Shown here: positions 1-64,000 of the stretch, piece after piece
Position numbering within the stretch: the first letter of the stretch is position 1
Layout of the letters: each line of letters begins with the position of its first letter
Source of the DNA: Thalassospira australica
GTDB taxonomy: Bacteria; Pseudomonadota; Alphaproteobacteria; Rhodospirillales; Thalassospiraceae
Length of the DNA: 64,000 nt
Direction: 5' to 3'
Assembly (NCBI RefSeq): GCF_000763295.1
Contig: NZ_JRJE01000020.1
Coordinates: 62,001 to 126,000, forward strand
Position numbers and translations under genes: made by a program
The notes under the pieces: generated by a model
What the model saw: only the letters and a program-made list of their open reading frames with translations
What the model was told of the DNA's origin: nothing
Database searches by the model: none

Positions 1-1054
1 CAAGGGTCTGCAAACTCAGATTGCGCATGATCGACCACAAGGGCATCACGCCATCGCGGCTTCGATCCCCGGCGACGAAAACAACCGCAGGCGCGCGCGA
101 TGCGGACCAATCCGATGTTCGTTCAAGGAAACATTGCGCCAGAACTTCTGCCTGACCATGCCCCGCCAGTCCGGCCAGGCCAACGACTTCGCCCTTGCGC
201 GCATTCAGTCCGTTCTCCATCCGTAAAACTTCCGGCCCGAATTCGCGTTTCTCCAAAATGTTTGCGACGTCTTGGGTGTCGGGCACGACATGGCCCATCG
301 CATCGACCAACCCGTCACGGGTGAAGTTGCTGGCGTCGTCATTTTCAATGATGCGGCCGTCCTTCATCACGACAATGCGGCTGGCGACATCAAAGATTTC
401 CCCCATCATGTGGGATATGAAAATGATCGCCCCGCCGTTCGCACAGAACGTTTTGATATAGGCCAGCAATTGATCGGCAATCGCCCCATCAAGCGACGAT
501 GTCGGCTCGTCCAGGATCACCAGACGCGCATCAATATCACGCCGGGAAAAGGCAATCGCGATCTCGACCATTTGCCGATCCGCAATCGGCAGATCGGCCA
601 CCACACTATAGGGATCAATACCGTTATCGGGGAACACCGCATCCAAAGAAGCCCGCACGGCAGACGCAGCGTTTTTACGCCAACCTGCCTTGGGCATATT
701 GCGATACGGGATCCGATAATTTTCAAGAACCGTCAGGTTCGGACACAGCGACAGTTCCTGAAAAACGCTGCGCACACCCGAACTTCTCGCCCGATGGGAA
801 TTGCGGAAATCGGCAACACCCGGGGCCCCGTCATAACTGACAGTGCCGCTGGTGGGGGACAAACGACCATTGATCACATTGACCAAAGTCGATTTACCCG
901 CCCCGTTGTGACCAACCACACCGACACATTCACCCGGCATGATCACAAGATCCGCACCATCAAGCGCCTTAACCGGTCCGAAAGATACACCGGCTTGGGC
1001 AAGCGTAATGATCGGCACCTCCCTGGTGCCGATCATGTTCTGGTTTTCCACCAT
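1..1054 (-). CDS. Sugar ABC transporter ATP-binding protein, partial (C-terminus off the left edge)
   Basis: Inner-membrane ATPase that would energise import of a sugar bound by the protein encoded just upstream. The frame is open from an ATG at 1054 to the left edge, about 351 codons. A Walker A motif GHNGAGKST lies at about residues 48-56, followed by a Q-loop, a Walker B with the DEPTSSLD D-loop, and an H-loop histidine in ISHMM. The usual LSGGQ signature is degenerate (IADRQMVEIA), as in the first domain of RbsA/MglA-type fused ATPases. The chain continues past 300 residues, so it is probably the two-domain type, whose second half is cut off. It lies 12 bp after the binding-protein gene, in one operon; permeases are expected to the left. 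An alternative start is the ATG at 1036. The family is clear, the sugar unknown. Confidence 0.88.
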   Translation of the reverse strand, partial: MVENQNMIGTREVPIITLAQAGVSFGPVKALDGADLVIMPGECVGVVGHNGAGKSTLVNVINGRLSPTSGTVSYDGAPGVADFRNSHRARSSGVRSVFQELSLCPNLTVLENYRIPYRNMPKAGWRKNAASAVRASLDAVFPDNGIDPYSVVADLPIADRQMVEIAIAFSRRDIDARLVILDEPTSSLDGAIADQLLAYIKTFCANGGAIIFISHMMGEIFDVASRIVVMKDGRIIENDDASNFTRDGLVDAMGHVVPDTQDVANILEKREFGPEVLRMENGLNARKGEVVGLAGLAGHGQAEVLAQCFLERTSDWSASRAPAVVFVAGDRSRDGVMPLWSIMRNLSLQTL

Positions 1055-1066
1055 AATCCTATCGCC

Positions 1067-2080
1067 TTAGTTCGCCGATTTGATCAGGTTTATTGCGTCT
1101 TCCTGTGAATATTCCACATTGGCCACAGAACCCGCCGGGGTTTCGGCAAGGATTTCTTCAAGGGTGTCCTGATCAACGCGCAGGAACGGTACGGTCAAGT
1201 CTTTGGGGACCTCGTTACCATCAAGAATCTGCTGGGCTACCCAGAAACCAAGTGTGCTCACACCCGGTGCAATCGAAAGCGAGGTGGTTTCATAACCGTT
1301 GGCGGTTTTCTGTTCTTTCCACCATTGCAGTTCGTCCTGACGGTTGCCCATGATAATGGTCGGGGTCGGACGACCCGCAGCATCAAACGCCTGAGCCGCA
1401 CCATAGCCATCCCCGCCCTGGGTCACGATGGCTTTGACTTCAGGCAGGCTTGGCAAAATGCCAGCCACGGCCTTTTGGGCAACATCCTGTGCCCAGTCAC
1501 CATGAACAGAACCGACGATTTCAAAATTGGTTTTCGCCACCTGTTCGTGAATACCGGCACTGATTTCGTCATCAACGAACACCCCGGCAAGACCCCGGAT
1601 TTCAAGAAGATTGCCGCCCTCAGGATAACGATCGGCAAGATATTTGACCTGATCACGGCCCATCTGTTTGAAATCAACAGCAATACGCCACGCGCAAGGT
1701 TCGGTGACGATCCCGTCAAACGACACAACAATGATGCCAGCATCGCAGGCTTCCTTGACGGCACCATTGATGGCCGTCGGCGATGCCGCATTCAAGACAA
1801 TGGCATCATAGCCCTGCAGGATCATGTTCTGAATTTGCGCGGCTTGTTCGGTTGCCTGATTTTCAGATGTGGTAAAGGCATCTGCGCTGGCAACAACACC
1901 ATCTTCGACCGCTTTGGATGCGACCTTGTCCCAGCTTTCCAACATGGCCTGACGCCAGGAATTCCCGGCGTAATTATTTGAAAGCGCGATGGTTTTTCCA
2001 GAAGTATCCGCCATCGCCTGGCCAGATACAAAGACAACAGTCCCGGCGATGGCGCCGAGCAGCATGGACTTGAGTTTCAT
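1067..2080 (-). CDS. Periplasmic sugar-binding protein of an ABC transporter (RbsB-like family)
   Basis: Periplasmic substrate-binding protein of 337 residues that would capture a sugar and deliver it to the permease served by the downstream ATPase. The chosen ATG at 2080 gives the N-terminus MKLKSMLLGAIAG, a hydrophobic signal peptide ending near QAMA, and is preceded by the strong ribosome site GGGAGGAAAA; an in-frame start seven codons upstream has no such site. The chain has the two-lobed Periplasmic_binding_4 pattern, with stretches such as ALSNNYAGNSW near the N-terminus, DAIVLNAASPTAING, and a late GNRQDE segment. It is the first gene of the operon and is divergent from a two-component system that may control it. 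The ligand cannot be told from sequence. Confidence 0.88.
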   Translation of the reverse strand: MKLKSMLLGAIAGTVVFVSGQAMADTSGKTIALSNNYAGNSWRQAMLESWDKVASKAVEDGVVASADAFTTSENQATEQAAQIQNMILQGYDAIVLNAASPTAINGAVKEACDAGIIVVSFDGIVTEPCAWRIAVDFKQMGRDQVKYLADRYPEGGNLLEIRGLAGVFVDDEISAGIHEQVAKTNFEIVGSVHGDWAQDVAQKAVAGILPSLPEVKAIVTQGGDGYGAAQAFDAAGRPTPTIIMGNRQDELQWWKEQKTANGYETTSLSIAPGVSTLGFWVAQQILDGNEVPKDLTVPFLRVDQDTLEEILAETPAGSVANVEYSQEDAINLIKSAN

Positions 2081-2210
2081 TTTTCCTCCCTGACACAACA
2101 CTGTCGCGTCATGATTTTGGTTTAGCCGTTTGGGTCGGCATTTAATTTATAATATCAATGGAAGGGGGATTTTCAGACAGGGCTCTTAAACTGTAAAGAG
2201 CATTCGCCGC

Positions 2211-2254
2211 ATCCCGGTTGCGGGATCACCCACCCATGTTGCGGGTTCCCGCAA
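2211..2254. promoter_or_regulatory. Two GC-rich palindromes between sugar ABC operon and sensor kinase gene
   Basis: The 220-bp divergent region holds ATCCCG-GTTG-CGGGAT at 2211-2226 and TTGCGGG-TT-CCCGCAA at 2239-2254, both perfect. A third, weaker repeat AAGAC-N6-GTCTT follows to about 2267. Their position between the transporter and kinase genes suits binding of the response regulator or hairpins in the kinase leader; the regulator is not known. Confidence 0.45.
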
Positions 2255-2300
2255 GACAGTGTCGTCTTGTCGCAATATGATGAAGGTCGGAGGAAACAAC

Positions 2301-3509
2301 ATGTCGGACCTTGCCCATTACCTGCGCATATCCAATCTTCTTGCAGGTAACCTTAACATCCATTCCGCGCTGAGCTCGGTAAAGGACGAAATCGACAAGA
2401 TTATTGAGTTTGATCATCTCGATATCTGTTTGATCGACACGGACAGAACGTGGATTACTGCCTATGAGGTTGGCCTGAAAACGACTTGGAGCACATCACG
2501 AACACTGGTTCGCCTGGCACCGGTGCGCGATATTCTGTTGGGCAAATGCGATCATCTTCTGACGGGAAATGCGCTTGAAGATCCGCGCTATGTATTCCCC
2601 GGTGCCGAAAGCGCCCCAATCCTCCGACACGAGTTTCGCAGTCGGGTCAATGTCGCGATGAAGGTACTGGGCGAAGTGATCGGGTCTTTGAACTGCTCGT
2701 CGAAAAAGGAAAACTTCTATACCGAACGACATGTTGAACAAGTTCGCATTCTGGCCGATATGCTTGCACCATATTTCTATGCCCTGCGCGCCAATGAAAA
2801 GGCCAACGCCGAGGCACTGGTACGCGCCCGTATTCTGGCACGCGAAGAAGGCTTGCGTCTTGGCGCACTTAGCCTGACAGACGCGCTGGAGGCTGAACGC
2901 CAACGCATCGGTATGGATCTGCATGATCAAACACTTGCCGATCTGACCCGGATCGCACGTGACCTGCGTCCGGGCATCACCAAGACACAGCACAGTCGTC
3001 TGCAACAGCAAATCCAAAATATGATCCAGGATCTGCGCGATATCATCGATACATCGATCCCAACAATCCTTGAACTGTTTGGCTTCCAGCACGCGGTTCT
3101 GACCCATATGGAACGGGCGATTAACCGCGACGACGGTCCCGACTTCAAGGTCGAGGATCAGACCGATGGCTATATTGACGCCTTACCGGAAACCACCCGG
3201 ATTGCAATTTTCCGCATTTGTCAGGAAGCAATCAATAATGCGGTACTGCATTCTGGCGCGACCTATATTTCGGCGCTGGCGTTTCACGATCCCGACGGTG
3301 ATCTGACCATCCAGATTTGCGACAATGGCCAGTTCAAATTCCAGGAAAAGAAACCAACAGGCAGCGGTCTGGCCCACATGAGAACCCGCGCCCAACTAAT
3401 CGGGGCCAAGTTTGAACACAGTACTCAGGAAGGAACCTGCATCACCGTCAAACTCCCCAAAACAACAGAAGAAACCGGAAGGGGCGAATATGAAAATTTT
3501 GCTGGTTGA
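2301..3509 (+). CDS. GAF-domain sensor histidine kinase, HisKA_3 (NarX/DegS) type
   Basis: Soluble kinase of 402 residues with no membrane segment. An N-terminal GAF-like sensor region covers about residues 10-165. A coiled linker leads to the HisKA_3 dimerisation box EAERQRIGMDLHDQ, with the phospho-acceptor His at about 208. The HATPase_c domain follows, with N-box EAINNAVLHS near 309-318, a DNG box at 341-343 and a GSGLAHM box at 354-360. The ATG at 2301 is chosen because GGAGGA lies eight bases upstream. The stop codon lies inside the next gene (20-nt overlap), so kinase and regulator are translationally coupled. Its position back to back with the sugar ABC operon suggests, but does not show, that it senses the same nutrient. 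Confidence 0.87.
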   Translation: MSDLAHYLRISNLLAGNLNIHSALSSVKDEIDKIIEFDHLDICLIDTDRTWITAYEVGLKTTWSTSRTLVRLAPVRDILLGKCDHLLTGNALEDPRYVFPGAESAPILRHEFRSRVNVAMKVLGEVIGSLNCSSKKENFYTERHVEQVRILADMLAPYFYALRANEKANAEALVRARILAREEGLRLGALSLTDALEAERQRIGMDLHDQTLADLTRIARDLRPGITKTQHSRLQQQIQNMIQDLRDIIDTSIPTILELFGFQHAVLTHMERAINRDDGPDFKVEDQTDGYIDALPETTRIAIFRICQEAINNAVLHSGATYISALAFHDPDGDLTIQICDNGQFKFQEKKPTGSGLAHMRTRAQLIGAKFEHSTQEGTCITVKLPKTTEETGRGEYENFAG

Positions 3510-4209
3510 AGACGACAAGATGCATGCGGATTTCCTCAAGGAAATTGTCGAACATGCCCTGCCGGAACTCGACGAAATCCTGATTGCCCGCGATGGCAAA
3601 GAAGCCGAAACCCTTGCACGTCAGCATGAAACCACGGCCATCGTCATGGATTTGCGCATGAAGGGCCATAACGGGATTGATGCCGCACGCACGATCTGGG
3701 CGGCCCGGCCCGATACCCGTATTCTATTTTGGTCGAACTATTCCGATGAGGCCTATTTGCGCGGCATTGCGCATATCGTTCCAAGTCAGGCGGCCTATGG
3801 GTATGTTCTGAAAACAGCAACACAGGACCGCATGCATTTGGCACTGCGATCTGTCCTGATCGAAGGTCAGATCGTTGTTGATCGCGAAGTCCATCAAATC
3901 CAGAACCAGCAGATGCGATCGCGCAATACCCTGACCGAGTTCGAATACATCATTCTAATTGATATCGCGCTCGGCCTTCCGGACAAGGCCATTGCCACAC
4001 GGCGCAAACTATCGCTGCGCACCGTGCAAAACCGCCTGCTGTCGCTATACAGCAAACTGGATGTCGAAGCACTTGATCAAAACGATCAGGGGGTTGCGCT
4101 CAACAAACGTGCCCGGGCAGTTTCGTGCGCGATTGCCCGCAAGATCATCAACCGTGAAGGCCTGGCCGCAGCGGAAAAAGACCTGCGCGCATGGCTAAGC
4201 CACACTTAG
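3490..4209 (+). CDS. Response regulator, receiver plus LuxR-type helix-turn-helix
   Basis: Cytoplasmic DNA-binding regulator of 239 residues, partner of the overlapping kinase. The receiver domain opens with MKILLVEDD (acidic pair at 8-9); the phospho-acceptor Asp is at about 54 in IVMDLRM and the conserved Lys is in YVLKT. The C-terminal half carries a divergent LuxR-type helix-turn-helix, LTEFEYIILIDIALGLPDK followed by SLRTVQNRLLSLYSKLDV. An upstream in-frame start exists, but the ATG at 3490 begins exactly at the receiver domain and follows GGAAGGGG. Likely targets are the palindromes at 2211-2254 or its own operon; this is inference. Confidence 0.87.
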   Translation: MKILLVEDDKMHADFLKEIVEHALPELDEILIARDGKEAETLARQHETTAIVMDLRMKGHNGIDAARTIWAARPDTRILFWSNYSDEAYLRGIAHIVPSQAAYGYVLKTATQDRMHLALRSVLIEGQIVVDREVHQIQNQQMRSRNTLTEFEYIILIDIALGLPDKAIATRRKLSLRTVQNRLLSLYSKLDVEALDQNDQGVALNKRARAVSCAIARKIINREGLAAAEKDLRAWLSHT

Positions 4210-4213
4210 ATCA

Positions 4214-4252
4214 CGGTGGGGGAAGACGGTGGAGGAAGACGGTAGGGGAAAC
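4214..4252. repeat. Three tandem 13-bp imperfect repeats
   Basis: Three copies of a CGGTGGGGGAAGA-like unit follow one another with 13-bp period: copy two has one change, copy three drifts at its end. They lie in the 93-bp gap between the convergent response-regulator and DUF3830 genes. No function is evident. Confidence 0.6.
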
Positions 4253-4302
4253 GTTGGAAAACGCTGCCCCGCCTGTCTGCGCGCGTCAGCCCCCCCGGGT
4301 AT

Positions 4303-4716
4303 TTAGGCCAGTTCAAACTTGATCGGCTGCGCCCCTTCCCAAAGCGTCATCTTGCCAAGCTTTTCGACGTCATCAAGGTTGCTTGTAACCGTGATGAAAT
4401 GGTTGCCTGCAAGCTGCCCGACCTTGGATGCGAAATGCACCCCGCCATATGCCAGCAGGATTTCGGTTTCGCTGATCCCGCCGGGATAAAGGATGATTTG
4501 GCCCGGTGCCGGATAGCTGGTGTGATTTTCATAACCAACACCAAACTGATAATCGCCAAGCGGCATCCAGACGCCCTCGCCGCTCCAGCGGACATGGACG
4601 GCTTTGCTTTCAAACGGCATGCGATCCATAAACGCCTTGCAGGTTTCCGGTGCTTTTTCGGTTTCAAGCACCCCGTCAAAGGTGAACGGGCCAGCGGTAA
4701 TTTTGATCTTGGTCAT
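4303..4716 (-). CDS. DUF3830 family protein
   Basis: A 137-residue cytoplasmic protein matching the DUF3830 family, whose structures show a cyclophilin-like fold. Recognisable stretches include PETCKAFMDRMP near residue 18, the centrally placed SGEGVWMPLGDY, and YPGGISETEILLAYG. The ATG at 4716 starts just before the domain; longer in-frame starts upstream add an unrelated leader. No enzymatic role is established for the family, although members sit near amidase and transport genes in many bacteria. Here it stands alone, convergent with the response regulator and divergent from the decarboxylase leader RNA. Confidence 0.75.
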   Translation of the reverse strand: MTKIKITAGPFTFDGVLETEKAPETCKAFMDRMPFESKAVHVRWSGEGVWMPLGDYQFGVGYENHTSYPAPGQIILYPGGISETEILLAYGGVHFASKVGQLAGNHFITVTSNLDDVEKLGKMTLWEGAQPIKFELA

Positions 4717-5049
4717 AAGGGCATCCTGACAGGTGGCGCGTTTTGCCTGCGACGCGGCGTTAAAACGCAATAAGTAAACTATGATCAAAGGGCTACACCG
4801 GGCAATCAAGACCGTCAATCGCCTTCATTTATACGTCCTGGTTATGCACAAATTGCAAGGCCCCATACCGAAATGCGTTGGATGGCATTGCTGCAAATCC
4901 CAAACGCGGCCATTCGCGCCATTTTTTGCGTTGCAGCAACCCTTCTTCGTCGATCCTGCGATTGTTTCACGACAAAGCGCGTGAAAATTTCACTTGCGCG
5001 CAAATTGGAACGGGCGTAAATCCCGGTTTGCCCAAAGTCGCACGTGCCT

Positions 5050-5590
5050 GTGGTGGTCCCCGAAGTTGGAACTCTTTTGGTTCTCTGGGGGGATACACTT
5101 AAAGCAACGACGGTGAGGGCTTTTTTGGTCTCAGGTGGCGTCCAAATCCACCGACACTAAAGAGGCACACCATCATTGCCTAGAGTTTCTCAGTTCTTAC
5201 TGGAAACGCTCTGCTGGGCAGATTTGTCTCAGAGCTAGGAAAAGAACGAAAAGCGTAGCGGGGCTACGGTTGAGGTCTTTGACGACGCTATGTGACAAAT
5301 CAGACCAGCCTGAGCAGGTTTGATGTCTGACGCCGCTGGTCGTCGTTATGCATTTTGAACGATGCGCCGCATCGCTCTGCAATGCATGCCTAGCCAGCAA
5401 CTCCAGACATCAAACAGAGCGCTTGCAGTAAGAGCTGAAAAACTCGCCGTGCGGAACGGGAACTCCCTATTCCATAGCGAGGCAGACTTAACTTCGCAGT
5501 TCCGGCTGGCCCCGGAACTAAACAGCATGCAGGTAGTCCGCGTCATCGCGCCTCCACCGCGCGCCCGCATCAGGTACATGCACGCTGCCA
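5050..5590 (+). ncRNA. Structured 5' leader of ornithine decarboxylase, speF-type RNA motif
   Basis: About 540 bases without a gene lie upstream of ornithine decarboxylase and are packed with pairing. GATTTGTC (5221-5228) pairs with GACAAATC (5294-5301) and encloses the hairpin CGTAGC-GGG-GCTACG (5254-5268). TTTGATGTCTG (5319-5329) pairs perfectly with 5404-5414. Inside it GCTGG (5335-5339) pairs with CCAGC (5394-5398), ATGCATT (5348-5354) with AATGCAT (5381-5387), and a CGATGCG/CGCATCG hairpin sits at the tip. Further hairpins are GAGTTTC-N-GAAACGCTC near 5180-5208 and AGTTCCGG-N6-CCGGAACT (5498-5519). A roughly 400-nt conserved RNA called speF is known in front of alphaproteobacterial ornithine decarboxylase genes; position and complexity match. 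Ends are approximate, and a regulatory role in polyamine control is inferred. Confidence 0.72.
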
Positions 5591-5615
5591 TATCGTGGAA
5601 TGGGAGAACGCCCCA

Positions 5616-6749
5616 ATGGCAACTCAGCGTATTATTGATTTTCTGGCACAGAACCGCCCGGAAGGCCCGTGCCTTGTCGTGGATCTTGATGTTGTTCAGC
5701 GCAACTACGAAACCTTCACCCGTGCGTTGCCCAGCTCGCGCATTTTCTATGCCGTCAAGGCAAACCCGGCCCCGGAAATCCTGAGCCTTCTGGCCGATCT
5801 TGGCAGCAATTTTGACACCGCATCGGTTCCAGAAATCGAAATGGCGATGGCAGCCGGTGCCAGCCCGGATCGCATTTCCTTTGGCAACACGATTAAAAAG
5901 GAACGCGACATTGCGCGCGCCTTTGAACTTGGTGTGCGCCTTTATGCGGTTGATTGCGTCGAAGAAGTTGAAAAAATCGCCCGTGTCGCACCGGGTGCGC
6001 AGGTTTTCTGCCGCATTCTGACCGATGGCGTTGGTGCTGAATGGCCGCTGTCGCGCAAATTCGGTTGTGCACCAAGCATGGCGCTTGAGGTTCTGGAACA
6101 TGCCCATCACATAGGTCTGGATGCCTATGGCGTGTCGTTCCACGTTGGCTCGCAGCAATGCAATCTTGATGCATGGGATACCGCCCTTGGCGAAGCATCC
6201 TCGATCTTCCGCACCCTGGCCGAAAAAAGCATCCACTTGCGCATGGTCAATATGGGCGGGGGTTTCCCGACCCGTTACCTGCGCGACATTCCGGCGACCG
6301 AGGCCTATGGCGCAGCAATCGTTGATGCCCTGCATGACCATTTTGGCAACCATATGCCCGAAACCATCATCGAGCCGGGCCGAGGCATGGTGGGTGACGC
6401 CGGTGTGATCAAAGCCGAGGTTGTTCTGATTTCGCGCAAGTCCGCCGATGATCCGGTGCGCTGGGTGTATCTTGACATCGGCAAATTCGGTGGCCTCGCC
6501 GAAACCATGGATGAAGCCATCCGCTATCCGATTACCACCATCCATGACGGCGGCGACGTTGCCCCGTGCGTTCTGGCAGGTCCGACCTGTGATTCAGCAG
6601 ACGTTATGTATGAAAAGACCCCCTATGACCTGCCGGTCTCTTTGACCATCGGGGACGAGGTTCTGATCGAAGCCACGGGCGCATACACCACCACTTATGC
6701 ATCCGTGGCGTTTAACGGTTTCTCGCCGCTGGCGTCTTATGTGATCTGA
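5616..6749 (+). CDS. speF: Ornithine decarboxylase, type III PLP fold (ornithine/lysine)
   Basis: Cytoplasmic PLP enzyme converting ornithine (some homologues also lysine) to putrescine plus CO2, the first step of polyamine synthesis. At 377 residues it has the usual length of the bacterial eukaryote-like (alanine-racemase fold) group. The PLP lysine is in FYAVKANP (about K48), the glycine loop is GGGFP at 214-218, the phosphate-binding EPGR is at 253-256, and the catalytic Cys is about 325 in GPTCDSAD. The ATG at 5616 has GGGAG nine bases upstream; a GTG seven codons earlier is possible. The gene sits directly behind the structured leader RNA, which probably controls it, and is followed after 25 bp by a GNAT gene. 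Confidence 0.93.
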   Translation: MATQRIIDFLAQNRPEGPCLVVDLDVVQRNYETFTRALPSSRIFYAVKANPAPEILSLLADLGSNFDTASVPEIEMAMAAGASPDRISFGNTIKKERDIARAFELGVRLYAVDCVEEVEKIARVAPGAQVFCRILTDGVGAEWPLSRKFGCAPSMALEVLEHAHHIGLDAYGVSFHVGSQQCNLDAWDTALGEASSIFRTLAEKSIHLRMVNMGGGFPTRYLRDIPATEAYGAAIVDALHDHFGNHMPETIIEPGRGMVGDAGVIKAEVVLISRKSADDPVRWVYLDIGKFGGLAETMDEAIRYPITTIHDGGDVAPCVLAGPTCDSADVMYEKTPYDLPVSLTIGDEVLIEATGAYTTTYASVAFNGFSPLASYVI

Positions 6750-6774
6750 TCCCATTGCCGGGAGAAACTGACCA

Positions 6775-7281
6775 ATGATTACCATTGATCGCGAAGGTGC
6801 GAACGCACACATCGAACGTGAAAAACTGCTGGACCGCGTTATGGGTCCGGCACGTTTTGGCAAATCGTCGGAAATCCTGCGGCGCAATCGCCGTCCGGCA
6901 GATGGCCTTGCGTTTGTTGCCTTTGAGGACACCCACATGATCGGCACGGTTCGGCTGTGGAACATTAGTGCGGGCAATGCCGGTGACGCGTTGCTGCTTG
7001 GCCCGCTTGCGGTTGACAAAATCTATAGCGGGTCCGGCGTGGGCGCCGGTCTGATCTATGCCGCCCTTAATGCGGCACAGGCATCCGGTCACCGTTCGGT
7101 TCTTCTGGTCGGCGATCCGCAATACTATGCGCGCTTTGGCTTCCATGCAGAGCCTGCAAGCAACCTTTTGATGCCGGGCGACTTTGATCGCCACCGGTTC
7201 CAGGCGATCCAACTTGGTAATGAAGATGTTCTGTCGGGATCAACCGGTGTGCTGCGTGCAACCGGGGCCATGATCCACTAA
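6775..7281 (+). CDS. GNAT family N-acetyltransferase
   Basis: A 168-residue cytoplasmic acetyltransferase of the GNAT fold, YhbS-like. The acetyl-CoA-binding motif A is visible around LLLGPLAVDKIYSGSGVGAGL (two parts, about residues 81-101), with the following helix, the LLVGDPQYYARFGF segment (about 110-123) typical of this branch, and a conserved Phe-rich C-terminus. It lies 25 bp behind ornithine decarboxylase, in the same transcript, and is closed by a strong terminator. The linkage invites a role in acetylating polyamines or another amine, but the YhbS-like branch is not assigned a substrate, so this is inference. Confidence 0.83.
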   Translation: MITIDREGANAHIEREKLLDRVMGPARFGKSSEILRRNRRPADGLAFVAFEDTHMIGTVRLWNISAGNAGDALLLGPLAVDKIYSGSGVGAGLIYAALNAAQASGHRSVLLVGDPQYYARFGFHAEPASNLLMPGDFDRHRFQAIQLGNEDVLSGSTGVLRATGAMIH

Positions 7282-7307
7282 ACAAACGCATCAACAAACA
7301 CCTGACG

Positions 7308-7346
7308 AATCCCGGTTTGGTTAAATCCTTGCCGGGATTTTTTTTC
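7308..7346 (+). terminator. Intrinsic terminator of the ornithine decarboxylase operon
   Basis: AATCCCGG (7308-7315) pairs perfectly with CCGGGATT (7332-7339), followed by an unbroken T run to 7346, 27 bp after the GNAT stop codon. Confidence 0.9.
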
Positions 7347-7500
7347 GCACCCCCGGGGGATGTAAATGTCCTTCTGCTTGGTTGTAAAAATTTTCAAGGC
7401 ATCATTGAAAGCACGCCTGAGGTGCACAACTTCTAATACATTGAAATAAAGCATAAAGCATAAAGCTTTTGATCTGAATTGATTGCGCGGGAATTCATCG

Positions 7501-10458
7501 ATGTTTAAAGGCCTGAAACGAACATTTTTTCGCCGCAGCAGCCTGCCGGTTACCCTGGCCGCCATTGCGATCACCCTTCTTGTTATTGGCTTTAACTACT
7601 ACGTCCATGTTCCGCTGGAACAAAATGCCGAAAAGCGAGAAATGAGAACGCTTTCCACCTTGCTTGATGGCTATGCCCGCCAGGTCGAGGAACAAATGAT
7701 CGGGGTTGAAACAACCTTGGCCGCACTTAGTAATATCGCAAGTGATCGTCGATATTCCCCGCGTGAAAAACACCTGTTGCTCAAACAATCTGCCGATGCC
7801 CTCGACATCGTGCGTGTTTTCGGCATCACCGATGTCAACGGGCGCATCATTCATTCATCCCGTAATTTTCCAGCACCAGACGTTGATCTTTCACAACGTG
7901 ATTACATCAAATATTTCCTCGATGGCGGGCAAGACCTGCGGGTTCTAACAGGCCCGGTCAAAAACCTTGTTGACGGCAGGTGGCAGATTTCCCTTGCACG
8001 GGCCATTCGCGATGAATTCGGCGCGTTAACCGGAGTAATTACGACTGTCATTGATCCCGGTACGATGATTGACCGGATTGCCAAATCGTCGTTTGATCTT
8101 GATTACGTCACCTTGCTTGACCGGAATTTCAACCTTGTCGCCCGCAAACCGGCCAAGGAAGAAATGATTGGCAAATCAATGGCCAATGCAAAAATCTACA
8201 CCGATGTTGCCAATGCACCGGATGGCCATGTTGCCGATATATACCCCAACGTGTTTACCGGCGAGATCCGGTTTGGCGTCGGTGAACGTGTTTTTCATGA
8301 CTATTTGGTGATTTCGACTTCACGTCCGTATGGCTATGCGATGCAATATTGGACTGTGTTCTCGTCCGGAACGACGATCGCATCCATCGTTGTTCTGTTC
8401 TTTGTGATTGCAATCCTGTGGGTCGTAAACATGCGGGCAGTTGCGGCTCATCATCACAATGAAGAATTGAAACAGATCAATGAAAAGCTTGCGGTCTCAA
8501 GGAGCCGGGCCGAAAGACTTGCGCGGATAAAAGAAGATTTCCTGGCCAATATGAGCCATGAAATCAGAACCCCGATGAATGCCATCTTTGGCCTGACCCA
8601 ACTTTTAAAACGGACACAACTGGAACAACATCAACACGAATATGTCCGTCAGATCGGCTTGTCGGGAAAGTTCCTGCTTGGCGTAATTGATGAAATCCTG
8701 ACATTTTCAAAGATCGAGGCAAATGAACTTGTTCTCGACAAGGAACCGTTTTCCTTACCTGACGTGATTGATAATGTCGGTTCGATCATGTCCATGACGG
8801 TCAATGACAAGGAAATCGAGGTCGTCATTAATGTCGCCCCGGATGTGCCCAAATCGATTGTTGGCGACTCACATCGAACACAGCAGATTTTGGTCAATCT
8901 GGTCAGCAATGCGATCAAATTTACAGAAAGCGGATATGTCAAACTTGATGTCCGCAAAGTATCATCGCCTGACACTGGCGATCATCTTCTGTTTGTCGTC
9001 TCAGATACAGGGATCGGCATTCCCGAAGCACAGCAACATGCAATATTCGACCCCTTCACACAGGCGGACGCCTCCACCACACGCAAATTCGGTGGTACGG
9101 GCCTTGGGCTTGCGATTTCCCAACGCCTGGCCAAATCGATGGATGGCAACATTGATCTTTCCAGCATGCCGGGGAAAGGATCGACCTTTACCTTCAAATT
9201 GCCTCTGATAATCGATACTTCAAGCGCAAAAGAACCACTGCCTATTTCACGTGATAATGGCCTGCGTATCCTGATTGTCGATGATCAGGCCTTGACCCGA
9301 ACGGCTTTGGGAACAATTGCAAAATCCCTTTTCATTCAGGCAGATACAGTCGAAAGCGGTCAAAAGGCCATCGAAATGGTGAAAACGTCGGAAACACCAT
9401 ATGATGTCTTGATGATCGACTGGCAAATGCCCGGACTTGACGGGCTGGAAACGATCGAACAGCTCAAAGCACTACAGCTTCCCCATATGCCTGCCGTCAT
9501 CATGGTGACCGCCTATGAACGCGACCTGCTTTCACAGGTTCCATCTGCACATGATGTAGAAATGCTCACCAAGCCTGTTACCGGCTCATCGTTCCTCAAT
9601 GCAATTTCTGCTGTTTCCGACGCCAGTTCGGTGATTCACCCGAACTCTGCGGGACGTCAAAACCTGCTTGCAGATGATACACTCAGTGGAGTGCATATTT
9701 TGTTGGCCGAAGACAACGCTGTTAATCAACAGGTCGCGGTCACGTTTTTGACTTCAATCGGGGCTGAGGTAAGCCTTGCAGAAAACGGGGTAGAGGCTGT
9801 TGATGCGGTCGAGAAAGAACATTTTGACATTGTACTGATGGATATTCAGATGCCCGAAATGACCGGCATTGAGGCAACCCGCCACATTCGCGCAACCCAT
9901 CCCGAACTTGAACTTCCCATTGTTGCCTTGTCGGCAGGTGTTCTTGAAGACGAACAAAAGAAATGCAAAGAAGCCGGCATGAATGACTTCATCGGCAAGC
10001 CATTCGATTTTGAAAATATCGCGGCAAAAATACTCCACCACCTGCCGGAACATGCGCCCAAAACACCCGTGCGGCCGAAAAACACGCCGGACGGTCAGAA
10101 CAGAACCCCCACCCCTGTTAGCCAAACACCGGTCTATGACCCGACCAAGGCGTTGGAACTGGTTGCAGGGAACAAGGTTTTGTACCAGCAACTTCGCGAG
10201 TTATTCAAACCCCAGGCCCGTGATTGCCAGAAACAAATTGATGCAGCCTTGGCCGAGCGCGACAGCAAGGCTCTTTTGGCGCAGTTTCACTTCATCAAGG
10301 GATCTGCATCTCAAATCGCGGCCCTGCGGGTATCGGAACTTGCAGCCATATTGGAGCAACTGGCAGCGCACGAAGATATCGATGGCATTGCCTCAAAGAT
10401 TGACACGTTCAAACAGGCACTGAACGACACACTCGCCGAATTTGAAAAGGTGGGATGA
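7501..10458 (+). CDS. Membrane hybrid sensor kinase with two receivers and an HPt domain
   Basis: Inner-membrane sensor of 985 residues containing a full phosphorelay (BarA/TorS-like plan). Membrane segments lie at about 16-34 and 292-312 and bracket a periplasmic Cache-like sensor domain. Then come HisKA with His353 in NMSHEIRTPMN, HATPase_c with N-box NLVSNAIKF, SDTGIGIP and GGTGLGLAI, receiver 1 (Asp640 in LMIDWQMP), receiver 2 (Asp781 in LMDIQMPEM) and an HPt domain with His930 in QFHFIKGSA. The ATG at 7501 is preferred; a TTG six codons earlier is possible. It stands alone and faces a second, unusual hybrid protein. The signal and the output regulator are not in the window. Confidence 0.9.
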   Translation: MFKGLKRTFFRRSSLPVTLAAIAITLLVIGFNYYVHVPLEQNAEKREMRTLSTLLDGYARQVEEQMIGVETTLAALSNIASDRRYSPREKHLLLKQSADALDIVRVFGITDVNGRIIHSSRNFPAPDVDLSQRDYIKYFLDGGQDLRVLTGPVKNLVDGRWQISLARAIRDEFGALTGVITTVIDPGTMIDRIAKSSFDLDYVTLLDRNFNLVARKPAKEEMIGKSMANAKIYTDVANAPDGHVADIYPNVFTGEIRFGVGERVFHDYLVISTSRPYGYAMQYWTVFSSGTTIASIVVLFFVIAILWVVNMRAVAAHHHNEELKQINEKLAVSRSRAERLARIKEDFLANMSHEIRTPMNAIFGLTQLLKRTQLEQHQHEYVRQIGLSGKFLLGVIDEILTFSKIEANELVLDKEPFSLPDVIDNVGSIMSMTVNDKEIEVVINVAPDVPKSIVGDSHRTQQILVNLVSNAIKFTESGYVKLDVRKVSSPDTGDHLLFVVSDTGIGIPEAQQHAIFDPFTQADASTTRKFGGTGLGLAISQRLAKSMDGNIDLSSMPGKGSTFTFKLPLIIDTSSAKEPLPISRDNGLRILIVDDQALTRTALGTIAKSLFIQADTVESGQKAIEMVKTSETPYDVLMIDWQMPGLDGLETIEQLKALQLPHMPAVIMVTAYERDLLSQVPSAHDVEMLTKPVTGSSFLNAISAVSDASSVIHPNSAGRQNLLADDTLSGVHILLAEDNAVNQQVAVTFLTSIGAEVSLAENGVEAVDAVEKEHFDIVLMDIQMPEMTGIEATRHIRATHPELELPIVALSAGVLEDEQKKCKEAGMNDFIGKPFDFENIAAKILHHLPEHAPKTPVRPKNTPDGQNRTPTPVSQTPVYDPTKALELVAGNKVLYQQLRELFKPQARDCQKQIDAALAERDSKALLAQFHFIKGSASQIAALRVSELAAILEQLAAHEDIDGIASKIDTFKQALNDTLAEFEKVG

Positions 10459-10504
10459 CGAGCGCCAGTTGCGTTTCTCATCCATGATGCCGCAACGCAA
10501 AGGG

Positions 10505-10539
10505 ACGTGCTTCCCACCCAAAGGGCGCAGGAAGCACGT
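10505..10539. terminator. Bidirectional hairpin between the two hybrid kinase genes
   Basis: ACGTGCTTCC (10505-10514) pairs perfectly with GGAAGCACGT (10530-10539) in the 109-bp gap between the convergent genes. T runs are weak, so termination strength is uncertain. Confidence 0.65.
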
Positions 10540-10567
10540 TTGCATTAAACGCGATATATTTTGCCGG

Positions 10568-12745
10568 TTACTTCATCTCGCCAGGCGACCGAACGACATC
10601 GGGCGCGGCCGCTGCGGCCTCTTCTGTTGGTCGCGACCGCGCAACCTGCATTGACATGACATTTACCAATTCACGCATGACGAAGGGCTTGATCACCACA
10701 TCGCTGGCTCCGACTTCAAGGCTGCGGCGACGCAGTTCGGCTGTGTTATTGGCTGTCATCATCAAAACCGTGATATCTGTGAAGCCAAGCTCCCTGATGC
10801 GCTGAACGGTGTCAAATCCGTTCAGGTCAGGCATGTGAACATCCATCAGAACCACATCAATCGTGTCCCTGTTTTTCTGCACCACACTAATGGCGTCATA
10901 CCCGCCAGTCGCCGTTAGCACCTTGGCACCGCTTCTGATTAGAAATTCGCGTGCGACATCCCGGTGCATTTGATTGTCGTCAACAATCAACACGGTTCGG
11001 TCTGCCAAGGGGGCATCTTTCGCGCGATCATCAGCTTCATCAAATGGCTGTTCATGAACATGGGCAGTGGCATCTGCAACCGCGTCAAGTAACATCGTCA
11101 ACGTAACAGGCTTGGTCAGAAATCCATTGAGAACCCGATCGCGATCCTCGATGTTTTTCGAAAGGAAAGAACGGTTGTGGGCAGATATCATAACGATGAT
11201 TGGCGTTGACGCACCTTCCTGCATTTCGCGGACCTGTTTGCTGGTTTCCCAACCATCAAGTCCCTCCATCCGCCAATCGACCAACAGCACATCATAAGGT
11301 TCTCTCATGCCTTGCTTGAAGCGTATCATATGCAAGGCTGCTTCACCGGATGCGGCAACATCTGCATTCCAGCCGATTGATGCTGCCAACTGCTGGAACG
11401 CAACACGGGATGTTTCATTGTCGTCTGCAATAAGAACACGCAGGTTTTTCAAATGGGCCGGAACGGCTAAACCTGATTCAAAAGCATCGGAATTCTCAAT
11501 CTCACAGGTAAATGCAATACCACTAGATTGCTGATATTTGTGATCTGCATACAAATGCCCGCCCAACTGGGTGGCAATCCGTCGCGCGATCTCAAGATCC
11601 AGAAAGAGCTCTGAACTTCCGTGGTTGGCACTTGGCTGTTCTGTAAGAACCTCGATATTGATTTTTGCAGAACTATCCATGGGCTTCTCAAGGCGCACTC
11701 GGATCAGAATTGTTTTCCCTTGTTCCCCTCCGATGATGTGCAAAACAATATGACAAACAAGTTTGACCATTAACTCGCGGTTCAACTTGATCGCGGTCGC
11801 CGTACTGTGGTTGGCATCAAACAGTATTTCGTTATTTGCAACGTCGTGGCTTTGGCTCAAAGCAAAAGAGACATCATTCAGAAGCTCGTCCAAACCAAAC
11901 GTAACGGCATTTTTCTTTGTGTTTTGCTCATCCATCTCAAGGAACGACAGCAAAGAATCAAGACGTCCGACAGCTTCGCGATAGATCTGCTGCAAGGTTT
12001 GGAAACGGTCATCCTCACCAAGGTCACTTCCGTTACCTTCGGCAAGTTCAAGGATACCTGACGCAGTTTGAAAGCGCGTGCGTAAATCATAATTCAGTTC
12101 GCGCAACAGCAAACGATCATCGTCGTGCAATCGCAAGTCAACCGGCGCGTCAATTTCCGCCGGAGCAGGTGTTGGCGTACCCTGATTTTCCTTTACCTTG
12201 ACCAACACAAGTGTCAGCGATGTCTCCTGATCGTCCGCCCTTAAGGGCACCTTTAAAATATCACCGCGACATACATGCTTTCCCGCAACGAAACACTGTT
12301 GGTCAGGCAAAAACAAATCGCTGTATTCGTTCGTTTTGATGATGGGATGGCTTGCATCGCGCTTGAATTCACGATCATTTGAGGCGTCAAACTCTGCATG
12401 AACGATGTTCTGCCGACCAAGTCCAAAGGACTTTTGCGCACTCAGATTGCATGACACGACCCGACTGTCGCCGTCCAAAATGATGGCCGCCAGTGGAAAG
12501 GCCTCGCAGTAGCGATCAAACTTTTCAATTTCAAGGGAGTCATGCCAGATATCGATTTGGCTTGGACGGTGCGTTTGCCTTTCTGAAACACACCAAATCG
12601 TTACCAGGAAGGAAAGCGCAAGCGCCCCGCCAACCCATAATACCCCGGTTCCCGACACGCCCGAGAACCATAAGGCGATACAAGCACCGGTTACCGCCGC
12701 CGCAGCCCAAAGAACCAGCATCCGAAAATACGTCAGCCCGCCCAA
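10568..12745 (-). CDS. Membrane hybrid protein with degenerate kinase core and two receivers (probable pseudokinase)
   Basis: A 725-residue protein with two N-terminal membrane segments (about 7-28 and 33-52), a PAS-like region (about 75-185), a DHp-like helical pair (about 210-275), a HATPase-like region (about 285-415) and two receivers with Asp490 (LLVDWRM) and Asp635 (LMDVHMP). In the H-box position the usual SHELRTPL is NYDLRTRF, so Tyr219 replaces the phospho-accepting His. The ATP lid lacks clear DxGxG and GxGLG boxes. Both receivers look intact, so the protein may act as a phosphate acceptor or scaffold for another kinase, perhaps the facing hybrid kinase; this is inference. The chosen TTG start has GGGAGG seven bases upstream; the next in-frame Met is residue 9. 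Confidence 0.8.
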   Translation of the reverse strand: MGGLTYFRMLVLWAAAAVTGACIALWFSGVSGTGVLWVGGALALSFLVTIWCVSERQTHRPSQIDIWHDSLEIEKFDRYCEAFPLAAIILDGDSRVVSCNLSAQKSFGLGRQNIVHAEFDASNDREFKRDASHPIIKTNEYSDLFLPDQQCFVAGKHVCRGDILKVPLRADDQETSLTLVLVKVKENQGTPTPAPAEIDAPVDLRLHDDDRLLLRELNYDLRTRFQTASGILELAEGNGSDLGEDDRFQTLQQIYREAVGRLDSLLSFLEMDEQNTKKNAVTFGLDELLNDVSFALSQSHDVANNEILFDANHSTATAIKLNRELMVKLVCHIVLHIIGGEQGKTILIRVRLEKPMDSSAKINIEVLTEQPSANHGSSELFLDLEIARRIATQLGGHLYADHKYQQSSGIAFTCEIENSDAFESGLAVPAHLKNLRVLIADDNETSRVAFQQLAASIGWNADVAASGEAALHMIRFKQGMREPYDVLLVDWRMEGLDGWETSKQVREMQEGASTPIIVMISAHNRSFLSKNIEDRDRVLNGFLTKPVTLTMLLDAVADATAHVHEQPFDEADDRAKDAPLADRTVLIVDDNQMHRDVAREFLIRSGAKVLTATGGYDAISVVQKNRDTIDVVLMDVHMPDLNGFDTVQRIRELGFTDITVLMMTANNTAELRRRSLEVGASDVVIKPFVMRELVNVMSMQVARSRPTEEAAAAAPDVVRSPGEMK

Positions 12746-12972
12746 AACATGCCTCCCGCCAAGAGCATCCTAAACGATTGGTTTATAACAACCGCTTTAC
12801 ACTATATCACAACAGCTTAGTCATATTTAAAGCTGCTCCAAAGTATAGGGTGAAGCTATAATATAGCCCGCAGCCGACGAAATTTAACCCGCAGTCGAAG
12901 ATATTGTGCGAACAGGCCACGGCATGTGGACGTTTGGTTTTTTACGGAGCCCGCCGGCCCAAGGTTCAAAAT

Positions 12973-14547
12973 TCAACCACCTTCACAAGTGTTCTTCGAC
13001 AACCAGCCGATAAACATGCCGTTCTGTTCAAGGCGTTCGTGCGCAAAGCAGTCCCCACCGGGGTAGGCCCCGCTTGCCGGGGTAAAGCGCACGGCATCTT
13101 CGCCAGGCAGGATATTGGTTGTGGTTTCAACAAGTTCGGTATGGGCCGTGCCCAACCCATCAGCCGGGACCAGACAATCATGGCGTCCGCCGTTGCCGTT
13201 GATCGTGCGCACGCCAACCATCCCGTGGTCCGTCGGCCAAGCCTTTACCACCGACACCAGATCACCGGTACTTTTGGCAAGGCAGGCCGTGATCGCAGGC
13301 TGCAACGCATCGAACTGGCGTGTCCAGATGCCCTCGCCCTGATTTTTAAGGTCCGAAATTTCCACCACCGGGAAATTGCCGGGCGCCAATCGCAGTGCCG
13401 CCGTTTCGCTTGAAACGGCACAGCGCACATCGTCTGATGGTGTGCGCCAGATTACGTCACCACCTTTGCCGCGCAATTCATAAACATCATTGCGATAACC
13501 ATATCCCGACGCGGTCGGAACGCGCGCAAGGTCAAGTGGTTCGCGGCCATGGAATTCGACAATGGCGCGTTCTGCCTGCTGATCAAAAGTTACCGAAAAC
13601 CTGCTGTTATCATCACAGACAAACTGCTTTGACCCGGTAAGCGGCGCAGGACTTGTATTGAGCTGGGTCAGCATCGCATCAATGCGGCTGAGCGCGACCT
13701 TGCTTTGCGACAGGGCCCCGCTGATTTCGTGTTCGTCAGGTTCGCTGAACATGCCGTTGACGGTTTTGGTCCCGCCCGCAAAACGGCCTTTGGCAAAATC
13801 AAGGTCGAGTTTGTAGGCAAGCGGGGTGTCATCATCCGCGCCACCGTAATTGACACGCGTGGCATTCTCGGAAAACCGCAGCAACTGCCCATCCCGATAG
13901 TAGATTTTGACATCGGACGTCCCGTAATCGCCAAGATCACGGTGCTCGTCGACCAGAACCGGGTCGCCATCCGGTGACACATAGGCCTTGTAGGTCACGG
14001 TGTGATCACTTGCCGTATACTGGCCGGGGATCACCCGCATCGCACCAAGCCGGGCGTCAATCGCGGCAATCTCGTCTGCCAGTTCAGAACCTTCGATAAA
14101 GCGTTCACCATCGGCTTGTGTGCGCGTGGTCCGGCGCACAACAATATCGACATCACTTGGCGCATCATGGGTCAGCACACGGTAAACCTGATCATTGCGA
14201 AACAGCAATTCATCGTCCGCCGTGACGATTTTGGCTTCTACCGCATAGGTAAAGCGCGGATCAATATCAGCCGGATCATAGGGCAGAACAAAAACCATTG
14301 GCGGATTGCTGACGGCCTGACGCAGTGATGCAATTTCAACCGATGGCGCATCCGCGCGCGAGATATCAAGCAACCGCACAACAAGGAAAGTATCATCAGA
14401 CGAAAGCGCAATCCGTTCGCGGTAGCTGACCGACCCGGTCACGGTCGTTCTATCGGTTTGAAGGGCCGCACAGCCCGACAATACCCCGACCATACCAAGG
14501 ACAATCATCGCCCTTGCCCATATGAATGCGGCTGAAACAGGTCTCAT
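12973..14547 (-). CDS. Lipoprotein with YbaY-type and MliC-type lysozyme-inhibitor domains
   Basis: A 524-residue lipoprotein. The signal peptide ends in the lipobox LSGC (Cys26), so it is membrane anchored and probably faces the periplasm or the inner leaflet of the outer membrane. Residues about 34-140 resemble the YbaY/YscW lipoprotein domain. Residues about 308-378 resemble MliC: FVCDDNSRFSVTF at the start, VPTASGYGYRNDVYELRGKG in the middle and a closing Cys near 376 that could pair with Cys311. MliC domains bind and inhibit C-type lysozyme. The middle section and the last 145 residues are not recognised. Family members are normally about 100-150 residues, so this is an unusual multidomain fusion. 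It is monocistronic, between the pseudokinase and an SMP-30 gene. Confidence 0.72.
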   Translation of the reverse strand: MRPVSAAFIWARAMIVLGMVGVLSGCAALQTDRTTVTGSVSYRERIALSSDDTFLVVRLLDISRADAPSVEIASLRQAVSNPPMVFVLPYDPADIDPRFTYAVEAKIVTADDELLFRNDQVYRVLTHDAPSDVDIVVRRTTRTQADGERFIEGSELADEIAAIDARLGAMRVIPGQYTASDHTVTYKAYVSPDGDPVLVDEHRDLGDYGTSDVKIYYRDGQLLRFSENATRVNYGGADDDTPLAYKLDLDFAKGRFAGGTKTVNGMFSEPDEHEISGALSQSKVALSRIDAMLTQLNTSPAPLTGSKQFVCDDNSRFSVTFDQQAERAIVEFHGREPLDLARVPTASGYGYRNDVYELRGKGGDVIWRTPSDDVRCAVSSETAALRLAPGNFPVVEISDLKNQGEGIWTRQFDALQPAITACLAKSTGDLVSVVKAWPTDHGMVGVRTINGNGGRHDCLVPADGLGTAHTELVETTTNILPGEDAVRFTPASGAYPGGDCFAHERLEQNGMFIGWLSKNTCEGG

Positions 14548-14718
14548 TTTAACCCCGGTTTGCTCGTAGTTTTTTTGTGGTTCCAGGCTCAGAACCTAAA
14601 TCATGTTGACCGCAAACATACGCAAAACCAAGGCCAAAAATAGGCAAACCGGGTGTATTTCAGCAAAAAGATACAACTCAGGGCCGCGGGTATGCGTTGG
14701 TCCGGACGTTGGGGCTGT

Positions 14719-15609
14719 TTATCCGGCGAAACGATGACAAGGCTGACCGGCAACATCGGTGCGGATCGACAACAACGCACCTTCAAGCGCGTTGCCATTG
14801 TCTTCCAGCCCGGCCGCGGCTGACGTAATATAAAGCGTCTTGAGGTCGGGGCCACCAAACACACAGCTGGTCGGCTGTGTCACCGGCAGATCAACAATCC
14901 GGTCAATTTCGCCATCCGGGTTAAAGCGGATCAAACATTCCCCGCCCCAGCGCGCATTCCAGATATAGCCTTCCGCATCCATGGCCGAACCATCCATGTT
15001 GCCCCGGTCCTGCGGACCAAAGAAAACGCGCGGATTGCTGGGCACCCCGGTTTTCATATCGAAATCATAGACATTCAGCGTGTTCTTGATCGTATCGCCA
15101 AAGAACATTTTCTTGCCGTCTGCGGACCACAACAGCGTATTGGAAATCCCGATATCAGAAACAAACCGGACAAATTCACCATCCGCCCCCACCCGGTTCA
15201 ATGTCCCGGTTGACGCCTTGACCGGCAGGTCTTCGCCGTTTGGTCCGATATTGTTTTCCATGGTGCCATGCCAGAACCGCCCCATCGGATCGACCCGGCT
15301 TTCATTGGATCGATTGCCCGCATTGTCGCTATCTGGTGCAACAAAGGGTGTTGTTTCCCCGCTTTCGGGATCAAGGAATGCCAAACCATCTGCAAGGGCG
15401 ACCAAAAGCCCGCCCTTTTCACGCGGGACGATGGCCGCAACCGGTTGATCAAACGTCCAGCTCCGCGACCCGCCATCATCGGGGCGCAGCCCATAGGCGG
15501 TTTTGCCGATGATATCGACCCAATACAGAACGCCATCTTCGCTGTCCCAATGTGGACCTTCGCCAAGGGTGCACCGCAGGTTTGGCAACACGGTTTTCAC
15601 ATCCGACAT
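14719..15609 (-). CDS. SMP-30/gluconolactonase family lactonase
   Basis: A 296-residue six-bladed propeller hydrolase that opens sugar lactones with a divalent metal. Expected metal and active-site residues are visible: Glu17 in TLGEGPHW, the Asn of NESRVDPMGRFWHGTM, the Asn of GISNTLLWSADGKKMFFGDT, and a later Asp in GNMDGSAMDAEGYIW. The ATG at 15609 has GGGAGAAACC just upstream. The sugar acid is not evident; it lies far from the hexuronate genes and next to iron genes. A GTATGATGATTA stretch at 15745-15756 in its upstream region is a loose match to the motif of the sugar-acid region. Confidence 0.88.
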   Translation of the reverse strand: MSDVKTVLPNLRCTLGEGPHWDSEDGVLYWVDIIGKTAYGLRPDDGGSRSWTFDQPVAAIVPREKGGLLVALADGLAFLDPESGETTPFVAPDSDNAGNRSNESRVDPMGRFWHGTMENNIGPNGEDLPVKASTGTLNRVGADGEFVRFVSDIGISNTLLWSADGKKMFFGDTIKNTLNVYDFDMKTGVPSNPRVFFGPQDRGNMDGSAMDAEGYIWNARWGGECLIRFNPDGEIDRIVDLPVTQPTSCVFGGPDLKTLYITSAAAGLEDNGNALEGALLSIRTDVAGQPCHRFAG

Positions 15610-15818
15610 GGTTTCTCCCTGATATTTTGCGCGGTTTCCGCGTTGTCTTGATTTGATTTAATGGCTCATACCAAAACGATAGGCCCGGATCAAAGTCGTT
15701 CTATATATTGCTACCCGGAATGGTCACGCCTGAAAAGTCGTTTTGTATGATGATTAAATATAGGGCGCATATTTCCACCATATGCAATCGCAACTCGGTT
15801 GCATTTAATGTGCGTAAT

Positions 15819-15833
15819 TGATAAGCATTCTCA
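15819..15833. promoter_or_regulatory. Fur-box-like operator before the siderophore ABC genes
   Basis: TGATAAGCATTCTCA matches the 7-1-7 Fur consensus TGATAATnATTATCA at 12 of 14 defined positions and lies 83 bp before the ATPase start. This supports iron repression of the rightward operon; binding is not shown. Confidence 0.6.
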
Positions 15834-15915
15834 GAACTTATGACCCGTACTGCACGACAGGCCCCGTTTCAGGCCCGGCAGATGGTGCCATGTCCGATTA
15901 TGCGAGTTTCCGTCC

Positions 15916-16692
15916 ATGTTCGATCTGAAAGACGTCACCTTTCAAAGTGACGGCAAAAACCCCAAGACGCTGCTTGATACCATCACGGTCGATTTTCCGA
16001 CCGGCGCATTTAGCGCGATTGTCGGACACAACGGATCGGGCAAAAGCACGTTGCTTAAACTGCTTGCACGCAAGAATAAACTGGCGTCAGGCACCATTAC
16101 ACTTGATGGGCTGGCTCTTGACGAACATGGCACTCGTGATTTCGCCCGCAAGGTTGCCTATCTACCGCAAAATCCGGTTGTCCCACCGCATCTAAGTGTC
16201 CGTGAACTTGTGGCGTTTGGCCGCTATCCGTGGCGCGGGGCATTTGGCCGCTATCGCGATGAAGATCATGCAAAAATCGATCAGGCAATGGCGCTGACCC
16301 ATGTTACCGACTTTGCCAATCGTCTGGTTGCAAGCCTTTCTGGCGGGGAACGTCAGCGCGTCTGGCTTGCGATGCTTCTGGCCCAGGATGCACCGGTGTT
16401 GTTGCTTGATGAGCCGACCTCGGCCTTGGATGTTGGTCACCAACGCGACATCCTGCAACTGGTCGCCAATCTGAAAGACCAGAATAATCTGAGCGTGATC
16501 GCCGTTTTGCATGACATCGACATGGTCGGGCGTTTTGCCGATCACATCATAGCACTGCGCGCCGGGCAAACCTGTTGGCAGGGAAATGCGCGCGCCTTCA
16601 TGCAGGGCGAAACGCTGCGCGATATTTTCCAAACCGACATCGACGTAATCCATCTTGCAAAGCACGACCGTTTCGTAAGCTACGTCGCCTAA
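15916..16692 (+). CDS. fhuC: Iron-siderophore ABC transporter ATP-binding protein (FhuC/FepC-like)
   Basis: Cytoplasmic ATPase of 258 residues powering siderophore uptake. Walker A GHNGSGKST is at 37-45, the Q-loop is in AYLPQNP, the signature LSGGERQR is intact, Walker B is VLLLDEPTSALD and the H-loop His is in AVLHDIDM. The family pattern LSVRELVAFGRYPW is typical of FecE/FhuC-type ATPases. It is the first gene of a four-gene operon: ATPase, two binding proteins, fused permease. A Fur-box-like site is upstream. The exact siderophore class is inferred from the FhuB-like fused permease (hydroxamate type) and not proven. Confidence 0.9.
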   Translation: MFDLKDVTFQSDGKNPKTLLDTITVDFPTGAFSAIVGHNGSGKSTLLKLLARKNKLASGTITLDGLALDEHGTRDFARKVAYLPQNPVVPPHLSVRELVAFGRYPWRGAFGRYRDEDHAKIDQAMALTHVTDFANRLVASLSGGERQRVWLAMLLAQDAPVLLLDEPTSALDVGHQRDILQLVANLKDQNNLSVIAVLHDIDMVGRFADHIIALRAGQTCWQGNARAFMQGETLRDIFQTDIDVIHLAKHDRFVSYVA

Positions 16693-16735
16693 GCGTTTTG
16701 AAACTTCATCCATACAAAAGATCAGGGATACGACA

Positions 16736-17713
16736 ATGTCAAAGCACTGGATTGGTCATCATGTCGCGCGCATTGCACTTGCTGCGGGAACGATTGCCGC
16801 GTCATTCACAGCCCTTCCTGCCATGGCGGAAACCTTCCCTCACGAACTTGGCAAGGTCGAACTTGAAACCCACCCGACCCGCTTTGCAGTATCAAACTGG
16901 AGTTTGACCGAAAGCCTGATTGCCCTTGGCATTGACCCGGTCGCCATCCCGGAGGCCGATGGATATCGCGCCTGGGTGGTCGAACCGAAACTGCCCGAAA
17001 GTTTTGCAGATCTTGGCAGCCGCCGCGAACCCAATTTTGAAGCCCTGCGCGATGCCAACCCCGATGCCATCCTGATCAGCACCGAAATCGCGATGGCCCA
17101 TGAAAAGCTTTCCGGCTTTGCCCCGACATTCGTTTATTCGATCTACAACACCGGCAGCGATGAACCCGCCATCGACCGCGCCGAAACGCTTTTGCGCAAT
17201 ATTGCAAAATTGGCCGGCAAGCCCGATACCGCAGAAAACGTTATTGCATCGGTCAATGCCCGCATTGATGCGGCGGCCACCCGTATTCGCGATCATGTTG
17301 GTGACGATGCCCGGTTCGCGGTTGTCCGCATCCTTGATGACGCACACTTTCGCATTCATGGTCGCACGTCACTTTTCGGATCCACCCTTGAACGGATGGG
17401 CTTTGCCAATGCCTGGGATGGTGATGTGAATGGCTGGGCGTTTCATAATGGTGATGTTTCTGATCTGGCAAAAATGGGCGATGTACAGTTTGCCTATGTC
17501 CTGCCAATTGCCCCAACCACGCAGGAAACCCTGTTTGGGTCGGCGATCTGGAAAGCCATGCCGTTTGTGCGCAACGATCAGGTCTATGCCATTCCTTCAA
17601 GCTGGACCTTTGGTGGTCTGTTGTCCGCAGCCCGCTTTGCCGAACTGCTTGCAGATGCCGTAACCGGCACCGACGCAGATACAGATGCCAACGCCAGTGT
17701 CAGCGGATCATAA
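16736..17713 (+). CDS. Periplasmic iron-siderophore binding protein (FhuD-like), copy 1
   Basis: A 325-residue class III binding protein delivering ferric siderophore to the FhuB-like permease. The signal peptide ends near LPAMA (about residue 31). The family landmarks RFAVSNWSLTESLIALGIDPVA (split here as RFAVSNWSLTE and SLIALGIDPVA), LGSRREPNFEAL and NPDAILIS are present. AGGGA precedes the ATG at 16736. The last 20 residues are a low-complexity Asp/Ala/Thr tail. It is followed after 3 bp by a homologous gene, so the pair probably arose by tandem duplication. Confidence 0.88.
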   Translation: MSKHWIGHHVARIALAAGTIAASFTALPAMAETFPHELGKVELETHPTRFAVSNWSLTESLIALGIDPVAIPEADGYRAWVVEPKLPESFADLGSRREPNFEALRDANPDAILISTEIAMAHEKLSGFAPTFVYSIYNTGSDEPAIDRAETLLRNIAKLAGKPDTAENVIASVNARIDAAATRIRDHVGDDARFAVVRILDDAHFRIHGRTSLFGSTLERMGFANAWDGDVNGWAFHNGDVSDLAKMGDVQFAYVLPIAPTTQETLFGSAIWKAMPFVRNDQVYAIPSSWTFGGLLSAARFAELLADAVTGTDADTDANASVSGS

Positions 17714-17716
17714 ATA

Positions 17717-18661
17717 ATGGCCGTCTTGCGTTTCTCCATCGCTTGTCTTTGCCTGATTTGTCTGGGTGGTGTTTTGTTCATCCTGCCCGGCACGGCAGCA
17801 ATGGCAGACCCGATTGTCATTGAACATGAACGCGGCACAGTTACGCTCGATCAACCGGCCAAACGTGTTGCCGTGACCAACTGGGCTTTTGCTGAAACGC
17901 TGATTGCACTTGGCCTTGATCCCGTCGCCATTGCCGATCCGGCGGATTACCGTGACTGGGTGGCAAAGCCGGAACTGCCCGATGATTTCATTGATCTCGG
18001 CCAGCGCGGATCCCCCAACATGGAGGCATTGCGCAAGGCAAAACCGGACCTGATCCTGATCAGTCAGGAACTGGAAATGGCCTATGAGAACCTCTCGACG
18101 GTCGCACCGGTGATGATGTTGTCGGTCTATGATGACGGCAATGTCGCATTCGATGCGGCCACAGGCATGCTGCGCAAAGTTGCCAGGGCAATTGGCCGCG
18201 AAGATGCCGGTGCGGCTTATTTGCGTAAGGTTGACGCACAGCTTGGCGAATACGGCAATCGGGTGCGCGACATACTTGGCCCGGATGGCGCATTGACCGT
18301 TGCGAGTTTTTATTCCGAAGCCAATATCGCCGTTTTTGGCGCACCGTCCCTGTATGGTTCAGTTCTTGTGCGTATGAACGTGCCACTGGCCTATCAGGGG
18401 GACGTTTCAAAATGGGGCTTTGCCCGTGGCGGGCTTGAAATTCTGGCCCCGCTTGCAAAAAGCACATTGGTCTATACCAACCCGATCCCCGATGTGATCC
18501 ATGAAAAAGCCTGGTCGTCGCCGATCTGGAAGATCATGGATTTTGTTCGCAACAACCGGGTTTATGAACTGCCGGTGGTCTGGGCCTATGGCGGGGTGCC
18601 ATCGGGCCTGCGCTTTGCAAAACTTCTGACCGAAAGCCTTGAAAGCGGCCCGGTGCGATGA
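17717..18661 (+). CDS. Periplasmic iron-siderophore binding protein (FhuD-like), copy 2
   Basis: A 314-residue paralogue of the preceding protein. It has a signal peptide ending near TAAMA and matching landmarks: VAVTNWAFAETLIALGLDPVA (split here as VAVTNWAFAE and TLIALGLDPVA), LGQRGSPNMEAL and KPDLILIS. Its stop overlaps the permease start by 4 bp (ATGA), so the two are translationally coupled, which suggests that copy 2 is the principal partner of the permease while copy 1 may widen the ligand range. Ligand not known. Confidence 0.88.
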   Translation: MAVLRFSIACLCLICLGGVLFILPGTAAMADPIVIEHERGTVTLDQPAKRVAVTNWAFAETLIALGLDPVAIADPADYRDWVAKPELPDDFIDLGQRGSPNMEALRKAKPDLILISQELEMAYENLSTVAPVMMLSVYDDGNVAFDAATGMLRKVARAIGREDAGAAYLRKVDAQLGEYGNRVRDILGPDGALTVASFYSEANIAVFGAPSLYGSVLVRMNVPLAYQGDVSKWGFARGGLEILAPLAKSTLVYTNPIPDVIHEKAWSSPIWKIMDFVRNNRVYELPVVWAYGGVPSGLRFAKLLTESLESGPVR

Positions 18662-20643
18662 CGATCACTCAACCCCGTAGCCCCGCCATCCTGACCGGTG
18701 TCTTGGGTCTTCTTGCACTGACGTGTCTTGTGATTGATTTTGGACCATTCCTGCAACGGGGATTGGCTTCACAGGTCATGTTCACGCCGGATGAAACCGA
18801 TTTTGACCAAATCCTGTTTCACTACAGCACCCTTCCCCGCCTTGCGATGGCATTTTTGTGCGGGGCGGGTCTGGCATTGGCAGGTGCAGCCGTCCAGACC
18901 GTACTGCGCAACCCGCTTGCATCGCCCACCACCCTTGGTGTTGGCGCGGGCGTTGAATTTGCCCTGACCCTGTTTGTTTTGCTGGCCCCGGCATCGCTTG
19001 CCATGTTTCAGGAGGCCTTTGCCCTTGCCGGTGGTCTGATCGCGCTGGGTGCTGTTTATCTGATCGCGGCAAATCGCGGCAATGCGACCTTGTGGCTTAT
19101 TCTGGCCGGGATGATTGTGAACCTGCTTTTGCAATCCGGGTCGCAGATTGTTTTGCTGTTTAACGAGCAATATCTGCAATCCATTTTCATGTGGGGGGCT
19201 GGCGATCTGGCCCAGAACGGATGGGAATCAACGCAGTTTGTCTTGCCGCGCGTCGCTCTTGGCATGTTGGCGATCCTTGCCTTGTCGCGCCCGCTTGATC
19301 TTTTGGCACTTGGTGATGATACAGCGGGATCGCTTGGCGCAAAGGTCACCTTGCTGCGGCTTGTGATTTTGGGATTGGCAGTTTTTATCACCGCCTCGGT
19401 CATTTCGGCAGCAGGCATGATCGGTTTTGTCGGACTTGCCATCCCGGCGGCCCTTCGCATTGCCGGACTATCCCGTTCACGCGATCTCATGATCTATTCG
19501 GTCTTTACCGGAGGGTTTGCCTTGCTTGTGATCGACTTTGTGGTGCGTCAGTTTAACGGTCTTGGCGGGGATACTTTGCCGACAGGCGCGGCAACAGCCC
19601 TTTTTGGGGCACCGTTTATCATTTTCATGCTGCGCAAGGCCCGCATTATGCCCGGCTCCCAAAGCGAAGATCAGCACAGCGATCAGCAGATCACCTCAAA
19701 AACAGTCCTTTCTGTTTGCCTTGCCATCACACTTGTCATCGGTGTGGCGTTTTCAATCTTTGTTTCCCTTGATGGCACTGGCTTTGTTTTGCTGGCGTGG
19801 AATGAAGGCAACCTTGATATCATGACCGGGCGTGCGGAACGCACGTTTGCGGCGATGATTTGCGGCGCGGCACTGGCCGTTTCCGGCACACTTATTCAGC
19901 GTGTCGGGCGCAATCCGCTGGCAAGTCCGGAAATCACCGGGGTCAGTTCGGCCACAGCCCTTGCCATGATCATTGCCCTTGCCATTTTCGGGTTCGGTCA
20001 ACGCGCAGAGCTGATGGTCATTGGGGCGCTGGGCGGGATCATCTCGTTGATAGTATTGTTGTTGTTGTGCCGGAAGTTTACCCATGCGCCGCACTACATG
20101 TTGCTCAACGGCCTTGCCCTGACCGCTGTTCTTGGCGCGATCGTCCGTATCGTTTTGACGCGCAGTGGTACGCAAACATCCATGCTGATGTCCTGGCTTG
20201 CCGGGACGACTTATTTCACCAGCATGGATGAAGTCTTGATTGTGGCCGCGGTCACGGGTGTGCTTCTGATCGTGGCCATCGCGCTTCGCCGTCCGTTGGA
20301 ACTGGCATCGCTTGGGCCGGAACAGTCCGTATCGCTGGGGCTTGGCATATCAGGTTTTCAGTTTGCCATGATGTTGCTTGCCGCCATTCTGGCCGCCAGT
20401 GCCACGCTTCTGGTCGGACCGCTCAGTTTTGTTGGCCTGATGGCCCCGCATCTGGCCCGCGTTGCCGGATATCGCCTTGCGGGCGGGCATCTGCTGGGCG
20501 CGGTGTTGATTGGTGTAAATGTCATGATGGTTGCCGAATGGCTGGCACGCAACATGATCTATCCTGCCCAATTGCCAACGGGCCTGATCGCTGCATTGAT
20601 AGGTACAAGTTACTTCCTGATATTGGCCGTGCGCAAACGCTAG
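18658..20643 (+). CDS. fhuB: Fused iron-siderophore ABC permease (FhuB-like)
   Basis: Inner-membrane permease of 661 residues made of two homologous FecCD halves (about 1-325 and 335-661), as in FhuB, with roughly 18-20 membrane helices. The same family motif occurs in both halves: GLALAGAAVQTVLRNPLASP and AALAVSGTLIQRVGRNPLAS. A second pair, GFVGLAIPAALRIAG and SFVGLMAPHLARVAG, marks the ATPase-contacting loops. The fused form serves hydroxamate siderophores in known cases. It ends 5 bp from the convergent GFA gene. Confidence 0.92.
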   Translation: MTITQPRSPAILTGVLGLLALTCLVIDFGPFLQRGLASQVMFTPDETDFDQILFHYSTLPRLAMAFLCGAGLALAGAAVQTVLRNPLASPTTLGVGAGVEFALTLFVLLAPASLAMFQEAFALAGGLIALGAVYLIAANRGNATLWLILAGMIVNLLLQSGSQIVLLFNEQYLQSIFMWGAGDLAQNGWESTQFVLPRVALGMLAILALSRPLDLLALGDDTAGSLGAKVTLLRLVILGLAVFITASVISAAGMIGFVGLAIPAALRIAGLSRSRDLMIYSVFTGGFALLVIDFVVRQFNGLGGDTLPTGAATALFGAPFIIFMLRKARIMPGSQSEDQHSDQQITSKTVLSVCLAITLVIGVAFSIFVSLDGTGFVLLAWNEGNLDIMTGRAERTFAAMICGAALAVSGTLIQRVGRNPLASPEITGVSSATALAMIIALAIFGFGQRAELMVIGALGGIISLIVLLLLCRKFTHAPHYMLLNGLALTAVLGAIVRIVLTRSGTQTSMLMSWLAGTTYFTSMDEVLIVAAVTGVLLIVAIALRRPLELASLGPEQSVSLGLGISGFQFAMMLLAAILAASATLLVGPLSFVGLMAPHLARVAGYRLAGGHLLGAVLIGVNVMMVAEWLARNMIYPAQLPTGLIAALIGTSYFLILAVRKR

Positions 20644-20648
20644 GGCAA

Positions 20649-21050
20649 TCAACCCGGCGGAATGTAATCACCTTCGAACTTGATCAGGTCATCCTTGATT
20701 TCATACCAGTCGGGTTTGGACGCGGTATGGATATGGATCGACGGACGGATTTTCGGATCGTCATCAAGGGCGGACGCCGCGACGACATAGATGTCCCCCG
20801 CTGACAAATCCCCAAGCGACGTGCCGCATTTCTTGCAAAAGCAGCGTTCAAACTTTGCATCAGGGCCTTTGTAACGGCCAATTGACTCTTTACCGGTCAA
20901 CAAATGAAGGTCATCGGCCTTACCGATCACGACAGCTGAAAACACGCCTGCTGCCTTGCGACAACGCGAACAATGACAATAGCTTAGTGACGAGGGCTCA
21001 CCGGATATTTCGAACGTAACCTTGCCACACAGGCAGCTTCCCTTGATCAT
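20649..21050 (-). CDS. GFA/CENP-V family zinc-binding protein
   Basis: A 133-residue cytoplasmic protein of the glutathione-dependent formaldehyde-activating (Gfa/CENP-V) fold. The zinc cysteines are all present: CLC at 6-8, CHCSRC at 25-30 and CFCKKC at 70-75. The family binds zinc; most members have no proven activity. It is the last leftward gene of the TonB receptor group, 90 bp after the His-rich gene, though it may have its own promoter (GGGATGTGAA precedes the ATG). Confidence 0.88.
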   Translation of the reverse strand: MIKGSCLCGKVTFEISGEPSSLSYCHCSRCRKAAGVFSAVVIGKADDLHLLTGKESIGRYKGPDAKFERCFCKKCGTSLGDLSAGDIYVVAASALDDDPKIRPSIHIHTASKPDWYEIKDDLIKFEGDYIPPG

Positions 21051-21140
21051 TTCACATCCCCATTTTCATGATTGCGAAAACAGAACATAACATGAACATT
21101 ATTCACATTCCACACCCAAGCGTGAAATCGCAACCATGCT

Positions 21141-21554
21141 TTAGGGGGTTGCGTTAAGCGGCCACTCGCGTGCCATGTCAAAGGCCGCGTCCAATGACGG
21201 GGCATGCTTGACCGGAAAAGGCAGCATCCGCGCGAAATTGGTATTTTCAACGTGTTCGGCATGGTCATCATGGCCCTGTTCATCGCCGTGATGGTGCCCT
21301 TCATCAACGCGAATGAAACCCTTGGCAAATTCAGTCAATCGATCCCGGTTTTGTTTGAACCAGACCGCTGCCTGCTTGCGGATTTCATGGTCCTGATTGA
21401 TCAGCCCTGAAATGCGGAAAATCAAAATAACCGGCGCGGGTTGGCCCGCCAGATCGGCCAGTGCATCAAGATAGGCCTGCCCATCCGCATCGCTTTGCTG
21501 ATCAATCATTTCAAACAGAACGATATCGGGTTTTGGCATACTTGATCTGAACAT
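21141..21554 (-). CDS. Unrecognised small His-rich protein downstream of the TonB receptor
   Basis: A 137-residue protein of unknown family. The ATG at 21554 is chosen for AAGGAAAG upstream; a longer in-frame start overlaps the receptor gene. Residues 10-82 look like a compact alpha/beta domain (IVLFEMI, PVILIFRISG, then a helix with KQAAVWFKQNRDRL). A linker then carries His at 87, 88, 89, 95, 98 and 101 among Asp/Glu residues, suggestive of metal binding. There is no signal peptide. It follows the TonB receptor by 74 bp on the same strand, so it is probably part of the iron-starvation transcript. Function unknown; a metal storage or sensing role would be inference. Confidence 0.68.
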   Translation of the reverse strand: MFRSSMPKPDIVLFEMIDQQSDADGQAYLDALADLAGQPAPVILIFRISGLINQDHEIRKQAAVWFKQNRDRLTEFAKGFIRVDEGHHHGDEQGHDDHAEHVENTNFARMLPFPVKHAPSLDAAFDMAREWPLNATP

Positions 21555-21628
21555 CAGGTCTTTCCTTGTACAAAGGGCCCGACGGAATATCCGCCGGGCC
21601 GATCTTTCAATTTCAGATACCAACACGA

Positions 21629-24055
21629 TCAGAATTCGCGGCGATATCCAATGGTAACCGTCCGGCCATGCCCGGCGACTGAATACCCGCGCAAGGCGGT
21701 CGCAGCCGGGTTTTCGTAGCTGGTATCAAGGATGTTCTCGATCCCGAAACGCGCTGTTCCGCCCAGAACCGGATAATTGCCCGACAGATTGAAAACCAGG
21801 CTCGGCTTGATTTTCTTGTCTTCGATCTTGTTGCGCGCAGCGGTATAGGTCCCGTCAAAACGCATGTTCAGATCCCCCCAGACATAGCTGTCTACATAGC
21901 CGGTGAAACGAAACGGCGATGGAATGCGGTTGTTGGGAAGCCAACTGTCAAGATCACCGTCTTCGTTGGTGTCATAGCGGCCTTCAACATAAGACGCCAG
22001 CGCACCGACAAAGGTATCCGCAGTGACGTCATATTCCCCCGTCAGTTCGGCACCGATGATGCGTTCCTTTTCCTGACTGAGCTTGTTGGTCGAGGAATCG
22101 TAATTGTCACCATGTTCATTGGTGCTCATATAGACCGCGCCGGTGGCCCGGAAATCCTGCCCGCTGTATCGGGCGGCCATTTCATATGTCTTGACCTTGG
22201 AGGCCTCAACATCAATCTCATCGAAGTTGAGCGGAATGGACGTCCCCGCCAGACCTGCGCGGCGGGTATAGGCCCCGACATCAGGGACCGAGAACCCTTC
22301 GCTATAGCTCAAAGACGTATCAATCTGATCGGTCCAATGCACCACAGCAGATGCGTTATAGGTCACGGCACTATAGGTCGTCTCACCGCCCGTAAAGGCT
22401 GCGGCGGCAAGAATTTGCTGTGCAACACCTGCATTGTAACGCATGTAACTCGGGCGGGTGAAATCTTTGACCGTCAGGTCATATTCTTCGTAGCGCACAC
22501 CACCCGACAGATCGACATATTTGCCAATCGGCGCGGAAAGCTGGGCAAAGACAGCCTTGCCGCTTTGTTCCATCGGCGCGCCAATATCGCGGTTGCTGAC
22601 GGTGCGGTATTTGACATCATCAAAGGTCAAATCCCCACCCCAAGTCAGGGTAAGCCCGTCATAGGCAGCATCAAGACTGGTATCGGTTGAAAGTTTGACC
22701 CCGTATTTTACCGTATCAATAACCGACTGTCCGAGCGGGTCTTCAATCGCGCCATTGTTGGCAAGTGAAACAAGACCGGGGTTATAGGTTGCGTGATATT
22801 CCGCACGTGCGGCCTGTTTGTAGCTGTCGTTGTAAAACAGTTTCAGGTCACCCACACCAACCTTGCCAAAATCAAACTCATATCCAGCCGTAAAATACTG
22901 ACTGTCATCTTCCAATGGCTGCGCAAGATAGGGGCTGTCATAATTGACAGACACCGGGTCGTCCGACAAATCCGGATAATATTCGATGTCCTGACGGAAC
23001 CGTACCACTTCGGATGACAGGAAAAGACGGTGACCTTCGGCCATCGTCACACCGACCTTGCCAAACACACTAAGGTCTTCGGCATTATCAAAACCGCCCT
23101 GCCCCAACATGGCGTCGGACGGCACCTGATTGCCATAACCGTCATAGGCATTGCCGCTTTGTGATCCGGTCACACTGCCCGCCAGATCGACCACGCCAAC
23201 CCCGCCGCTGCCCGAAAGTGTAAGCGACGGTGCGAAGCTGTCACCGATGTCGTCGGTATAGCTTTTGACATGACCATCGACGACAAAGCTGTTTTTGCCC
23301 ACTTCACCGGTCTTGGTAATGATGTTGATCGTTGCCCCCGTGGCCCCGTCGCCGTTCATGGCATTGGAGCCGGGAATAACCTCGATGCTTTCGACCTGCT
23401 GAAGATCAATCATCGAAAGAATACGGCTGCTGTTACGCAGCGGTGTATTGCGCGACACCCCATCAACCAGCACCTGCACATCACGCCCACGAAAGGTTTC
23501 CGTGCTTGCAATCAGGCTTTGATCATCAAACATGAAACCCGGCACTGTGTTGCGAATGACATTGGTAATGTCGCTGCTTTTGGCGGCCTGTACCTCGATC
23601 TGATCGCGCCCGATTACGACAACAGAAGGCGACATGGTACCAATGGACCGGCGCGAACGCGTTGCACTGACCACGACTTCCGGCAAAACGACCGCATCTT
23701 TCGCACCCGTTGATGCCCCCGCCACTGGGCGAATGATCACACTGTCATCAGATACAAATTCAAACCCGTAACCGCTGCCAGACAACAATGCTTCAAGCGC
23801 GTCAGGTGCAGACATATCTGCGGACAGTTCACCGCTGTCACGATCAGACAGATCCCCCTGCACCACAAGTTGCAGGTCAAACTGATCGGCAAGCTGATCA
23901 AGGGCCGTGCGCAGGTTTCCTGCAGCAATTGTAACGGGTTGCACCTGATCGGTTTTGACTTGTGCAGAGGCCTGCGGGATCGATGCGATCAACAATGTCG
24001 CAAAAAGTGCCGTGCTCCCCAACAGACGGGACATTCTAAAATTCTCGGCTTTCAA
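21629..24055 (-). CDS. TonB-dependent siderophore receptor with STN signalling domain (FecA-like transducer)
   Basis: Outer-membrane receptor of up to 808 residues for a ferric siderophore. In order: signal peptide ending near ASA, an STN signalling domain (about 38-112, VTIAAGNLRTALDQLADQF), a TonB box-like VVLPEVVVSATR, a plug domain (RGRDVQVLVDGV, IEVIPGSNAMNGDGATGATI), and a 22-strand barrel ending in a terminal Phe (GYRREF). The STN domain together with FecI and FecR genes just upstream marks a transducer that also activates its own gene. The TTG at 24055 has GGGGGA six bases upstream; the ATG at 24034 (MSRLLG) is the alternative. Confidence 0.92.
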   Translation of the reverse strand: MKAENFRMSRLLGSTALFATLLIASIPQASAQVKTDQVQPVTIAAGNLRTALDQLADQFDLQLVVQGDLSDRDSGELSADMSAPDALEALLSGSGYGFEFVSDDSVIIRPVAGASTGAKDAVVLPEVVVSATRSRRSIGTMSPSVVVIGRDQIEVQAAKSSDITNVIRNTVPGFMFDDQSLIASTETFRGRDVQVLVDGVSRNTPLRNSSRILSMIDLQQVESIEVIPGSNAMNGDGATGATINIITKTGEVGKNSFVVDGHVKSYTDDIGDSFAPSLTLSGSGGVGVVDLAGSVTGSQSGNAYDGYGNQVPSDAMLGQGGFDNAEDLSVFGKVGVTMAEGHRLFLSSEVVRFRQDIEYYPDLSDDPVSVNYDSPYLAQPLEDDSQYFTAGYEFDFGKVGVGDLKLFYNDSYKQAARAEYHATYNPGLVSLANNGAIEDPLGQSVIDTVKYGVKLSTDTSLDAAYDGLTLTWGGDLTFDDVKYRTVSNRDIGAPMEQSGKAVFAQLSAPIGKYVDLSGGVRYEEYDLTVKDFTRPSYMRYNAGVAQQILAAAAFTGGETTYSAVTYNASAVVHWTDQIDTSLSYSEGFSVPDVGAYTRRAGLAGTSIPLNFDEIDVEASKVKTYEMAARYSGQDFRATGAVYMSTNEHGDNYDSSTNKLSQEKERIIGAELTGEYDVTADTFVGALASYVEGRYDTNEDGDLDSWLPNNRIPSPFRFTGYVDSYVWGDLNMRFDGTYTAARNKIEDKKIKPSLVFNLSGNYPVLGGTARFGIENILDTSYENPAATALRGYSVAGHGRTVTIGYRREF

Positions 24056-24144
24056 CGTTATTCCCCCTTTAGTCCAAAATAATAATGCAAATCACTATTA
24101 CCTTCATGACGAATGGGGGCATCGGAATGAGGAGGATAAAATTT

Positions 24145-25221
24145 CTATTTTCTTGAAATTATTCTGAACCCGCCGGGAACGGCGTTCTCGGTAAGGTTAT
24201 AGGCAGCAAGAACTGCTTCATACGCCCGTTCGGGTTTGGCCAGATCAAAGCTGCCCGACACCGTGATATCGCCCATGCGCGGATCACGCACAAAGGTGTT
24301 GCCATCCAGAAGCGGGGACATCCGGGCAAACAATTCGTCAATCGGCATGTCATTGATCACCCAGCGCCCTGCGCGCCATGCGGCAACGCGCGCGGGCACA
24401 ATGGCCCCGAAGTGAAGATCACCATCGTTATCCTGCCATGATGTCTGCCCGGCCTGCAGGCGGGCCAGACCGGCATCACGTTTACCAAGGTCAACAATCC
24501 CTTCGGACACCTCGACGCGCACATGCCCGCCCCATTTCGAGGCGCTAAAGGCTGTGCCCACCGCCGTTGCCGTCAGCTTGTTCAAATGAATGCGCAGCGG
24601 CCGGGTGGTATCCTTGGCGACATCGATAAAAACACCACCTTCAAGTACCGTCAGATCGCGATACTGCTCACCATAAGAAAGCGATACCCGCGTACCCGGT
24701 TCCATCCAGATGCGTGATCCGTCAGACAGTTCATGGCTTTTTGACACAACGCCCGGCGTGTTCGCCGCGACCAGATCCGGGTCAGGCTGGAATGCGGAAT
24801 ACCCCCAAAGCCCGACCAAAAGCAAAATGATGACACCCGCCAACACCGGACGTGCACGGCGCTTGGCCGAACGCATTCCCGGCAGACGTCCACTGCCGCC
24901 TTCAAGCGCACCAAGCCGTTCAAGATCACGACGTACACCTTCGACGTCAAAACCGCCATCGTCATTGCCATACGTCCCCTCCCCGCCCGGCACATTGGCC
25001 CGGTTCAGATTTCGGGCGCGATCAGATGCGGCGATTTCCATGCTGTTCCATACCTGGCGCGCATGGTTCAGGCGGTTGGTATTTTCGGGATCGGCCGCCT
25101 GCCAGCTTTCAAAGGCCACTTCTTCAGCCGGATCGAGCGTATCCGCATCAAGCCGGATCGCCCAGAAATCAGCGATATCGTCATTGTTTTGGCAATCTTC
25201 GGGATAGCGGAAGTCAGTCAT
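24145..25221 (-). CDS. fecR: FecR-family anti-sigma/signal transducer
   Basis: Inner-membrane regulator of 358 residues that links the receptor to the sigma factor. The cytoplasmic DUF4880 region contains IADFWAIRLDADTLDP and NRLNHARQVWNSM. One membrane segment (VLAGVIILLLVGLWGYSAF) follows. The periplasmic FecR domain has ELSDGSRIWMEPGTRVSLSY (split in ELSDGSR and IWMEPGTRVSLSY), and the C-terminal STN-interacting domain ends at FRIIS. The ATG at 25221 starts at the domain; a longer in-frame start at 25359 would add an unlikely leader. It lies between the sigma factor and receptor genes, the standard order. Confidence 0.9.
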   Translation of the reverse strand: MTDFRYPEDCQNNDDIADFWAIRLDADTLDPAEEVAFESWQAADPENTNRLNHARQVWNSMEIAASDRARNLNRANVPGGEGTYGNDDGGFDVEGVRRDLERLGALEGGSGRLPGMRSAKRRARPVLAGVIILLLVGLWGYSAFQPDPDLVAANTPGVVSKSHELSDGSRIWMEPGTRVSLSYGEQYRDLTVLEGGVFIDVAKDTTRPLRIHLNKLTATAVGTAFSASKWGGHVRVEVSEGIVDLGKRDAGLARLQAGQTSWQDNDGDLHFGAIVPARVAAWRAGRWVINDMPIDELFARMSPLLDGNTFVRDPRMGDITVSGSFDLAKPERAYEAVLAAYNLTENAVPGGFRIISRK

Positions 25222-25368
25222 GGCGATGTCGTGATCCGGCTTTTGGCTGCGTGCTTTGTTATTATTTTGACGAACGGGCCGGCCCAAAAAGGATGTCTTG
25301 AGGCAGACCAGGTTAAATGCGGGCTTCGGGCTCGTGCATATGGGCGGCGGCGCACCCATGAAAGAAAA

Positions 25369-25893
25369 TCAGTTTTCATGGCGCGCCAACACCTGTTTGC
25401 AATGTCCAAGCGCCTGACGCAAATGCTTTTCGACCATATTGCGACTAATGCCAAGCTGTTCGGCTGCTTCTGACGGGCTGAGGTGGTCGCGCTTGCACAG
25501 CAAAAACACTTCACGGCAGCGCGGCGGCAGGTCATCAATGGCAAGCCCGACAATATCAAGCCGCTGGCGATCTGCGCTGATTTGTTCTGGCGTCACCGAC
25601 TGGGGGACAGCACTGTTCATTTCGCTGATTTCGGCCGGATCGGTGAATTCAACCGGGTTGCGATTGTTCCGGCGCAATGCATCAATCGCCAAATTGGTCG
25701 CCATGCGCATCAGATAGGCTGGGGGATTTGCGATTTCCGCCGGATCGATGTTTCGATGGCGCAATTGAACATAAAGGTCCTGCAAAACATCATGACTTTC
25801 ATCGCGCGCAGGCAGATATTTCTGCACCTGACGCAACAAACGACCGTGATATTGCTGATAAAGACTGTCCCAGGAACGGTCGCAGACCGTCAT
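25369..25893 (-). CDS. fecI: FecI-family extracytoplasmic-function sigma factor
   Basis: Sigma factor of 174 residues. Region 2 is visible as DESHDVLQDLYVQLRHR and MATNLAIDALRR. Region 4 is visible as DDLPPRCREVFLLCKRDHLSPSEAAEQLGIS followed by MVEKHLRQAL (written in parts). It should direct RNA polymerase to the TonB receptor promoter when FecR signals ligand. A perfect Fur-type palindrome lies 23 bp upstream of the ATG, so iron represses the cascade at its top. Confidence 0.92.
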   Translation of the reverse strand: MTVCDRSWDSLYQQYHGRLLRQVQKYLPARDESHDVLQDLYVQLRHRNIDPAEIANPPAYLMRMATNLAIDALRRNNRNPVEFTDPAEISEMNSAVPQSVTPEQISADRQRLDIVGLAIDDLPPRCREVFLLCKRDHLSPSEAAEQLGISRNMVEKHLRQALGHCKQVLARHEN

Positions 25894-25912
25894 AACCGCA
25901 CATCCAGATTTC

Positions 25913-25934
25913 GATAATGATAACCGTTATCATT
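25913..25934. promoter_or_regulatory. Fur box upstream of fecI
   Basis: AATGATAAC-C-GTTATCATT (25916-25934) is a perfect 9-1-9 palindrome and matches the Fur consensus TGATAATnATTATCA at 12 of 14 positions. It overlaps the expected promoter of the sigma factor gene. Confidence 0.8.
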
Positions 25935-25982
25935 TTTAATTGTGCTTATAGACATTCCTGACTGTGCGTCAATTCAAAAAGC

Positions 25983-26009
25983 AAAAGGCCCGCGTGAAGC
26001 GGACCTTTT
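25983..26009 (-). terminator. Terminator at the end of the TRAP/uronate dehydrogenase operon
   Basis: AAAAGG-CCCGC and GCGG-ACCTTTT form an 11-bp stem with one wobble on the leftward transcript and a T-rich tail, 23 bp after the uronate dehydrogenase stop. It also separates that operon from the fecI promoter. Confidence 0.75.
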
Positions 26010-26032
26010 GACAAAATGAAATTGATGGGGGG

Positions 26033-26827
26033 TTAGTCTTCGAAATGCCCCCTGGCGGCAAAACCACCGCCCTGATAAATCACCGCCGGATCATGACGGT
26101 CTTCCGGGCCGAATTCTGCTTCGACTTCAGCGCGGAACTGTTCGGAGCTATCCTGCGGCTGCCAACCAAGGAAGTTGGCATGTTCGTTACTCCACCAAGT
26201 CGATTTGTTGTCCGAGACACCATACATCACCAGATTGCCGGTCATCGGCGCATCAAAAATCGCCTTCATCAGCGAAATAAAGTCACGCGGGCTCATCCAG
26301 GTGGACAGCATGCGGCGGTCCTTTGGCTTTTCAAAGCATGACCCGATGCGCACACTGACGGTTTCAACGTCAAACTTGTCGTAATAATAGCTTGCCACCG
26401 CTTCGCCGTAACATTTGGTCACGCCATACAGGCTGTCGGGGCGCTGTTTGGACGTATCATCAAGCCGTTCGGTGCGTTTGTGAAAACCAATCGCATGGTT
26501 GGAACTGGCAAACATGATGCGACCGACACCATTCTTGCGCGCACCTTCATACAGGTTATAGGTGCCTGCCAGATTGGCCTGAAGCAGATCATCAAATGCC
26601 GCCTCAATCGAAATGCCGCCCAGATGAATGATGCCATCAACATCCTTGGTCAGTTCGATCACCGCTGCGCGGTCCGACAGGTCACATTGCACGACTTCCT
26701 CGTTCGGACCTGCCGGGTCCATCGGGGAAATGTCAGACAGGCGAATGACATCGGCATAGCCCTTAAGCCCTTCGCGACAGATCTTTCCAAGTCCGCCAGC
26801 AGCACCGGTAATCAGCAAACGTTTCAT
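26033..26827 (-). CDS. udh: Uronate dehydrogenase (NAD-dependent, short-chain extended family)
   Basis: Cytoplasmic enzyme of 264 residues oxidising D-glucuronate or D-galacturonate to the aldaro-lactone with NAD. The nucleotide loop TGAAGGLG is at 7-14, the catalytic pair is Tyr134/Lys138 in YGVTK, and FASSNHAIGF is a segment characteristic of uronate dehydrogenases. Length is close to the 265 residues of characterised enzymes. The ATG at 26827 gives best spacing to GAGGAT. It is the last gene of a leftward operon behind dctM, so the TRAP system probably imports its substrate. Confidence 0.85.
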   Translation of the reverse strand: MKRLLITGAAGGLGKICREGLKGYADVIRLSDISPMDPAGPNEEVVQCDLSDRAAVIELTKDVDGIIHLGGISIEAAFDDLLQANLAGTYNLYEGARKNGVGRIMFASSNHAIGFHKRTERLDDTSKQRPDSLYGVTKCYGEAVASYYYDKFDVETVSVRIGSCFEKPKDRRMLSTWMSPRDFISLMKAIFDAPMTGNLVMYGVSDNKSTWWSNEHANFLGWQPQDSSEQFRAEVEAEFGPEDRHDPAVIYQGGGFAARGHFED

Positions 26828-26861
26828 CATTATCCTCTTTCTAATCGATTGTGGCCCGCAA

Positions 26862-28151
26862 TCAGTTTGCACCAAATACAAGATTGGGCAAAGTCATTGA
26901 AACTGCGGGAATATAAGTTGTCAGCAAAAGCGCACTCAGGATCGCCAGATAAAATGGCCAGATCGACTGCACCGCCTTTTCGATTTTCACCCCGCCAATG
27001 GCGCACCCGACAAACAGGCACGCCCCAACTGGCGGCGTACACAGGCCAAGACCCAAATTCATCATCAAAACCATGCCGAACTGAATTGGGTCCATGCCAA
27101 ACTGGGTCGCCAGCGGCAGGAAGATCGGCGTGCAAATCAAAATCAGCGCCGCCATATCCATGATCATGCCCGCAACCAGCAACATGACATTGATCAGCAA
27201 CAATACCAAAATTGGATTGTCGGTAATCGTGGTAATGGCTTCGGCAAGGGCATCGGGCACCTGATAGAAGGCCAGCATATAGCCATAGGCCGTTGCACAA
27301 CCAACCAGCAGCATGACAAGCGATGTCGTCTTGGCCGATTGCTTGACCGCGGCGATAAAGCCCGCCCAGCTTAGCTCACGGTACACAAGCCCGGTAATAA
27401 TCAGCGCATAGGCAACCCCGATCGCACCGGATTCAGTCACGGTAAACACGCCGCTTAAGACACCGCCAACAATGATCACCGCCGTAAAGAAGCCCGGAAT
27501 AGCCCGAATAGCGGTGCGTCCGACAACCGCCCAACCGGGGAATGGCTGGGCCGGATAGCCATGTTTGATTGCAACAAGCCAGGTGGCAAGACCAAGCAAC
27601 ACGCACATCATCAGGCCCGGCACCACCCCGGCGACAAACAGTTTGGAGATCGAAATACCACCGCCTGCGGCCACGGCATAAAGGATCATGTTGTGACTGG
27701 GCGGGATCATGATCCCGGCAATCGATGATGTTACCGTCACATTGACCGCGTAATCCGCGCGGTAGCCTTCCTTTTTCATCACCGGGATCAGGATCGATCC
27801 AAGGGCGGATGTATCGGCCACGGCAGAGCCGGAAATGCCGCCAAACAGCATGGATGAAAACACATTCACAATGCCAAGCCCACCGCGCCGGTTGCCGACA
27901 AGGGCCGTGGCGAATTGCACAAGCCTGGTGGCAATCCCGCCATGGAGCATCAATTCCCCGGCAAAGATAAAGAACGGAATGGCCAGCAAAGAGAAAACGC
28001 TGATGCCAGACCCGATCCGCTGAAACGCGATCAGGGTCGGCAGGCCTTCAAAGAAAAACGCCCCAAGGGCTGCGATGCCAAGTGCGATGGCGACGGGCAT
28101 GCCAATCAGAATACCGATGGCAAACACGCCCAGAAGAATGGTCATGCCCAT
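26862..28151 (-). CDS. dctM: TRAP transporter large permease (DctM)
   Basis: Inner-membrane protein of 429 residues with about 12 helices, the ion-coupled carrier of a tripartite TRAP importer. Landmarks include GMPVAIALGIAAL, PFFIFAGELMLHGGIATRLV (in parts), MLFGGISGSAVADTSALGSI, PPSHNMILYA and PPVGACLFVGCAIGG. The ATG directly follows the dctQ stop (TAAATG). Substrate is inferred from neighbours to be a hexuronate or related sugar acid. Confidence 0.92.
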   Translation of the reverse strand: MGMTILLGVFAIGILIGMPVAIALGIAALGAFFFEGLPTLIAFQRIGSGISVFSLLAIPFFIFAGELMLHGGIATRLVQFATALVGNRRGGLGIVNVFSSMLFGGISGSAVADTSALGSILIPVMKKEGYRADYAVNVTVTSSIAGIMIPPSHNMILYAVAAGGGISISKLFVAGVVPGLMMCVLLGLATWLVAIKHGYPAQPFPGWAVVGRTAIRAIPGFFTAVIIVGGVLSGVFTVTESGAIGVAYALIITGLVYRELSWAGFIAAVKQSAKTTSLVMLLVGCATAYGYMLAFYQVPDALAEAITTITDNPILVLLLINVMLLVAGMIMDMAALILICTPIFLPLATQFGMDPIQFGMVLMMNLGLGLCTPPVGACLFVGCAIGGVKIEKAVQSIWPFYLAILSALLLTTYIPAVSMTLPNLVFGAN

Positions 28152-28697
28152 TTATTCAACGTCCTTGTTCAGCAAATCGTCGTGATAAAGACCGGCACGC
28201 GAAATCGTTTTCCAGCCGGTAATGATCTTGAGGATATGGACAACACTGTAAAACATGATGCCTGCCCCGCAGACCGCCATGGGCACAGACCGCCAGCCAT
28301 CAGAAATATGAATGATCGGCATCGTCTTTGCCCAATTAAAGGCCACCAGATCTAGCCCGCCGATGAGCATCCAGTATCCAAACCACGCCATGGCGGCATA
28401 GCTGATCGCGGCAACAATGGCCGCAATTTTGGGCGGTAATGAATCACGGAAAAACGAAACGGAAAGATGGCTGTTGTCGCGCATGCAGGCCGCAGCAACA
28501 GGAAAGGTGATCAGAACAATCAGGATCAACGAGACCTGCTCAACCCAGGTCGGTGTTTCATTAAGGACATAGCGCCCGAACACCAGCCAGGCGAACGTCG
28601 GGATCAGGGCCACAAGCGCCAAACCGCCAATCAGGTTAAGCACCCCGGCAATGCCCCCGCCCAGACGGTCAAGCAATTTGGTAAAACTGGAAAACAT
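28152..28697 (-). CDS. dctQ: TRAP transporter small permease (DctQ)
   Basis: A 181-residue four-helix membrane protein that couples the binding protein to DctM. The family pattern WVEQVSLILIVLITFPVAAACMRDNSHLSV (seen in parts at about residues 51-80) is clear. It abuts dctM with no spacer and lies 100 bp after dctP, separated from it by a hairpin that can lower downstream expression. Confidence 0.88.
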   Translation of the reverse strand: MFSSFTKLLDRLGGGIAGVLNLIGGLALVALIPTFAWLVFGRYVLNETPTWVEQVSLILIVLITFPVAAACMRDNSHLSVSFFRDSLPPKIAAIVAAISYAAMAWFGYWMLIGGLDLVAFNWAKTMPIIHISDGWRSVPMAVCGAGIMFYSVVHILKIITGWKTISRAGLYHDDLLNKDVE

Positions 28698-28757
28698 CTA
28701 TGCGCCGCCAGAAATTGATTAATCAACAATAGAACAGCAAAGAGCGTAAACAAAGAA

Positions 28758-28785
28758 GGGCGACGATAATATCGCCGCCCTTTTT
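28758..28785 (-). terminator. Intercistronic hairpin between dctP and dctQ
   Basis: On the leftward transcript GGGCGGCGAT-ATT-ATCGTCGCCC (28758-28780) forms a 10-bp stem with one wobble, followed by TTCTTTG. It lies inside the operon, just after dctP, and probably allows more binding protein than permease to be made. Confidence 0.7.
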
Positions 28786-28797
28786 GCTACATATGTC

Positions 28798-29790
28798 TTA
28801 CTTCTGTGCGTCCTGAATGGCTTTCACAAGGTCGGCCAAATCCGGGTTTGCTTTCAGGAAGTTGTCATATACCGGCTGCATGGCATCCTGGAATGCCTGC
28901 TTGTCAGCAACTTCATTGACTTCAATGCCCGCGGCAATGACTTTTGCCTTGGACTGTTCAGCACGTTCAGCCCAGGCTGCACGCTGTACCTCAACCGAAG
29001 CATCGGCTGCTTCCTGAACCAGCTTTTTCTCTTCATCAGAAAGGCTGTCATACAGGCCTTTGTTGATGCACAGGCATTCCGGCAGGATCAGGTGCTGCGT
29101 AACGGAATAGTATTTCGCCGCTTCGAAGTGGCCTGAGCTGTCATAAGACGGATAATTGTTTTCCGCCCCGTCGATCACGCCGGTTTTCAACGACTGATAG
29201 ACCGAGCTATAGGCCATCGGGGTCGCATTGCCGCCCAATGAGTCAACCATCTGCACATACAGGTCGTTGCTCATCACACGGAACTTAAGGCCTTCAAGAT
29301 CGGCCGGGGTGTTGATCGGATGCTTGGTGTTATAGAACGACCGCGCACCGGAATCATACCAGCCAAGCGCCTGCAACCCGACATTTGCCAGGCCATCGGC
29401 AATCTGCTGACCCGCCGGGCCATCCATAACATCGTGCATGGCATCGACGTTTTTAAAGATGAACGGCAGCGAAACAACGTTTGCTTCCGGTGCAACTTCA
29501 CCCAACGGACCGAGGTTGAAAACAGCCCAGTCCAGACCGCCAAGACGGACCTGCTGGATTGCATCCGGCTGATCGCCCAGAACACCGCCGTGATAGACCT
29601 TTGCTTCAAGATCACCACCCGATTTTTCGTTGATCAGCTTGGCAAATTCTTCCATGCCGGTCGATACCGGATATTCCGGCGGATGGATGTTCCAGCCGCG
29701 CCATTCTTTTGCCTGCGCACCAGATGCCAGTGCAACCGAAACAGCCGCTGCTGCGATGGTCAGTGTTGTTGTTTTGAGAAGTTTGTTCAT
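28798..29790 (-). CDS. dctP: TRAP transporter periplasmic binding protein (DctP)
   Basis: A 330-residue periplasmic solute-binding protein of the DctP family. The ATG at 29790 has GGGAGGACT upstream and starts a signal peptide ending in SGAQA. Landmarks are WNIHPPEYPVSTGMEEFAKL (near the mature N-terminus), YHGGVLGDQPDAIQQVRLGG, and GLKFRVMSNDLYVQMVDSLGGNATPMAYSSVYQSLKTGVIDGAEN (in parts), where the Arg of FRVM binds the ligand carboxylate. First gene of dctP-dctQ-dctM-udh. The carboxylate ligand is likely a uronate, by context. Confidence 0.92.
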   Translation of the reverse strand: MNKLLKTTTLTIAAAAVSVALASGAQAKEWRGWNIHPPEYPVSTGMEEFAKLINEKSGGDLEAKVYHGGVLGDQPDAIQQVRLGGLDWAVFNLGPLGEVAPEANVVSLPFIFKNVDAMHDVMDGPAGQQIADGLANVGLQALGWYDSGARSFYNTKHPINTPADLEGLKFRVMSNDLYVQMVDSLGGNATPMAYSSVYQSLKTGVIDGAENNYPSYDSSGHFEAAKYYSVTQHLILPECLCINKGLYDSLSDEEKKLVQEAADASVEVQRAAWAERAEQSKAKVIAAGIEVNEVADKQAFQDAMQPVYDNFLKANPDLADLVKAIQDAQK

Positions 29791-30037
29791 TAGAGTCCTC
29801 CCGAGACAATTCGTTACTGCGTTAAAGCCTGTTTCCCTTTTTGGGATTTTTTTTGTCATATAATCCTACAATCGCGTACTTGTAAACACAACTGTCAGAT
29901 TTGTTAACAACTCGTCTAATGTTCCGTCACTTATTTACTGTACGTCGATTGTTTTCCCGACGTTTCAGATGGCTCCCCCGGACCGGAACAAGACCGGGAG
30001 AACCTTATTTTTTCTATACTTTTACCCGTTGCGTGAC

Positions 30038-30973
<936 letters not shown>

Positions 30974-31016
30974 CTAATATCTGAATGCGTCAAAATACCT
31001 ATGACGATTCTATAAA

Positions 31017-31047
31017 TTCATCATATTACTTTGTCAAACATATTACT
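31017..31047. promoter_or_regulatory. Operator candidate before kdgD: AT-rich motif plus direct repeats
   Basis: On the minus strand this contains AATATGATGAATT, an 11/12 match to the shared ATATGATGACTT motif. CATATTACT occurs twice in direct orientation (31022-31030 and 31039-31047), 17 bp apart. It lies about 55-85 bp upstream of the kdgD start, a fitting place for a FadR-type operator. Confidence 0.5.
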
Positions 31048-31162
31048 CACACGCTCCAAATCATGTGAAAAACCAAACAAATCAAAGGCCTTATGCCAAA
31101 TATCACCCTATTCGACTTTGGTATTATGACTTTGATTTGGGGCATTTTCTGCCGAATCGAAT

Positions 31163-31181
31163 CAATTGATATGATGACTTT
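31163..31181. promoter_or_regulatory. Operator candidate before the hydratase-like gene
   Basis: ATATGATGACTT here is identical over 12 bases to the copy at about 35069-35080 and lies some 75-90 bp before the 31256 start codon. Confidence 0.5.
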
Positions 31182-31255
31182 GCGCAGCAACAGCATTAGG
31201 TTCAGAACCCAAGTCAGCCCATCCAACCAAATCAAGACAGGCGAGATACCCGCGC

Positions 31256-32020
31256 ATGACTGATATCACTGCTGCCAGCCGCATCCTTGCGGATGCATTC
31301 GCAAACCACACCTTGATTGCCCCCCTGCCAGGCGACATCGCCCCCACGACGTTTGAGGAGGCTTATGAAGTACAGGCGGCAACACTGGAACTGACCGGCG
31401 CGAAACAAGCCGGCTGGAAACTTGCCGTTGCCACACGTGCAGCACAGGAAAAAATTGGTGCGGACGGGCCGCTTGTCGGGCCACTGTTTCAGGGGCGCAT
31501 CCTTGAAAACGGGGCAAAGCTGACCACCAACGATCTGCATTTCCCCAACATCGAAGCCGAGATTGCCGTGGTTATGGCAAGCACCCCTGCCCCGGATGCA
31601 ACATCAAGCGACATTCTTGATCATATCGAAAGCATGCATCTGGCCATCGAGATCGCCGACCGGCGCTATCACGAAAAACAACCGCCGATCCAGACCTTGG
31701 CGGACTTGAATTCAACAGGCTATTTCGTGCTGGGGCAGGAAATCGAAAACTGGCGCGACCTTGGCTTTATCGGCGGCAAGGTTACCACCAAAAGCGACGG
31801 CGAAATCCTTGCCACCAATGATGACCCGGATGCTTGGCCGGAAATCTTTGGCGGACTTGAATATCTTGTCGGCTTCCTTGCCAAGCGCGGTCAAAGCTTA
31901 AAGGCAGGCGACGTGGTCACCACAGGTGCCTGCGCGCTTCCGACCATCAGCCCGCATGGCAAGATCGAGGCGATCTTTGACGGGCTTGGTACCGTCACCG
32001 CAGAAATCACCACAGTCTGA
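31256..32020 (+). CDS. 2-keto-4-pentenoate hydratase-like protein (FAH superfamily)
   Basis: A 254-residue enzyme of the MhpD-type branch of the fumarylacetoacetase superfamily, which acts on 2-keto acids with a divalent metal. Family landmarks are EEAYEVQAATLELTGAKQ (partial), AGWKLAVATRAAQEKIGADG, and GPLFQGRIL; metal-binding acids fall in NIEAEIAVVM and AIEIADRRY. In aromatic degradation such enzymes hydrate 2-hydroxypenta-2,4-dienoate. The sugar-acid context suggests it handles a deoxy-keto sugar acid instead; this is inference. It is divergent from kdgD and ends at a bidirectional terminator. Confidence 0.8.
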   Translation: MTDITAASRILADAFANHTLIAPLPGDIAPTTFEEAYEVQAATLELTGAKQAGWKLAVATRAAQEKIGADGPLVGPLFQGRILENGAKLTTNDLHFPNIEAEIAVVMASTPAPDATSSDILDHIESMHLAIEIADRRYHEKQPPIQTLADLNSTGYFVLGQEIENWRDLGFIGGKVTTKSDGEILATNDDPDAWPEIFGGLEYLVGFLAKRGQSLKAGDVVTTGACALPTISPHGKIEAIFDGLGTVTAEITTV

Positions 32021-32037
32021 TCACCTGCGCAACCAAC

Positions 32038-32076
32038 AAAAAGGCCATGCGGATCATCACCCCGCATGGCCTTTTT
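32038..32076. terminator. Bidirectional terminator
   Basis: AAAAAGGCCATGCGG (from 32038) pairs with CCGCATGGCC-TTTTT (32062-32076), a 15-bp stem with T runs on both strands, between the convergent hydratase-like and SMP-30 genes. Confidence 0.92.
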
Positions 32077-32108
32077 CATTCAGAATATTCTAATCGGAAA
32101 CTGCCGTG

Positions 32109-33008
32109 TTAGCCGTTCTCGCGAAACTTGCTGACCGGCACGCCGGGCACTTCAACACGCATGGAAACGAGCTTGCCCGCATCGGGGAATTCAGCGCGTT
32201 TTTCTGCCGTGTAATTTTCCTGATGGCTGGTGACATAAAGTGTTTTCATATCCGGCCCGCCAAAGCATGGCATCGTCGGATTGGGCATGGGCATCGGGAT
32301 GGATTTCAACAGTTTTCCATCCGGGGAAAACCGGTTGAGGTTGCCCGCCGAGACCCCGGCTGACCAATAGCACCCTTCAAGATCAACCGCCGCACCATCC
32401 GGTCGACCCAACCGATCATCAAGATCAAGAAAACGCGTGCAGTTGGAAATATCGCCCGTCGCCGCGTCAAAGTCCCAACGGTTCACCCACGGCCCGCGTG
32501 AGTCGGAATGATACATTTGCGACCCGTTTGGCGACCAGGCAATGCCGTTGGAAATCTTGAAGCCGGTGATTTTCTCGTCGACCTTGCCATCAGCCGTAAT
32601 ACGGTAAAGCGATGCAATCGCCTGCTTTTCGGGATTGTCATCCATCGTCCCGACCCAAAAGGCCCCATCCGGGCCGATCTTGCCGTCATTGGTCCGGCTG
32701 TGAATGCCGTCTTCAATGCGACACAGTGCGGTCCGTTCATCGGTTTCCGGGTTCAGGAAAACGATATCCTTGCGAAGCGCAACAATGATGCGCCCCTGAT
32801 CAGTCAGCCCGAAACAACCAAGCTCGCTGTCAAACGTCCAGGTTTTGCGCTGACCGCTGTCAACATCAAGCGCATGGAGATTCCCGTTCAGGATATCGGT
32901 CCAATACAACCGGTTGTTCTGCGCATCCCAGTTCGGACATTCGGCCAACGTAAATGTCTCGTCGCTCAGGATTTCTGGCTGATAGGTCACACCACCTGCT
33001 GCAGACAT
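32109..33008 (-). CDS. SMP-30/gluconolactonase family lactonase, sugar-acid cluster copy
   Basis: A 299-residue propeller lactonase. Metal and active-site positions are seen in TLAECPNWDAQNNRLYWTD, SRTNDGKIGPDGAFWVGTMD, KISNGIAWSPNGSQMYHSDS and RPDGAAVDLEGCYW. The ATG at 33008 has GAGGGGGT six bases upstream. With uronate dehydrogenase nearby, the most economical role is opening the aldaro-lactone to galactarate or glucarate, but another aldonolactone is possible. A copy of the shared AT-rich motif lies 20 bp upstream of its start. Confidence 0.87.
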   Translation of the reverse strand: MSAAGGVTYQPEILSDETFTLAECPNWDAQNNRLYWTDILNGNLHALDVDSGQRKTWTFDSELGCFGLTDQGRIIVALRKDIVFLNPETDERTALCRIEDGIHSRTNDGKIGPDGAFWVGTMDDNPEKQAIASLYRITADGKVDEKITGFKISNGIAWSPNGSQMYHSDSRGPWVNRWDFDAATGDISNCTRFLDLDDRLGRPDGAAVDLEGCYWSAGVSAGNLNRFSPDGKLLKSIPMPMPNPTMPCFGGPDMKTLYVTSHQENYTAEKRAEFPDAGKLVSMRVEVPGVPVSKFRENG

Positions 33009-33023
33009 TTTTACCCCCTCGGG

Positions 33024-33038
33024 ATTCATATGATCAAT
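33024..33038. promoter_or_regulatory. Operator candidate before the cluster lactonase gene
   Basis: ATATGATCAATT is an 11/12 match to the kdgD copy of the shared motif and contains the palindrome TGATCA. It lies just upstream of the lactonase ribosome site. Confidence 0.42.
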
Positions 33039-33224
33039 TTACCTGACCTCAGGTGTGCCGCTTCACGTCCCTGCTTGTCAACAATATTTACCATTGAACG
33101 CAACGGAACAGCGCGCAATTACATCACTCCGCCCAAGGAAAAGTTCGGTTTTCAGATACATTTGGAAATTCCCTAACACCCCGCAAGGACGCAGGCTGTT
33201 CTGATCACTAAACGGTCTGGAGAG

Positions 33225-33941
33225 TTATTTATCACGGGCGTGATCGGTGACGCGCTGGCGTGCCTGATGCAAGTGATAGCGCATCAAAAGTTCAGCGCTG
33301 TCACCATCATGACCAAGAATGGCCGCGCAAATCTGGCGATGTTCAGACAACACCTTATTGGCCCGCTCAGCCGATCCTCCGCGTGTGATGTTAAGCGCAA
33401 TCCGCATGGATTTCGACATAACGTCATGCAGGGAGTTAAGGATGGTAACAAAAATCTCGTTCCCGCTGGCGCGTGCAATTGCCATGTGAAAGGCCAGGTC
33501 AGCCTTATCGGCAATATCGCCCGCGGCAACCCCGTCTTCGAGCATTTTCAACGCGTTTTCAATCTCACGCTGATGGCGCGGGTTGGCACGTTCGGCAGCC
33601 ATGCGCGCCGTTGTGCCTTCGATTGCCATGCGCGCCTCAAAGCAGCGCATCAATCCGGCAACATCAGAAATACCGCCAAACTCGATCAATCCTTGCGGCG
33701 GACGTTTTTTGACAAACGACCCAACGCCTTGGCGCGCATAGACCAACCCGTCAGATTGCAGCTTGCGCAGCGCTTCGCGCACGACCGGGCGCGACACCCC
33801 AAAGGACGAACAGATTTCATTTTCAGACGGAAGCTTCGCCCCCTCCACCAGATTGCCGGAGATGATCTGTTCCAGAATTTGACCATACAGCTGGTCAGCA
33901 AGTTTTTCGCGTTTCTGGACTCTTAACAGCAGCTCGGACAT
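33225..33941 (-). CDS. FadR-type GntR transcriptional regulator 1
   Basis: A 238-residue repressor type with an N-terminal winged helix (LYGQILEQIISGNLVEGAKL, then PSENEICSSFGVSRPVVREALRKLQSDGLV in parts) and a C-terminal all-helical FCD domain that binds small acids through a metal. FCD markers are FEARMAIEGTTARMAAERA, DLAFHMAIARASGN and SEHRQICAAILGHD. The ATG at 33941 follows AGGGTCGAG. It is one of two paralogous regulators in the sugar-acid region; either could read the shared ATATGATGAMTT sites. Confidence 0.88.
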   Translation of the reverse strand: MSELLLRVQKREKLADQLYGQILEQIISGNLVEGAKLPSENEICSSFGVSRPVVREALRKLQSDGLVYARQGVGSFVKKRPPQGLIEFGGISDVAGLMRCFEARMAIEGTTARMAAERANPRHQREIENALKMLEDGVAAGDIADKADLAFHMAIARASGNEIFVTILNSLHDVMSKSMRIALNITRGGSAERANKVLSEHRQICAAILGHDGDSAELLMRYHLHQARQRVTDHARDK

Positions 33942-34047
33942 CTCGACCCTACTTGTAAAACCTATTGTGTGTTTTATCGGCAAACAATTGCCCGGCAAAG
34001 CCCGCCGAACGGAAACCGGAACATCATCCGCACGCGCCGGTCCTCAA

Positions 34048-35037
34048 TCAATCCACAAGGGAATAATCACGATTACCCGGCGTTCCGATTTCATCTTCAT
34101 CATCAACAAGCCCGCTATCTGGCGCATCATGCAACATGGGAATAAGCGTCATGGTGCCGGTCAGGGTCTCGTTCTTGTCAAGAACCCGCACATCGCCAAG
34201 TTCCTTGAACTCCGGATGATTGTGTACATTGGGTACATGGGATACCGGCTCGACGCAGAATGTCTTGCCGTCTTCGGGAATGTAAAACTGCAGATTTGAC
34301 AGCGTATCGCTGGCGATCATTTTAAGGCTGTAGCCCGCCTCGGTCCAACTCATGTCTGCTTCCTGATTCCAGCCGGAATAATGTGCATCCAGACCAAGAT
34401 GATGACGGATCAATTTTGGATCTGAGAAATCCCGACCAAGATCAATGACGGTGCGCGCGGTTGGCAGCATGTCATCATCGGTGGCAAAGCAATCCTCGGC
34501 AATAAATCCGACGGATGCATCTTCGCCGCCGGGGAACCAGGGGTGCAGGCCAATGCCATAGGGCATCGGTGTGCGGCCCAGATGGCGGACCCCGATTTCA
34601 ATCGTGACATCGGTTTCAGTGACCTTGAACTCCTGCCAGGCGACGTAAACAAAACCGCTTTGGGGATCATCATGTTTATGATTGAACCGCAGGGTATCAA
34701 CGGTCGGACGTTCGATTTTCCATTCTGCGGATCGACCGAAACCATGGATCGCATGCGGACTGGGCGGGCGATTTGCCGGAACCTTGACGATACGTCCGTC
34801 AAATTCGAACTCGGAAAAGGCCAGCCGGTTGGCGAAAGGCACCATCGGGAAACACCCAAGGCTGGACGGATTGCCCGATACAATCGCCTGATCGGTCACC
34901 GGGCGCAGCAGATTGATCGTCCCCTTGCCATCGGGTCGAACCCAGTCGATCCTTGATATTGCCCCGCCCTGTGGCACAATGCCGATCTGGAACGGGCCAC
35001 TGTTCCAACGGTATTCCGGCTCGCCTTTTCTGGCCAT
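34048..35037 (-). CDS. Aldose 1-epimerase family protein
   Basis: A 329-residue beta-sandwich mutarotase of the GalM superfamily, which interconverts sugar anomers. The active-site pattern is visible in SPHAIHGFGRSAEW (first catalytic His), PYGIGLHPWFPG (second His) and FCVEPVSHVPNVHN (Glu general base). The ATG at 35037 has GAGGCG eight bases upstream. It is divergent from the second GntR regulator; the shared intergenic region has a perfect copy of the 12-bp motif. Confidence 0.85.
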   Translation of the reverse strand: MARKGEPEYRWNSGPFQIGIVPQGGAISRIDWVRPDGKGTINLLRPVTDQAIVSGNPSSLGCFPMVPFANRLAFSEFEFDGRIVKVPANRPPSPHAIHGFGRSAEWKIERPTVDTLRFNHKHDDPQSGFVYVAWQEFKVTETDVTIEIGVRHLGRTPMPYGIGLHPWFPGGEDASVGFIAEDCFATDDDMLPTARTVIDLGRDFSDPKLIRHHLGLDAHYSGWNQEADMSWTEAGYSLKMIASDTLSNLQFYIPEDGKTFCVEPVSHVPNVHNHPEFKELGDVRVLDKNETLTGTMTLIPMLHDAPDSGLVDDEDEIGTPGNRDYSLVD

Positions 35038-35063
35038 GCACGTACGCCTCAAATCCAACCAAA

Positions 35064-35082
35064 ATCATATGATGACTTCATG
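35064..35082. promoter_or_regulatory. Operator candidate between aldose epimerase and FadR-type regulator 2
   Basis: ATCATATGATGACTTCA contains ATATGATGACTT, identical to the copy before the hydratase-like gene, and a perfect ATCATATGAT palindrome (35063-35072). It sits 27 bp before the epimerase start, where it could also autoregulate the divergent regulator. Confidence 0.52.
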
Positions 35083-35256
35083 GTCAGGTTTCGTTAGTTT
35101 GATTGAAATGGCAGCCAAACGAACAAAACCTGATCCCGAGCAACCACCTTCGTTCGATGATTTGAAGATGGTAATACCCTTGGCATCAAATAAACCTTAA
35201 TGCCAATCTGCCACTTATATCTGGTTGTTTTACACCGGATTTATCGGATACGCAAA

Positions 35257-35988
35257 ATGAACAAGACCACCGCGCCCAAGACGCCCCGCAAAGTTTCACT
35301 GACAGAAAAAGTCATATCCAGTCTGCGACGCGAAATCGAAAGCGGGCAACGTGAACCTGGCAGCAAATTGCCAACCGAACCGGTTTTGACCGAACAATTC
35401 GGCGTAAGCCGCACCGTCGTTCGCGAAGCCATCGCTGCGCTGAAGGCCGACGGGTTGCTCGAACCACGCCAGGGTGCAGGGGTGTTTGTCTTGGCCCCCC
35501 AACCGCGCAACACCGATCATTCCATTTTTGCGGTCGATTACGCGCAAGTATCTGATGTTCTGGAAATTCTTGAACTGCGCATGGCCGTCGAGATCGAGGC
35601 GGCCGGACTTGCCTGCACACGCAGTTCGGTTGCCCAGCAAGCCAAGATTTTTGAGGCCATGGCAAATATGGAAGATGCCCTTGAAAAGGGAAATCCGACC
35701 GCACAGGCCGATTTCGAATTTCACAGCGCGATTGCCGATGCCACCAACAACCGGCGCTTTGCCGAATTCCTGGAACATTTGGGCGATAAAACCATCCCGC
35801 GCGCGCAATTGCGCCGTCGCCCGCCCGAAGCCAAGGATCAAAAAACCTATATGGAAATGATCATGGGCGAACACCGTAAAATTTACGATGCCATTGCCGC
35901 CCGTGACGAAGATACCGCCCGGCGCGCCATGCGCGATCATCTGAGCTTAAGCCAAACCCGGTATCAGAAATTACTGACACAGCGATAA
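35257..35988 (+). CDS. FadR-type GntR transcriptional regulator 2
   Basis: A 243-residue paralogue of the regulator at 33.2 kb. Winged helix: VISSLRREIESGQREPGSKL and TEPVLTEQFGVSRTVVREAI. FCD domain markers: LELRMAVEIEAAGLA, DFEFHSAIADATNNRRF and MGEHRKIYDAIAARDEDTA. The ATG at 35257 starts just before the domain; an in-frame start 19 codons upstream is less likely. It is divergent from the aldose epimerase gene and probably controls it and the sugar-acid genes through the motif at 35064. Confidence 0.88.
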   Translation: MNKTTAPKTPRKVSLTEKVISSLRREIESGQREPGSKLPTEPVLTEQFGVSRTVVREAIAALKADGLLEPRQGAGVFVLAPQPRNTDHSIFAVDYAQVSDVLEILELRMAVEIEAAGLACTRSSVAQQAKIFEAMANMEDALEKGNPTAQADFEFHSAIADATNNRRFAEFLEHLGDKTIPRAQLRRRPPEAKDQKTYMEMIMGEHRKIYDAIAARDEDTARRAMRDHLSLSQTRYQKLLTQR

Positions 35989-36007
35989 AGGCACTTGATC
36001 CGGACTC

Positions 36008-36784
36008 CTAGAGCCTATTCCGATTAGGTTGCATCGCTTTTGCAAGGATGGCCATATCGTTCAAAACGATATCGGCTCCGGCATCATATAACCGTTGGCA
36101 GGCAACATCACGGTTATCGGCATAATGCCCGCCGCCAACGAACCCGATGCATTTCATCCCGGCAGCCACCGCAGCAGTAACACCGGCAACAGAATCCTCT
36201 ATGACGATAGCCTGTTTAGGCCGATATCCCATTTCACTGGCGGCATGTAAAAACAGGTCCGGGGCGGGTTTGCCATTCCTGACAAAATCAGCACTGTAAA
36301 TATGCCCGGTAAACCACGCGCCAAGACCAGTCACCTGCATTGTCTTTTCCAACCGTTCGACCGAACTGCTCGAAGAAATGCAAAACGCCGTGCCACGCAG
36401 CTTCAGCGCGGCAAGAACGTCTTCGATTCCGGCAATGCTCACCAAATCATGGTCATAGCGCACAAACAGTTTTTCGTAAAAATACGGTTTGAACGCATCT
36501 GTCATGTCCTTGCCGGTTTGACTTTGGATATAATCAATCGGTGCCGCGCTTGATCTGCCGGTAAAACGGTCCGATACATCCCTTAAGCTTAACGGTGCCC
36601 CAAAATGGGCAAGCACATCCGTCAATGTCGCCAACGAAATGGGTTCACTATCGACAAGAACACCGTCACAATCAAACAGGACGACATCACATCCCGCCAG
36701 CAAGCTGTGAACTTTTGATGGTGACGTCACTATCGCGGCTTTGGCATCATCGGTCGGGGTCTGGACATTATTTCCCTGGGCCAT
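36008..36784 (-). CDS. HAD superfamily sugar phosphatase/phosphomutase-like hydrolase
   Basis: A 258-residue cytoplasmic haloacid-dehalogenase-fold enzyme of the beta-phosphoglucomutase-like branch. Motif I is VVLFDCDGVLVDSE with the nucleophile Asp, motif II is the Ser in CISSSSSVERL, and motifs III/IV are GKPAPDLFLHAA and VIEDSVAGVTAAVAAG. The start is uncertain: ATG at 36784 is chosen, and 36805 or longer forms remain open. It is divergent from the pentulokinase gene, suggesting a sugar-phosphate substrate of the same pathway. The last codons lie in a repeat-like CTAGAGCCTATTCC sequence. Confidence 0.82.
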   Translation of the reverse strand: MAQGNNVQTPTDDAKAAIVTSPSKVHSLLAGCDVVLFDCDGVLVDSEPISLATLTDVLAHFGAPLSLRDVSDRFTGRSSAAPIDYIQSQTGKDMTDAFKPYFYEKLFVRYDHDLVSIAGIEDVLAALKLRGTAFCISSSSSVERLEKTMQVTGLGAWFTGHIYSADFVRNGKPAPDLFLHAASEMGYRPKQAIVIEDSVAGVTAAVAAGMKCIGFVGGGHYADNRDVACQRLYDAGADIVLNDMAILAKAMQPNRNRL

Positions 36785-36975
36785 GTTGAACCTGGCTTGT
36801 TTCATTTGTCTGATGAAGAAATCTATCGAAAGGTGTGTCTCAGCGTCAACTGAAATGAACATTTGACCAATATTTGAACTTTTGATCAAATTCAGCGCAT
36901 AAACCATAATTAAAAGATGATCGGCCAATCTGTTCTCAACCGAAATGGCCGAAAAATACGGAGGAAGCACCCATC

Positions 36976-38565
36976 ATGAATTCCCACCAAACCTGTTTTA
37001 TCGGGGTGGATGTTGGCACCGGAAGCGCGCGCGCAGGTGTGTTTGATGCCGATGGAAAACTGCTTGGCAGTGCGGCACATGCCATCGCAATGAACCGTCC
37101 CAAACCGGGTTTTGTTGAACAGGATTCGGAAAACATCTGGCAATCGGTTTGCCAATCGGTGCGCGATGCACTTGGCAAATCGGGCATCCCCGCACAACAG
37201 ATCGCGGCCATCGGGTTTGATGCCACCTGTTCGCTTGTTCTTCGCGATCAGGAAAACCGCCCGCTTGGCGTGACCCCGAATGGCGCGGACAATTGGGACG
37301 TGATCGTCTGGATGGATCACCGTGCCGTACGCGAAGCCGAAGAATGCACCGAAACCGGGTCGCGGGTTCTGGAATTCATCGGCGGGACCATGTCCCCGGA
37401 AATGGAAATCCCCAAACTGATGTGGCTGAAACGCCATCATCAAAGCGCGTGGCAGAAAATGGGCGCAGCTTACGATCTGGCTGATTTCCTGTCATTTCGC
37501 GCAACTGGCAGCCCGGCCCGGTCTTGCTGCACCATGACATGCAAATGGACCTACCTTGCCCATCAGGACACGCCGTGGGATCTGGACTTTTTGACCACAA
37601 TCGGCATGGAAGACTTATGTGACAAGATCAACATGCATGACAACGCCCTTGCGGTTGGGCAGCTGATTGGGTCCCTGTCCGAACAGGGGGCAATGGATTT
37701 GGGGTTGACCACTGATTGCGCCGTCGGCGCCGGATTAATTGATGCCCATGCCGGGGCATTGGGTACGCTGGGCGAATATCTTGATGGCAATCTTGATCAG
37801 CATTTTGCCATGATCGCCGGCACGTCGACCTGCCATATGGCCCTGTCAAAAACACCGCGCTTTATCAAGGGTGTCTGGGGCCCCTATCTCGGGGCGATTG
37901 CGCCGGGTCTTTGGCTCAACGAAGGGGGCCAATCGGCAACCGGTGCCTTGCTTGATCATGTTGTTGCCATGCATCCGTTTTCAAACGGCATGGGCCGGGA
38001 TGCCCACAAACTTGCCGGTGAAAAGCTGATGCCGATGATGGCCGAAAAGGCCGACCTTGCCCCGCGCCTGCATGTGTTACCTGATTTTCACGGTAACCGG
38101 TCCCCGCTTGCCGATCCCGAAGCCCTTGGTGTGATTTCCGGGCTGACTTTGGATCAAAGCGAAGACAGCTTTTTAAACCTGTATTGGGCAACGGCCTGCG
38201 CTATTGCCTATGGCACGCGCCACATCATCGATGCGATGAATGAAACCGGCTATGACATCACCCACATCCATCTGAGCGGCGGTCATACCGCATCTGATGT
38301 TCTGGTGAAACTGTATGCCGATGTTACCGGTTGCACGGTGGTGATGTCAGATTGCGAAGAACCTGTCTTGCTGGGCTCGGCCATGCTGGCGGCGGGGGCG
38401 CTTGATGCAACGGGCGGCCTTACAGGCGCGGCACGCAAGATGGCCGGCAAGGAAACCCATCATGCCCCCGATCTTGCAGCCAAGGCCGCACATGATCGGC
38501 GCTATACCATTTTCCATCAGATGCATGCCCACCGTCAGGCACTTGATTTAATGAGCAAATCCTAA
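36976..38565 (+). CDS. FGGY-family pentulose kinase (ribulokinase type)
   Basis: A 529-residue cytoplasmic sugar kinase phosphorylating a ketopentose with ATP. N-domain: FIGVDVGTGSARAGVFD (phosphate 1 loop), AAIGFDATCSLVL, and NWDVIVWMDHRAVREAEE. C-domain: AMIAGTSTCHMAL, HVLPDFHGNRSPLADPEALG, and HIHLSGGHTASDVLVKLYADV (in parts). This matches the FGGY/YDR109C-type D-ribulokinase group better than AraB. GGAGGAAG lies upstream of the ATG at 36976. It pairs divergently with a HAD phosphatase. Ribulose is likely, not proven. Confidence 0.85.
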   Translation: MNSHQTCFIGVDVGTGSARAGVFDADGKLLGSAAHAIAMNRPKPGFVEQDSENIWQSVCQSVRDALGKSGIPAQQIAAIGFDATCSLVLRDQENRPLGVTPNGADNWDVIVWMDHRAVREAEECTETGSRVLEFIGGTMSPEMEIPKLMWLKRHHQSAWQKMGAAYDLADFLSFRATGSPARSCCTMTCKWTYLAHQDTPWDLDFLTTIGMEDLCDKINMHDNALAVGQLIGSLSEQGAMDLGLTTDCAVGAGLIDAHAGALGTLGEYLDGNLDQHFAMIAGTSTCHMALSKTPRFIKGVWGPYLGAIAPGLWLNEGGQSATGALLDHVVAMHPFSNGMGRDAHKLAGEKLMPMMAEKADLAPRLHVLPDFHGNRSPLADPEALGVISGLTLDQSEDSFLNLYWATACAIAYGTRHIIDAMNETGYDITHIHLSGGHTASDVLVKLYADVTGCTVVMSDCEEPVLLGSAMLAAGALDATGGLTGAARKMAGKETHHAPDLAAKAAHDRRYTIFHQMHAHRQALDLMSKS

Positions 38566-38660
38566 GGTTGGCCCACATTTCCAACCCACATGGCCTGCCG
38601 TTCTCCGTCATGGCACTGTAGAAAAGGCGCTTGACGTCACTTTTGGATAGGGTCACAACA

Positions 38661-38690
38661 AAAGGGCCGATGCTTTTGCATCGGCCCTTT
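38661..38690. terminator. Terminator after the pentulokinase gene
   Basis: AAAGGGCCGATGC (38661-38673) pairs with GCATCGGCCCTTT (38678-38690) around a TTTT loop; pyrimidine-rich tail CTTTC follows. Confidence 0.88.
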
Positions 38691-38783
38691 CTTTCGCACG
38701 CGCAACGGCGGGGTCGGGGGATCATGCAGATTAGAGACTTACCTGTTAAGGTTCTCAGTCTGCACCGTCACGGCGCGATGCCC

Positions 38784-38821
38784 TTCAAGGCCAGCCCTTT
38801 TCAGGGCTGGCCTTGAATTTT
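38784..38821. terminator. Strong hairpin abutting the RND pump gene
   Basis: TTCAAGGCCAGCCC (38784-38797) pairs perfectly over 14 bp with 38804-38817, then TTTTATT on the plus strand. It is the second terminator-like hairpin in this convergent gap and lies directly after the RND stop codon. Confidence 0.8.
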
Positions 38822-41800
38822 ATTCCGCCGGATGTTCGTGGGTCGCCTTGACCTCGCCGCGTTTGGTGCGGCTTTTGGCAAAGGTGCCAACAATCAAGAC
38901 GAAGAACAGCGGCACAAAGAAGATCGCAAGCACGGTTGCGGCAATCATTCCGCCCAAAACGCCTGTCCCCACCGCCACACGGGCAGCGGCACCAGCGCCG
39001 GACGAAATCGCAAGCGGCACGACGCCAAGCGAAAACGCCATCGACGTCATGATGATCGGACGCAGACGCTGACGCGCCGCTTCGACGGTTGCCTCAAGCA
39101 ATCCCATGCCCTGATCGTAAAGTTCGCGGGCGAACTCGACAATCAGGATGGCGTTCTTGGCCGACAAACCGATTGTCGTCAGAATGGCGACCTGGAAGTA
39201 GACGTCATCAGGCAGACCGCGCAGCAAGGCCGCGATCACCGCCCCAAGAACACCAAGCGGGACAACCATCATGACCGAGATCGGAATGGCCCAGCTTTCA
39301 TAAAGCGCTGCCAGACACAGGAAGACGACAATCATGGACAGGGCATACAATGCCGGTCCCTGTTCGCCTGCTTCGCGTTCTTCATAGGACAGCCCCTGCC
39401 ATTCAAGGCCGACACCACCGGGAAGCTTGGCAACCAGTTCTTCCATTGCGTTCATTGCATCGCCCGATGCAACGCCCGGGGCAGCCGACCCCTGAATGTT
39501 AACCGATGACAGGCCGTTAAAGCGTTCCAGACGCGGCGACCCATAGTCCCATTCGGTCGTGGCGAATGCCGAAATCGGCACCATTTCGCCCATCCCGTTG
39601 CGGACATACCAGTAATCAAGGTCTTCAGGCATCATGCGGTACTTCGCATCCGACTGCATATAGACCTTTTTCACCCGGCCGTTTTCAATGAAGTCGTTGA
39701 CATAGCTCGATCCCCAGGCCGTCGCCAGAGTGCTGTTCACATCAGCCAGGCTAACATTGAGCGCACTGGCCTTTTCCTGATCGATATGGATGTTGAACTG
39801 CGGCATGTCATTGAGGCCATTCGGGCGCACACCAACAAGACGCGGGTCCTGTCCAGCCATGCCCAAAAGCTGGTTACGGGCTGCGATAAGTGCATCGTGG
39901 CCGTTGCCACCTCGGTCAACCAGTTGCAGGTCAAAACCGTTTGCCGTTCCCAGCTCCACAATCGCAGGCGGGGCAAAGGCAAAGATCATGGCTTCGCGGA
40001 TTTGGGCAAAGGCGCCATAAGCACGCCCGATCACCGCGCTTACCGACTGATCCGGACGGGTACGTTCCGACCAATCTTTCAGATTGATAAAGGCAATACC
40101 CGCATTCTGACCGCTCCCGGCAAAGGAGAAGCCGGCAACCGTAAACAGGCCATTGACGTTTTCTTTCTCGTTGGTCAGGAAGTGATTTTCCATTTCCTTG
40201 AGAACCTCGACCGTGCGCTCCTGTGACGCGCCTGCCGGAAGCTGAACCATCGAGAACATGATGCCCTGGTCTTCATCTGGCAGGAACGATCCCGGCAAAC
40301 GGATGAACAAGGCCGCCAGACCGCCGACAAGGATCACATAGACGAACAAATAACGCCATTTGCGATGCACAACATGGTCGACACTGCCCTGATAGAACTG
40401 GTTGGTTCGATCAAAGCCACGGTTAAACCAGCCAAACGGGCCCTTTTTGGCACTCGGATCGGTGTGCGACGGTTTAAGCATGGTCGCGCAAAGTGCCGGT
40501 GTCAGGACAATCGCCACCACAACCGAAAGCGCCATGGCCGACACAATCGTGATCGAGAACTGGCGATAAATCGCCCCCGTCGATCCGGCAAAGAAGGCCA
40601 TCGGCACAAACACCGCCGAAAGAACCAGCGCAATACCGATCAGCGCCCCGGTAATCTGGCCCATGGATTTCCGCGTTGCTTCGCGCGGCGGAAGACCATC
40701 TTCGTGCATCACGCGTTCAACGTTTTCGACAACAACGATCGCGTCATCCACCAGAAGGCCGATGGCAAGAACCATGGCGAACATGGTCAGGGTGTTGATC
40801 GAATAGCCGAACGCCGCAAGAATCCCGAACGTTCCAAGCAAAACCACCGGCACCGCAATCGTCGGGATCAGGGTCGCTCGCCAGTTCTGCAAGAACAGGA
40901 ACATCACAAGGAAGACAAGGCCGATCGCCTCAAACAGGGTATGCACAACCGATTCAATCGAAACCTCGACAAACGGTGTGGTGTCATACGGATAGACAAC
41001 TTCAACACCTTGCGGGAAGAAGGGCTGCAATTCCGCCAGACGGGCCTTTACGGCCTCGGCGGTATCAAGCGCATTCGCACCGGTCGCAAGGTTGATACCG
41101 ATACCTGTCGCCGATTGCGCATTGTAACGCGCAACGACTTCATAGCTTTCACCACCGATTTCGATACGAGCCACATCACCAAGACGGACTTGCGATCCGT
41201 CTGTCTGGACCTTCAGCAAAATATTGGCGAATTCATCGACCGTTTGCAGTTTGCTCTGGGCGGTGATGGTTGCGTTGATCTGCTGCCCCGGAACCGACGG
41301 CGCACCACCGATTTGACCGGCAGTAACTTCTGTATTCTGCGCCTGAATGGCAGAACTGACATCGGTTACGGTCATGTTGTAGGACAGCATTTTGTGCGGA
41401 TCGAGCCAGATGCGCATCGCATGCTGCGCACCAAACACCTGCACCGAACCGACACCATTCACACGCGCGAGCGGGTCTTCAACCGTCGACACGACAAAGT
41501 CCGAAAGATCTTCGGCATTCATCGAACCGTCCGAAGACACAAAACCGACCACCATCAGGAATGACCCTGATGATTTGCTGACGTTGACGCCTTGCTGCTG
41601 CACTTCAGTCGGAAGTGACGACATGGCTGCCTGCAGCTTGTTTTGCACCTGAACCTGCGCAATGTCAGGATCAGCTTCGGGCTCAAAGGTCAAGGTAATC
41701 GATGCCTGGCCGTTTGCCGACGAATTCGACGACATATAGCGCAGATAGTCCAGGCCATTCATTTCCTGTTCGATAACCTGGGTTACCGTGTTTTCAACAG

Positions 41801-41966
41801 TTTTGGCCGACGCACCGGGATAGCTTGCCTCAATCTGCACCGATGGCGGTGCAATCGATGGATACTGTTCGATTGGCAACTGCCAAAGCGAAAGTCCCCC
41901 CGCCAACATAATCACCAGGGCAATAACCCAAGCGAATACCGGGCGATCAATAAAGAATTTTGCCAT
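38820..41966 (-). CDS. RND multidrug efflux permease (AcrB/MexB family)
   Basis: Inner-membrane proton-driven drug exporter of 1048 residues, the usual length of the HAE1 group. It opens [21 protein letters not shown], has the proton-relay acids in [20 protein letters not shown] (two adjacent Asp), 12 helices in two repeats, and two large periplasmic domains. The second-half equivalent is [19 protein letters not shown]. The start lies 11 bp after the adaptor gene. Together they form a tripartite pump; the outer-membrane channel is not encoded here. Regulated by the divergent TetR protein, by context. Confidence 0.95.
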
Positions 41967-41977
41967 TGAATAAACCC

Positions 41978-43144
41978 TTATTCGGCGGCTTTGGCAGCTT
42001 CAAGCGGCTGAGGCGTAACAGACGCCCCCGGCGCGATACGCTGAATGCCATCAACAATCAGTTGATCGCCTTCCGCAACACCCGCGGTTACCAACCAGTC
42101 CTGACCCTGCGATTGTTCGATTGTCAGATCCTTGGACACGACCTTGCCGTCTGCTGCGACATAGGCATATGCCGTACCATCAGGGCGGCGCATGACCGCT
42201 TTTTGCGGCACAAGGAACGCGTCTTCGATACGTCCCTGACGGACTTCACCTCGGACAAACATGCCCGGCAGAAGGGTTCCGTCCGGGTTCGGGAAGACAG
42301 CGCGCAACCTTACCGTGCCGGTGGTTTCATTCACCGTCACGTCGGAAAACTGCAATGTCCCCTTATGCGGATATTCCGCCCCAGTCGCATCAATGATCAG
42401 GGATACTTCAATCTGGCCCTGCTCGACCCCCTTGATACGGCCGTTCTTGATCGCTTCTTTGATCTTGAGCAAACGGCCACCGGCCTGCGTCACATCAACA
42501 TAGATCGGATCAAGCTGGGTAATCGTCGTCAGTTTTGCCGACTGATTGGTTGTCACCAACGCACCTTCGGAATAATCCGACGATCCAATCTGTCCGGCAA
42601 TCGGTGCCGTTACGGTCGTATAGGCCAGATCAATGCGCGCCTGCTCAAGTTCGGCACGGGCTGCAGCAACCGCTGCCTTGCCCTGTGCTTCGGCGGCAAC
42701 CGCGTCATCATAGGTCTGCTGGCTGACCGCTTGTGATTTGATCAGCGGGTCATAACGCTTGCGCGTCTTGGTCGCCTGATCAAGGATCGCACGCTGGCGC
42801 GAAAGTTCGGCCTGCGCGGCATCAACACGCGCCAGATAAACTTCCTGATCAATCATATAAAGCTGCTGACCGGCCTCAACGAACCCACCTTCGGTGAAGT
42901 TGCGTTCCTTGATGATGCCATCGACCTGCGGGCGGATATCGGCCATTCGATAGGCGACAGTACGGCCCGGCATCTCTTCGACAAGGGGAACGGTCTGCGC
43001 TTTGAGCTCAACGGTGCTGACCGGGGTTGCCTGTGGCTGTTGCTGTGCGCCTGCCTGCTGACCGGCGCCATCATTCTGCTCGCTGCAGGCTGCTACCATC
43101 ACCACGAGCGCTGCCATACCAGCAATTTTCAAACAAGATCGCAT
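41978..43144 (-). CDS. RND efflux periplasmic adaptor (AcrA/MexA family lipoprotein)
   Basis: Membrane-fusion protein of 388 residues joining the RND permease to an outer-membrane channel. The lipobox VAAC puts Cys20 as the lipidated residue. Then come a beta-barrel/lipoyl half ([20 protein letters not shown]), a long coiled-coil hairpin rich in Ala/Gln/Arg (about 100-165), the second lipoyl half ([20 protein letters not shown]) and a membrane-proximal domain. Start choice: ATG at 43144, or a TTG at 43150 with AAGGAA seven bases before it. First gene of the pump operon. Confidence 0.92.
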
Positions 43145-43213
43145 GGACAAAATGCTTATTCCTTCTAAGTCCGGGCAAGGCAGATGAATGCGCTTTGCCA
43201 TTGCATTTACAAA

Positions 43214-43246
43214 TACTGTACGGTACAGTACACATTGTGCACTGCA
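43214..43246. promoter_or_regulatory. TetR operator candidate of the efflux operon
   Basis: TACTGTAC-G-GTACAGTA (43214-43230) is a perfect 8-1-8 palindrome in the gap between the adaptor and TetR genes. A second repeat GTGCA-C-TGCAC (43236-43246) follows. Both overlap the region where the divergent promoters should lie. Confidence 0.75.
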
Positions 43247-43280
43247 CGATCAAGAGCCAAAAACAACCGAAACAAGATTA

Positions 43281-43949
43281 ATGAGCCACACGTCAGAAAA
43301 GCACGAAACACAGTCATCTCGCAGGTCGGCAAGACGCCGCGCCATGATGGATGCTGCCTGGACACTCATTCTTGAAAAAGGGTTCTCAGGCCTGACACTG
43401 AATGACGTTATTTCCCGATCGGGTGGCTCGCGCACAACGCTCTACGAAGCATTCGGCGGAAAAGACGGCCTTTTTGAAGCCGTTATGATGGAACGATGCA
43501 TGGAGTTTTCCGCGGAATTGCATATTTCGCTGGAAACCGATCTCCCTCCTCGTGATGCCCTGACGGACTTCGGCACGAAACTGGCCAAAAAGATTGTAAC
43601 CGAGGAAGTATCACGCTTCACCCAAATTCTGTACTCCGAAGGCCAGCACTTTCTACCCCTGATCGAAAAATTCTTTGAAATCGGCCCGGACAGCACGCGC
43701 AAACATCTGTCAGATTACCTTTCGCGCCAGCAAAAACTTGGTCGCATCACAATCGACAACCCCGATCATGCCGCAGAAATCTTCGAAGCAATGGTGATTG
43801 GCGATTGGCAATCGCGCCTCATGAAACACAACCCCCGCCCCCCGATGACGAATGAACAGATCGAACAAAGGGTGTCGTGCGCCGTCGATATTTTCCTGTG
43901 CGGTCTGACAACATCTGACCATCGCGACACAGTCGGATGTGGCAGTTAA
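43281..43949 (+). CDS. TetR-family repressor, divergent from the efflux genes
   Basis: A 222-residue regulator. The helix-turn-helix is at about residues 35-65 (LTLNDVISRSGGSRTTLYEAFGGKDGLF, read in parts). The C-terminal ligand domain resembles the AcrR C-terminal TetR_C group (LAKKIVTEEVSRFTQILYSEGQ). The ATG at 43281 is chosen; an in-frame start 31 codons upstream would run through the operator. It probably represses both itself and the pump by binding the 43214 palindrome. Confidence 0.87.
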   Translation: MSHTSEKHETQSSRRSARRRAMMDAAWTLILEKGFSGLTLNDVISRSGGSRTTLYEAFGGKDGLFEAVMMERCMEFSAELHISLETDLPPRDALTDFGTKLAKKIVTEEVSRFTQILYSEGQHFLPLIEKFFEIGPDSTRKHLSDYLSRQQKLGRITIDNPDHAAEIFEAMVIGDWQSRLMKHNPRPPMTNEQIEQRVSCAVDIFLCGLTTSDHRDTVGCGS

Positions 43950-44004
43950 GGTCAGCCATTACTCCCTTGTTTGTGATTGTCGTCAGGCACTTGTAGCCCA
44001 CCCC

Positions 44005-44026
44005 TCCTGACAGCATCCTGTCAGGA
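44005..44026 (+). terminator. Hairpin after the TetR gene
   Basis: TCCTGACAG-CATC-CTGTCAGGA is a perfect 9-bp stem with a 4-base loop, followed by CCATTTT. It lies 56 bp after the TetR stop and has only a weak T run. Confidence 0.55.
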
Positions 44027-44156
44027 CCATTTTGCCGCGATCCGGATCACGATAAGTTTTGCCCTATCATCACCAAAATTGGGCTACACATTAAGAAGTG
44101 TTCCAAACAGATTTGCGCGTAACAGATGCGCTGCACCATTTATGGGGAATCACTTT

Positions 44157-45320
44157 ATGGGCCTGCGTCTTCCATTCATTCATGCCGGGTTTTGTGCGCT
44201 TTCGATGTTTGTCGCAAGCCAGCCTGCCCATGCCATTTCTGTTGATGATGCCCGCACGGCTGTTGACGCGATCCTGATGCAATCGGGCATTTCCGCGACC
44301 GAAGTTGACGCCCGCCCAATTGATGGCAATGCGGTCGAACTGGTCTATGACGCCATTTCCCTTGATCTTAGCGGTTATGCCAATCCCCGCGAACTGGTGA
44401 TGGATGATGTGCTTGTCACCGTGCGCGATACGGACAATGCCGATCAGATTGATCTTGACGTCAAACTGCCTGAACGGGCCCGCATGGAGGCGGAAAAAAC
44501 CAGCGACCAGCGCGACCTGACCCTGCGCAACGCCGGCGGCTATCTGCGCTGGAACACTGCGCGAAACGTCCCGGTGACCTTTGATGGCTTTGCCGATTTT
44601 CTGGTTGGCGAAGAACCGGTCACCCGCAAGATCTGGATGATGAATGGCCTGATCGTGCAATGGTTGCCCGAACTGGCCCGCATTGCCTGGCAAGGGGCGG
44701 AATGGACCGGCCCAAACCGCGAAAAGCGCGGATCAATCAAATCGGCAAGCTTTACGCTCTATCCCGGCCAGGATGGCGAAACCCATCTTGATTACGCCCA
44801 TGACGGGTTATGGCTGCCCAGCCTGTTTCAGCCGCGCACCGTGCGGGTCAAAACCAGCAGCGATGGCCTGCCCTGGTCTGATGCCCAGCCGATCATTGAA
44901 AAAGGGTTTCATGACATCCTGACGGGCACCGCCCCGCGTTTTGCCCGCCGCCAGATTGGCGATGCACTTTGGAAAAAGGCCGCCCAAAACGGCGCACCGG
45001 TCAAGGTGGATGAATTTTATGTCGAATCCCGCGGGCTGGAAGCCTTGGGAAGCGGTGAATTCATCGCCCAGGCTGCGGCACGATATGGCTTTACCGGCGA
45101 TTTTGATTTCAAACTTCTGGGCCAGGATAAACTGGTGGACCTTCTGGGCACCCCTGAAAGCCCGACCCTTCTGGGGGCGCTTGTGCCCTTTGCCGTCGAC
45201 GGCCTTGCCGCCGGACGCCCCGGCCCACAGGGCACCACCGAATATGATGGCCAATTGCTGCCCGATGGCCGAGTTGTGGTCAATGGCCTTACCGTCTTTC
45301 GCACTGCAGATGGCAGCTAG
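44157..45320 (+). CDS. Conserved periplasmic protein of unknown function
   Basis: A 387-residue exported protein; the signal peptide ends near QPAHA. The ATG at 44157 has GGGGAA eight bases upstream; an ATG five codons earlier is possible. The mature chain alternates short beta-like stretches (NAVELVYDAISLDL, DVLVTVRDTDNADQIDLDVKLP) without enzyme motifs, resembling large alphaproteobacterial proteins that sample beta-rich lipid-binding folds such as DUF2125. I do not recognise it with certainty. A VOC gene starts 2 bp after its stop, so the two are co-transcribed. Confidence 0.72.
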   Translation: MGLRLPFIHAGFCALSMFVASQPAHAISVDDARTAVDAILMQSGISATEVDARPIDGNAVELVYDAISLDLSGYANPRELVMDDVLVTVRDTDNADQIDLDVKLPERARMEAEKTSDQRDLTLRNAGGYLRWNTARNVPVTFDGFADFLVGEEPVTRKIWMMNGLIVQWLPELARIAWQGAEWTGPNREKRGSIKSASFTLYPGQDGETHLDYAHDGLWLPSLFQPRTVRVKTSSDGLPWSDAQPIIEKGFHDILTGTAPRFARRQIGDALWKKAAQNGAPVKVDEFYVESRGLEALGSGEFIAQAAARYGFTGDFDFKLLGQDKLVDLLGTPESPTLLGALVPFAVDGLAAGRPGPQGTTEYDGQLLPDGRVVVNGLTVFRTADGS

Positions 45321-45322
45321 GC

Positions 45323-45706
45323 ATGATCAATCACGCAACGCCATCGTGCAGCCGGGTTGTCATCTACACCAAAAAACCTGAAGACGTCGCGCAGTTTTAT
45401 GCCGAGCTGTTTGGTTATCGCGTCATCACCAAGGACGGTGATCGCATCATCGAACTGCGCCCGCCAAACGGCGGACTGATCCTGATGCTTCATGCCGCAG
45501 GCAAGGGCCAGAAACAAGGCCAGTCTCTGGTCAAACTGGTGTTTGACGTTAAGGATGTCGAGTTTTTCCGCCAGAAATTGATCGAACAGGGACTTGCGAT
45601 TGGCCCCGTGCATCAGGCAGACGGCTATCAGTTTGCCAATTTCAGGGATCCATCAGGCAATCCGGTTTCGATTTCCAGCCGCGCATTCGTTTCCGACGGG
45701 CCTTAG
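45323..45706 (+). CDS. VOC (glyoxalase/bleomycin-resistance fold) family protein
   Basis: A 127-residue two-repeat VOC protein. It shows the typical pattern VVIYTKKPEDVAQFYAELFGY at the start, LILMLHAAG in the middle and YQFANFRDPSGNPVSI at the end. It lacks the full set of glyoxalase I metal residues, so the reaction is unknown. Translated from an ATG 2 bp behind the upstream stop. Confidence 0.85.
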   Translation: MINHATPSCSRVVIYTKKPEDVAQFYAELFGYRVITKDGDRIIELRPPNGGLILMLHAAGKGQKQGQSLVKLVFDVKDVEFFRQKLIEQGLAIGPVHQADGYQFANFRDPSGNPVSISSRAFVSDGP

Positions 45707-45949
45707 CGGCGCTGGCGGCGCTGGCCTCACCCAACCTGCCCCGACCTAAAAACGGTTGCTATCGACCCCTGGCAGTTTTGTTTCTGGCTTATGGTAAGGA
45801 CATGGCCTCCATAACGCACACCAGAACCGACTGAAACCCCACGGCGCAGGGCATCTGATTTGCGGCCGTTTTCGCCTTAGGAAATTCGTTACTTTGCGCG
45901 GTTAAACTGACCTCAGATCAACAAAAACAACCGCCTTGGGGAGCCCACC

Positions 45950-46336
45950 ATGCAGAAAACCAGCCTTGTCATTCTTGTGACCGGCGTTGTTGCCGCCGGC
46001 ATGTGGGGCATTGGCGACTATATGGCGCACAAGGGCGAGGTCTATGGTGATGTTGAACGCGGGCAATCGATTGCCGAACAGACCTGCTTGCAATGCCATA
46101 CCAAATTCGAAGGCGATCCCCTGCCCGATCCGAACGTGACCAGCGCCCCGGCCCTTGCCAGTTTCGGGCAACGCTGGCCGCTTGAAAACCTTGAAGAAGC
46201 ACTGGCCGAGGGCATCACGGTTTCACATGACAACATGACTATGCCGGAATTTTCCTTCACCCCGGAAAACATTGCCGATTTATTGTCTTATATGGAAACC
46301 CTGACCCGCGAAGCGAATGCAAATAACGGGCAATAA
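45950..46336 (+). CDS. Small membrane-anchored or secreted c-type cytochrome
   Basis: A 128-residue monohaem cytochrome c. An N-terminal hydrophobic segment (about 5-22) acts as signal or anchor. The haem motif is CLQCH (Cys46, Cys49, His50) and the sixth ligand is probably a Met in NMTMPEF. EVYGDVERGQSIAEQTC and the closing FTPENIADLLSYMETL are standard class I features. GGGGAG lies before the ATG at 45950. No oxidase or reductase genes are next to it, so its redox partner is unknown. Confidence 0.9.
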   Translation: MQKTSLVILVTGVVAAGMWGIGDYMAHKGEVYGDVERGQSIAEQTCLQCHTKFEGDPLPDPNVTSAPALASFGQRWPLENLEEALAEGITVSHDNMTMPEFSFTPENIADLLSYMETLTREANANNGQ

Positions 46337-46461
46337 TTCCGCTTGGCGTTAAAGTCGCCGCAAAAATCGCAAAAAATACATTTCAAGGAACTTATGCAAC
46401 CCTAGAAATGCACCAGGGACACGCCATATACACCACACCAGTATGTGTATGGGGCACGTCA

Positions 46462-47241
46462 ATGATCGTGGTTTACCGGCTATTTTTCGTCCTTGCGGCA
46501 ATGATGTGCGCACCCATAATTGCGCTTGCGCAGCAATCACTGGTAATTGCGACCAACATCTATCCCCCCTACATCAACGAGGAGGTTGAAAACAGCTTCC
46601 TGCCGGCCCTGCTTGCCGAAATCGGCAAGGAAATGGACGTTACGTTCGAGGTCAAAATCCTGCCCTGGAAACGCTGCGAACAAGAGGTTGGCGATCTTGG
46701 TGCATGGGGCGCGATCCCCTATACGCGCAATGCTAAACGCGAAATGGGCTTCCTGTTTTCCGACCCGCTCTATGTTGCGGATTCTCACTTTTTTGCGTAT
46801 CGCACCCCGGACGATGTAAATAGGCGACCACCCCCTGAAACCTACGACGAACTAACCGACCTGCTCCCGTGGCGTATCGGCGGTATTCAGGGGTACTATT
46901 ACCAGCCACTTTTCGAAGAAGCCGGACTTATCGTTGAATACGCCCATTCCGAAAGACAGAATTTCCAACGTCTGCAACTCGGGCGGATTGATCTTGTCCC
47001 CGCGGCAACAACGGTTGGCTGGCATTCAATCAAAACACTGTTCCCGCCGGCAATCGCGGCCAATTTCTATACATTGCCCAAACCCTTGGTCGAAGACGCG
47101 GCCTTGCACCTGATGACGTCAAAGAATTACCCGAATAATCACGCCCTTCTGGCGCGCTTTAACGCGGCCCTTCGTGAAGTGCAGGGAAATGGCACTTTTG
47201 CCCAATTGGTCGATCAATTCGGACTTGTCATGCGGTATTAA
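46462..47241 (+). CDS. Extracellular solute-binding protein family 3-like periplasmic protein
   Basis: A 259-residue protein with a signal peptide (ends near ALAQ) and the SBP_bac_3 fold: LVIATNIYPPYINEE, EIGKEMDVTFEVKILPWKRC, then WGAIPYTRNAKREMGFLFSD. No transporter genes adjoin it, so it belongs to the orphan binding proteins seen in many proteobacteria. The ATG at 46462 starts directly at the signal peptide. Ligand unknown. Confidence 0.82.
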   Translation: MIVVYRLFFVLAAMMCAPIIALAQQSLVIATNIYPPYINEEVENSFLPALLAEIGKEMDVTFEVKILPWKRCEQEVGDLGAWGAIPYTRNAKREMGFLFSDPLYVADSHFFAYRTPDDVNRRPPPETYDELTDLLPWRIGGIQGYYYQPLFEEAGLIVEYAHSERQNFQRLQLGRIDLVPAATTVGWHSIKTLFPPAIAANFYTLPKPLVEDAALHLMTSKNYPNNHALLARFNAALREVQGNGTFAQLVDQFGLVMRY

Positions 47242-47348
47242 CCATTGCCCGGCAACCGAAACGGGAAATGGCGGAGACCATATTGCCCCCACCATCCCAT
47301 CAACGCATAAAGCCGCAAGCACCGCACAGTCGCTGCGACTGTCTTGCG

Positions 47349-48257
47349 CTATACCAATCGTGAAAATGCGATCTTCCAGCTGGCATTCGGCGTAATGGCG
47401 AAAATATCTTCCAGCGTCTGCGAGATATCCCCGACCGAAAGTTTATGTTGCTCTTCCTCGCCGGTAACCAGTCGGATGGTCAGGCGATTGTTCAACAGCG
47501 TAAAGCGCGCAAAGGGTGCTGATCGTGCGACCATCAGGGTCTTGCAAAAACCGCTGTCGGGATGATCGGACGCATACCAGTTCATCACCTCGTAATCGAT
47601 ATCAGCCACCGGGGCGTAATCAATTTCATGAACCGGCTTCCACACCCCGTCGCGTTCAAGTTCCGTGTGATAGCTGTGCTCCCCTTTGATCACGCGATAT
47701 GTGTCATGCGCGGTCACCTGCGGGGTCGCCACATCAAGCATCAGCGGTGCGGTCGGCACACATCCGCCCAGGCCAACATCGGCCAGCCATGCTTCGCCAT
47801 CAATCGTCACCCGATTTGCCATGTGGCAGCGCGGGCGCGGCATATCGCCCGGCTCATACCCCCATAAAACCCGCCCGGCCAATCCTTCGACGGCAAAACC
47901 AAGACTGCGCAACACCCGGCGAAACAGCGAATTTTGTTCGAAGCAATATCCGCCACGTCCGCCATGGATCAGTTTCCGGTCGACATCTTCGGGCGTGATG
48001 CTGATCGGTTTGTCGTTAAACACGTCAATCGCCTCGAACGGGATGGTCGCCGGATGCAACGCATGCAGGCTTTGCAAAACCTCCAGCGTGGCTTCACGCG
48101 GCCCGTCATAGCCGATCCGGGCAAAATAGGCATCCAGATCGACTTCCTGCTTTGGACGTGGCAAGGGTTGCGCCCAACTGGCATCGATACGGCTTTGCAA
48201 GTTCTTTTCTTCCGCAAGAACGGGCATGGTCGCGGAATTTGGCAGGGGGCTGTTCAT
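47349..48257 (-). CDS. nat: Arylamine N-acetyltransferase
   Basis: Cytoplasmic enzyme of 302 residues that transfers acetyl from acetyl-CoA to arylamines or hydrazines. The triad is intact: Cys105 in RGGYCFEQN, His145 in PRCHMANRV and Asp160 in WLADVGLGG. The N-terminus is about 35 residues longer than in many NATs, with a Pro/Gln-rich lead. The ATG at 48257 has GGAGCC upstream; a GTG one codon earlier is possible. Monocistronic. Confidence 0.93.
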   Translation of the reverse strand: MNSPLPNSATMPVLAEEKNLQSRIDASWAQPLPRPKQEVDLDAYFARIGYDGPREATLEVLQSLHALHPATIPFEAIDVFNDKPISITPEDVDRKLIHGGRGGYCFEQNSLFRRVLRSLGFAVEGLAGRVLWGYEPGDMPRPRCHMANRVTIDGEAWLADVGLGGCVPTAPLMLDVATPQVTAHDTYRVIKGEHSYHTELERDGVWKPVHEIDYAPVADIDYEVMNWYASDHPDSGFCKTLMVARSAPFARFTLLNNRLTIRLVTGEEEQHKLSVGDISQTLEDIFAITPNASWKIAFSRLV

Positions 48258-48633
48258 CACAAGGCTCCATTATCTGACGATGTTTCTCATCTCATGGAAC
48301 AGGACGATAGAACCTTAACCAATGTTAAGGTCAAAAGGAAAAAACATACATTTTATCAAATCGAATAATCTGCGAATAAATATCAAAGTAACCGATCAAA
48401 TTGATCATACTTGACCGTATTGACGCCCTCAAAAAGCAAGATTTCACCTTTTACACGCACGATATAGAGCTTTTGCGCGACAGATTGCGTCGCACTGTGA
48501 TATTTGAGACTCTAGACAGCGAAGATACCAACGATCGCGAAGGCTTTTTCTGCGCGAACGGGTCTTGGGGAAACGTCGCTCATCCATCCATGACGGATTG
48601 CAACAGATCCGCGTGACAGACAGGAAAGTTACC

Positions 48634-49488
48634 ATGCGCACTGTTTATGTGAACGGCGAGTTTTTGCCGGAAACTGACGCAAAGATTTCGATTTTTGACC
48701 GATCCTTCCTGTTCGCCGACGGCGTGTATGAAGTCACCTCGGTCCTTGATGGCAAGCTGATTGACTTTATGGGTCATATGAAGCGCCTCGAACGGTCGCT
48801 CAAGGAACTGAAATTCGATTTCAAACCCGATATTGACCAGCTTCTTGAAGCGCACCGCGAACTGGTCAAGGTCAATGACATCACCGAAGGCCTGATCTAT
48901 CTGCAGGTATCGCGTGGGTCGGCCGGCGATCGTGATTTCGCGATTTCCAAAACCACCCCGCCGACCATTGTGATGTTCACCCAAAGCAAATCGCTGATCA
49001 ACTCGCCGCTGGCCGAACGCGGCCAGAAAATCATGACCTTCCCCGATATCCGCTGGCGCCGGTCCGACATCAAAACCGTGCAGTTGCTGTATGCGTCGCT
49101 TCTCAAAACCGACGTCGCCGCACAGGGCAAGGATGACGCATGGATGGTACTTGATGGCTTCATCACCGAAGGGTCAAGCAACAACGCCTATATCGTCACC
49201 AAGGACGGCACCATCGTCACCCGCGAACTTTCAACCGACATCCTGCACGGCATCACCCGCGCATCGGTTCTGAAATGTGCCGAGGAACTCCAGCTCAAGG
49301 TCGAAGAACGCCACTTCACGGTCGAAGAGGCCCAAAATGCAGCAGAAGCCTTCTCGACCTCCGCCTCGGCCTTTGTCTGCCCGGTCGTCGAAATTGATGA
49401 CACGCCGATCGGCGATGGCGTGCCAGGCCCGGTCGCCAAGCGCCTGCGCGAGATTTACATCGACGCCAACCGCAAAATGGCGCTCTGA
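48634..49488 (+). CDS. dat: D-amino-acid transaminase
   Basis: A 284-residue class IV PLP aminotransferase converting D-alanine and 2-oxoglutarate to pyruvate and D-glutamate or the reverse. Landmarks: YVNGEFLPETDAKISIFDR, LFADGVYE, QVSRGSAGDRDF, PLP Lys147 in RRSDIKT, and EGSSNNAYIV near the cofactor phosphate. Length equals that of Bacillus D-amino-acid aminotransferase. AGGAAAG precedes the ATG at 48634. Closed by a terminator at 49558. The 375 bp upstream hold no convincing gene but a GATCAA-A-TTGATC palindrome at 48394-48406. Confidence 0.9.
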   Translation: MRTVYVNGEFLPETDAKISIFDRSFLFADGVYEVTSVLDGKLIDFMGHMKRLERSLKELKFDFKPDIDQLLEAHRELVKVNDITEGLIYLQVSRGSAGDRDFAISKTTPPTIVMFTQSKSLINSPLAERGQKIMTFPDIRWRRSDIKTVQLLYASLLKTDVAAQGKDDAWMVLDGFITEGSSNNAYIVTKDGTIVTRELSTDILHGITRASVLKCAEELQLKVEERHFTVEEAQNAAEAFSTSASAFVCPVVEIDDTPIGDGVPGPVAKRLREIYIDANRKMAL

Positions 49489-49557
49489 TCAGCCCAAGTT
49501 TCGCGTCCCCGATATACAGCCTTGATCTGATCGTCTCCTCAATGTCGATCAAACCGC

Positions 49558-49588
49558 AAAACGCCGCCCGGTACTGGGCGGCGTTTTT
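49558..49588 (+). terminator. Intrinsic terminator after the D-amino-acid transaminase gene
   Basis: ACGCCGCCC (to 49569) pairs with GGGCGGCGT (49576-49584), followed by TTTTT; A residues on the other side make it bidirectional. Confidence 0.88.
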
Positions 49589-49654
49589 GTTTCATTGCGG
49601 ACGGCGTCGGTGTTAAAGCTCAAGGAGTTATCCGCCCCACAAAGGAAGCCACCA

Positions 49655-50539
49655 GTGACCACCCACGCCCCAACGCGCCAGCAGAACCTGACCGGCATCA
49701 TGATGATGTGCGGCGGTGTGGCGGCCCTGTGCATCAATGATGCGCTGGCCAAAAGCCTGATGGATCATTACTCCCCGATCCAGATCATTTTCCTGCGCAA
49801 CATAATCACCCTGCCCTTTGCCTTCTTGCTTGCCCTTAAATTGGGCGGCTATCGGGCCTTGCGATCCACCCGTGTCGGGGTGCATTTCATGCGCGGCGTG
49901 ATCTGGATTGCCGCCACCGTGATGTTCTTCACCAGCATCCATCACATGGGCCTGGCCGAGGCAACCGCATTGGCCTTTGTCGCCCCGCTGTTTATCACCG
50001 CACTTTCAGCAATTTTCATCGCAAAGGTCGGCTGGCGACGCTGGCTTGCGGTCAGTGTCGGTTTTTTGGGCGTTCTGGTGATTGTCCGCCCCGGCGCTGC
50101 TGCGTTTGAGCTGATCTCGCTCCTGCCTGTGGCGACGGCCTTGGCCTATGCGCTTTTGATGTTAAGTGCGCGCTTTGTCGATACCCGCGAAAGCATGTGG
50201 ACGCTTCTGCTGTATCTTAGCCTGACCAGTGCCATTCTGACCGGCTTGATGGTTGGCTTTGTCTGGAAACCGGTAAACCCCGATCACATCTGGCTGTTTG
50301 TCGCGATTGCACTTTTTGGCTCAAGCGGCATCACCATGATCACCCAGGCCTTCCGCTTTGCCGAGGCCCCGACAGTCGCCCCGTTTGATTACACAGCCCT
50401 CATCTGGGCCACAGCACTCGGCTGGCTGTTCTGGGGCGAAACGCCGGACGCCCTGACCTTTGTCGGGGCCGCGATCATTACCGCCAGCGGCCTGTTCGTC
50501 ATCTTCCGCGAAAGCAAGGTTGCCGCACACAGCGAATAA
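49655..50539 (+). CDS. DMT-superfamily transporter (EamA, RhaT-like)
   Basis: An inner-membrane protein of 294 residues with about ten helices in two EamA repeats. Segments include GVAALCINDALAKSLM, RNIITLPFAFLLALKL and the paired ATALAFVAPLFITALSAIFI and TVAPFDYTALIWATALGWLF near the ends of the repeats. The GTG at 49655 is chosen for AAGGA upstream; a TTG 20 codons earlier is possible. Exported metabolite unknown. Ends at a hairpin at 50557. Confidence 0.85.
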   Translation: MTTHAPTRQQNLTGIMMMCGGVAALCINDALAKSLMDHYSPIQIIFLRNIITLPFAFLLALKLGGYRALRSTRVGVHFMRGVIWIAATVMFFTSIHHMGLAEATALAFVAPLFITALSAIFIAKVGWRRWLAVSVGFLGVLVIVRPGAAAFELISLLPVATALAYALLMLSARFVDTRESMWTLLLYLSLTSAILTGLMVGFVWKPVNPDHIWLFVAIALFGSSGITMITQAFRFAEAPTVAPFDYTALIWATALGWLFWGETPDALTFVGAAIITASGLFVIFRESKVAAHSE

Positions 50540-50556
50540 ACCGTCCCAAAACACAA

Positions 50557-50583
50557 AACCCGCTTTCCATCAGAAAGCGGGTT
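50557..50583. terminator. Terminator after the EamA transporter gene
   Basis: AACCCGCTTTC (50557-50567) pairs perfectly with GAAAGCGGGTT (50573-50583), 18 bp after the stop codon, and also serves the opposing small gene. Confidence 0.85.
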
Positions 50584-50607
50584 CAGCCATTGGCGATAAA
50601 AAACGGC

Positions 50608-50802
50608 TTAATAATTAGCTTTGAACGTCGGTTCCTCGCCGCGTCCCTTGGCAGCAGCAGCAATATTGCGCAGCAAGGCGCGTTTGCTTTCGGTGCGGCG
50701 ACGACCAGAATTTGGCTGCACGAAACCACCGCCAGAATAGCCCATCTCGGCTTTCTTCTGACTGACTTTTTCTGCCAATTCTTTAATCGTTATCTCGCGC
50801 AT
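50608..50802 (-). CDS. Small basic hypothetical protein (64 residues)
   Basis: A short frame starting at ATG 50802 with GAAGG five bases upstream. The N-terminal half looks helical (MREITIKELAEKVSQKKAEM), the middle is Gly-rich, and the C-terminal half is strongly basic (GRRRTESKRALLRNIAAAAK). It follows the HEPN-like gene by 103 bp on the same strand, so it may be its partner. Not recognised; could be an unexpressed frame. Confidence 0.45.
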   Translation of the reverse strand: MREITIKELAEKVSQKKAEMGYSGGGFVQPNSGRRRTESKRALLRNIAAAAKGRGEEPTFKANY

Positions 50803-50905
50803 ACGCCTTCTTTTCCAAAAACGCCAGATCGAAATCACCTGTTGCCTCTTCGACTATCCGCTTCCATGCAGAACACGGCAGACTGCCCCTCATCTGGACA
50901 AAATG

Positions 50906-51379
50906 CTAAATTTTCACCCATTTAATCGGAAGATGCGAGTTCTCGCCGGAAGCAATTTGCTCATCCATATTAACACCACTAGCAGACAATAGAGCCAAAT
51001 AGGCGTCAAGGATTTCGCGATGCAACCGCTCTAAGTCGTTCAACATTAGCTCGCGACCCTCAGGAGAGTTTCGCCGGAAGTTGTGATGCCGATAGAAGGA
51101 ATGGCTCAAGAAATTTCGTGCATCCAGTGCCTTCTCAAGCATTAGCGCGGAAACTGCCAAATCTTTCTGTTTTGCCTTCAGGGCAAAAATTAAACGACCT
51201 AGGGTATGCTTGTTTATCTTTTGGAGAATCTCACTAGCTTTTGCAGTATCGGGCCTTCGAATAAGGTCTGCATCTAAACATTCATTTTCAAGCAACATTG
51301 TTCCAAGTTCAGTTTCCAGAAGCTGTGCAGCTTCAGAAACCTCACCAAACTTTTCATAAACGTTAGCCAACGTAACCAT
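50906..51379 (-). CDS. HEPN-like protein with an Rx4H motif, unknown role
   Basis: A 157-residue all-helical protein. It contains RNFLSH (Arg88 to His93), which fits the Rx4-6H RNase motif of HEPN proteins with the usual polar residue after Arg, followed by SFYRHHNF and a long helix (GRELMLNDLERLHREILDAY). No membrane segment or signal peptide. GGAAC precedes the ATG. The gene and its small downstream neighbour are visibly more AT-rich than the genes on either side, a hint of transfer. HEPN RNases occur in toxin-antitoxin and phage-defence systems; assignment here is from the motif alone. Confidence 0.6.
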   Translation of the reverse strand: MVTLANVYEKFGEVSEAAQLLETELGTMLLENECLDADLIRRPDTAKASEILQKINKHTLGRLIFALKAKQKDLAVSALMLEKALDARNFLSHSFYRHHNFRRNSPEGRELMLNDLERLHREILDAYLALLSASGVNMDEQIASGENSHLPIKWVKI

Positions 51380-51419
51380 TCGAGTTCCGCAGTAAATTAG
51401 TCATTAATGAGCGGATCGC

Positions 51420-52301
51420 TCACCAGCAAAAATCCCCCATCGCATAGGTGATGTGACGCCCCGTAGCCTCCAGAAGCGCATCCAGCTTCTCACGCGTCGG
51501 GAGCGTGCCACGCGGGGCGCCCAGTTCATCGGCGTGAATACCGCCGGTCACGAGTGCGACATCAAGGCCCGCATTGTTCGATCCGGCAATATCGGTCGAG
51601 ATGCTGTCACCCACGACAAGCAATTTGGCATCCGGGCCCTTGTCAAACATCTGCAGGCAGAAGTCATAGGCACTTGCCAAAGGCTTGCCTTCCCAGCGGA
51701 CATTGCCGCCAAGCTCTTCATACCGTCCGGCGATTGCACCGGCACAGATGATGCGTTCCCCACCCCGGATCACTTCACGGTCCGGGTTCGGGCACAGCAC
51801 CGGAAGATCACGCGCTTTTAGCGCATGCAGAAGATCTTCGTATTTTGAAACCGGGTCATGATCGTCGTTCGGCCCGGTGACCAGAACCCAATCAGCATCT
51901 TCAACCGTTTTGACGATTTCGACATCCTGATTTTCAAACATCGACATGTCGCGCACCGGCCCCACCATCAGGACCTTGCGCCCCAGTTTGGCATACCAGG
52001 GATCGGACCGCGAGACGAGCTGCGCATAGGCGATTTCGCCCGATGCCACCGCCGGGCCATATAAATCACGCGCAATGCCCATATCTTCCATCCGGGCCGT
52101 CACGACCGACGACCGGCGCGGTGCATTGGACAAAAGGGCGACCGGCACCCCGGCATCACGCAGGGCCGTCATTGCAGGGATCGAACTTGGATAGGGTGTG
52201 ACCCCGTCATGCACCACGCCCCACAAATCAAGGATCACGGCGTCATATTTTTCGATCACGTCCGAAAGGCCATTGATCATGTCATATGGGGTGGTGGGCA
52301 T
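51420..52301 (-). CDS. HAD class IIA hydrolase, TIGR01459 family
   Basis: A 293-residue phosphatase-fold protein of the NagD-like subclass. Motif I is YDAVILDLWGVVHDG with the nucleophile Asp, motif II is VALLSNAPRRSS, the class IIA cap contains VLVTGPNDDHDP, and the last motif is LLVVGDSISTDIAGSNNAG. The family is common in alphaproteobacteria and usually unassigned. It is followed leftward by the HEPN pocket and preceded by a repeat-bearing spacer. Confidence 0.88.
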   Translation of the reverse strand: MPTTPYDMINGLSDVIEKYDAVILDLWGVVHDGVTPYPSSIPAMTALRDAGVPVALLSNAPRRSSVVTARMEDMGIARDLYGPAVASGEIAYAQLVSRSDPWYAKLGRKVLMVGPVRDMSMFENQDVEIVKTVEDADWVLVTGPNDDHDPVSKYEDLLHALKARDLPVLCPNPDREVIRGGERIICAGAIAGRYEELGGNVRWEGKPLASAYDFCLQMFDKGPDAKLLVVGDSISTDIAGSNNAGLDVALVTGGIHADELGAPRGTLPTREKLDALLEATGRHITYAMGDFCW

Positions 52302-52343
52302 TTGTGTTTCCGTTTTTAATTGGCGACTACACCTGCTGGCACA

Positions 52344-52425
52344 GGTCCCCGCCTTCGCGGGGATGACGGTATCAGACCAGACAGGAAAACAGTTTATCCG
52401 TCATGCCCGCGCAGGCGGGCATCCA
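52344..52425. repeat. Pair of REP-like palindromic repeats
   Basis: TCCCCGC-CTTC-GCGGGGA (52346-52363) and ATGCCCGC-GCAG-GCGGGCAT (52403-52422) are two hairpins with the same flanking GTCAT core in inverted orientation. This matches the widespread intergenic repeat that reads CCCGCnnnCGCGGGnATGAC. They sit between the HAD gene promoter and the pyrD stop. Confidence 0.8.
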
Positions 52426-52441
52426 TCCGTAGGGTCCAGAC

Positions 52442-53572
52442 TCAATCTTTCTTGGCGGCTTCGGCGTCGCGTGCGGAGCGGGCCTCATCGACCGGGATGT
52501 TCTTGCCCGATATTTCCGGAAAGGCGGCACCAACGGCGTCCGACACATTGGTAAAGCCATCCTTGCGCAAGCGCCGTTCAAGGTCTTCCTTGATGTCGCT
52601 GACAAGTTCCATCCCGTGATAGACCAGCGATGAATAAAGCTGCACGAGCGACGCGCCATTGAGGATCTTTTCATAGGCATCCTTGCCAGATGCAATGCCG
52701 CCCACCCCGATCAGGGGAATTTTGCCTTCGGTCAGGCGATAAAAATCCGCCAGAACCTTGGTCGACGGGACCATCAAGGGCGGGCCGGAAAGACCGCCCT
52801 TTTCATCCTGTTCATAGGAATTCAAGCCAACCGGGCGATCAATTGTCGTGTTTGAAACGATCATGCCGTCAAGCTTGACCTTAAGCGCCACGGCGGCAAT
52901 GTCGGATTTATCTTCTTCGGTCAGGTCCGGTGCGACCTTCAGCAACACCGGAACCCCCTTGGCAAAGGCATTGCGCGCCTTAAGCACGGCTTTCAAAAGC
53001 TTCTCAAGCGGGGCACGGCCCTGTAGTGCACGCAAACCCGGCGTATTGGGCGAGGATACATTAACCACCAGATAATCGGCATAGGGGCCAAGCGCCTCGA
53101 CCCCCTTGGCATAATCATCGGCCGCATCGTCGGAATATTTGTTTTTGCCAAGGTTGGCGCCCAAAACGCCCCGGCGCGCGCGTTTGCGCAGGCGGATGGC
53201 CACCAGCTCCGCCCCGTCATTATTAAAGCCCATGCGGTTGATCACCGCCCGGTCGGAATAAAGCCGGAAAAGACGGGGTTTCGGGTTGCCCGGTTGCGGC
53301 AATGGCGTGACAGAGCCGATTTCAACAAAACCAAACCCATGCGACAGCACCTGATTGGGCACCTCGGCGTTTTTATCAAAACCCGCTGCAAGCCCGACCG
53401 GATTGGCAAATTTGCGCCCGAAAACCTCGGTCTCAAGCATCGGGGTTGCGTCCGCCGCGTCATCCGCGCGCGGCACCAGATTGTTTTTCAACGCCCAGAT
53501 CGCCAGACCATGCGCAGTCTCGGCATCGATCCAGCGGACAATCGGCAAAACCAGTGACTTATACCACCCCAC
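52442..53572 (-). CDS. pyrD: Dihydroorotate dehydrogenase, quinone-dependent class 2
   Basis: Membrane-associated flavoenzyme of 376 residues oxidising dihydroorotate to orotate with quinone in pyrimidine synthesis. It has the class 2 N-terminal helices (MGWYKSLVLPIVRWIDAETA), NPVGLAAGFDKNAE, the catalytic-Ser region VVNVSSPNTPGLR, KVAPDLTEED, SNTTIDRP, and the FMN phosphate loop GVGGIASGKDAYEKI. The C-terminus has an Asp/Ala/Lys-rich tail. Start is GTG at 53572 with GGAG upstream; no ATG fits. Confidence 0.94.
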   Translation of the reverse strand: MGWYKSLVLPIVRWIDAETAHGLAIWALKNNLVPRADDAADATPMLETEVFGRKFANPVGLAAGFDKNAEVPNQVLSHGFGFVEIGSVTPLPQPGNPKPRLFRLYSDRAVINRMGFNNDGAELVAIRLRKRARRGVLGANLGKNKYSDDAADDYAKGVEALGPYADYLVVNVSSPNTPGLRALQGRAPLEKLLKAVLKARNAFAKGVPVLLKVAPDLTEEDKSDIAAVALKVKLDGMIVSNTTIDRPVGLNSYEQDEKGGLSGPPLMVPSTKVLADFYRLTEGKIPLIGVGGIASGKDAYEKILNGASLVQLYSSLVYHGMELVSDIKEDLERRLRKDGFTNVSDAVGAAFPEISGKNIPVDEARSARDAEAAKKD

Positions 53573-53659
53573 GCGTCACACTCCGTGCTTGTAAAGACAT
53601 GCCCTGTTCTTACGCGCCCGTGCCCGCCGGGGCAAGGATCAATGCGTTAAATAACGGGC

Positions 53660-54040
53660 TCAGGTTGTCTCTTCCATGCGTGCATCGAACGCGGCACGCG
53701 CCGCTTCGACCTCGGGCATGTTTTCTCTGGTCCACATATAAAGCGCCTTGAACGGCCCCAAAAGACTGCGGCCAAGATCAGTGATTTCATATTCGACGGC
53801 GACCGGTGATGTGGCAATGACATGGCGCGCAACAATGCCGTTGCGTTCCAGTTTGCGCAGCGTCTGGGTCAGGGCCTTTTGCGTGATGCCTTCAAGCCCG
53901 CGCTTGATCGCATTGAACCGCAGCGGCCCATCCGCAAGCACGGCCAGGATCATCATCGACCATTTATCGGCGATCTGATCAAGCAACAGGCGCGACGGGC
54001 AGTTTGCATGAAACTCTACCGAGCATTCCTTCATTTCCAT
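53660..54040 (-). CDS. HxlR-family transcriptional regulator
   Basis: A 126-residue winged-helix regulator. It begins with the family Cys (ECSVEFHANCPSRLLL), then DKWSMMILAVLADGPLRFNA, the recognition helix region ITQKALTQTLRKLERNGIV, and YEITDLGRSLLGPFKAL. HxlR regulators often answer electrophiles through the N-terminal Cys. It is divergent from an old yellow enzyme gene, the usual target of such regulators. GGAGCCGGCC lies before the ATG. Confidence 0.9.
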   Translation of the reverse strand: MEMKECSVEFHANCPSRLLLDQIADKWSMMILAVLADGPLRFNAIKRGLEGITQKALTQTLRKLERNGIVARHVIATSPVAVEYEITDLGRSLLGPFKALYMWTRENMPEVEAARAAFDARMEETT

Positions 54041-54113
54041 GGCCGGCTCCTTTGCTTCCTTGCCGTAAATTCCGGGTCAATCCGCCCTCAACCACTGATG
54101 TGCAGTTTCTTGA

Positions 54114-54170
54114 AGTATACCTGGTTTCTTCAAGGTGCCCAATTGACACCAAGTATATAACATATATCTA
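54114..54170 (+). promoter_or_regulatory. Promoter and HxlR operator candidate for the old yellow enzyme gene
   Basis: TTGACA (54143-54148) and TATCTA (54165-54170) are 16 bp apart. An imperfect inverted repeat, AAGTATACCTGGT near 54114 and ACCAAGTATA near 54148, flanks and overlaps the -35 box, a fitting position for repression by HxlR. Confidence 0.5.
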
Positions 54171-54209
54171 GTTGCCATCATAGACTTTCATAAACCGGAG
54201 CATTCCGTG

Positions 54210-55325
54210 ATGAGCAATACCGATATTCTGTTTCAGCCCTTTCGGCTTAAAACCCTTGAACTGCCCAACCGCATCGTCATGGCGCCGATGACCCGCAACA
54301 AGGCACCTGATGGCATTCCGGGGGCGGCCAATGCCGACTATTACCGCAAGCGCGCCGAAGGTGGCGTTGGCCTGATCCTGTCCGAAGGCACGGTGGTGGA
54401 TCGCCCCGCTTCGCGCAATCTTCCGGACATTCCGTTCTTCCATGGTGATGAAGCGATGGCCGGTTGGAAGGCCGTTGCCGATGCCGTACATGCCGCAGGT
54501 GGCAAAATGGGCCCACAGATCTGGCATACCGGCTCCACCCGCACCCCGGATGGGTGGGAACCGGGCGCACCGGTCGAAAGCCCGTCGGGCCTTGTCGGGC
54601 CGGATGATCAGCGTGGCAACACCATGTCTGATGCAGACATTGCCGATACGATTGCCGCCTTCGCCAAGGCCGCCCTTGATGCCAAGAACGCCGGGTTTGA
54701 TACCTTTGAAATCCATGGCGCGCACGGCTATCTGATTGACCAGTTCTTCTGGTCGGGCACCAACCTGCGCACCGATCGCTTTGGCGGCAAAACCATTGCC
54801 GAACGTTCGACCTTTGCCCGCGAAGTTGTTGCGGCCATGCGGGCCGCAGTTGGTCCGGACTTCCCGATCATCCTGCGCGTCAGCCAATGGAAACAGCAGG
54901 ACTTCACCGCCCGCCTTGCCACCACGCCAGATGAAATGACCTCCTGGCTGGCCCCGCTGGTCGAGGCCGGTGTGGATATCATTCACGCATCACAACGCCG
55001 TTTCTGGGAACCGGAATTCCCCGAAATTGATGGTGAAAAGGGCCTGAACTTTGCTGGTTGGGCCAAGAAATTGACAGGCGCGGCAACGATTTCGGTTGGT
55101 TCTGTCGGCCTGTCATCGGACTTCATCGGTGCCCTGTTCTCTGGCGAAGCCTCGGAAAAATCGAGCATCGACGACCTGATCGAGCGCATGGAAAAGAACG
55201 AGTTCGACCTGATTGCGGTTGGCCGTGCGCTGATCACCGATGCCCAATGGCCCAACAAGGTCAAAAGCGGTGCGTTTGATCAGCTCGAAGATTTCAACGC
55301 CGCCGCACTGGGCGAGTTGGTTTAA
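54210..55325 (+). CDS. Old yellow enzyme family NAD(P)H:flavin oxidoreductase
   Basis: A 371-residue FMN ene-reductase of the OYE/NemA type, acting on electrophilic alkenes. Landmarks: LPNRIVMAPMTRN, GLILSEGTVVD, PQIWHTGSTR, the substrate His pair in FEIHGAHGYLIDQFFW, NLRTDRFGG, and the phosphate site IAVGRALITD. The usual QLWHxGR is altered to QIWHTGS. ATG at 54210; a GTG directly before it is possible. Divergent from HxlR and ended by a strong hairpin at 55388. Confidence 0.92.
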   Translation: MSNTDILFQPFRLKTLELPNRIVMAPMTRNKAPDGIPGAANADYYRKRAEGGVGLILSEGTVVDRPASRNLPDIPFFHGDEAMAGWKAVADAVHAAGGKMGPQIWHTGSTRTPDGWEPGAPVESPSGLVGPDDQRGNTMSDADIADTIAAFAKAALDAKNAGFDTFEIHGAHGYLIDQFFWSGTNLRTDRFGGKTIAERSTFAREVVAAMRAAVGPDFPIILRVSQWKQQDFTARLATTPDEMTSWLAPLVEAGVDIIHASQRRFWEPEFPEIDGEKGLNFAGWAKKLTGAATISVGSVGLSSDFIGALFSGEASEKSSIDDLIERMEKNEFDLIAVGRALITDAQWPNKVKSGAFDQLEDFNAAALGELV

Positions 55326-55387
55326 CCCAACGCCCCATAAAATGTGACATTCCTTTGCGCTCCCCACCCCGAACGCAAAAAAGAACC

Positions 55388-55418
55388 GGGCAGCATCGTT
55401 GGCGATGCTGCCCGTTTT
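55388..55418 (+). terminator. Terminator of the old yellow enzyme gene
   Basis: GGGCAGCATCG (55388-55398) pairs perfectly with CGATGCTGCCC (55403-55413), followed by GTTTTG. Confidence 0.88.
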
Positions 55419-55553
55419 GTCATGCACGGCTTTTAAAACTTCAGCCCACAGCTCCAAGCTCAAGGTGCCGAACCCGGGGTCAAAACCCCATGCACCCTCA
55501 ATTGCTAAAGCAGCTGATCAACACAACCGCCTACAATTCGACAACATGAAAAC

Positions 55554-55576
55554 AACATACTGACGTATAGTATGTT
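55554..55576. promoter_or_regulatory. Inverted repeat upstream of a small membrane-protein gene
   Basis: AACATACT-N7-AGTATGTT is a perfect 8-7-8 inverted repeat, 63 bp before the start at 55639. Operator of unknown regulator, or a leader hairpin. Confidence 0.5.
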
Positions 55577-55638
55577 TCTGGCAAATGAATAGGATGGTGA
55601 CATCAAAAGTCACCACGTCGCCAGAAAGGAGAAATGTC

Positions 55639-55953
55639 ATGCAAAACGAACCAGTCGCGTTCACCCAACGCGCATCAAACATGGCATTCGCAATGGAACA
55701 GCAGCCCGAACGGCGCAAGCGCGTAAAGGTTGACCTGCCTGAAAACCGGCACAAGTGGGCATCGAACGACGAGGTTGAAAAACCAACCGTCATTCTGCGC
55801 GGTCCGAATTATCTGGTCGACGACCCGGCCAAGCTCAAGAAATCGCCAAGGAAACGCTATCTGCCGACCATCATGGCCTATGCCTTTTCCGGCGCTGTGC
55901 TGATCACGGGCTTTATGTATTTCTATACGGAAATGTCTGCGATCCTGAGGTAA
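55639..55953 (+). CDS. Hypothetical small protein with a C-terminal membrane helix
   Basis: A 104-residue protein not recognised. AAGGAG lies eight bases before the ATG at 55639. Residues 1-75 are polar, with many charged residues (PERRKRVKVDLPENRHKW); residues about 77-99 form one membrane helix (YLPTIMAYAFSGAVLITGFM, then YFYTE). It is thus a tail-anchored or single-pass inner-membrane protein with a cytoplasmic head. Monocistronic, with a candidate operator upstream. Confidence 0.7.
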   Translation: MQNEPVAFTQRASNMAFAMEQQPERRKRVKVDLPENRHKWASNDEVEKPTVILRGPNYLVDDPAKLKKSPRKRYLPTIMAYAFSGAVLITGFMYFYTEMSAILR

Positions 55954-56100
55954 GCGGGCCAAACAGCGCCCCACGCGCCCCACGCACACGGGCGGGGCTT
56001 GCGCAATCCGGCCTGGCTTGCAGATCAGAAATCATCATGCGTGTTGCCAGTTACACGGCACACGCCCCCTCGACGACATGATCGTCCCGACTAAAAACTT

Positions 56101-56135
56101 CCGGGCAGGCCATTATTGGCTCTGCCCGGTTTTTT
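56101..56135 (+). terminator. Strong intrinsic terminator downstream of the small membrane-protein gene
   Basis: CCGGGCAG (56101-56108) pairs with CTGCCCGG (56122-56129), followed by six T residues. It is 147 bp beyond the 55953 stop. The spacer between stop and terminator holds no gene that I can support; a long 3' untranslated region is the simplest reading. Confidence 0.85.
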
Positions 56136-56167
56136 ATGGGGCCACTTGCCTATGCCTAAGGTGCGCC

Positions 56168-56527
56168 CTAGCGCAAATCTTCGGGCAGAACATGCACGCC
56201 GTCATCGTCGAGACGAACATCATCGACCTTGGCGACATGCTCAACCGACAGAACATCATAAAGATGCGGGAACAATGTGCCGCCGCGTGCGGGTTCCCAT
56301 TTCAGTTTGGATTCAATCGCAGCGATGGGAACGCGCAGAAGCTTCAAATGATCGCGCCCAGCATAATGCAGCGCAAGCGTTGCCGCCAACGTATCTTCGG
56401 TCGAGAAATGAATAAAGCCATCGGCAATATCATGGGGCGCGCCAACATACTGCCCGTCTGACAGGGCCTTTGCCCATTCATCCGAACCCAGTACGCGGTA
56501 AATCGTGGTGTCTGTTGTTTTTGTCAT
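56168..56527 (-). CDS. DUF952 family protein
   Basis: A 119-residue protein of the DUF952 family. The family pattern is clear: IYRVLGSDEWAKAL, DGFIHFSTEDTLAATLALHY, LLRVPIAAIESKLKWEP and GTLFPHLYDVLSVEHV. The conserved His and Ser of FIHFST suggest an active site related to ADP-ribosyl-type folds, but no activity is established. Monocistronic. Confidence 0.88.
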   Translation of the reverse strand: MTKTTDTTIYRVLGSDEWAKALSDGQYVGAPHDIADGFIHFSTEDTLAATLALHYAGRDHLKLLRVPIAAIESKLKWEPARGGTLFPHLYDVLSVEHVAKVDDVRLDDDGVHVLPEDLR

Positions 56528-56564
56528 GAGGGGAATTTAGGCAGGGCGGCACGATACGGCAAGC

Positions 56565-57506
56565 CTAATTCAATTTGGTTTTCAACCAGCCCAAAAGCCT
56601 GGCATGGCGTTCCGTCCCGGCGAAATCAGGATTGCACACCAGCCAATAGGCCGATTTCATCGGCACCGTCGGGCCCACGGGCTTTAAAAACCCCTGGGCG
56701 ATATCGCCTTCGACCAAAAGTGTTCTGCCAAGCCCGACCCCCATGCCGTTGATTGCGGCCTGCAACACCAGATCGGCCCGCTCGAACACGATCTGGCGTT
56801 TATCGTGATCCAGCTGCAGCCCCGCCTTTGCAAGGTAATAGGCCCAGCTGAAATCCGTACTATCCTGCTCGCCGGTTGTATCCTTAAGAAACATGGCGTC
56901 AGGCTGTTCTGCAAACTGTTCAAGCGTGGCACCATCATCAGATAGACTGGGGCATAAACCGGGGCATAAACCGGGGCGGGCGACCGGCACGATCCTGGCC
57001 TTTTTAAGCAGGGTCGAATGCAGGCCGGGATACGGCCCGACGCCAAAGCGAATTGCCGCATCGATCACCCCCGCCTTGAAATCCACCGGGCGGTCATTGA
57101 CATCAAGGGCAATCTCAAGCCCGGAATGCTGCGCATCGGCCAAATGGGGCAACACCCATTTCATCGCCAAGGAGGATGAAACCGACAAGCGCACCGCCCC
57201 TTGCGTTTCGAACTTTTCCAACTTGTCGAATGCGACGTCCCAATGGCCGATGGCGTCACCTGCCGCCGCACACAGAATGCGCCCCTGCGCAGTTGGCGTG
57301 ATCTGGCGGGTTGTGCGCTCAAACAAGGAAAAGCCAAGCACCTCTTCAAGCAGATTGATCCGGTGGCTGATCGCCGATTGATGCACACCAAGCTTTTCGG
57401 CCGCCTTGCTGAAACTGTTTTCACGGGCAATGGCCACCAGAAGCGGGGCGTTTTGATTGACCCTGGCGATTAAATTCTCGCGCGATCTTTCATGAGTTTT
57501 CTTCAT
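56565..57506 (-). CDS. LysR-family transcriptional regulator
   Basis: A 313-residue regulator. The N-terminal helix-turn-helix is AIARENSFSKAAEKLGVHQS then AISHRINLLEEVLGFSLFER. The effector domain follows. Around residues 178-190 the chain reads PGLCPGLCPSL, encoded by a perfect 12-bp tandem duplication at about 56951-56974. The last third (VGLGRTLLVEGDIAQGFLKP) resembles GcvA-like LysR proteins. It is divergent from a PhzF-like enzyme gene, its likely target. Confidence 0.9.
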   Translation of the reverse strand: MKKTHERSRENLIARVNQNAPLLVAIARENSFSKAAEKLGVHQSAISHRINLLEEVLGFSLFERTTRQITPTAQGRILCAAAGDAIGHWDVAFDKLEKFETQGAVRLSVSSSLAMKWVLPHLADAQHSGLEIALDVNDRPVDFKAGVIDAAIRFGVGPYPGLHSTLLKKARIVPVARPGLCPGLCPSLSDDGATLEQFAEQPDAMFLKDTTGEQDSTDFSWAYYLAKAGLQLDHDKRQIVFERADLVLQAAINGMGVGLGRTLLVEGDIAQGFLKPVGPTVPMKSAYWLVCNPDFAGTERHARLLGWLKTKLN

Positions 57507-57578
57507 GTGTATATGACTTCACTCTCGCACTATTCCTGCCAGTATCGGCGTAACACAGATTTTAGCAGGAACAGAGTT

Positions 57579-58490
57579 ATGAGTACATTTCAAGAAACAC
57601 CCAAAACCGTCCCGGTGCAGATCGTCAATGCGTTCGTCAAAAACAATCAGGGCGGCAACCCGGCCGGTGTCGTGCTGGACGCCGACCAATACAGCGACGC
57701 GCAAAAGCTTTTGATCGCGCAAAAAGTCGGCCTGTCGGAAACCGCCTTCGTTTCGAAATCCGACACATGCGGCATCAAGCTTGATTTCTTCACCCCGACC
57801 AAACGCATTGCCCATTGCGGCCATGCGACCATTGCAACCTTTTCCTATCTGGCCTCACTCGGGCGGTTTGGCGATGGCGAAACATCCAAGGAAACCGTCG
57901 ATGGCCCGCGCAAAATCATCCTTGAAAACGGCATGGCCTATATGGAGCAACTGGCCCCGACCTACACCCCGGCAACCGAATGGGTTGATCACGGCGTAAC
58001 GCTTGAGGCTGTCCTGAATTCACTGTCGATCAGCGAAGATGATCTCGATGACCGCGCCCAGCCGGTTCTGGTCAACACCGGCAACAACTTCATCGTCATC
58101 GCGGTGAAAGATCAGGCGACGCTTGCCAACATCACGCCCGATCAGGACACCATCAACGCCATCAGCGAGAAACTCGACCTGATCGGCTATTACATCTTCA
58201 CCACCGGCACCGATGATGCGGGGATTGATGCCACCACCCGCATGTTCGCCCCGCGCTATGGCATTACTGAGGAAGCCGCCACCGGCATGGCGGCTGGCCC
58301 GCTGGCCTGCGTGCTGTTTGATCACCTCAAGATCAAAAAACACACCTTCCGGATCAGTCAGGGCGCATTCATGGATCCCCCATCCCCCAGCCTGATCACG
58401 GTCACGCTGGATCTTAAAGACGACCGCATCACCGGCCTCATGGCGGGCGGCGAAGGCAAGGTGATGAAAAACCTTGAGGTTACGCTTTAA
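57579..58490 (+). CDS. PhzF-family isomerase/epimerase-like protein
   Basis: A 303-residue two-domain diaminopimelate-epimerase-fold protein. Landmarks: VNAFVKNNQGGNPAGVVL, the catalytic-Glu segment VGLSETAFVS, FTPTKRIAHCGHATIATFSY, and RYGITEEAATGMAAGPLA. Members isomerise small acids, as PhzF does in phenazine synthesis; no phenazine genes are here, so the substrate is unknown. AGGA lies before the ATG at 57579. Divergent from the LysR gene. Confidence 0.9.
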   Translation: MSTFQETPKTVPVQIVNAFVKNNQGGNPAGVVLDADQYSDAQKLLIAQKVGLSETAFVSKSDTCGIKLDFFTPTKRIAHCGHATIATFSYLASLGRFGDGETSKETVDGPRKIILENGMAYMEQLAPTYTPATEWVDHGVTLEAVLNSLSISEDDLDDRAQPVLVNTGNNFIVIAVKDQATLANITPDQDTINAISEKLDLIGYYIFTTGTDDAGIDATTRMFAPRYGITEEAATGMAAGPLACVLFDHLKIKKHTFRISQGAFMDPPSPSLITVTLDLKDDRITGLMAGGEGKVMKNLEVTL

Positions 58491-58597
58491 GCCAACCGTG
58501 CTTTTGTGGCGTTTCTGCAAAGCCATCTTCGGAAGCGCCACCGCTCCCACCGCGTTACCACCGCACGCATTGCAACAACAAAGCCGAACAGCAAATA

Positions 58598-58662
58598 TTT
58601 ACCCACAGGTAAAATATCGCCCCGCCCCCGCGCGAAAGCATCATTTTTTACCCAGCGGTAAA
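58598..58662. promoter_or_regulatory. Twin operator-like palindromes TTTACC-N4-GGTAAA
   Basis: TTTACC-CACA-GGTAAA (58598-58613) and TTTACC-CAGC-GGTAAA (58647-58662) are two perfect 6-4-6 palindromes with centres 49 bp apart, near five helical turns, directly before an unknown gene. Such spacing suits a looping or cooperative dimeric repressor. No matching regulator is recognised in the window. Confidence 0.7.
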
Positions 58663-58709
58663 ATTTGATTTCTTTCATCTGCCCCGCCGGTTTAACCCGA
58701 TCCTTGACG

Positions 58710-59168
58710 ATGCCTCAAACCGATGTGAAGCTTGGATCAAATAACGCGGGTGCCCCCATGAATGATGGCTTGGACCTACCGCCGGGCATTGGCCCGCACA
58801 ATGATCGCGAACTGGAATTGATGCTGGCCGGGACAAAGCCGATGGCGATGTTTTCCGACGCCGTTCATGTCAGCGACTATTTCCCTGACGCCGATTTCGC
58901 CTCGCATGTCAAATCAGGCCGGATCATCCGCGTTGAGGAAATCATCCCCCGCCCACCCCATGAGATGCGATACCTATTCTTCGCCCTGCCCGGCGAGGAA
59001 TGGCGGATCAAGGAAGCGTTGGTGATGTGCCGCAATCTATGCGCCGGGACGGTCAAGGACCATGACGCGGATTCGGCGCGGATGGGGGAGTTGTTGGGGT
59101 ATTCGGCTGAGGATATCGAAGCATTCCTAGCGCACGTAAAACGTCGATCAGCTTCAACTGTTTTCTGA
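58710..59168 (+). CDS. Unrecognised 152-residue protein behind twin operators
   Basis: Soluble protein, function unknown. The start is uncertain: ATG 58710 or ATG 58758 (MNDGLDLPPG); the latter begins at the more conserved-looking part. The middle has RPPHEMRYLFFALPGEEWRI and the end has ARMGELLGYSAEDIEAFLAHVK, a helix pattern seen in small phage-linked proteins. It lies at the border where prophage-like genes begin. The strong twin palindromes upstream suggest tight repression. Confidence 0.6.
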   Translation: MPQTDVKLGSNNAGAPMNDGLDLPPGIGPHNDRELELMLAGTKPMAMFSDAVHVSDYFPDADFASHVKSGRIIRVEEIIPRPPHEMRYLFFALPGEEWRIKEALVMCRNLCAGTVKDHDADSARMGELLGYSAEDIEAFLAHVKRRSASTVF

Positions 59169-59354
59169 CAAACTTTTGGTTAGCTACTTCACGATAAATG
59201 CACCAACCAGACCAAAGCAAATACAAGGTTAGAATGCACTGAAAATTGGCAAGTATGCGCCCAAATCTTAACAAAGATTCAAAAATTCAAGCGTAATGTG
59301 CAGAGTGATATAAAAGCGAAAACTATTTTTTATTTCTCTCGCAAGGGTTGAGTC

Positions 59355-60128
59355 ATGGCCGAAACTGAGATCGAATGGACAGACGCAACTTGGAACCCGG
59401 TTGCTGGATGCAGCATTCAATCAAGTGGCTGCAAAAATTGCTACGCAATGCGCATGGCAAAGCGTCTGGAAGCTATGGGAGTAGACAAATACAATGGCTT
59501 AACCAAAACGGTGAATGGTAAGGCCGTCTGGACTGGGAAAATCAGAGAAGACAGGCAAGCTCTGGAAGCGCCTCTAAACTGGAAAAAGCCCAGAAAAATA
59601 TTTGTAAATTCCATGAGCGACTTGTTTCATGCGGATGTGCAGGAAAGCTTTATAAAAGCGGTCTGGCAAGTCATGAGCCAAACCCCGCAACACAATTACC
59701 AAATCCTCACCAAGCGACCTGATAGGATGTTGGAGATATTGAGTGGCTCGGACTACGCTGTTTTGCCAAATGTGTGGCTTGGAACGAGCGTCGAAAGTAT
59801 CGATGTTATTGAGCGCATAGGCTACTTGCGCAAAGTCCCGGCGGCAATTCGGTTCATCTCCTTTGAACCACTTATTGGCGCAGTAGGGCCTACGAACTTA
59901 TCTGATATTCACTGGGCCATTGTGGGTGGCGAAAGCGGGCCGAATGCGCGTCCAATCAAGGAAGCATGGATTGATGAAATTCATGATCAATGCACAATTT
60001 ATGATACAGCATTCTTCTTTAAACAGTGGGGCACTTGGGGTTCTGACAACAAGAAGCGATCCAAAAAGGCCAACGGTCGCGTTTATAGAGGACAAACTTG
60101 GGATCAAATGCCCGCACACGCTATGTGA
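59355..60128 (+). CDS. DUF5131 / phage Gp37-Gp68 family three-Cys protein, radical-SAM-like
   Basis: A 257-residue cytoplasmic protein. The N-terminal IEWTDATWNPVAGC and the Cys cluster C19-x6-C26-x2-C29 (CSIQSSGCKNC) define the family; the cluster resembles an iron-sulfur site of radical SAM enzymes. Further family landmarks are KIFVNSMSDLFHADV, YQILTKRPDRM, LPNVWLGTSVES, RFISFEPLIG and WAIVGGESGPNARP. AAGGG precedes the ATG. It overlaps the convergent tcmP gene by 8 bp at their 3' ends. The family regularly occurs with TcmP proteins; the joint activity is not established. The 186 bp upstream are AT-rich and hold its promoter. Confidence 0.9.
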   Translation: MAETEIEWTDATWNPVAGCSIQSSGCKNCYAMRMAKRLEAMGVDKYNGLTKTVNGKAVWTGKIREDRQALEAPLNWKKPRKIFVNSMSDLFHADVQESFIKAVWQVMSQTPQHNYQILTKRPDRMLEILSGSDYAVLPNVWLGTSVESIDVIERIGYLRKVPAAIRFISFEPLIGAVGPTNLSDIHWAIVGGESGPNARPIKEAWIDEIHDQCTIYDTAFFFKQWGTWGSDNKKRSKKANGRVYRGQTWDQMPAHAM

Positions 60129-61008
60129 TAGACTTCCTCAGGTGCCTGACGATCCTTTGAGCAATGTTTTTCGCTGGATTGGAAGGGTTTGACATCGCGA
60201 AGAACAAAGAAAATAACTGCGGCCCTTGTGTGTTTCTGAGAGGAATTGGTTCGGATACCCAAGCTGTGAATTCGGTTTGCAATCTTTGCTTAACATAAGC
60301 TTCTATCGCCGGAATTTTAGCATTTCGCTCTAGCCGCTCACTGTCTGCGAAGAAGTCTGATTGGGTAGCAGCTTCATAAAGAGCATCACGCCAATCCGTG
60401 GTTCCCAAACAACGATCAATCGCTTTGCTTTTGTCTTCGTCAATCTTATCAAAGTTTCTGGCAGCCTGTCGGTACAAGCCTGAGAGCGGAAACAAGAACC
60501 ACAGATCAATAGCCTTGGTGGCCGCAATATCTTTCAGAGTTTGCCACTCAACCTGCATACCGTAGGGATCCAAGAATAGTACCGCGCGGGTACCCCAATA
60601 CCCACCTCCGCGCCCCCACTGAGTTGAACGGCAAAATTCTTGCACCAGCTCATTGGCATCGCCTTGGCGGCACCGCGTCTTCTTATTTGGAAACCTTGAG
60701 CAGAGCTTCTCCAGGGCATCAACGTGCTTAGCTTTCTTATCGATGAAAAGATACTCGTCAAACTTGTTATCCATCTGCAAAACTAATTGTGCAGATCCTG
60801 GGGTGATAGTTTGACCTTCACTTTCTTCCCCTAGAAGGGGAAAGCCATTGTGGGTTGTAGTTCGGCTTCCCGTTCCTGCAAAGGCATCGACATAAATGTT
60901 ACGATAATTCTGGCCACTCATCACATGTAGATAGGCCTCAAGGTAGCGTTGGATCACGTTCAACTTTATCTCGGTGTGACGCCCACCGAACTTATGCTCA
61001 ACTGCCAT
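60121..61008 (-). CDS. tcmP: Three-Cys-motif partner protein TcmP
   Basis: A 295-residue protein of the TcmP family, named for its association with three-Cys proteins such as the neighbour. It opens with the family pattern FGGRHTEIKLNVIQRYLEAY. IYVDAFAGTGSR (about 39-49) resembles motif I of class I methyltransferases and LFLDPYG (about 144-150) resembles their catalytic motif IV, so a methyltransferase-like fold is likely. YLFIDKKAKHVDALEKL fits the next strand. The gene is more AT-rich than the lysis genes beside it. It lies tail to tail with its partner, an uncommon layout for functionally linked genes. Role unknown; phage-related defence or counter-defence is inference. Confidence 0.88.
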   Translation of the reverse strand: MAVEHKFGGRHTEIKLNVIQRYLEAYLHVMSGQNYRNIYVDAFAGTGSRTTTHNGFPLLGEESEGQTITPGSAQLVLQMDNKFDEYLFIDKKAKHVDALEKLCSRFPNKKTRCRQGDANELVQEFCRSTQWGRGGGYWGTRAVLFLDPYGMQVEWQTLKDIAATKAIDLWFLFPLSGLYRQAARNFDKIDEDKSKAIDRCLGTTDWRDALYEAATQSDFFADSERLERNAKIPAIEAYVKQRLQTEFTAWVSEPIPLRNTQGPQLFSLFFAMSNPSNPAKNIAQRIVRHLRKSIT

Positions 61009-61118
61009 TCAACACCCCTGAAGATCACAACCGCTAGTTTAGATAAATTAACCACCCTTAGTAAACACAACCTAAATATTCAGCTATCCTTACTCAGCTA
61101 ATGCTCTAGTTGTTTGCT

Positions 61119-61613
61119 TTACTTATCCCGCTGCGCCTTATCCGCACTCCGCTTAACAACACTCACCCCCAAAACCCCCAATGCAATGCCCCAGATCGGG
61201 CTGGTATTGACAAGTGCTGCGATAATCGCCGGGGCCTGAAGCGGCGTTAAGATGATGGCATAGGCAATCGCGCCCATGGTCATGATCCAGGTGAGCGCGA
61301 CGGCGTAGCCGAAGCTCGGCCGCCAACGCCTCACAAAGGCATCTTCGCTGGCGACCTCGGCGCGGATGGTGCGGTTAACCGACTTAAGCGTTTCGGTATC
61401 GCGCGCCAGTTCGATTTCGGCCATGCGTTCGGTGTGGCGGTTGGCAGCAGTGATCTGTTCCGGGGTGACGTCGCCCTTGGTTACCGCCTTTTCAACCTGC
61501 TTGAGGCCTTCGGCCGCCGTTTTGGCAATCGGGTTGTCGATATGATCAAGCCCCGCACCGACCGCCTTCATCAAAAGCGGCAGGCCGATTTGGGCAAGCA
61601 ATGCCGGGATCAT
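61119..61613 (-). CDS. Holin of the gene-transfer-agent 3TM type
   Basis: A 164-residue protein with two or three C-terminal membrane helices (YAVALTWIMTMGAIAYAIIL and PIWGIALGVLGVSVV) after a helical N-terminal half. RRWRPSFGYAVAL is a family hallmark of the 3TM holins used by alphaproteobacterial gene transfer agents and related phages. GGAGGTATAAA precedes the ATG. With the endolysin gene upstream it forms a lysis cassette. Confidence 0.85.
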   Translation of the reverse strand: MIPALLAQIGLPLLMKAVGAGLDHIDNPIAKTAAEGLKQVEKAVTKGDVTPEQITAANRHTERMAEIELARDTETLKSVNRTIRAEVASEDAFVRRWRPSFGYAVALTWIMTMGAIAYAIILTPLQAPAIIAALVNTSPIWGIALGVLGVSVVKRSADKAQRDK

Positions 61614-61788
61614 TTTATACCTCCATCAAATTCGGGGCATCCAACCGATGGCCGGGATTGTCGGTAAGACGTGGCGAGAAGGAGCATTGGAGAGAACCGG
61701 CGCGCAGCGTACATGCCCGTAAGTAAGCACCGGAAGCGCAGCCAATGCTTCTTTGCAGCCCGTCTTGGCGGCAATAGCGGCCATCGGA

Positions 61789-62286
61789 TTAGCCGATATC
61801 GCGATAGAACAGGTGCCCACCAATCTCGGCAACCGGCACATGCCCACGCGCCCAATAGGGATCCACCGCGTGGGTGTGGTAATGGGTCGCCCCATCGGTT
61901 TGATCGGGAAGATCGCCCGTCACCGCGCGCTTGGCGATGCGTTTGCACAGGCGATAAGCCCTGTCACGCGGACTGATCGCCAAAAGTTTCTTGCGGTTGG
62001 GGTCCGCTTCGTTCCAGCAGGAAAACTGCGCCGGTTTGAGGCACACCGATTTGATGTCATGGCCCCACCAATAGCGTCCGCGCGATTGCGCCACCGCCAC
62101 CCGGTTAAGGATCACCGATGCCACCGCCTCAATCCCGGCAAGCTCTTCGCCGCGTGCCTCGCCATAAAGGGTTCGGGCCAGAACATCGATCTCGGAAAGG
62201 GTTTCGGGTGCTGTTGGCGCTGGTGGCGCAGGTGATGTTGTGGTTTCTGCCGCTGGTTTGGTCAGGGGGGCTGTATCAAGGCTCAT
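61789..62286 (-). CDS. Cell-wall hydrolase (SleB family), phage endolysin
   Basis: A 165-residue peptidoglycan hydrolase of the Hydrolase_2 (SleB) family. A Pro/Ala/Thr-rich lead (about 1-30) is followed by EIDVLARTLYGEARGEELAG with the catalytic Glu, IEAVASVILNRV, CLKPAQFSCWNEADPNR and the C-terminal THYHTHAVDPYWA. No signal peptide, so export would need the neighbouring holin. Its ATG overlaps the stop of the preceding phage gene (ATGA). A 175-bp gap to the holin shows only weak short frames. Confidence 0.88.
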   Translation of the reverse strand: MSLDTAPLTKPAAETTTSPAPPAPTAPETLSEIDVLARTLYGEARGEELAGIEAVASVILNRVAVAQSRGRYWWGHDIKSVCLKPAQFSCWNEADPNRKKLLAISPRDRAYRLCKRIAKRAVTGDLPDQTDGATHYHTHAVDPYWARGHVPVAEIGGHLFYRDIG

Positions 62287-62585
62287 GGGGTCAGCTCCTT
62301 TTTAACCGGCACGTCAAGTTTGGCCTCGATCCGAAGCAAATGCCCGGTCAGGCGTTTTTCGACGTCCTTGAGATAGGGGATGGAGACATAATTGCGCGCA
62401 ACATCAAGCTTAAACGCCGCCAGACCATCGCGCAGGTCACTCACGTCATTTTCATGGCGCGTGCGTTGGGTTTCGGTGCGATTCAGAAGTTCCGCGCGCA
62501 TGCGCCAATGCAGCCAAAACAAGCTGGCGACCGCCGGAATTTCCACCGCCGTGATCCACCAGATCACGTCAACAGGTTGGGTCAT
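62283..62585 (-). CDS. Phage lysis-region membrane protein (hypothetical)
   Basis: A 100-residue protein with one N-terminal membrane helix (VIWWITAVEIPAVASLFWLH) and a long charged helix after it (TRHENDVSDLRDGLAAFKLD, then LKDVEKRLTGHLLRIEAKL). This matches the layout of small spanin-like or holin-associated proteins in prophage lysis cassettes. It overlaps the endolysin gene by 4 bp. Exact family not recognised. Confidence 0.72.
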   Translation of the reverse strand: MTQPVDVIWWITAVEIPAVASLFWLHWRMRAELLNRTETQRTRHENDVSDLRDGLAAFKLDVARNYVSIPYLKDVEKRLTGHLLRIEAKLDVPVKKELTP

Positions 62586-62601
62586 ATGGGCCTCGAAATT
62601 C

Positions 62602-62769
62602 TAGAGCGCATCGCGTTTAATCCGTACCATTTTGCCGGAGGGTTTGATCTTGGCGACGTTTCGCGGCGTTACACCGTTTGACCGATGCCCGCAGCTCTGC
62701 ACGCTGTGCCTTGCCAAACGACACGCCAAAAACAAACGAAATGATGCCGATTAAACGCGACGCGCTCTA
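62602..62769. repeat. 168-bp element bounded by 23-bp inverted repeats (MITE-like)
   Basis: TAGAGCGCATCGCGTTTAAT plus CCG (62602-62624) matches the reverse complement of 62747-62769 at 21 of 23 positions. The interior of about 120 bp holds a minus-strand open stretch (reading GIISFVFGVSFGKAQRAEL and on) that lacks a good start codon. No clear target duplication is visible. It could be a miniature inverted-repeat element or a repeat pair that captured a gene fragment. Confidence 0.6.
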
Positions 62770-62773
62770 ACAA

Positions 62774-62805
62774 AGAAAAACCCGCAAACCGGATGGCTTG
62801 CGGGT
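62774..62805 (-). terminator. Terminator of the small secreted-protein gene
   Basis: On the leftward transcript ACCCGCAA pairs with TTGCGGGT (62780-62787 with 62798-62805), followed by TTTTTC. It lies 119 bp after the 62924 stop. Confidence 0.82.
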
Positions 62806-62923
62806 CAGGTGACCGTTCCCTCCACCCGGGGCAACACCCCGCGGGTTGGATGGGCGGTTAAAACCGTCAGAAGGCAGATATCAAAGGGCCGCATGCATCG
62901 GCCCAAGGGCTCAGGCCAAGCGC

Positions 62924-63232
62924 CTAGGCTGCCGGTCCGTTCAGCTTTTCTTCAAGGTCCTGCCAAGCCTCGCCAGAAGCAACAAGGCAGCTTGGGCCGG
63001 ACGGATAGGTAAACAATATGGTCCATGTCTGACCGTCGGGCGCCTTAAGCACCTCGATCACGCCGCCATTGGATGTCACGCCAACCGCGACTGGTTCTTC
63101 GGAATATTTCGCACTCAGACTGTCAATGACCTTGGACCGGTCACCGCAGACGGGCGACGCCATGGCGTCTGGAAGTGTCGCAACTGTAACGGCCCCTGCC
63201 ATCACAGCGATCAAGCTCAGTGTTTTCAACAT
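62924..63232 (-). CDS. Small secreted conserved protein
   Basis: A 102-residue exported protein. The signal peptide ends near DAMAS. The mature part reads CGDRSKVIDSLSAKYSEEPV, VGVTSNGGVIEVLKAP and TWTILFTYPSGPSCLVASGE, with two Cys that could pair. Similar small periplasmic proteins are widespread in alphaproteobacteria without assigned function. It lies inside the prophage-like stretch but has its own terminator, so it may be chromosomal. The 400 bp to its right (63233-63640) hold its promoter and no gene I can support. Confidence 0.75.
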   Translation of the reverse strand: MLKTLSLIAVMAGAVTVATLPDAMASPVCGDRSKVIDSLSAKYSEEPVAVGVTSNGGVIEVLKAPDGQTWTILFTYPSGPSCLVASGEAWQDLEEKLNGPAA

Positions 63233-63514
63233 GGTCAGGCCTCCTGACAGTCAGGTGCGCCCACATGGACGTCTTGTTGTCCTGGACTGTTAAATGGATC
63301 AACAAATTGACCTTTGGCCGTTTCCCGGAGCCTTCATGATCAACGGCCCCTGATTCCTCTGGCTTATATGCTCTTTGGTATAGTAAAAATTCGGCGTTAC
63401 TATTCTTTCATATAATAAACGTAGGGTCGAAAACTGAATTTTCCATGAACATTTCACAAATGTGATACAAAGCCGCGCTAACCATTTGGCATTGTGAGAA
63501 AGTTTTTCCTGCAC

Positions 63515-63815
63515 TCACGGATTGAAATGGCTTTCCGCCCGGAAAATCCCGCCGTTTGACCGCCAGTCGGCCCGCCGTATCGGCATATCCACCCGTGGCA
63601 AGCGCACCGGTTCGGCCAAAATGCACCCTGCGACCGCATCAAGCCCCCTTGGCCACAAACCGCCACGGATAGCCCGCCAGCATCCCGTCGCGTATTGCTG
63701 GATAAAGCATGCGGGCAATTTCCGCCTCCGCCCCCTCTTCCTCAAAGGATGAAATCGGCGCCGCCCCAATCATCACCAACGCACGTGCACACAACGCCAT
63801 ATCACTTAACGCCAT
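63515..63815 (-). pseudogene. Frameshifted phage structural protein gene fragment
   Basis: From ATG 63815 the frame reads MALSDMALCARALVMIGAAP then SSFEEEGAEAEIARMLYPAI and YPWRFVAKGA before stopping at 63639. This N-terminus is typical of phage head-tail or tail tubular-like proteins, which are much longer. In another frame the homologous-looking continuation runs LDAVAGCILAEPVRLPRVDM and on to 63515, so a one-base slip near the GGGGG run at about 63648-63652 is likely. Ten consecutive G (minus strand) at 63821-63830 lie where the ribosome site should be. Decayed prophage gene or a sequencing slip. Confidence 0.55.
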
Positions 63816-63846
63816 CTGATCCCCCCCCCCAAACAGGCCCCAAACA

Positions 63847-63877
63847 AAAAACGGGGCCCGGAAAACCGGACCCCGCA
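63847..63877 (-). terminator. Terminator after the phage tail gene
   Basis: On the leftward strand CGGGGTCCGG-TTTT-CCGGGCCCCG (63853-63876) is followed by TTTTTT, just after the tail-protein stop. Confidence 0.9.
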
Positions 63878-63897
63878 GTAAAATCAACCGTCAGACT

Positions 63898-64000
63898 TAT
63901 GATGCCGACGGATAGAACGCCTTGATCGCATATGTCATCGCGATGTTGCGTGGGCGGGTTTCGACACCGCCAGCTGTCTCTGTTTGATCGATTGCTGACC
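63898..64000 (-). CDS. Phage tail fibre/collar-like protein, C-terminal fragment (cut by right edge)
   Basis: About 33 codons of a leftward gene entering from the right edge. The end reads GGVETRPRNIAMTYAIKAFY before a TAA at 63898. The ETRPRNIA motif is a hallmark of the C-terminus of phage tail fibre/tail collar-type proteins. It shows that the prophage continues beyond the window. Confidence 0.75.

Follow-up and report, generated by a model that had tools for sequence, protein, structure and literature searches.

A tail-to-tail TcmP/DUF5131 gene pair in Thalassospira: a candidate two-enzyme modification module with an exchangeable methyltransferase

Two genes of Thalassospira australica, one for a DUF5131 protein and one for a TcmP protein, meet tail to tail beside phage-type lysis genes in a stretch of 64,000 nucleotides (the window), and the question they raise is what these two families do together. 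Their co-occurrence is already known: the pair (TIGR04474 plus DUF5131, PF07505) is listed in PADLOC-DB as the candidate defence system PDC-M41 (also PDC-M30), and both models match the adjacent genes of the window, M41A with 301 bits and M41B with 338 bits. The listing has candidate status only; in open-licence papers we found neither PDC-M41 nor DUF5131 by name, nor any description of the TcmP/DUF5131 reaction, the conserved convergent overlap, the interchange of the radical-SAM partner, the folds, or the replacement of TcmP alleles at the junction. Our reading, to which we give a probability of about 0.45, is that the pair forms an accessory module of two nucleic-acid-modifying enzymes, probably with a defensive (anti-phage) role; of its exact chemistry we are less confident than that. 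The pair and its motifs lie as follows:

59355..60128, plus strand: DUF5131 protein, 257 aa, predicted to be radical-SAM-like (PF07505)
60121..61008, minus strand: TcmP, 295 aa, predicted SAM-dependent methyltransferase fold (TIGR04474)
60121..60128, unstranded: shared 3' ends of the DUF5131 and TcmP genes, 8 bp (ORF coordinates)
59409..59441, plus strand: cluster C-x6-C-x2-C of DUF5131, codons 19-29 (42 of 42 sequences; at least 95% in 78 non-redundant sequences)
60868..60888, minus strand: DAFAGTG of TcmP at the motif I position, residues 41-47 (52-sequence alignment)
60559..60570, minus strand: DPYG of TcmP at the motif IV position, residues 147-150 (52-sequence alignment)

What an earlier note had read from the letters of the two genes holds throughout. 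The plus-strand gene, noted for its three-cysteine cluster, matches PF07505 over residues 3-253 (Pfam; E 8.7e-101, 336.9 bits against a cut-off of 28.9), and its C19, C26 and C29 are invariant in the 42-sequence alignment. The minus-strand gene, noted for DAFAGTG and DPYG, matches TIGR04474 (NCBIfam; 202.4 bits against a cut-off of 53); among 52 sequences D41, F43, A44, G45, G47, P148 and G150 are invariant, and D147 and Y149 are kept in at least 90%. The exact reading frames share the 8 bp at their 3' ends that had been claimed, and the pair is indeed richer in AT than the neighbouring lysis genes, with a G+C content of about 0.45-0.49 against 0.54-0.61 in the flanking windows on both sides. 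No nuclease family was found in either protein (Pfam, NCBIfam, PADLOC), which sets the pair apart from restriction-modification.

Structure prediction gives DUF5131 a radical-SAM barrel fold whose nearest relative is spore photoproduct lyase, and this predicted barrel, with the conserved three-cysteine cluster, would place it in the radical SAM superfamily. By sequence it is not a member of the lyase family: identity is about 12%, and Pfam matches are limited to DUF5131 and GP88, with none to spore photoproduct lyase. The canonical spacing of spore photoproduct lyase is CX3CX2C, as against C-x6-C-x2-C in DUF5131. The TcmP model has an RlmJ-like methyltransferase fold, in common with RlmJ, the 23S rRNA A2030-N6 methyltransferase; sequence places TcmP outside that family, as it has no Pfam family at 0.001 and its profile shows weak likeness to the host RlmJ-like protein (hhalign, probability 6%). 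Searches against solved structures gave no sequence link for DUF5131 (phmmer) or TcmP (phmmer, profile). Among other radical-SAM proteins, the Radical SAM mobile pair (TIGR04470/TIGR04471) is weakly similar (TIGR04471, 72 bits, below the family cut-off of 355), a Nostoc radical-SAM partner reaches a probability of only 1.7% with the DUF5131 profile, and the window's DUF5131 falls below the cut-offs of the PA0069/Rv2578c families; its cysteine spacing is counted as a further difference from TIGR04470/TIGR04471 and from PA0069/Rv2578c.

The surroundings of the pair were compared among Thalassospira genomes, with these features as landmarks:

57492..58490: PhzF-like gene (our own label), left border of a variable stretch
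58665..59168, plus strand: 167-aa ORF left of the pair; 13 of 28 relatives' stretches have a homologue close to the lysis cassette (two of the matches weak)
61119..61613, minus strand: holin (GTA/phage; PF11351), right border of the variable stretch; in 28 of 28 relatives' stretches
61789..62286, minus strand: cell-wall hydrolase/endolysin of the resident phage-like element (PF07486, phrog_938); in 28 of 28 relatives' stretches

The pair lies beside phage lysis genes, as had been noted, but the further suggestion that it marks the end of a prophage-like segment, and with it phage carriage, does not survive the comparison. All 29 Thalassospira genomes have the holin/hydrolase cassette, and 28 of them have a portal-like gene of the element, in one close copy each (the exception is the draft G315), which speaks against a prophage in the ordinary sense; because the cassette is present in every genome, we take the element to be resident throughout the genus, with variable cargo. 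Insertion at a tRNA site was likewise rejected, since the window holds no tRNA. The element itself runs from 61119 to 64000 and on to about 70500 (L004); its genes for holin, hydrolase, tail fibre, major head protein and head-tail adaptor/portal are similar to genes of pelagiphage HTVC010P, among others. A domesticated podovirus is one possibility, a candidate gene-transfer agent another. At about 63640-63656 two relatives (L264, L265) carry about 8.4 and 7.1 kb absent from the window's genome, with several large ORFs in L264, and short dispersed repeats are found at 62635-62700 (in at least 23 of the 29 genomes) and 61692-61767 (in at least 6).

The variable stretch reaches from the PhzF-like gene, a border recognisable in 11 of 28 relatives, to the holin, and holds the pair in 3 of 29 genomes (G000, G291, G315). 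Genus-wide, 7 of 29 genomes have TcmP above its cut-off, at 10 loci that all lie no more than about 3 kb from DUF5131; DUF5131 itself was counted at 15 loci in 10 genomes. Selected cargo of relatives includes HipB/HipA (HipA_C 9e-44), PIN together with an HTH protein, DUF2971 (PDC-S31 3e-24), RloB with an AbiLi-like ATPase (AbiLi 9e-90), an Mrr-type nuclease and a TPR protein. Pfam matched nine of ten chosen cargo proteins from five genomes; PADLOC, applied to ten from seven genomes, gave three strong matches (AbiLi, AbiLii, PDC-S31), three weak and four none, a tally that counts against a defensive reading. As to how cargo arrives, the intact holin itself adjoins the TcmP start in the window; in G291 and G315 (L223, L239) a partial copy of the holin end does so, separated from the intact holin by other ORFs, and in G310 (L222) such a copy adjoins the 167-aa ORF. 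This arrangement suggests that cargo entered repeatedly at the 3' end of the holin.

Beyond the genus, relatives of both proteins are plentiful (6790 for TcmP at E <= 0.001 among 7201 candidates, and at least 8000 candidates for DUF5131), and pairs were also seen on plasmids and in phages, namely cyanophages and phages of Gordonia. Across 289 genomes of the class, TcmP above its cut-off occurs in 17 (18 loci) and DUF5131 in 36 (39 loci). All 17 TcmP genomes also hold DUF5131, and 17 of the 18 loci adjoin it, with gaps of up to about 1 kb; the eighteenth begins 138 bases from a contig start. The claim that the two families occur together beyond chance is thus confirmed. The reverse dependence is weaker: 22 of the 39 DUF5131 loci are without TcmP, so that DUF5131 evidently has a use of its own, which weighs against our reading.

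Layout was compared in 151 loci, comprising the best 80 of at least 563 genome-contig loci, 62 from IMG/VR, the window, six phage or plasmid loci and two from Thalassospira. Both proteins were found in 139, of which 119 are convergent and adjacent, 6 convergent with an intervening gene and 14 co-directional; the sample is of related and partly redundant loci (the 139 reduce to 108 at an 80% TcmP cut, L022 and L239 are apparently one region, and some IMG/VR loci apparently repeat genome loci). The ends overlap in 118 of the 119 adjacent convergent pairs, by a median of 25 bp. A single overlap is ordinary, since a 50-kb piece of E. coli K-12 has 3 overlaps among 8 convergent neighbours (counted by eye); what stands out is that 118 of 119 keep this layout, the loci being related. 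The window's convergent version is nevertheless the rarer one in the even class sample, where 14 of 17 pairs are co-directional and 3 convergent (G000, G004, G228), and orientation has changed at least seven times on the TcmP tree; both observations count against our reading.

DUF5131 is missing from 11 of the 151 loci and TcmP of the window's type from one (L017). In four of the 11 (L024, L086, L100, L160) the sequence ends soon after the TcmP gene, and in four others (L020, L141, L145, L153), all of those tested, a PA0069/Rv2578c-like radical-SAM protein replaces DUF5131 next to TcmP; L137 and L163 are similar by eye, and L146 is the remaining one. It looks, from these sequences, as if a radical-SAM partner is constant while its family and orientation vary. 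The intervening gene in L018 and L050, the loci scanned, is a second, longer TcmP. A three-gene variant with two TcmP-like genes and one radical-SAM gene is seen in L018, L050, L066, L085, L099, L137, L145 and L163 (TIGR04474 confirmed in L018, L050 and L145) and, by weak profile matches, in L072 and L084.

Within the pair the two proteins change at unequal rates. DUF5131 is the more conserved in 98% of 9180 locus pairs (mean identity 0.594 against 0.416), and between the window and G291, which has the pair at the same site, DUF5131 is 94% and TcmP 54% identical. Four-fold sites are identical at 39 of 95 positions in DUF5131 and 23 of 71 in TcmP, against 62 of 88 in the holin (the 57492-58490 gene, misaligned at a nucleotide identity of 0.29, is left out of this comparison). 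Since these sites are more worn in both genes than in the holin, the pair is either older than its surroundings or foreign to them, and DUF5131 is under much stronger constraint than TcmP. The fast change of TcmP could in part be relaxed constraint.

The asymmetry is also seen in seven temperate phages of Gordonia (Jablanski, WelcomeAyanna, Fairfaxidum, Easley, BaxterFox, Angelique and Bosnia), in which DUF5131 is 92-97% identical. Its convergent neighbours fall into groups that are only 22-28% identical to one another: Jablanski/Fairfaxidum (51% within the group), WelcomeAyanna/Easley (97%), Angelique/Bosnia (88%) and BaxterFox alone. Jablanski's neighbour is TcmP by TIGR04474 (117 bits); those of Fairfaxidum, WelcomeAyanna, Easley, Angelique and Bosnia match a local long-TcmP profile (E 1e-31 to 6e-19) built from the Jablanski protein and seven long TcmP-like proteins of bacteria, of which three were checked with TIGR04474, and BaxterFox gp42 (E 0.07) is not claimed as TcmP. 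The annotated overlaps are 4-11 bp in six of the phages; BaxterFox is left out of this statement, its DUF5131 being unannotated and its end set by hand without a stop.

DNA identity, profiled for six pairs of these phages, drops around the DUF5131 stop codon. Between Jablanski and WelcomeAyanna the values are 0.88-0.99 as far as the end of DUF5131 and 0.3-0.5 past it; WelcomeAyanna/Angelique and WelcomeAyanna/BaxterFox show the same drop from 0.7-0.97, and Jablanski/Fairfaxidum falls from about 0.8 to about 0.5. The drop is small in Angelique/Bosnia (from 0.95 to about 0.8) and absent from WelcomeAyanna/Easley, the TcmP DNA of the latter being 97% identical and the highly similar tract starting inside the 3' part of DUF5131. 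The repressor varies independently (WelcomeAyanna/Easley 0.40 with TcmP at 0.97; Easley/Bosnia 0.85 with TcmP at 0.24); Jablanski, which has a hypothetical protein at that place, and BaxterFox are left out of the repressor comparison. We read this as replacement of TcmP alleles beside a fixed DUF5131.

Six of the seven phages carry the gene at the TcmP position behind an annotated immunity repressor and on its strand, and an integrase is present in the stretch shown for six (not Bosnia); in Jablanski two hypothetical genes, not a repressor, lie behind TcmP, which counts against our reading. According to PMC6426606, repressor-linked defence genes occupy such a position in CarolAnn, and CarolAnn gp43/gp44 and Sbash gp30/gp31, prophage defence genes next to the immunity repressor, are placed like the gene in those six Gordonia phages; their proteins are RexAB-like and unrelated to TcmP/DUF5131.

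We return to what the pair might do. The earlier note had spoken of a mobile two-gene modification, defence or counter-defence module: that it is an accessory unit is upheld by its distribution (7 of 29 Thalassospira genomes, plasmids, cyanophages, Gordonia phages), and the predicted folds suit modification; a defence-type setting finds support in PDC-M41 and in the toxin/defence cargo beside the same lysis cassette of relatives, whereas carriage by a phage at this locus does not stand. In the module that we propose, TcmP, an RlmJ-fold SAM methyltransferase, would recognise and mark a target (RNA more likely than DNA) and would be the variable, exchangeable specificity partner; DUF5131, a radical-SAM enzyme of spore-photoproduct-lyase type, would carry out one fixed step on TcmP's mark or chosen site. 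The roles are assigned in this way because an unchanging partner is expected to face a constant thing and a changing one a variable thing; a single fixed chemical step would explain why DUF5131 hardly changes. The tail-to-tail layout would let each gene be read separately, presumably from its own promoter (in 59100-61250 a scan counted zero sigma-70-type promoters and a single terminator-like site, in both cases fewer than in shuffled sequence), and the junction would be the place where TcmP alleles swap without harm to DUF5131.

Two widespread families whose pairing was unexplained thereby gain a testable proposal, fixed chemistry with swappable target choice, and the Gordonia phages offer natural TcmP alleles beside a near-constant partner. 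One could go further and imagine a new mode of immunity, which we consider rather doubtful, in which a near-invariant radical-SAM enzyme draws on a pool of exchangeable methyltransferase alleles: the methyltransferase would mark RNA or DNA that is the invader's or is triggered by it, the radical-SAM enzyme would convert this mark to a lesion or a crosslink (photoproduct repair run backwards), and bacteria and temperate phages alike would re-aim by replacing one gene at the convergent junction. Viperins act on nucleotides; we know of no described defence system in which a radical-SAM enzyme acts on a methylated base, and such action in immunity would be an added defence chemistry.

Three other explanations have to be weighed against a defensive module. 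The pair, and DUF5131 alone, might serve the phage or element that carries it by modifying or repairing the element's own nucleic acid and so protecting it from host systems (counter-defence). A phage collection holds 157 records with DUF5131; records with TcmP number at least 2 for the window's type and at least 4 for Jablanski's, other types such as WelcomeAyanna's escaping these queries. In 12 phage neighbourhoods without annotated TcmP (L267-L277, L279), where some records name the protein 'RNA methyltransferase' or 'spore photoproduct lyase', DUF5131 lies mostly among recombination/replication or small early genes, as service to the phage would have it, and in 5 of the 12 an annotated methyltransferase stands in the flank shown. 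This company suggests that DUF5131 may have other methyltransferases as partners, in keeping with chemistry on methylated bases but also with a phage-serving role, and the nearest predicted fold of DUF5131 is that of a DNA-lesion enzyme. We nonetheless hold this explanation unlikely: relatives lie in at least 563 stretches of genome contigs against 63 of viral contigs (collections that differ in size, the genome contigs including prophages), the Thalassospira pair occupies the usual place of toxin/defence genes, and the Gordonia pair is near an integrase (6 of 7) and a repressor.

A toxin and its antidote, in which TcmP would harmfully over-methylate host RNA, the radical-SAM partner would reverse or prevent this, and infection would tip the balance, seems to us quite unlikely, even with convergent genes, toxin-antitoxin-type cargo in the same stretch of relatives, and a predicted TcmP fold nearest an rRNA methyltransferase. 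An antidote, or a DUF5131 that itself recognised the target, would be expected to co-vary with TcmP, yet DUF5131 is 92-97% identical where TcmP is 22-28%, and it is solitary DUF5131, not solitary TcmP, that is common. Equally improbable in our view is an accessory enzyme pair that modifies host RNA or some other molecule, has nothing to do with phages and simply travels on mobile DNA. The RlmJ-like predicted fold would suit it, as does a tally of flanking genes. From 80 fetched loci, 51 with both proteins and more than 19 kb were reduced to 42 (75% identity cut) and then 37 (length limits), and the 148 nearest ORFs, taken by length without a gene finder, were compared with the 148 farthest. 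PADLOC at 1e-20 matched 50 families near against 13 far, the near count being inflated by overlapping models of few proteins (25 families are shown, one protein each); the near proteins include type III R-M, CD-NTase cyclase and E2, and type I specificity, and in the far set mad3 alone was matched by four proteins. PHROGs at 1e-15 gave 40 families near against 41 far. With overlapping models allowed for, neither PADLOC nor PHROG showed defence or phage genes to be clearly enriched next to the pair in these 37 loci, which counts against defence; the patchy presence (7 of 29 congeners) and the allele replacement are, on the other hand, unlike housekeeping modification enzymes.

Single cases of the pair were seen near BREX, near Abi genes, near an HsdR-like gene and in the hna region of pSymA. 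On Sinorhizobium meliloti pSymA (L018, 5325-10986) an 845-aa ORF, which we infer from PMC12445080 to be the known defence gene hna, directly precedes a TcmP gene that converges on a second TcmP gene, followed by DUF5131.
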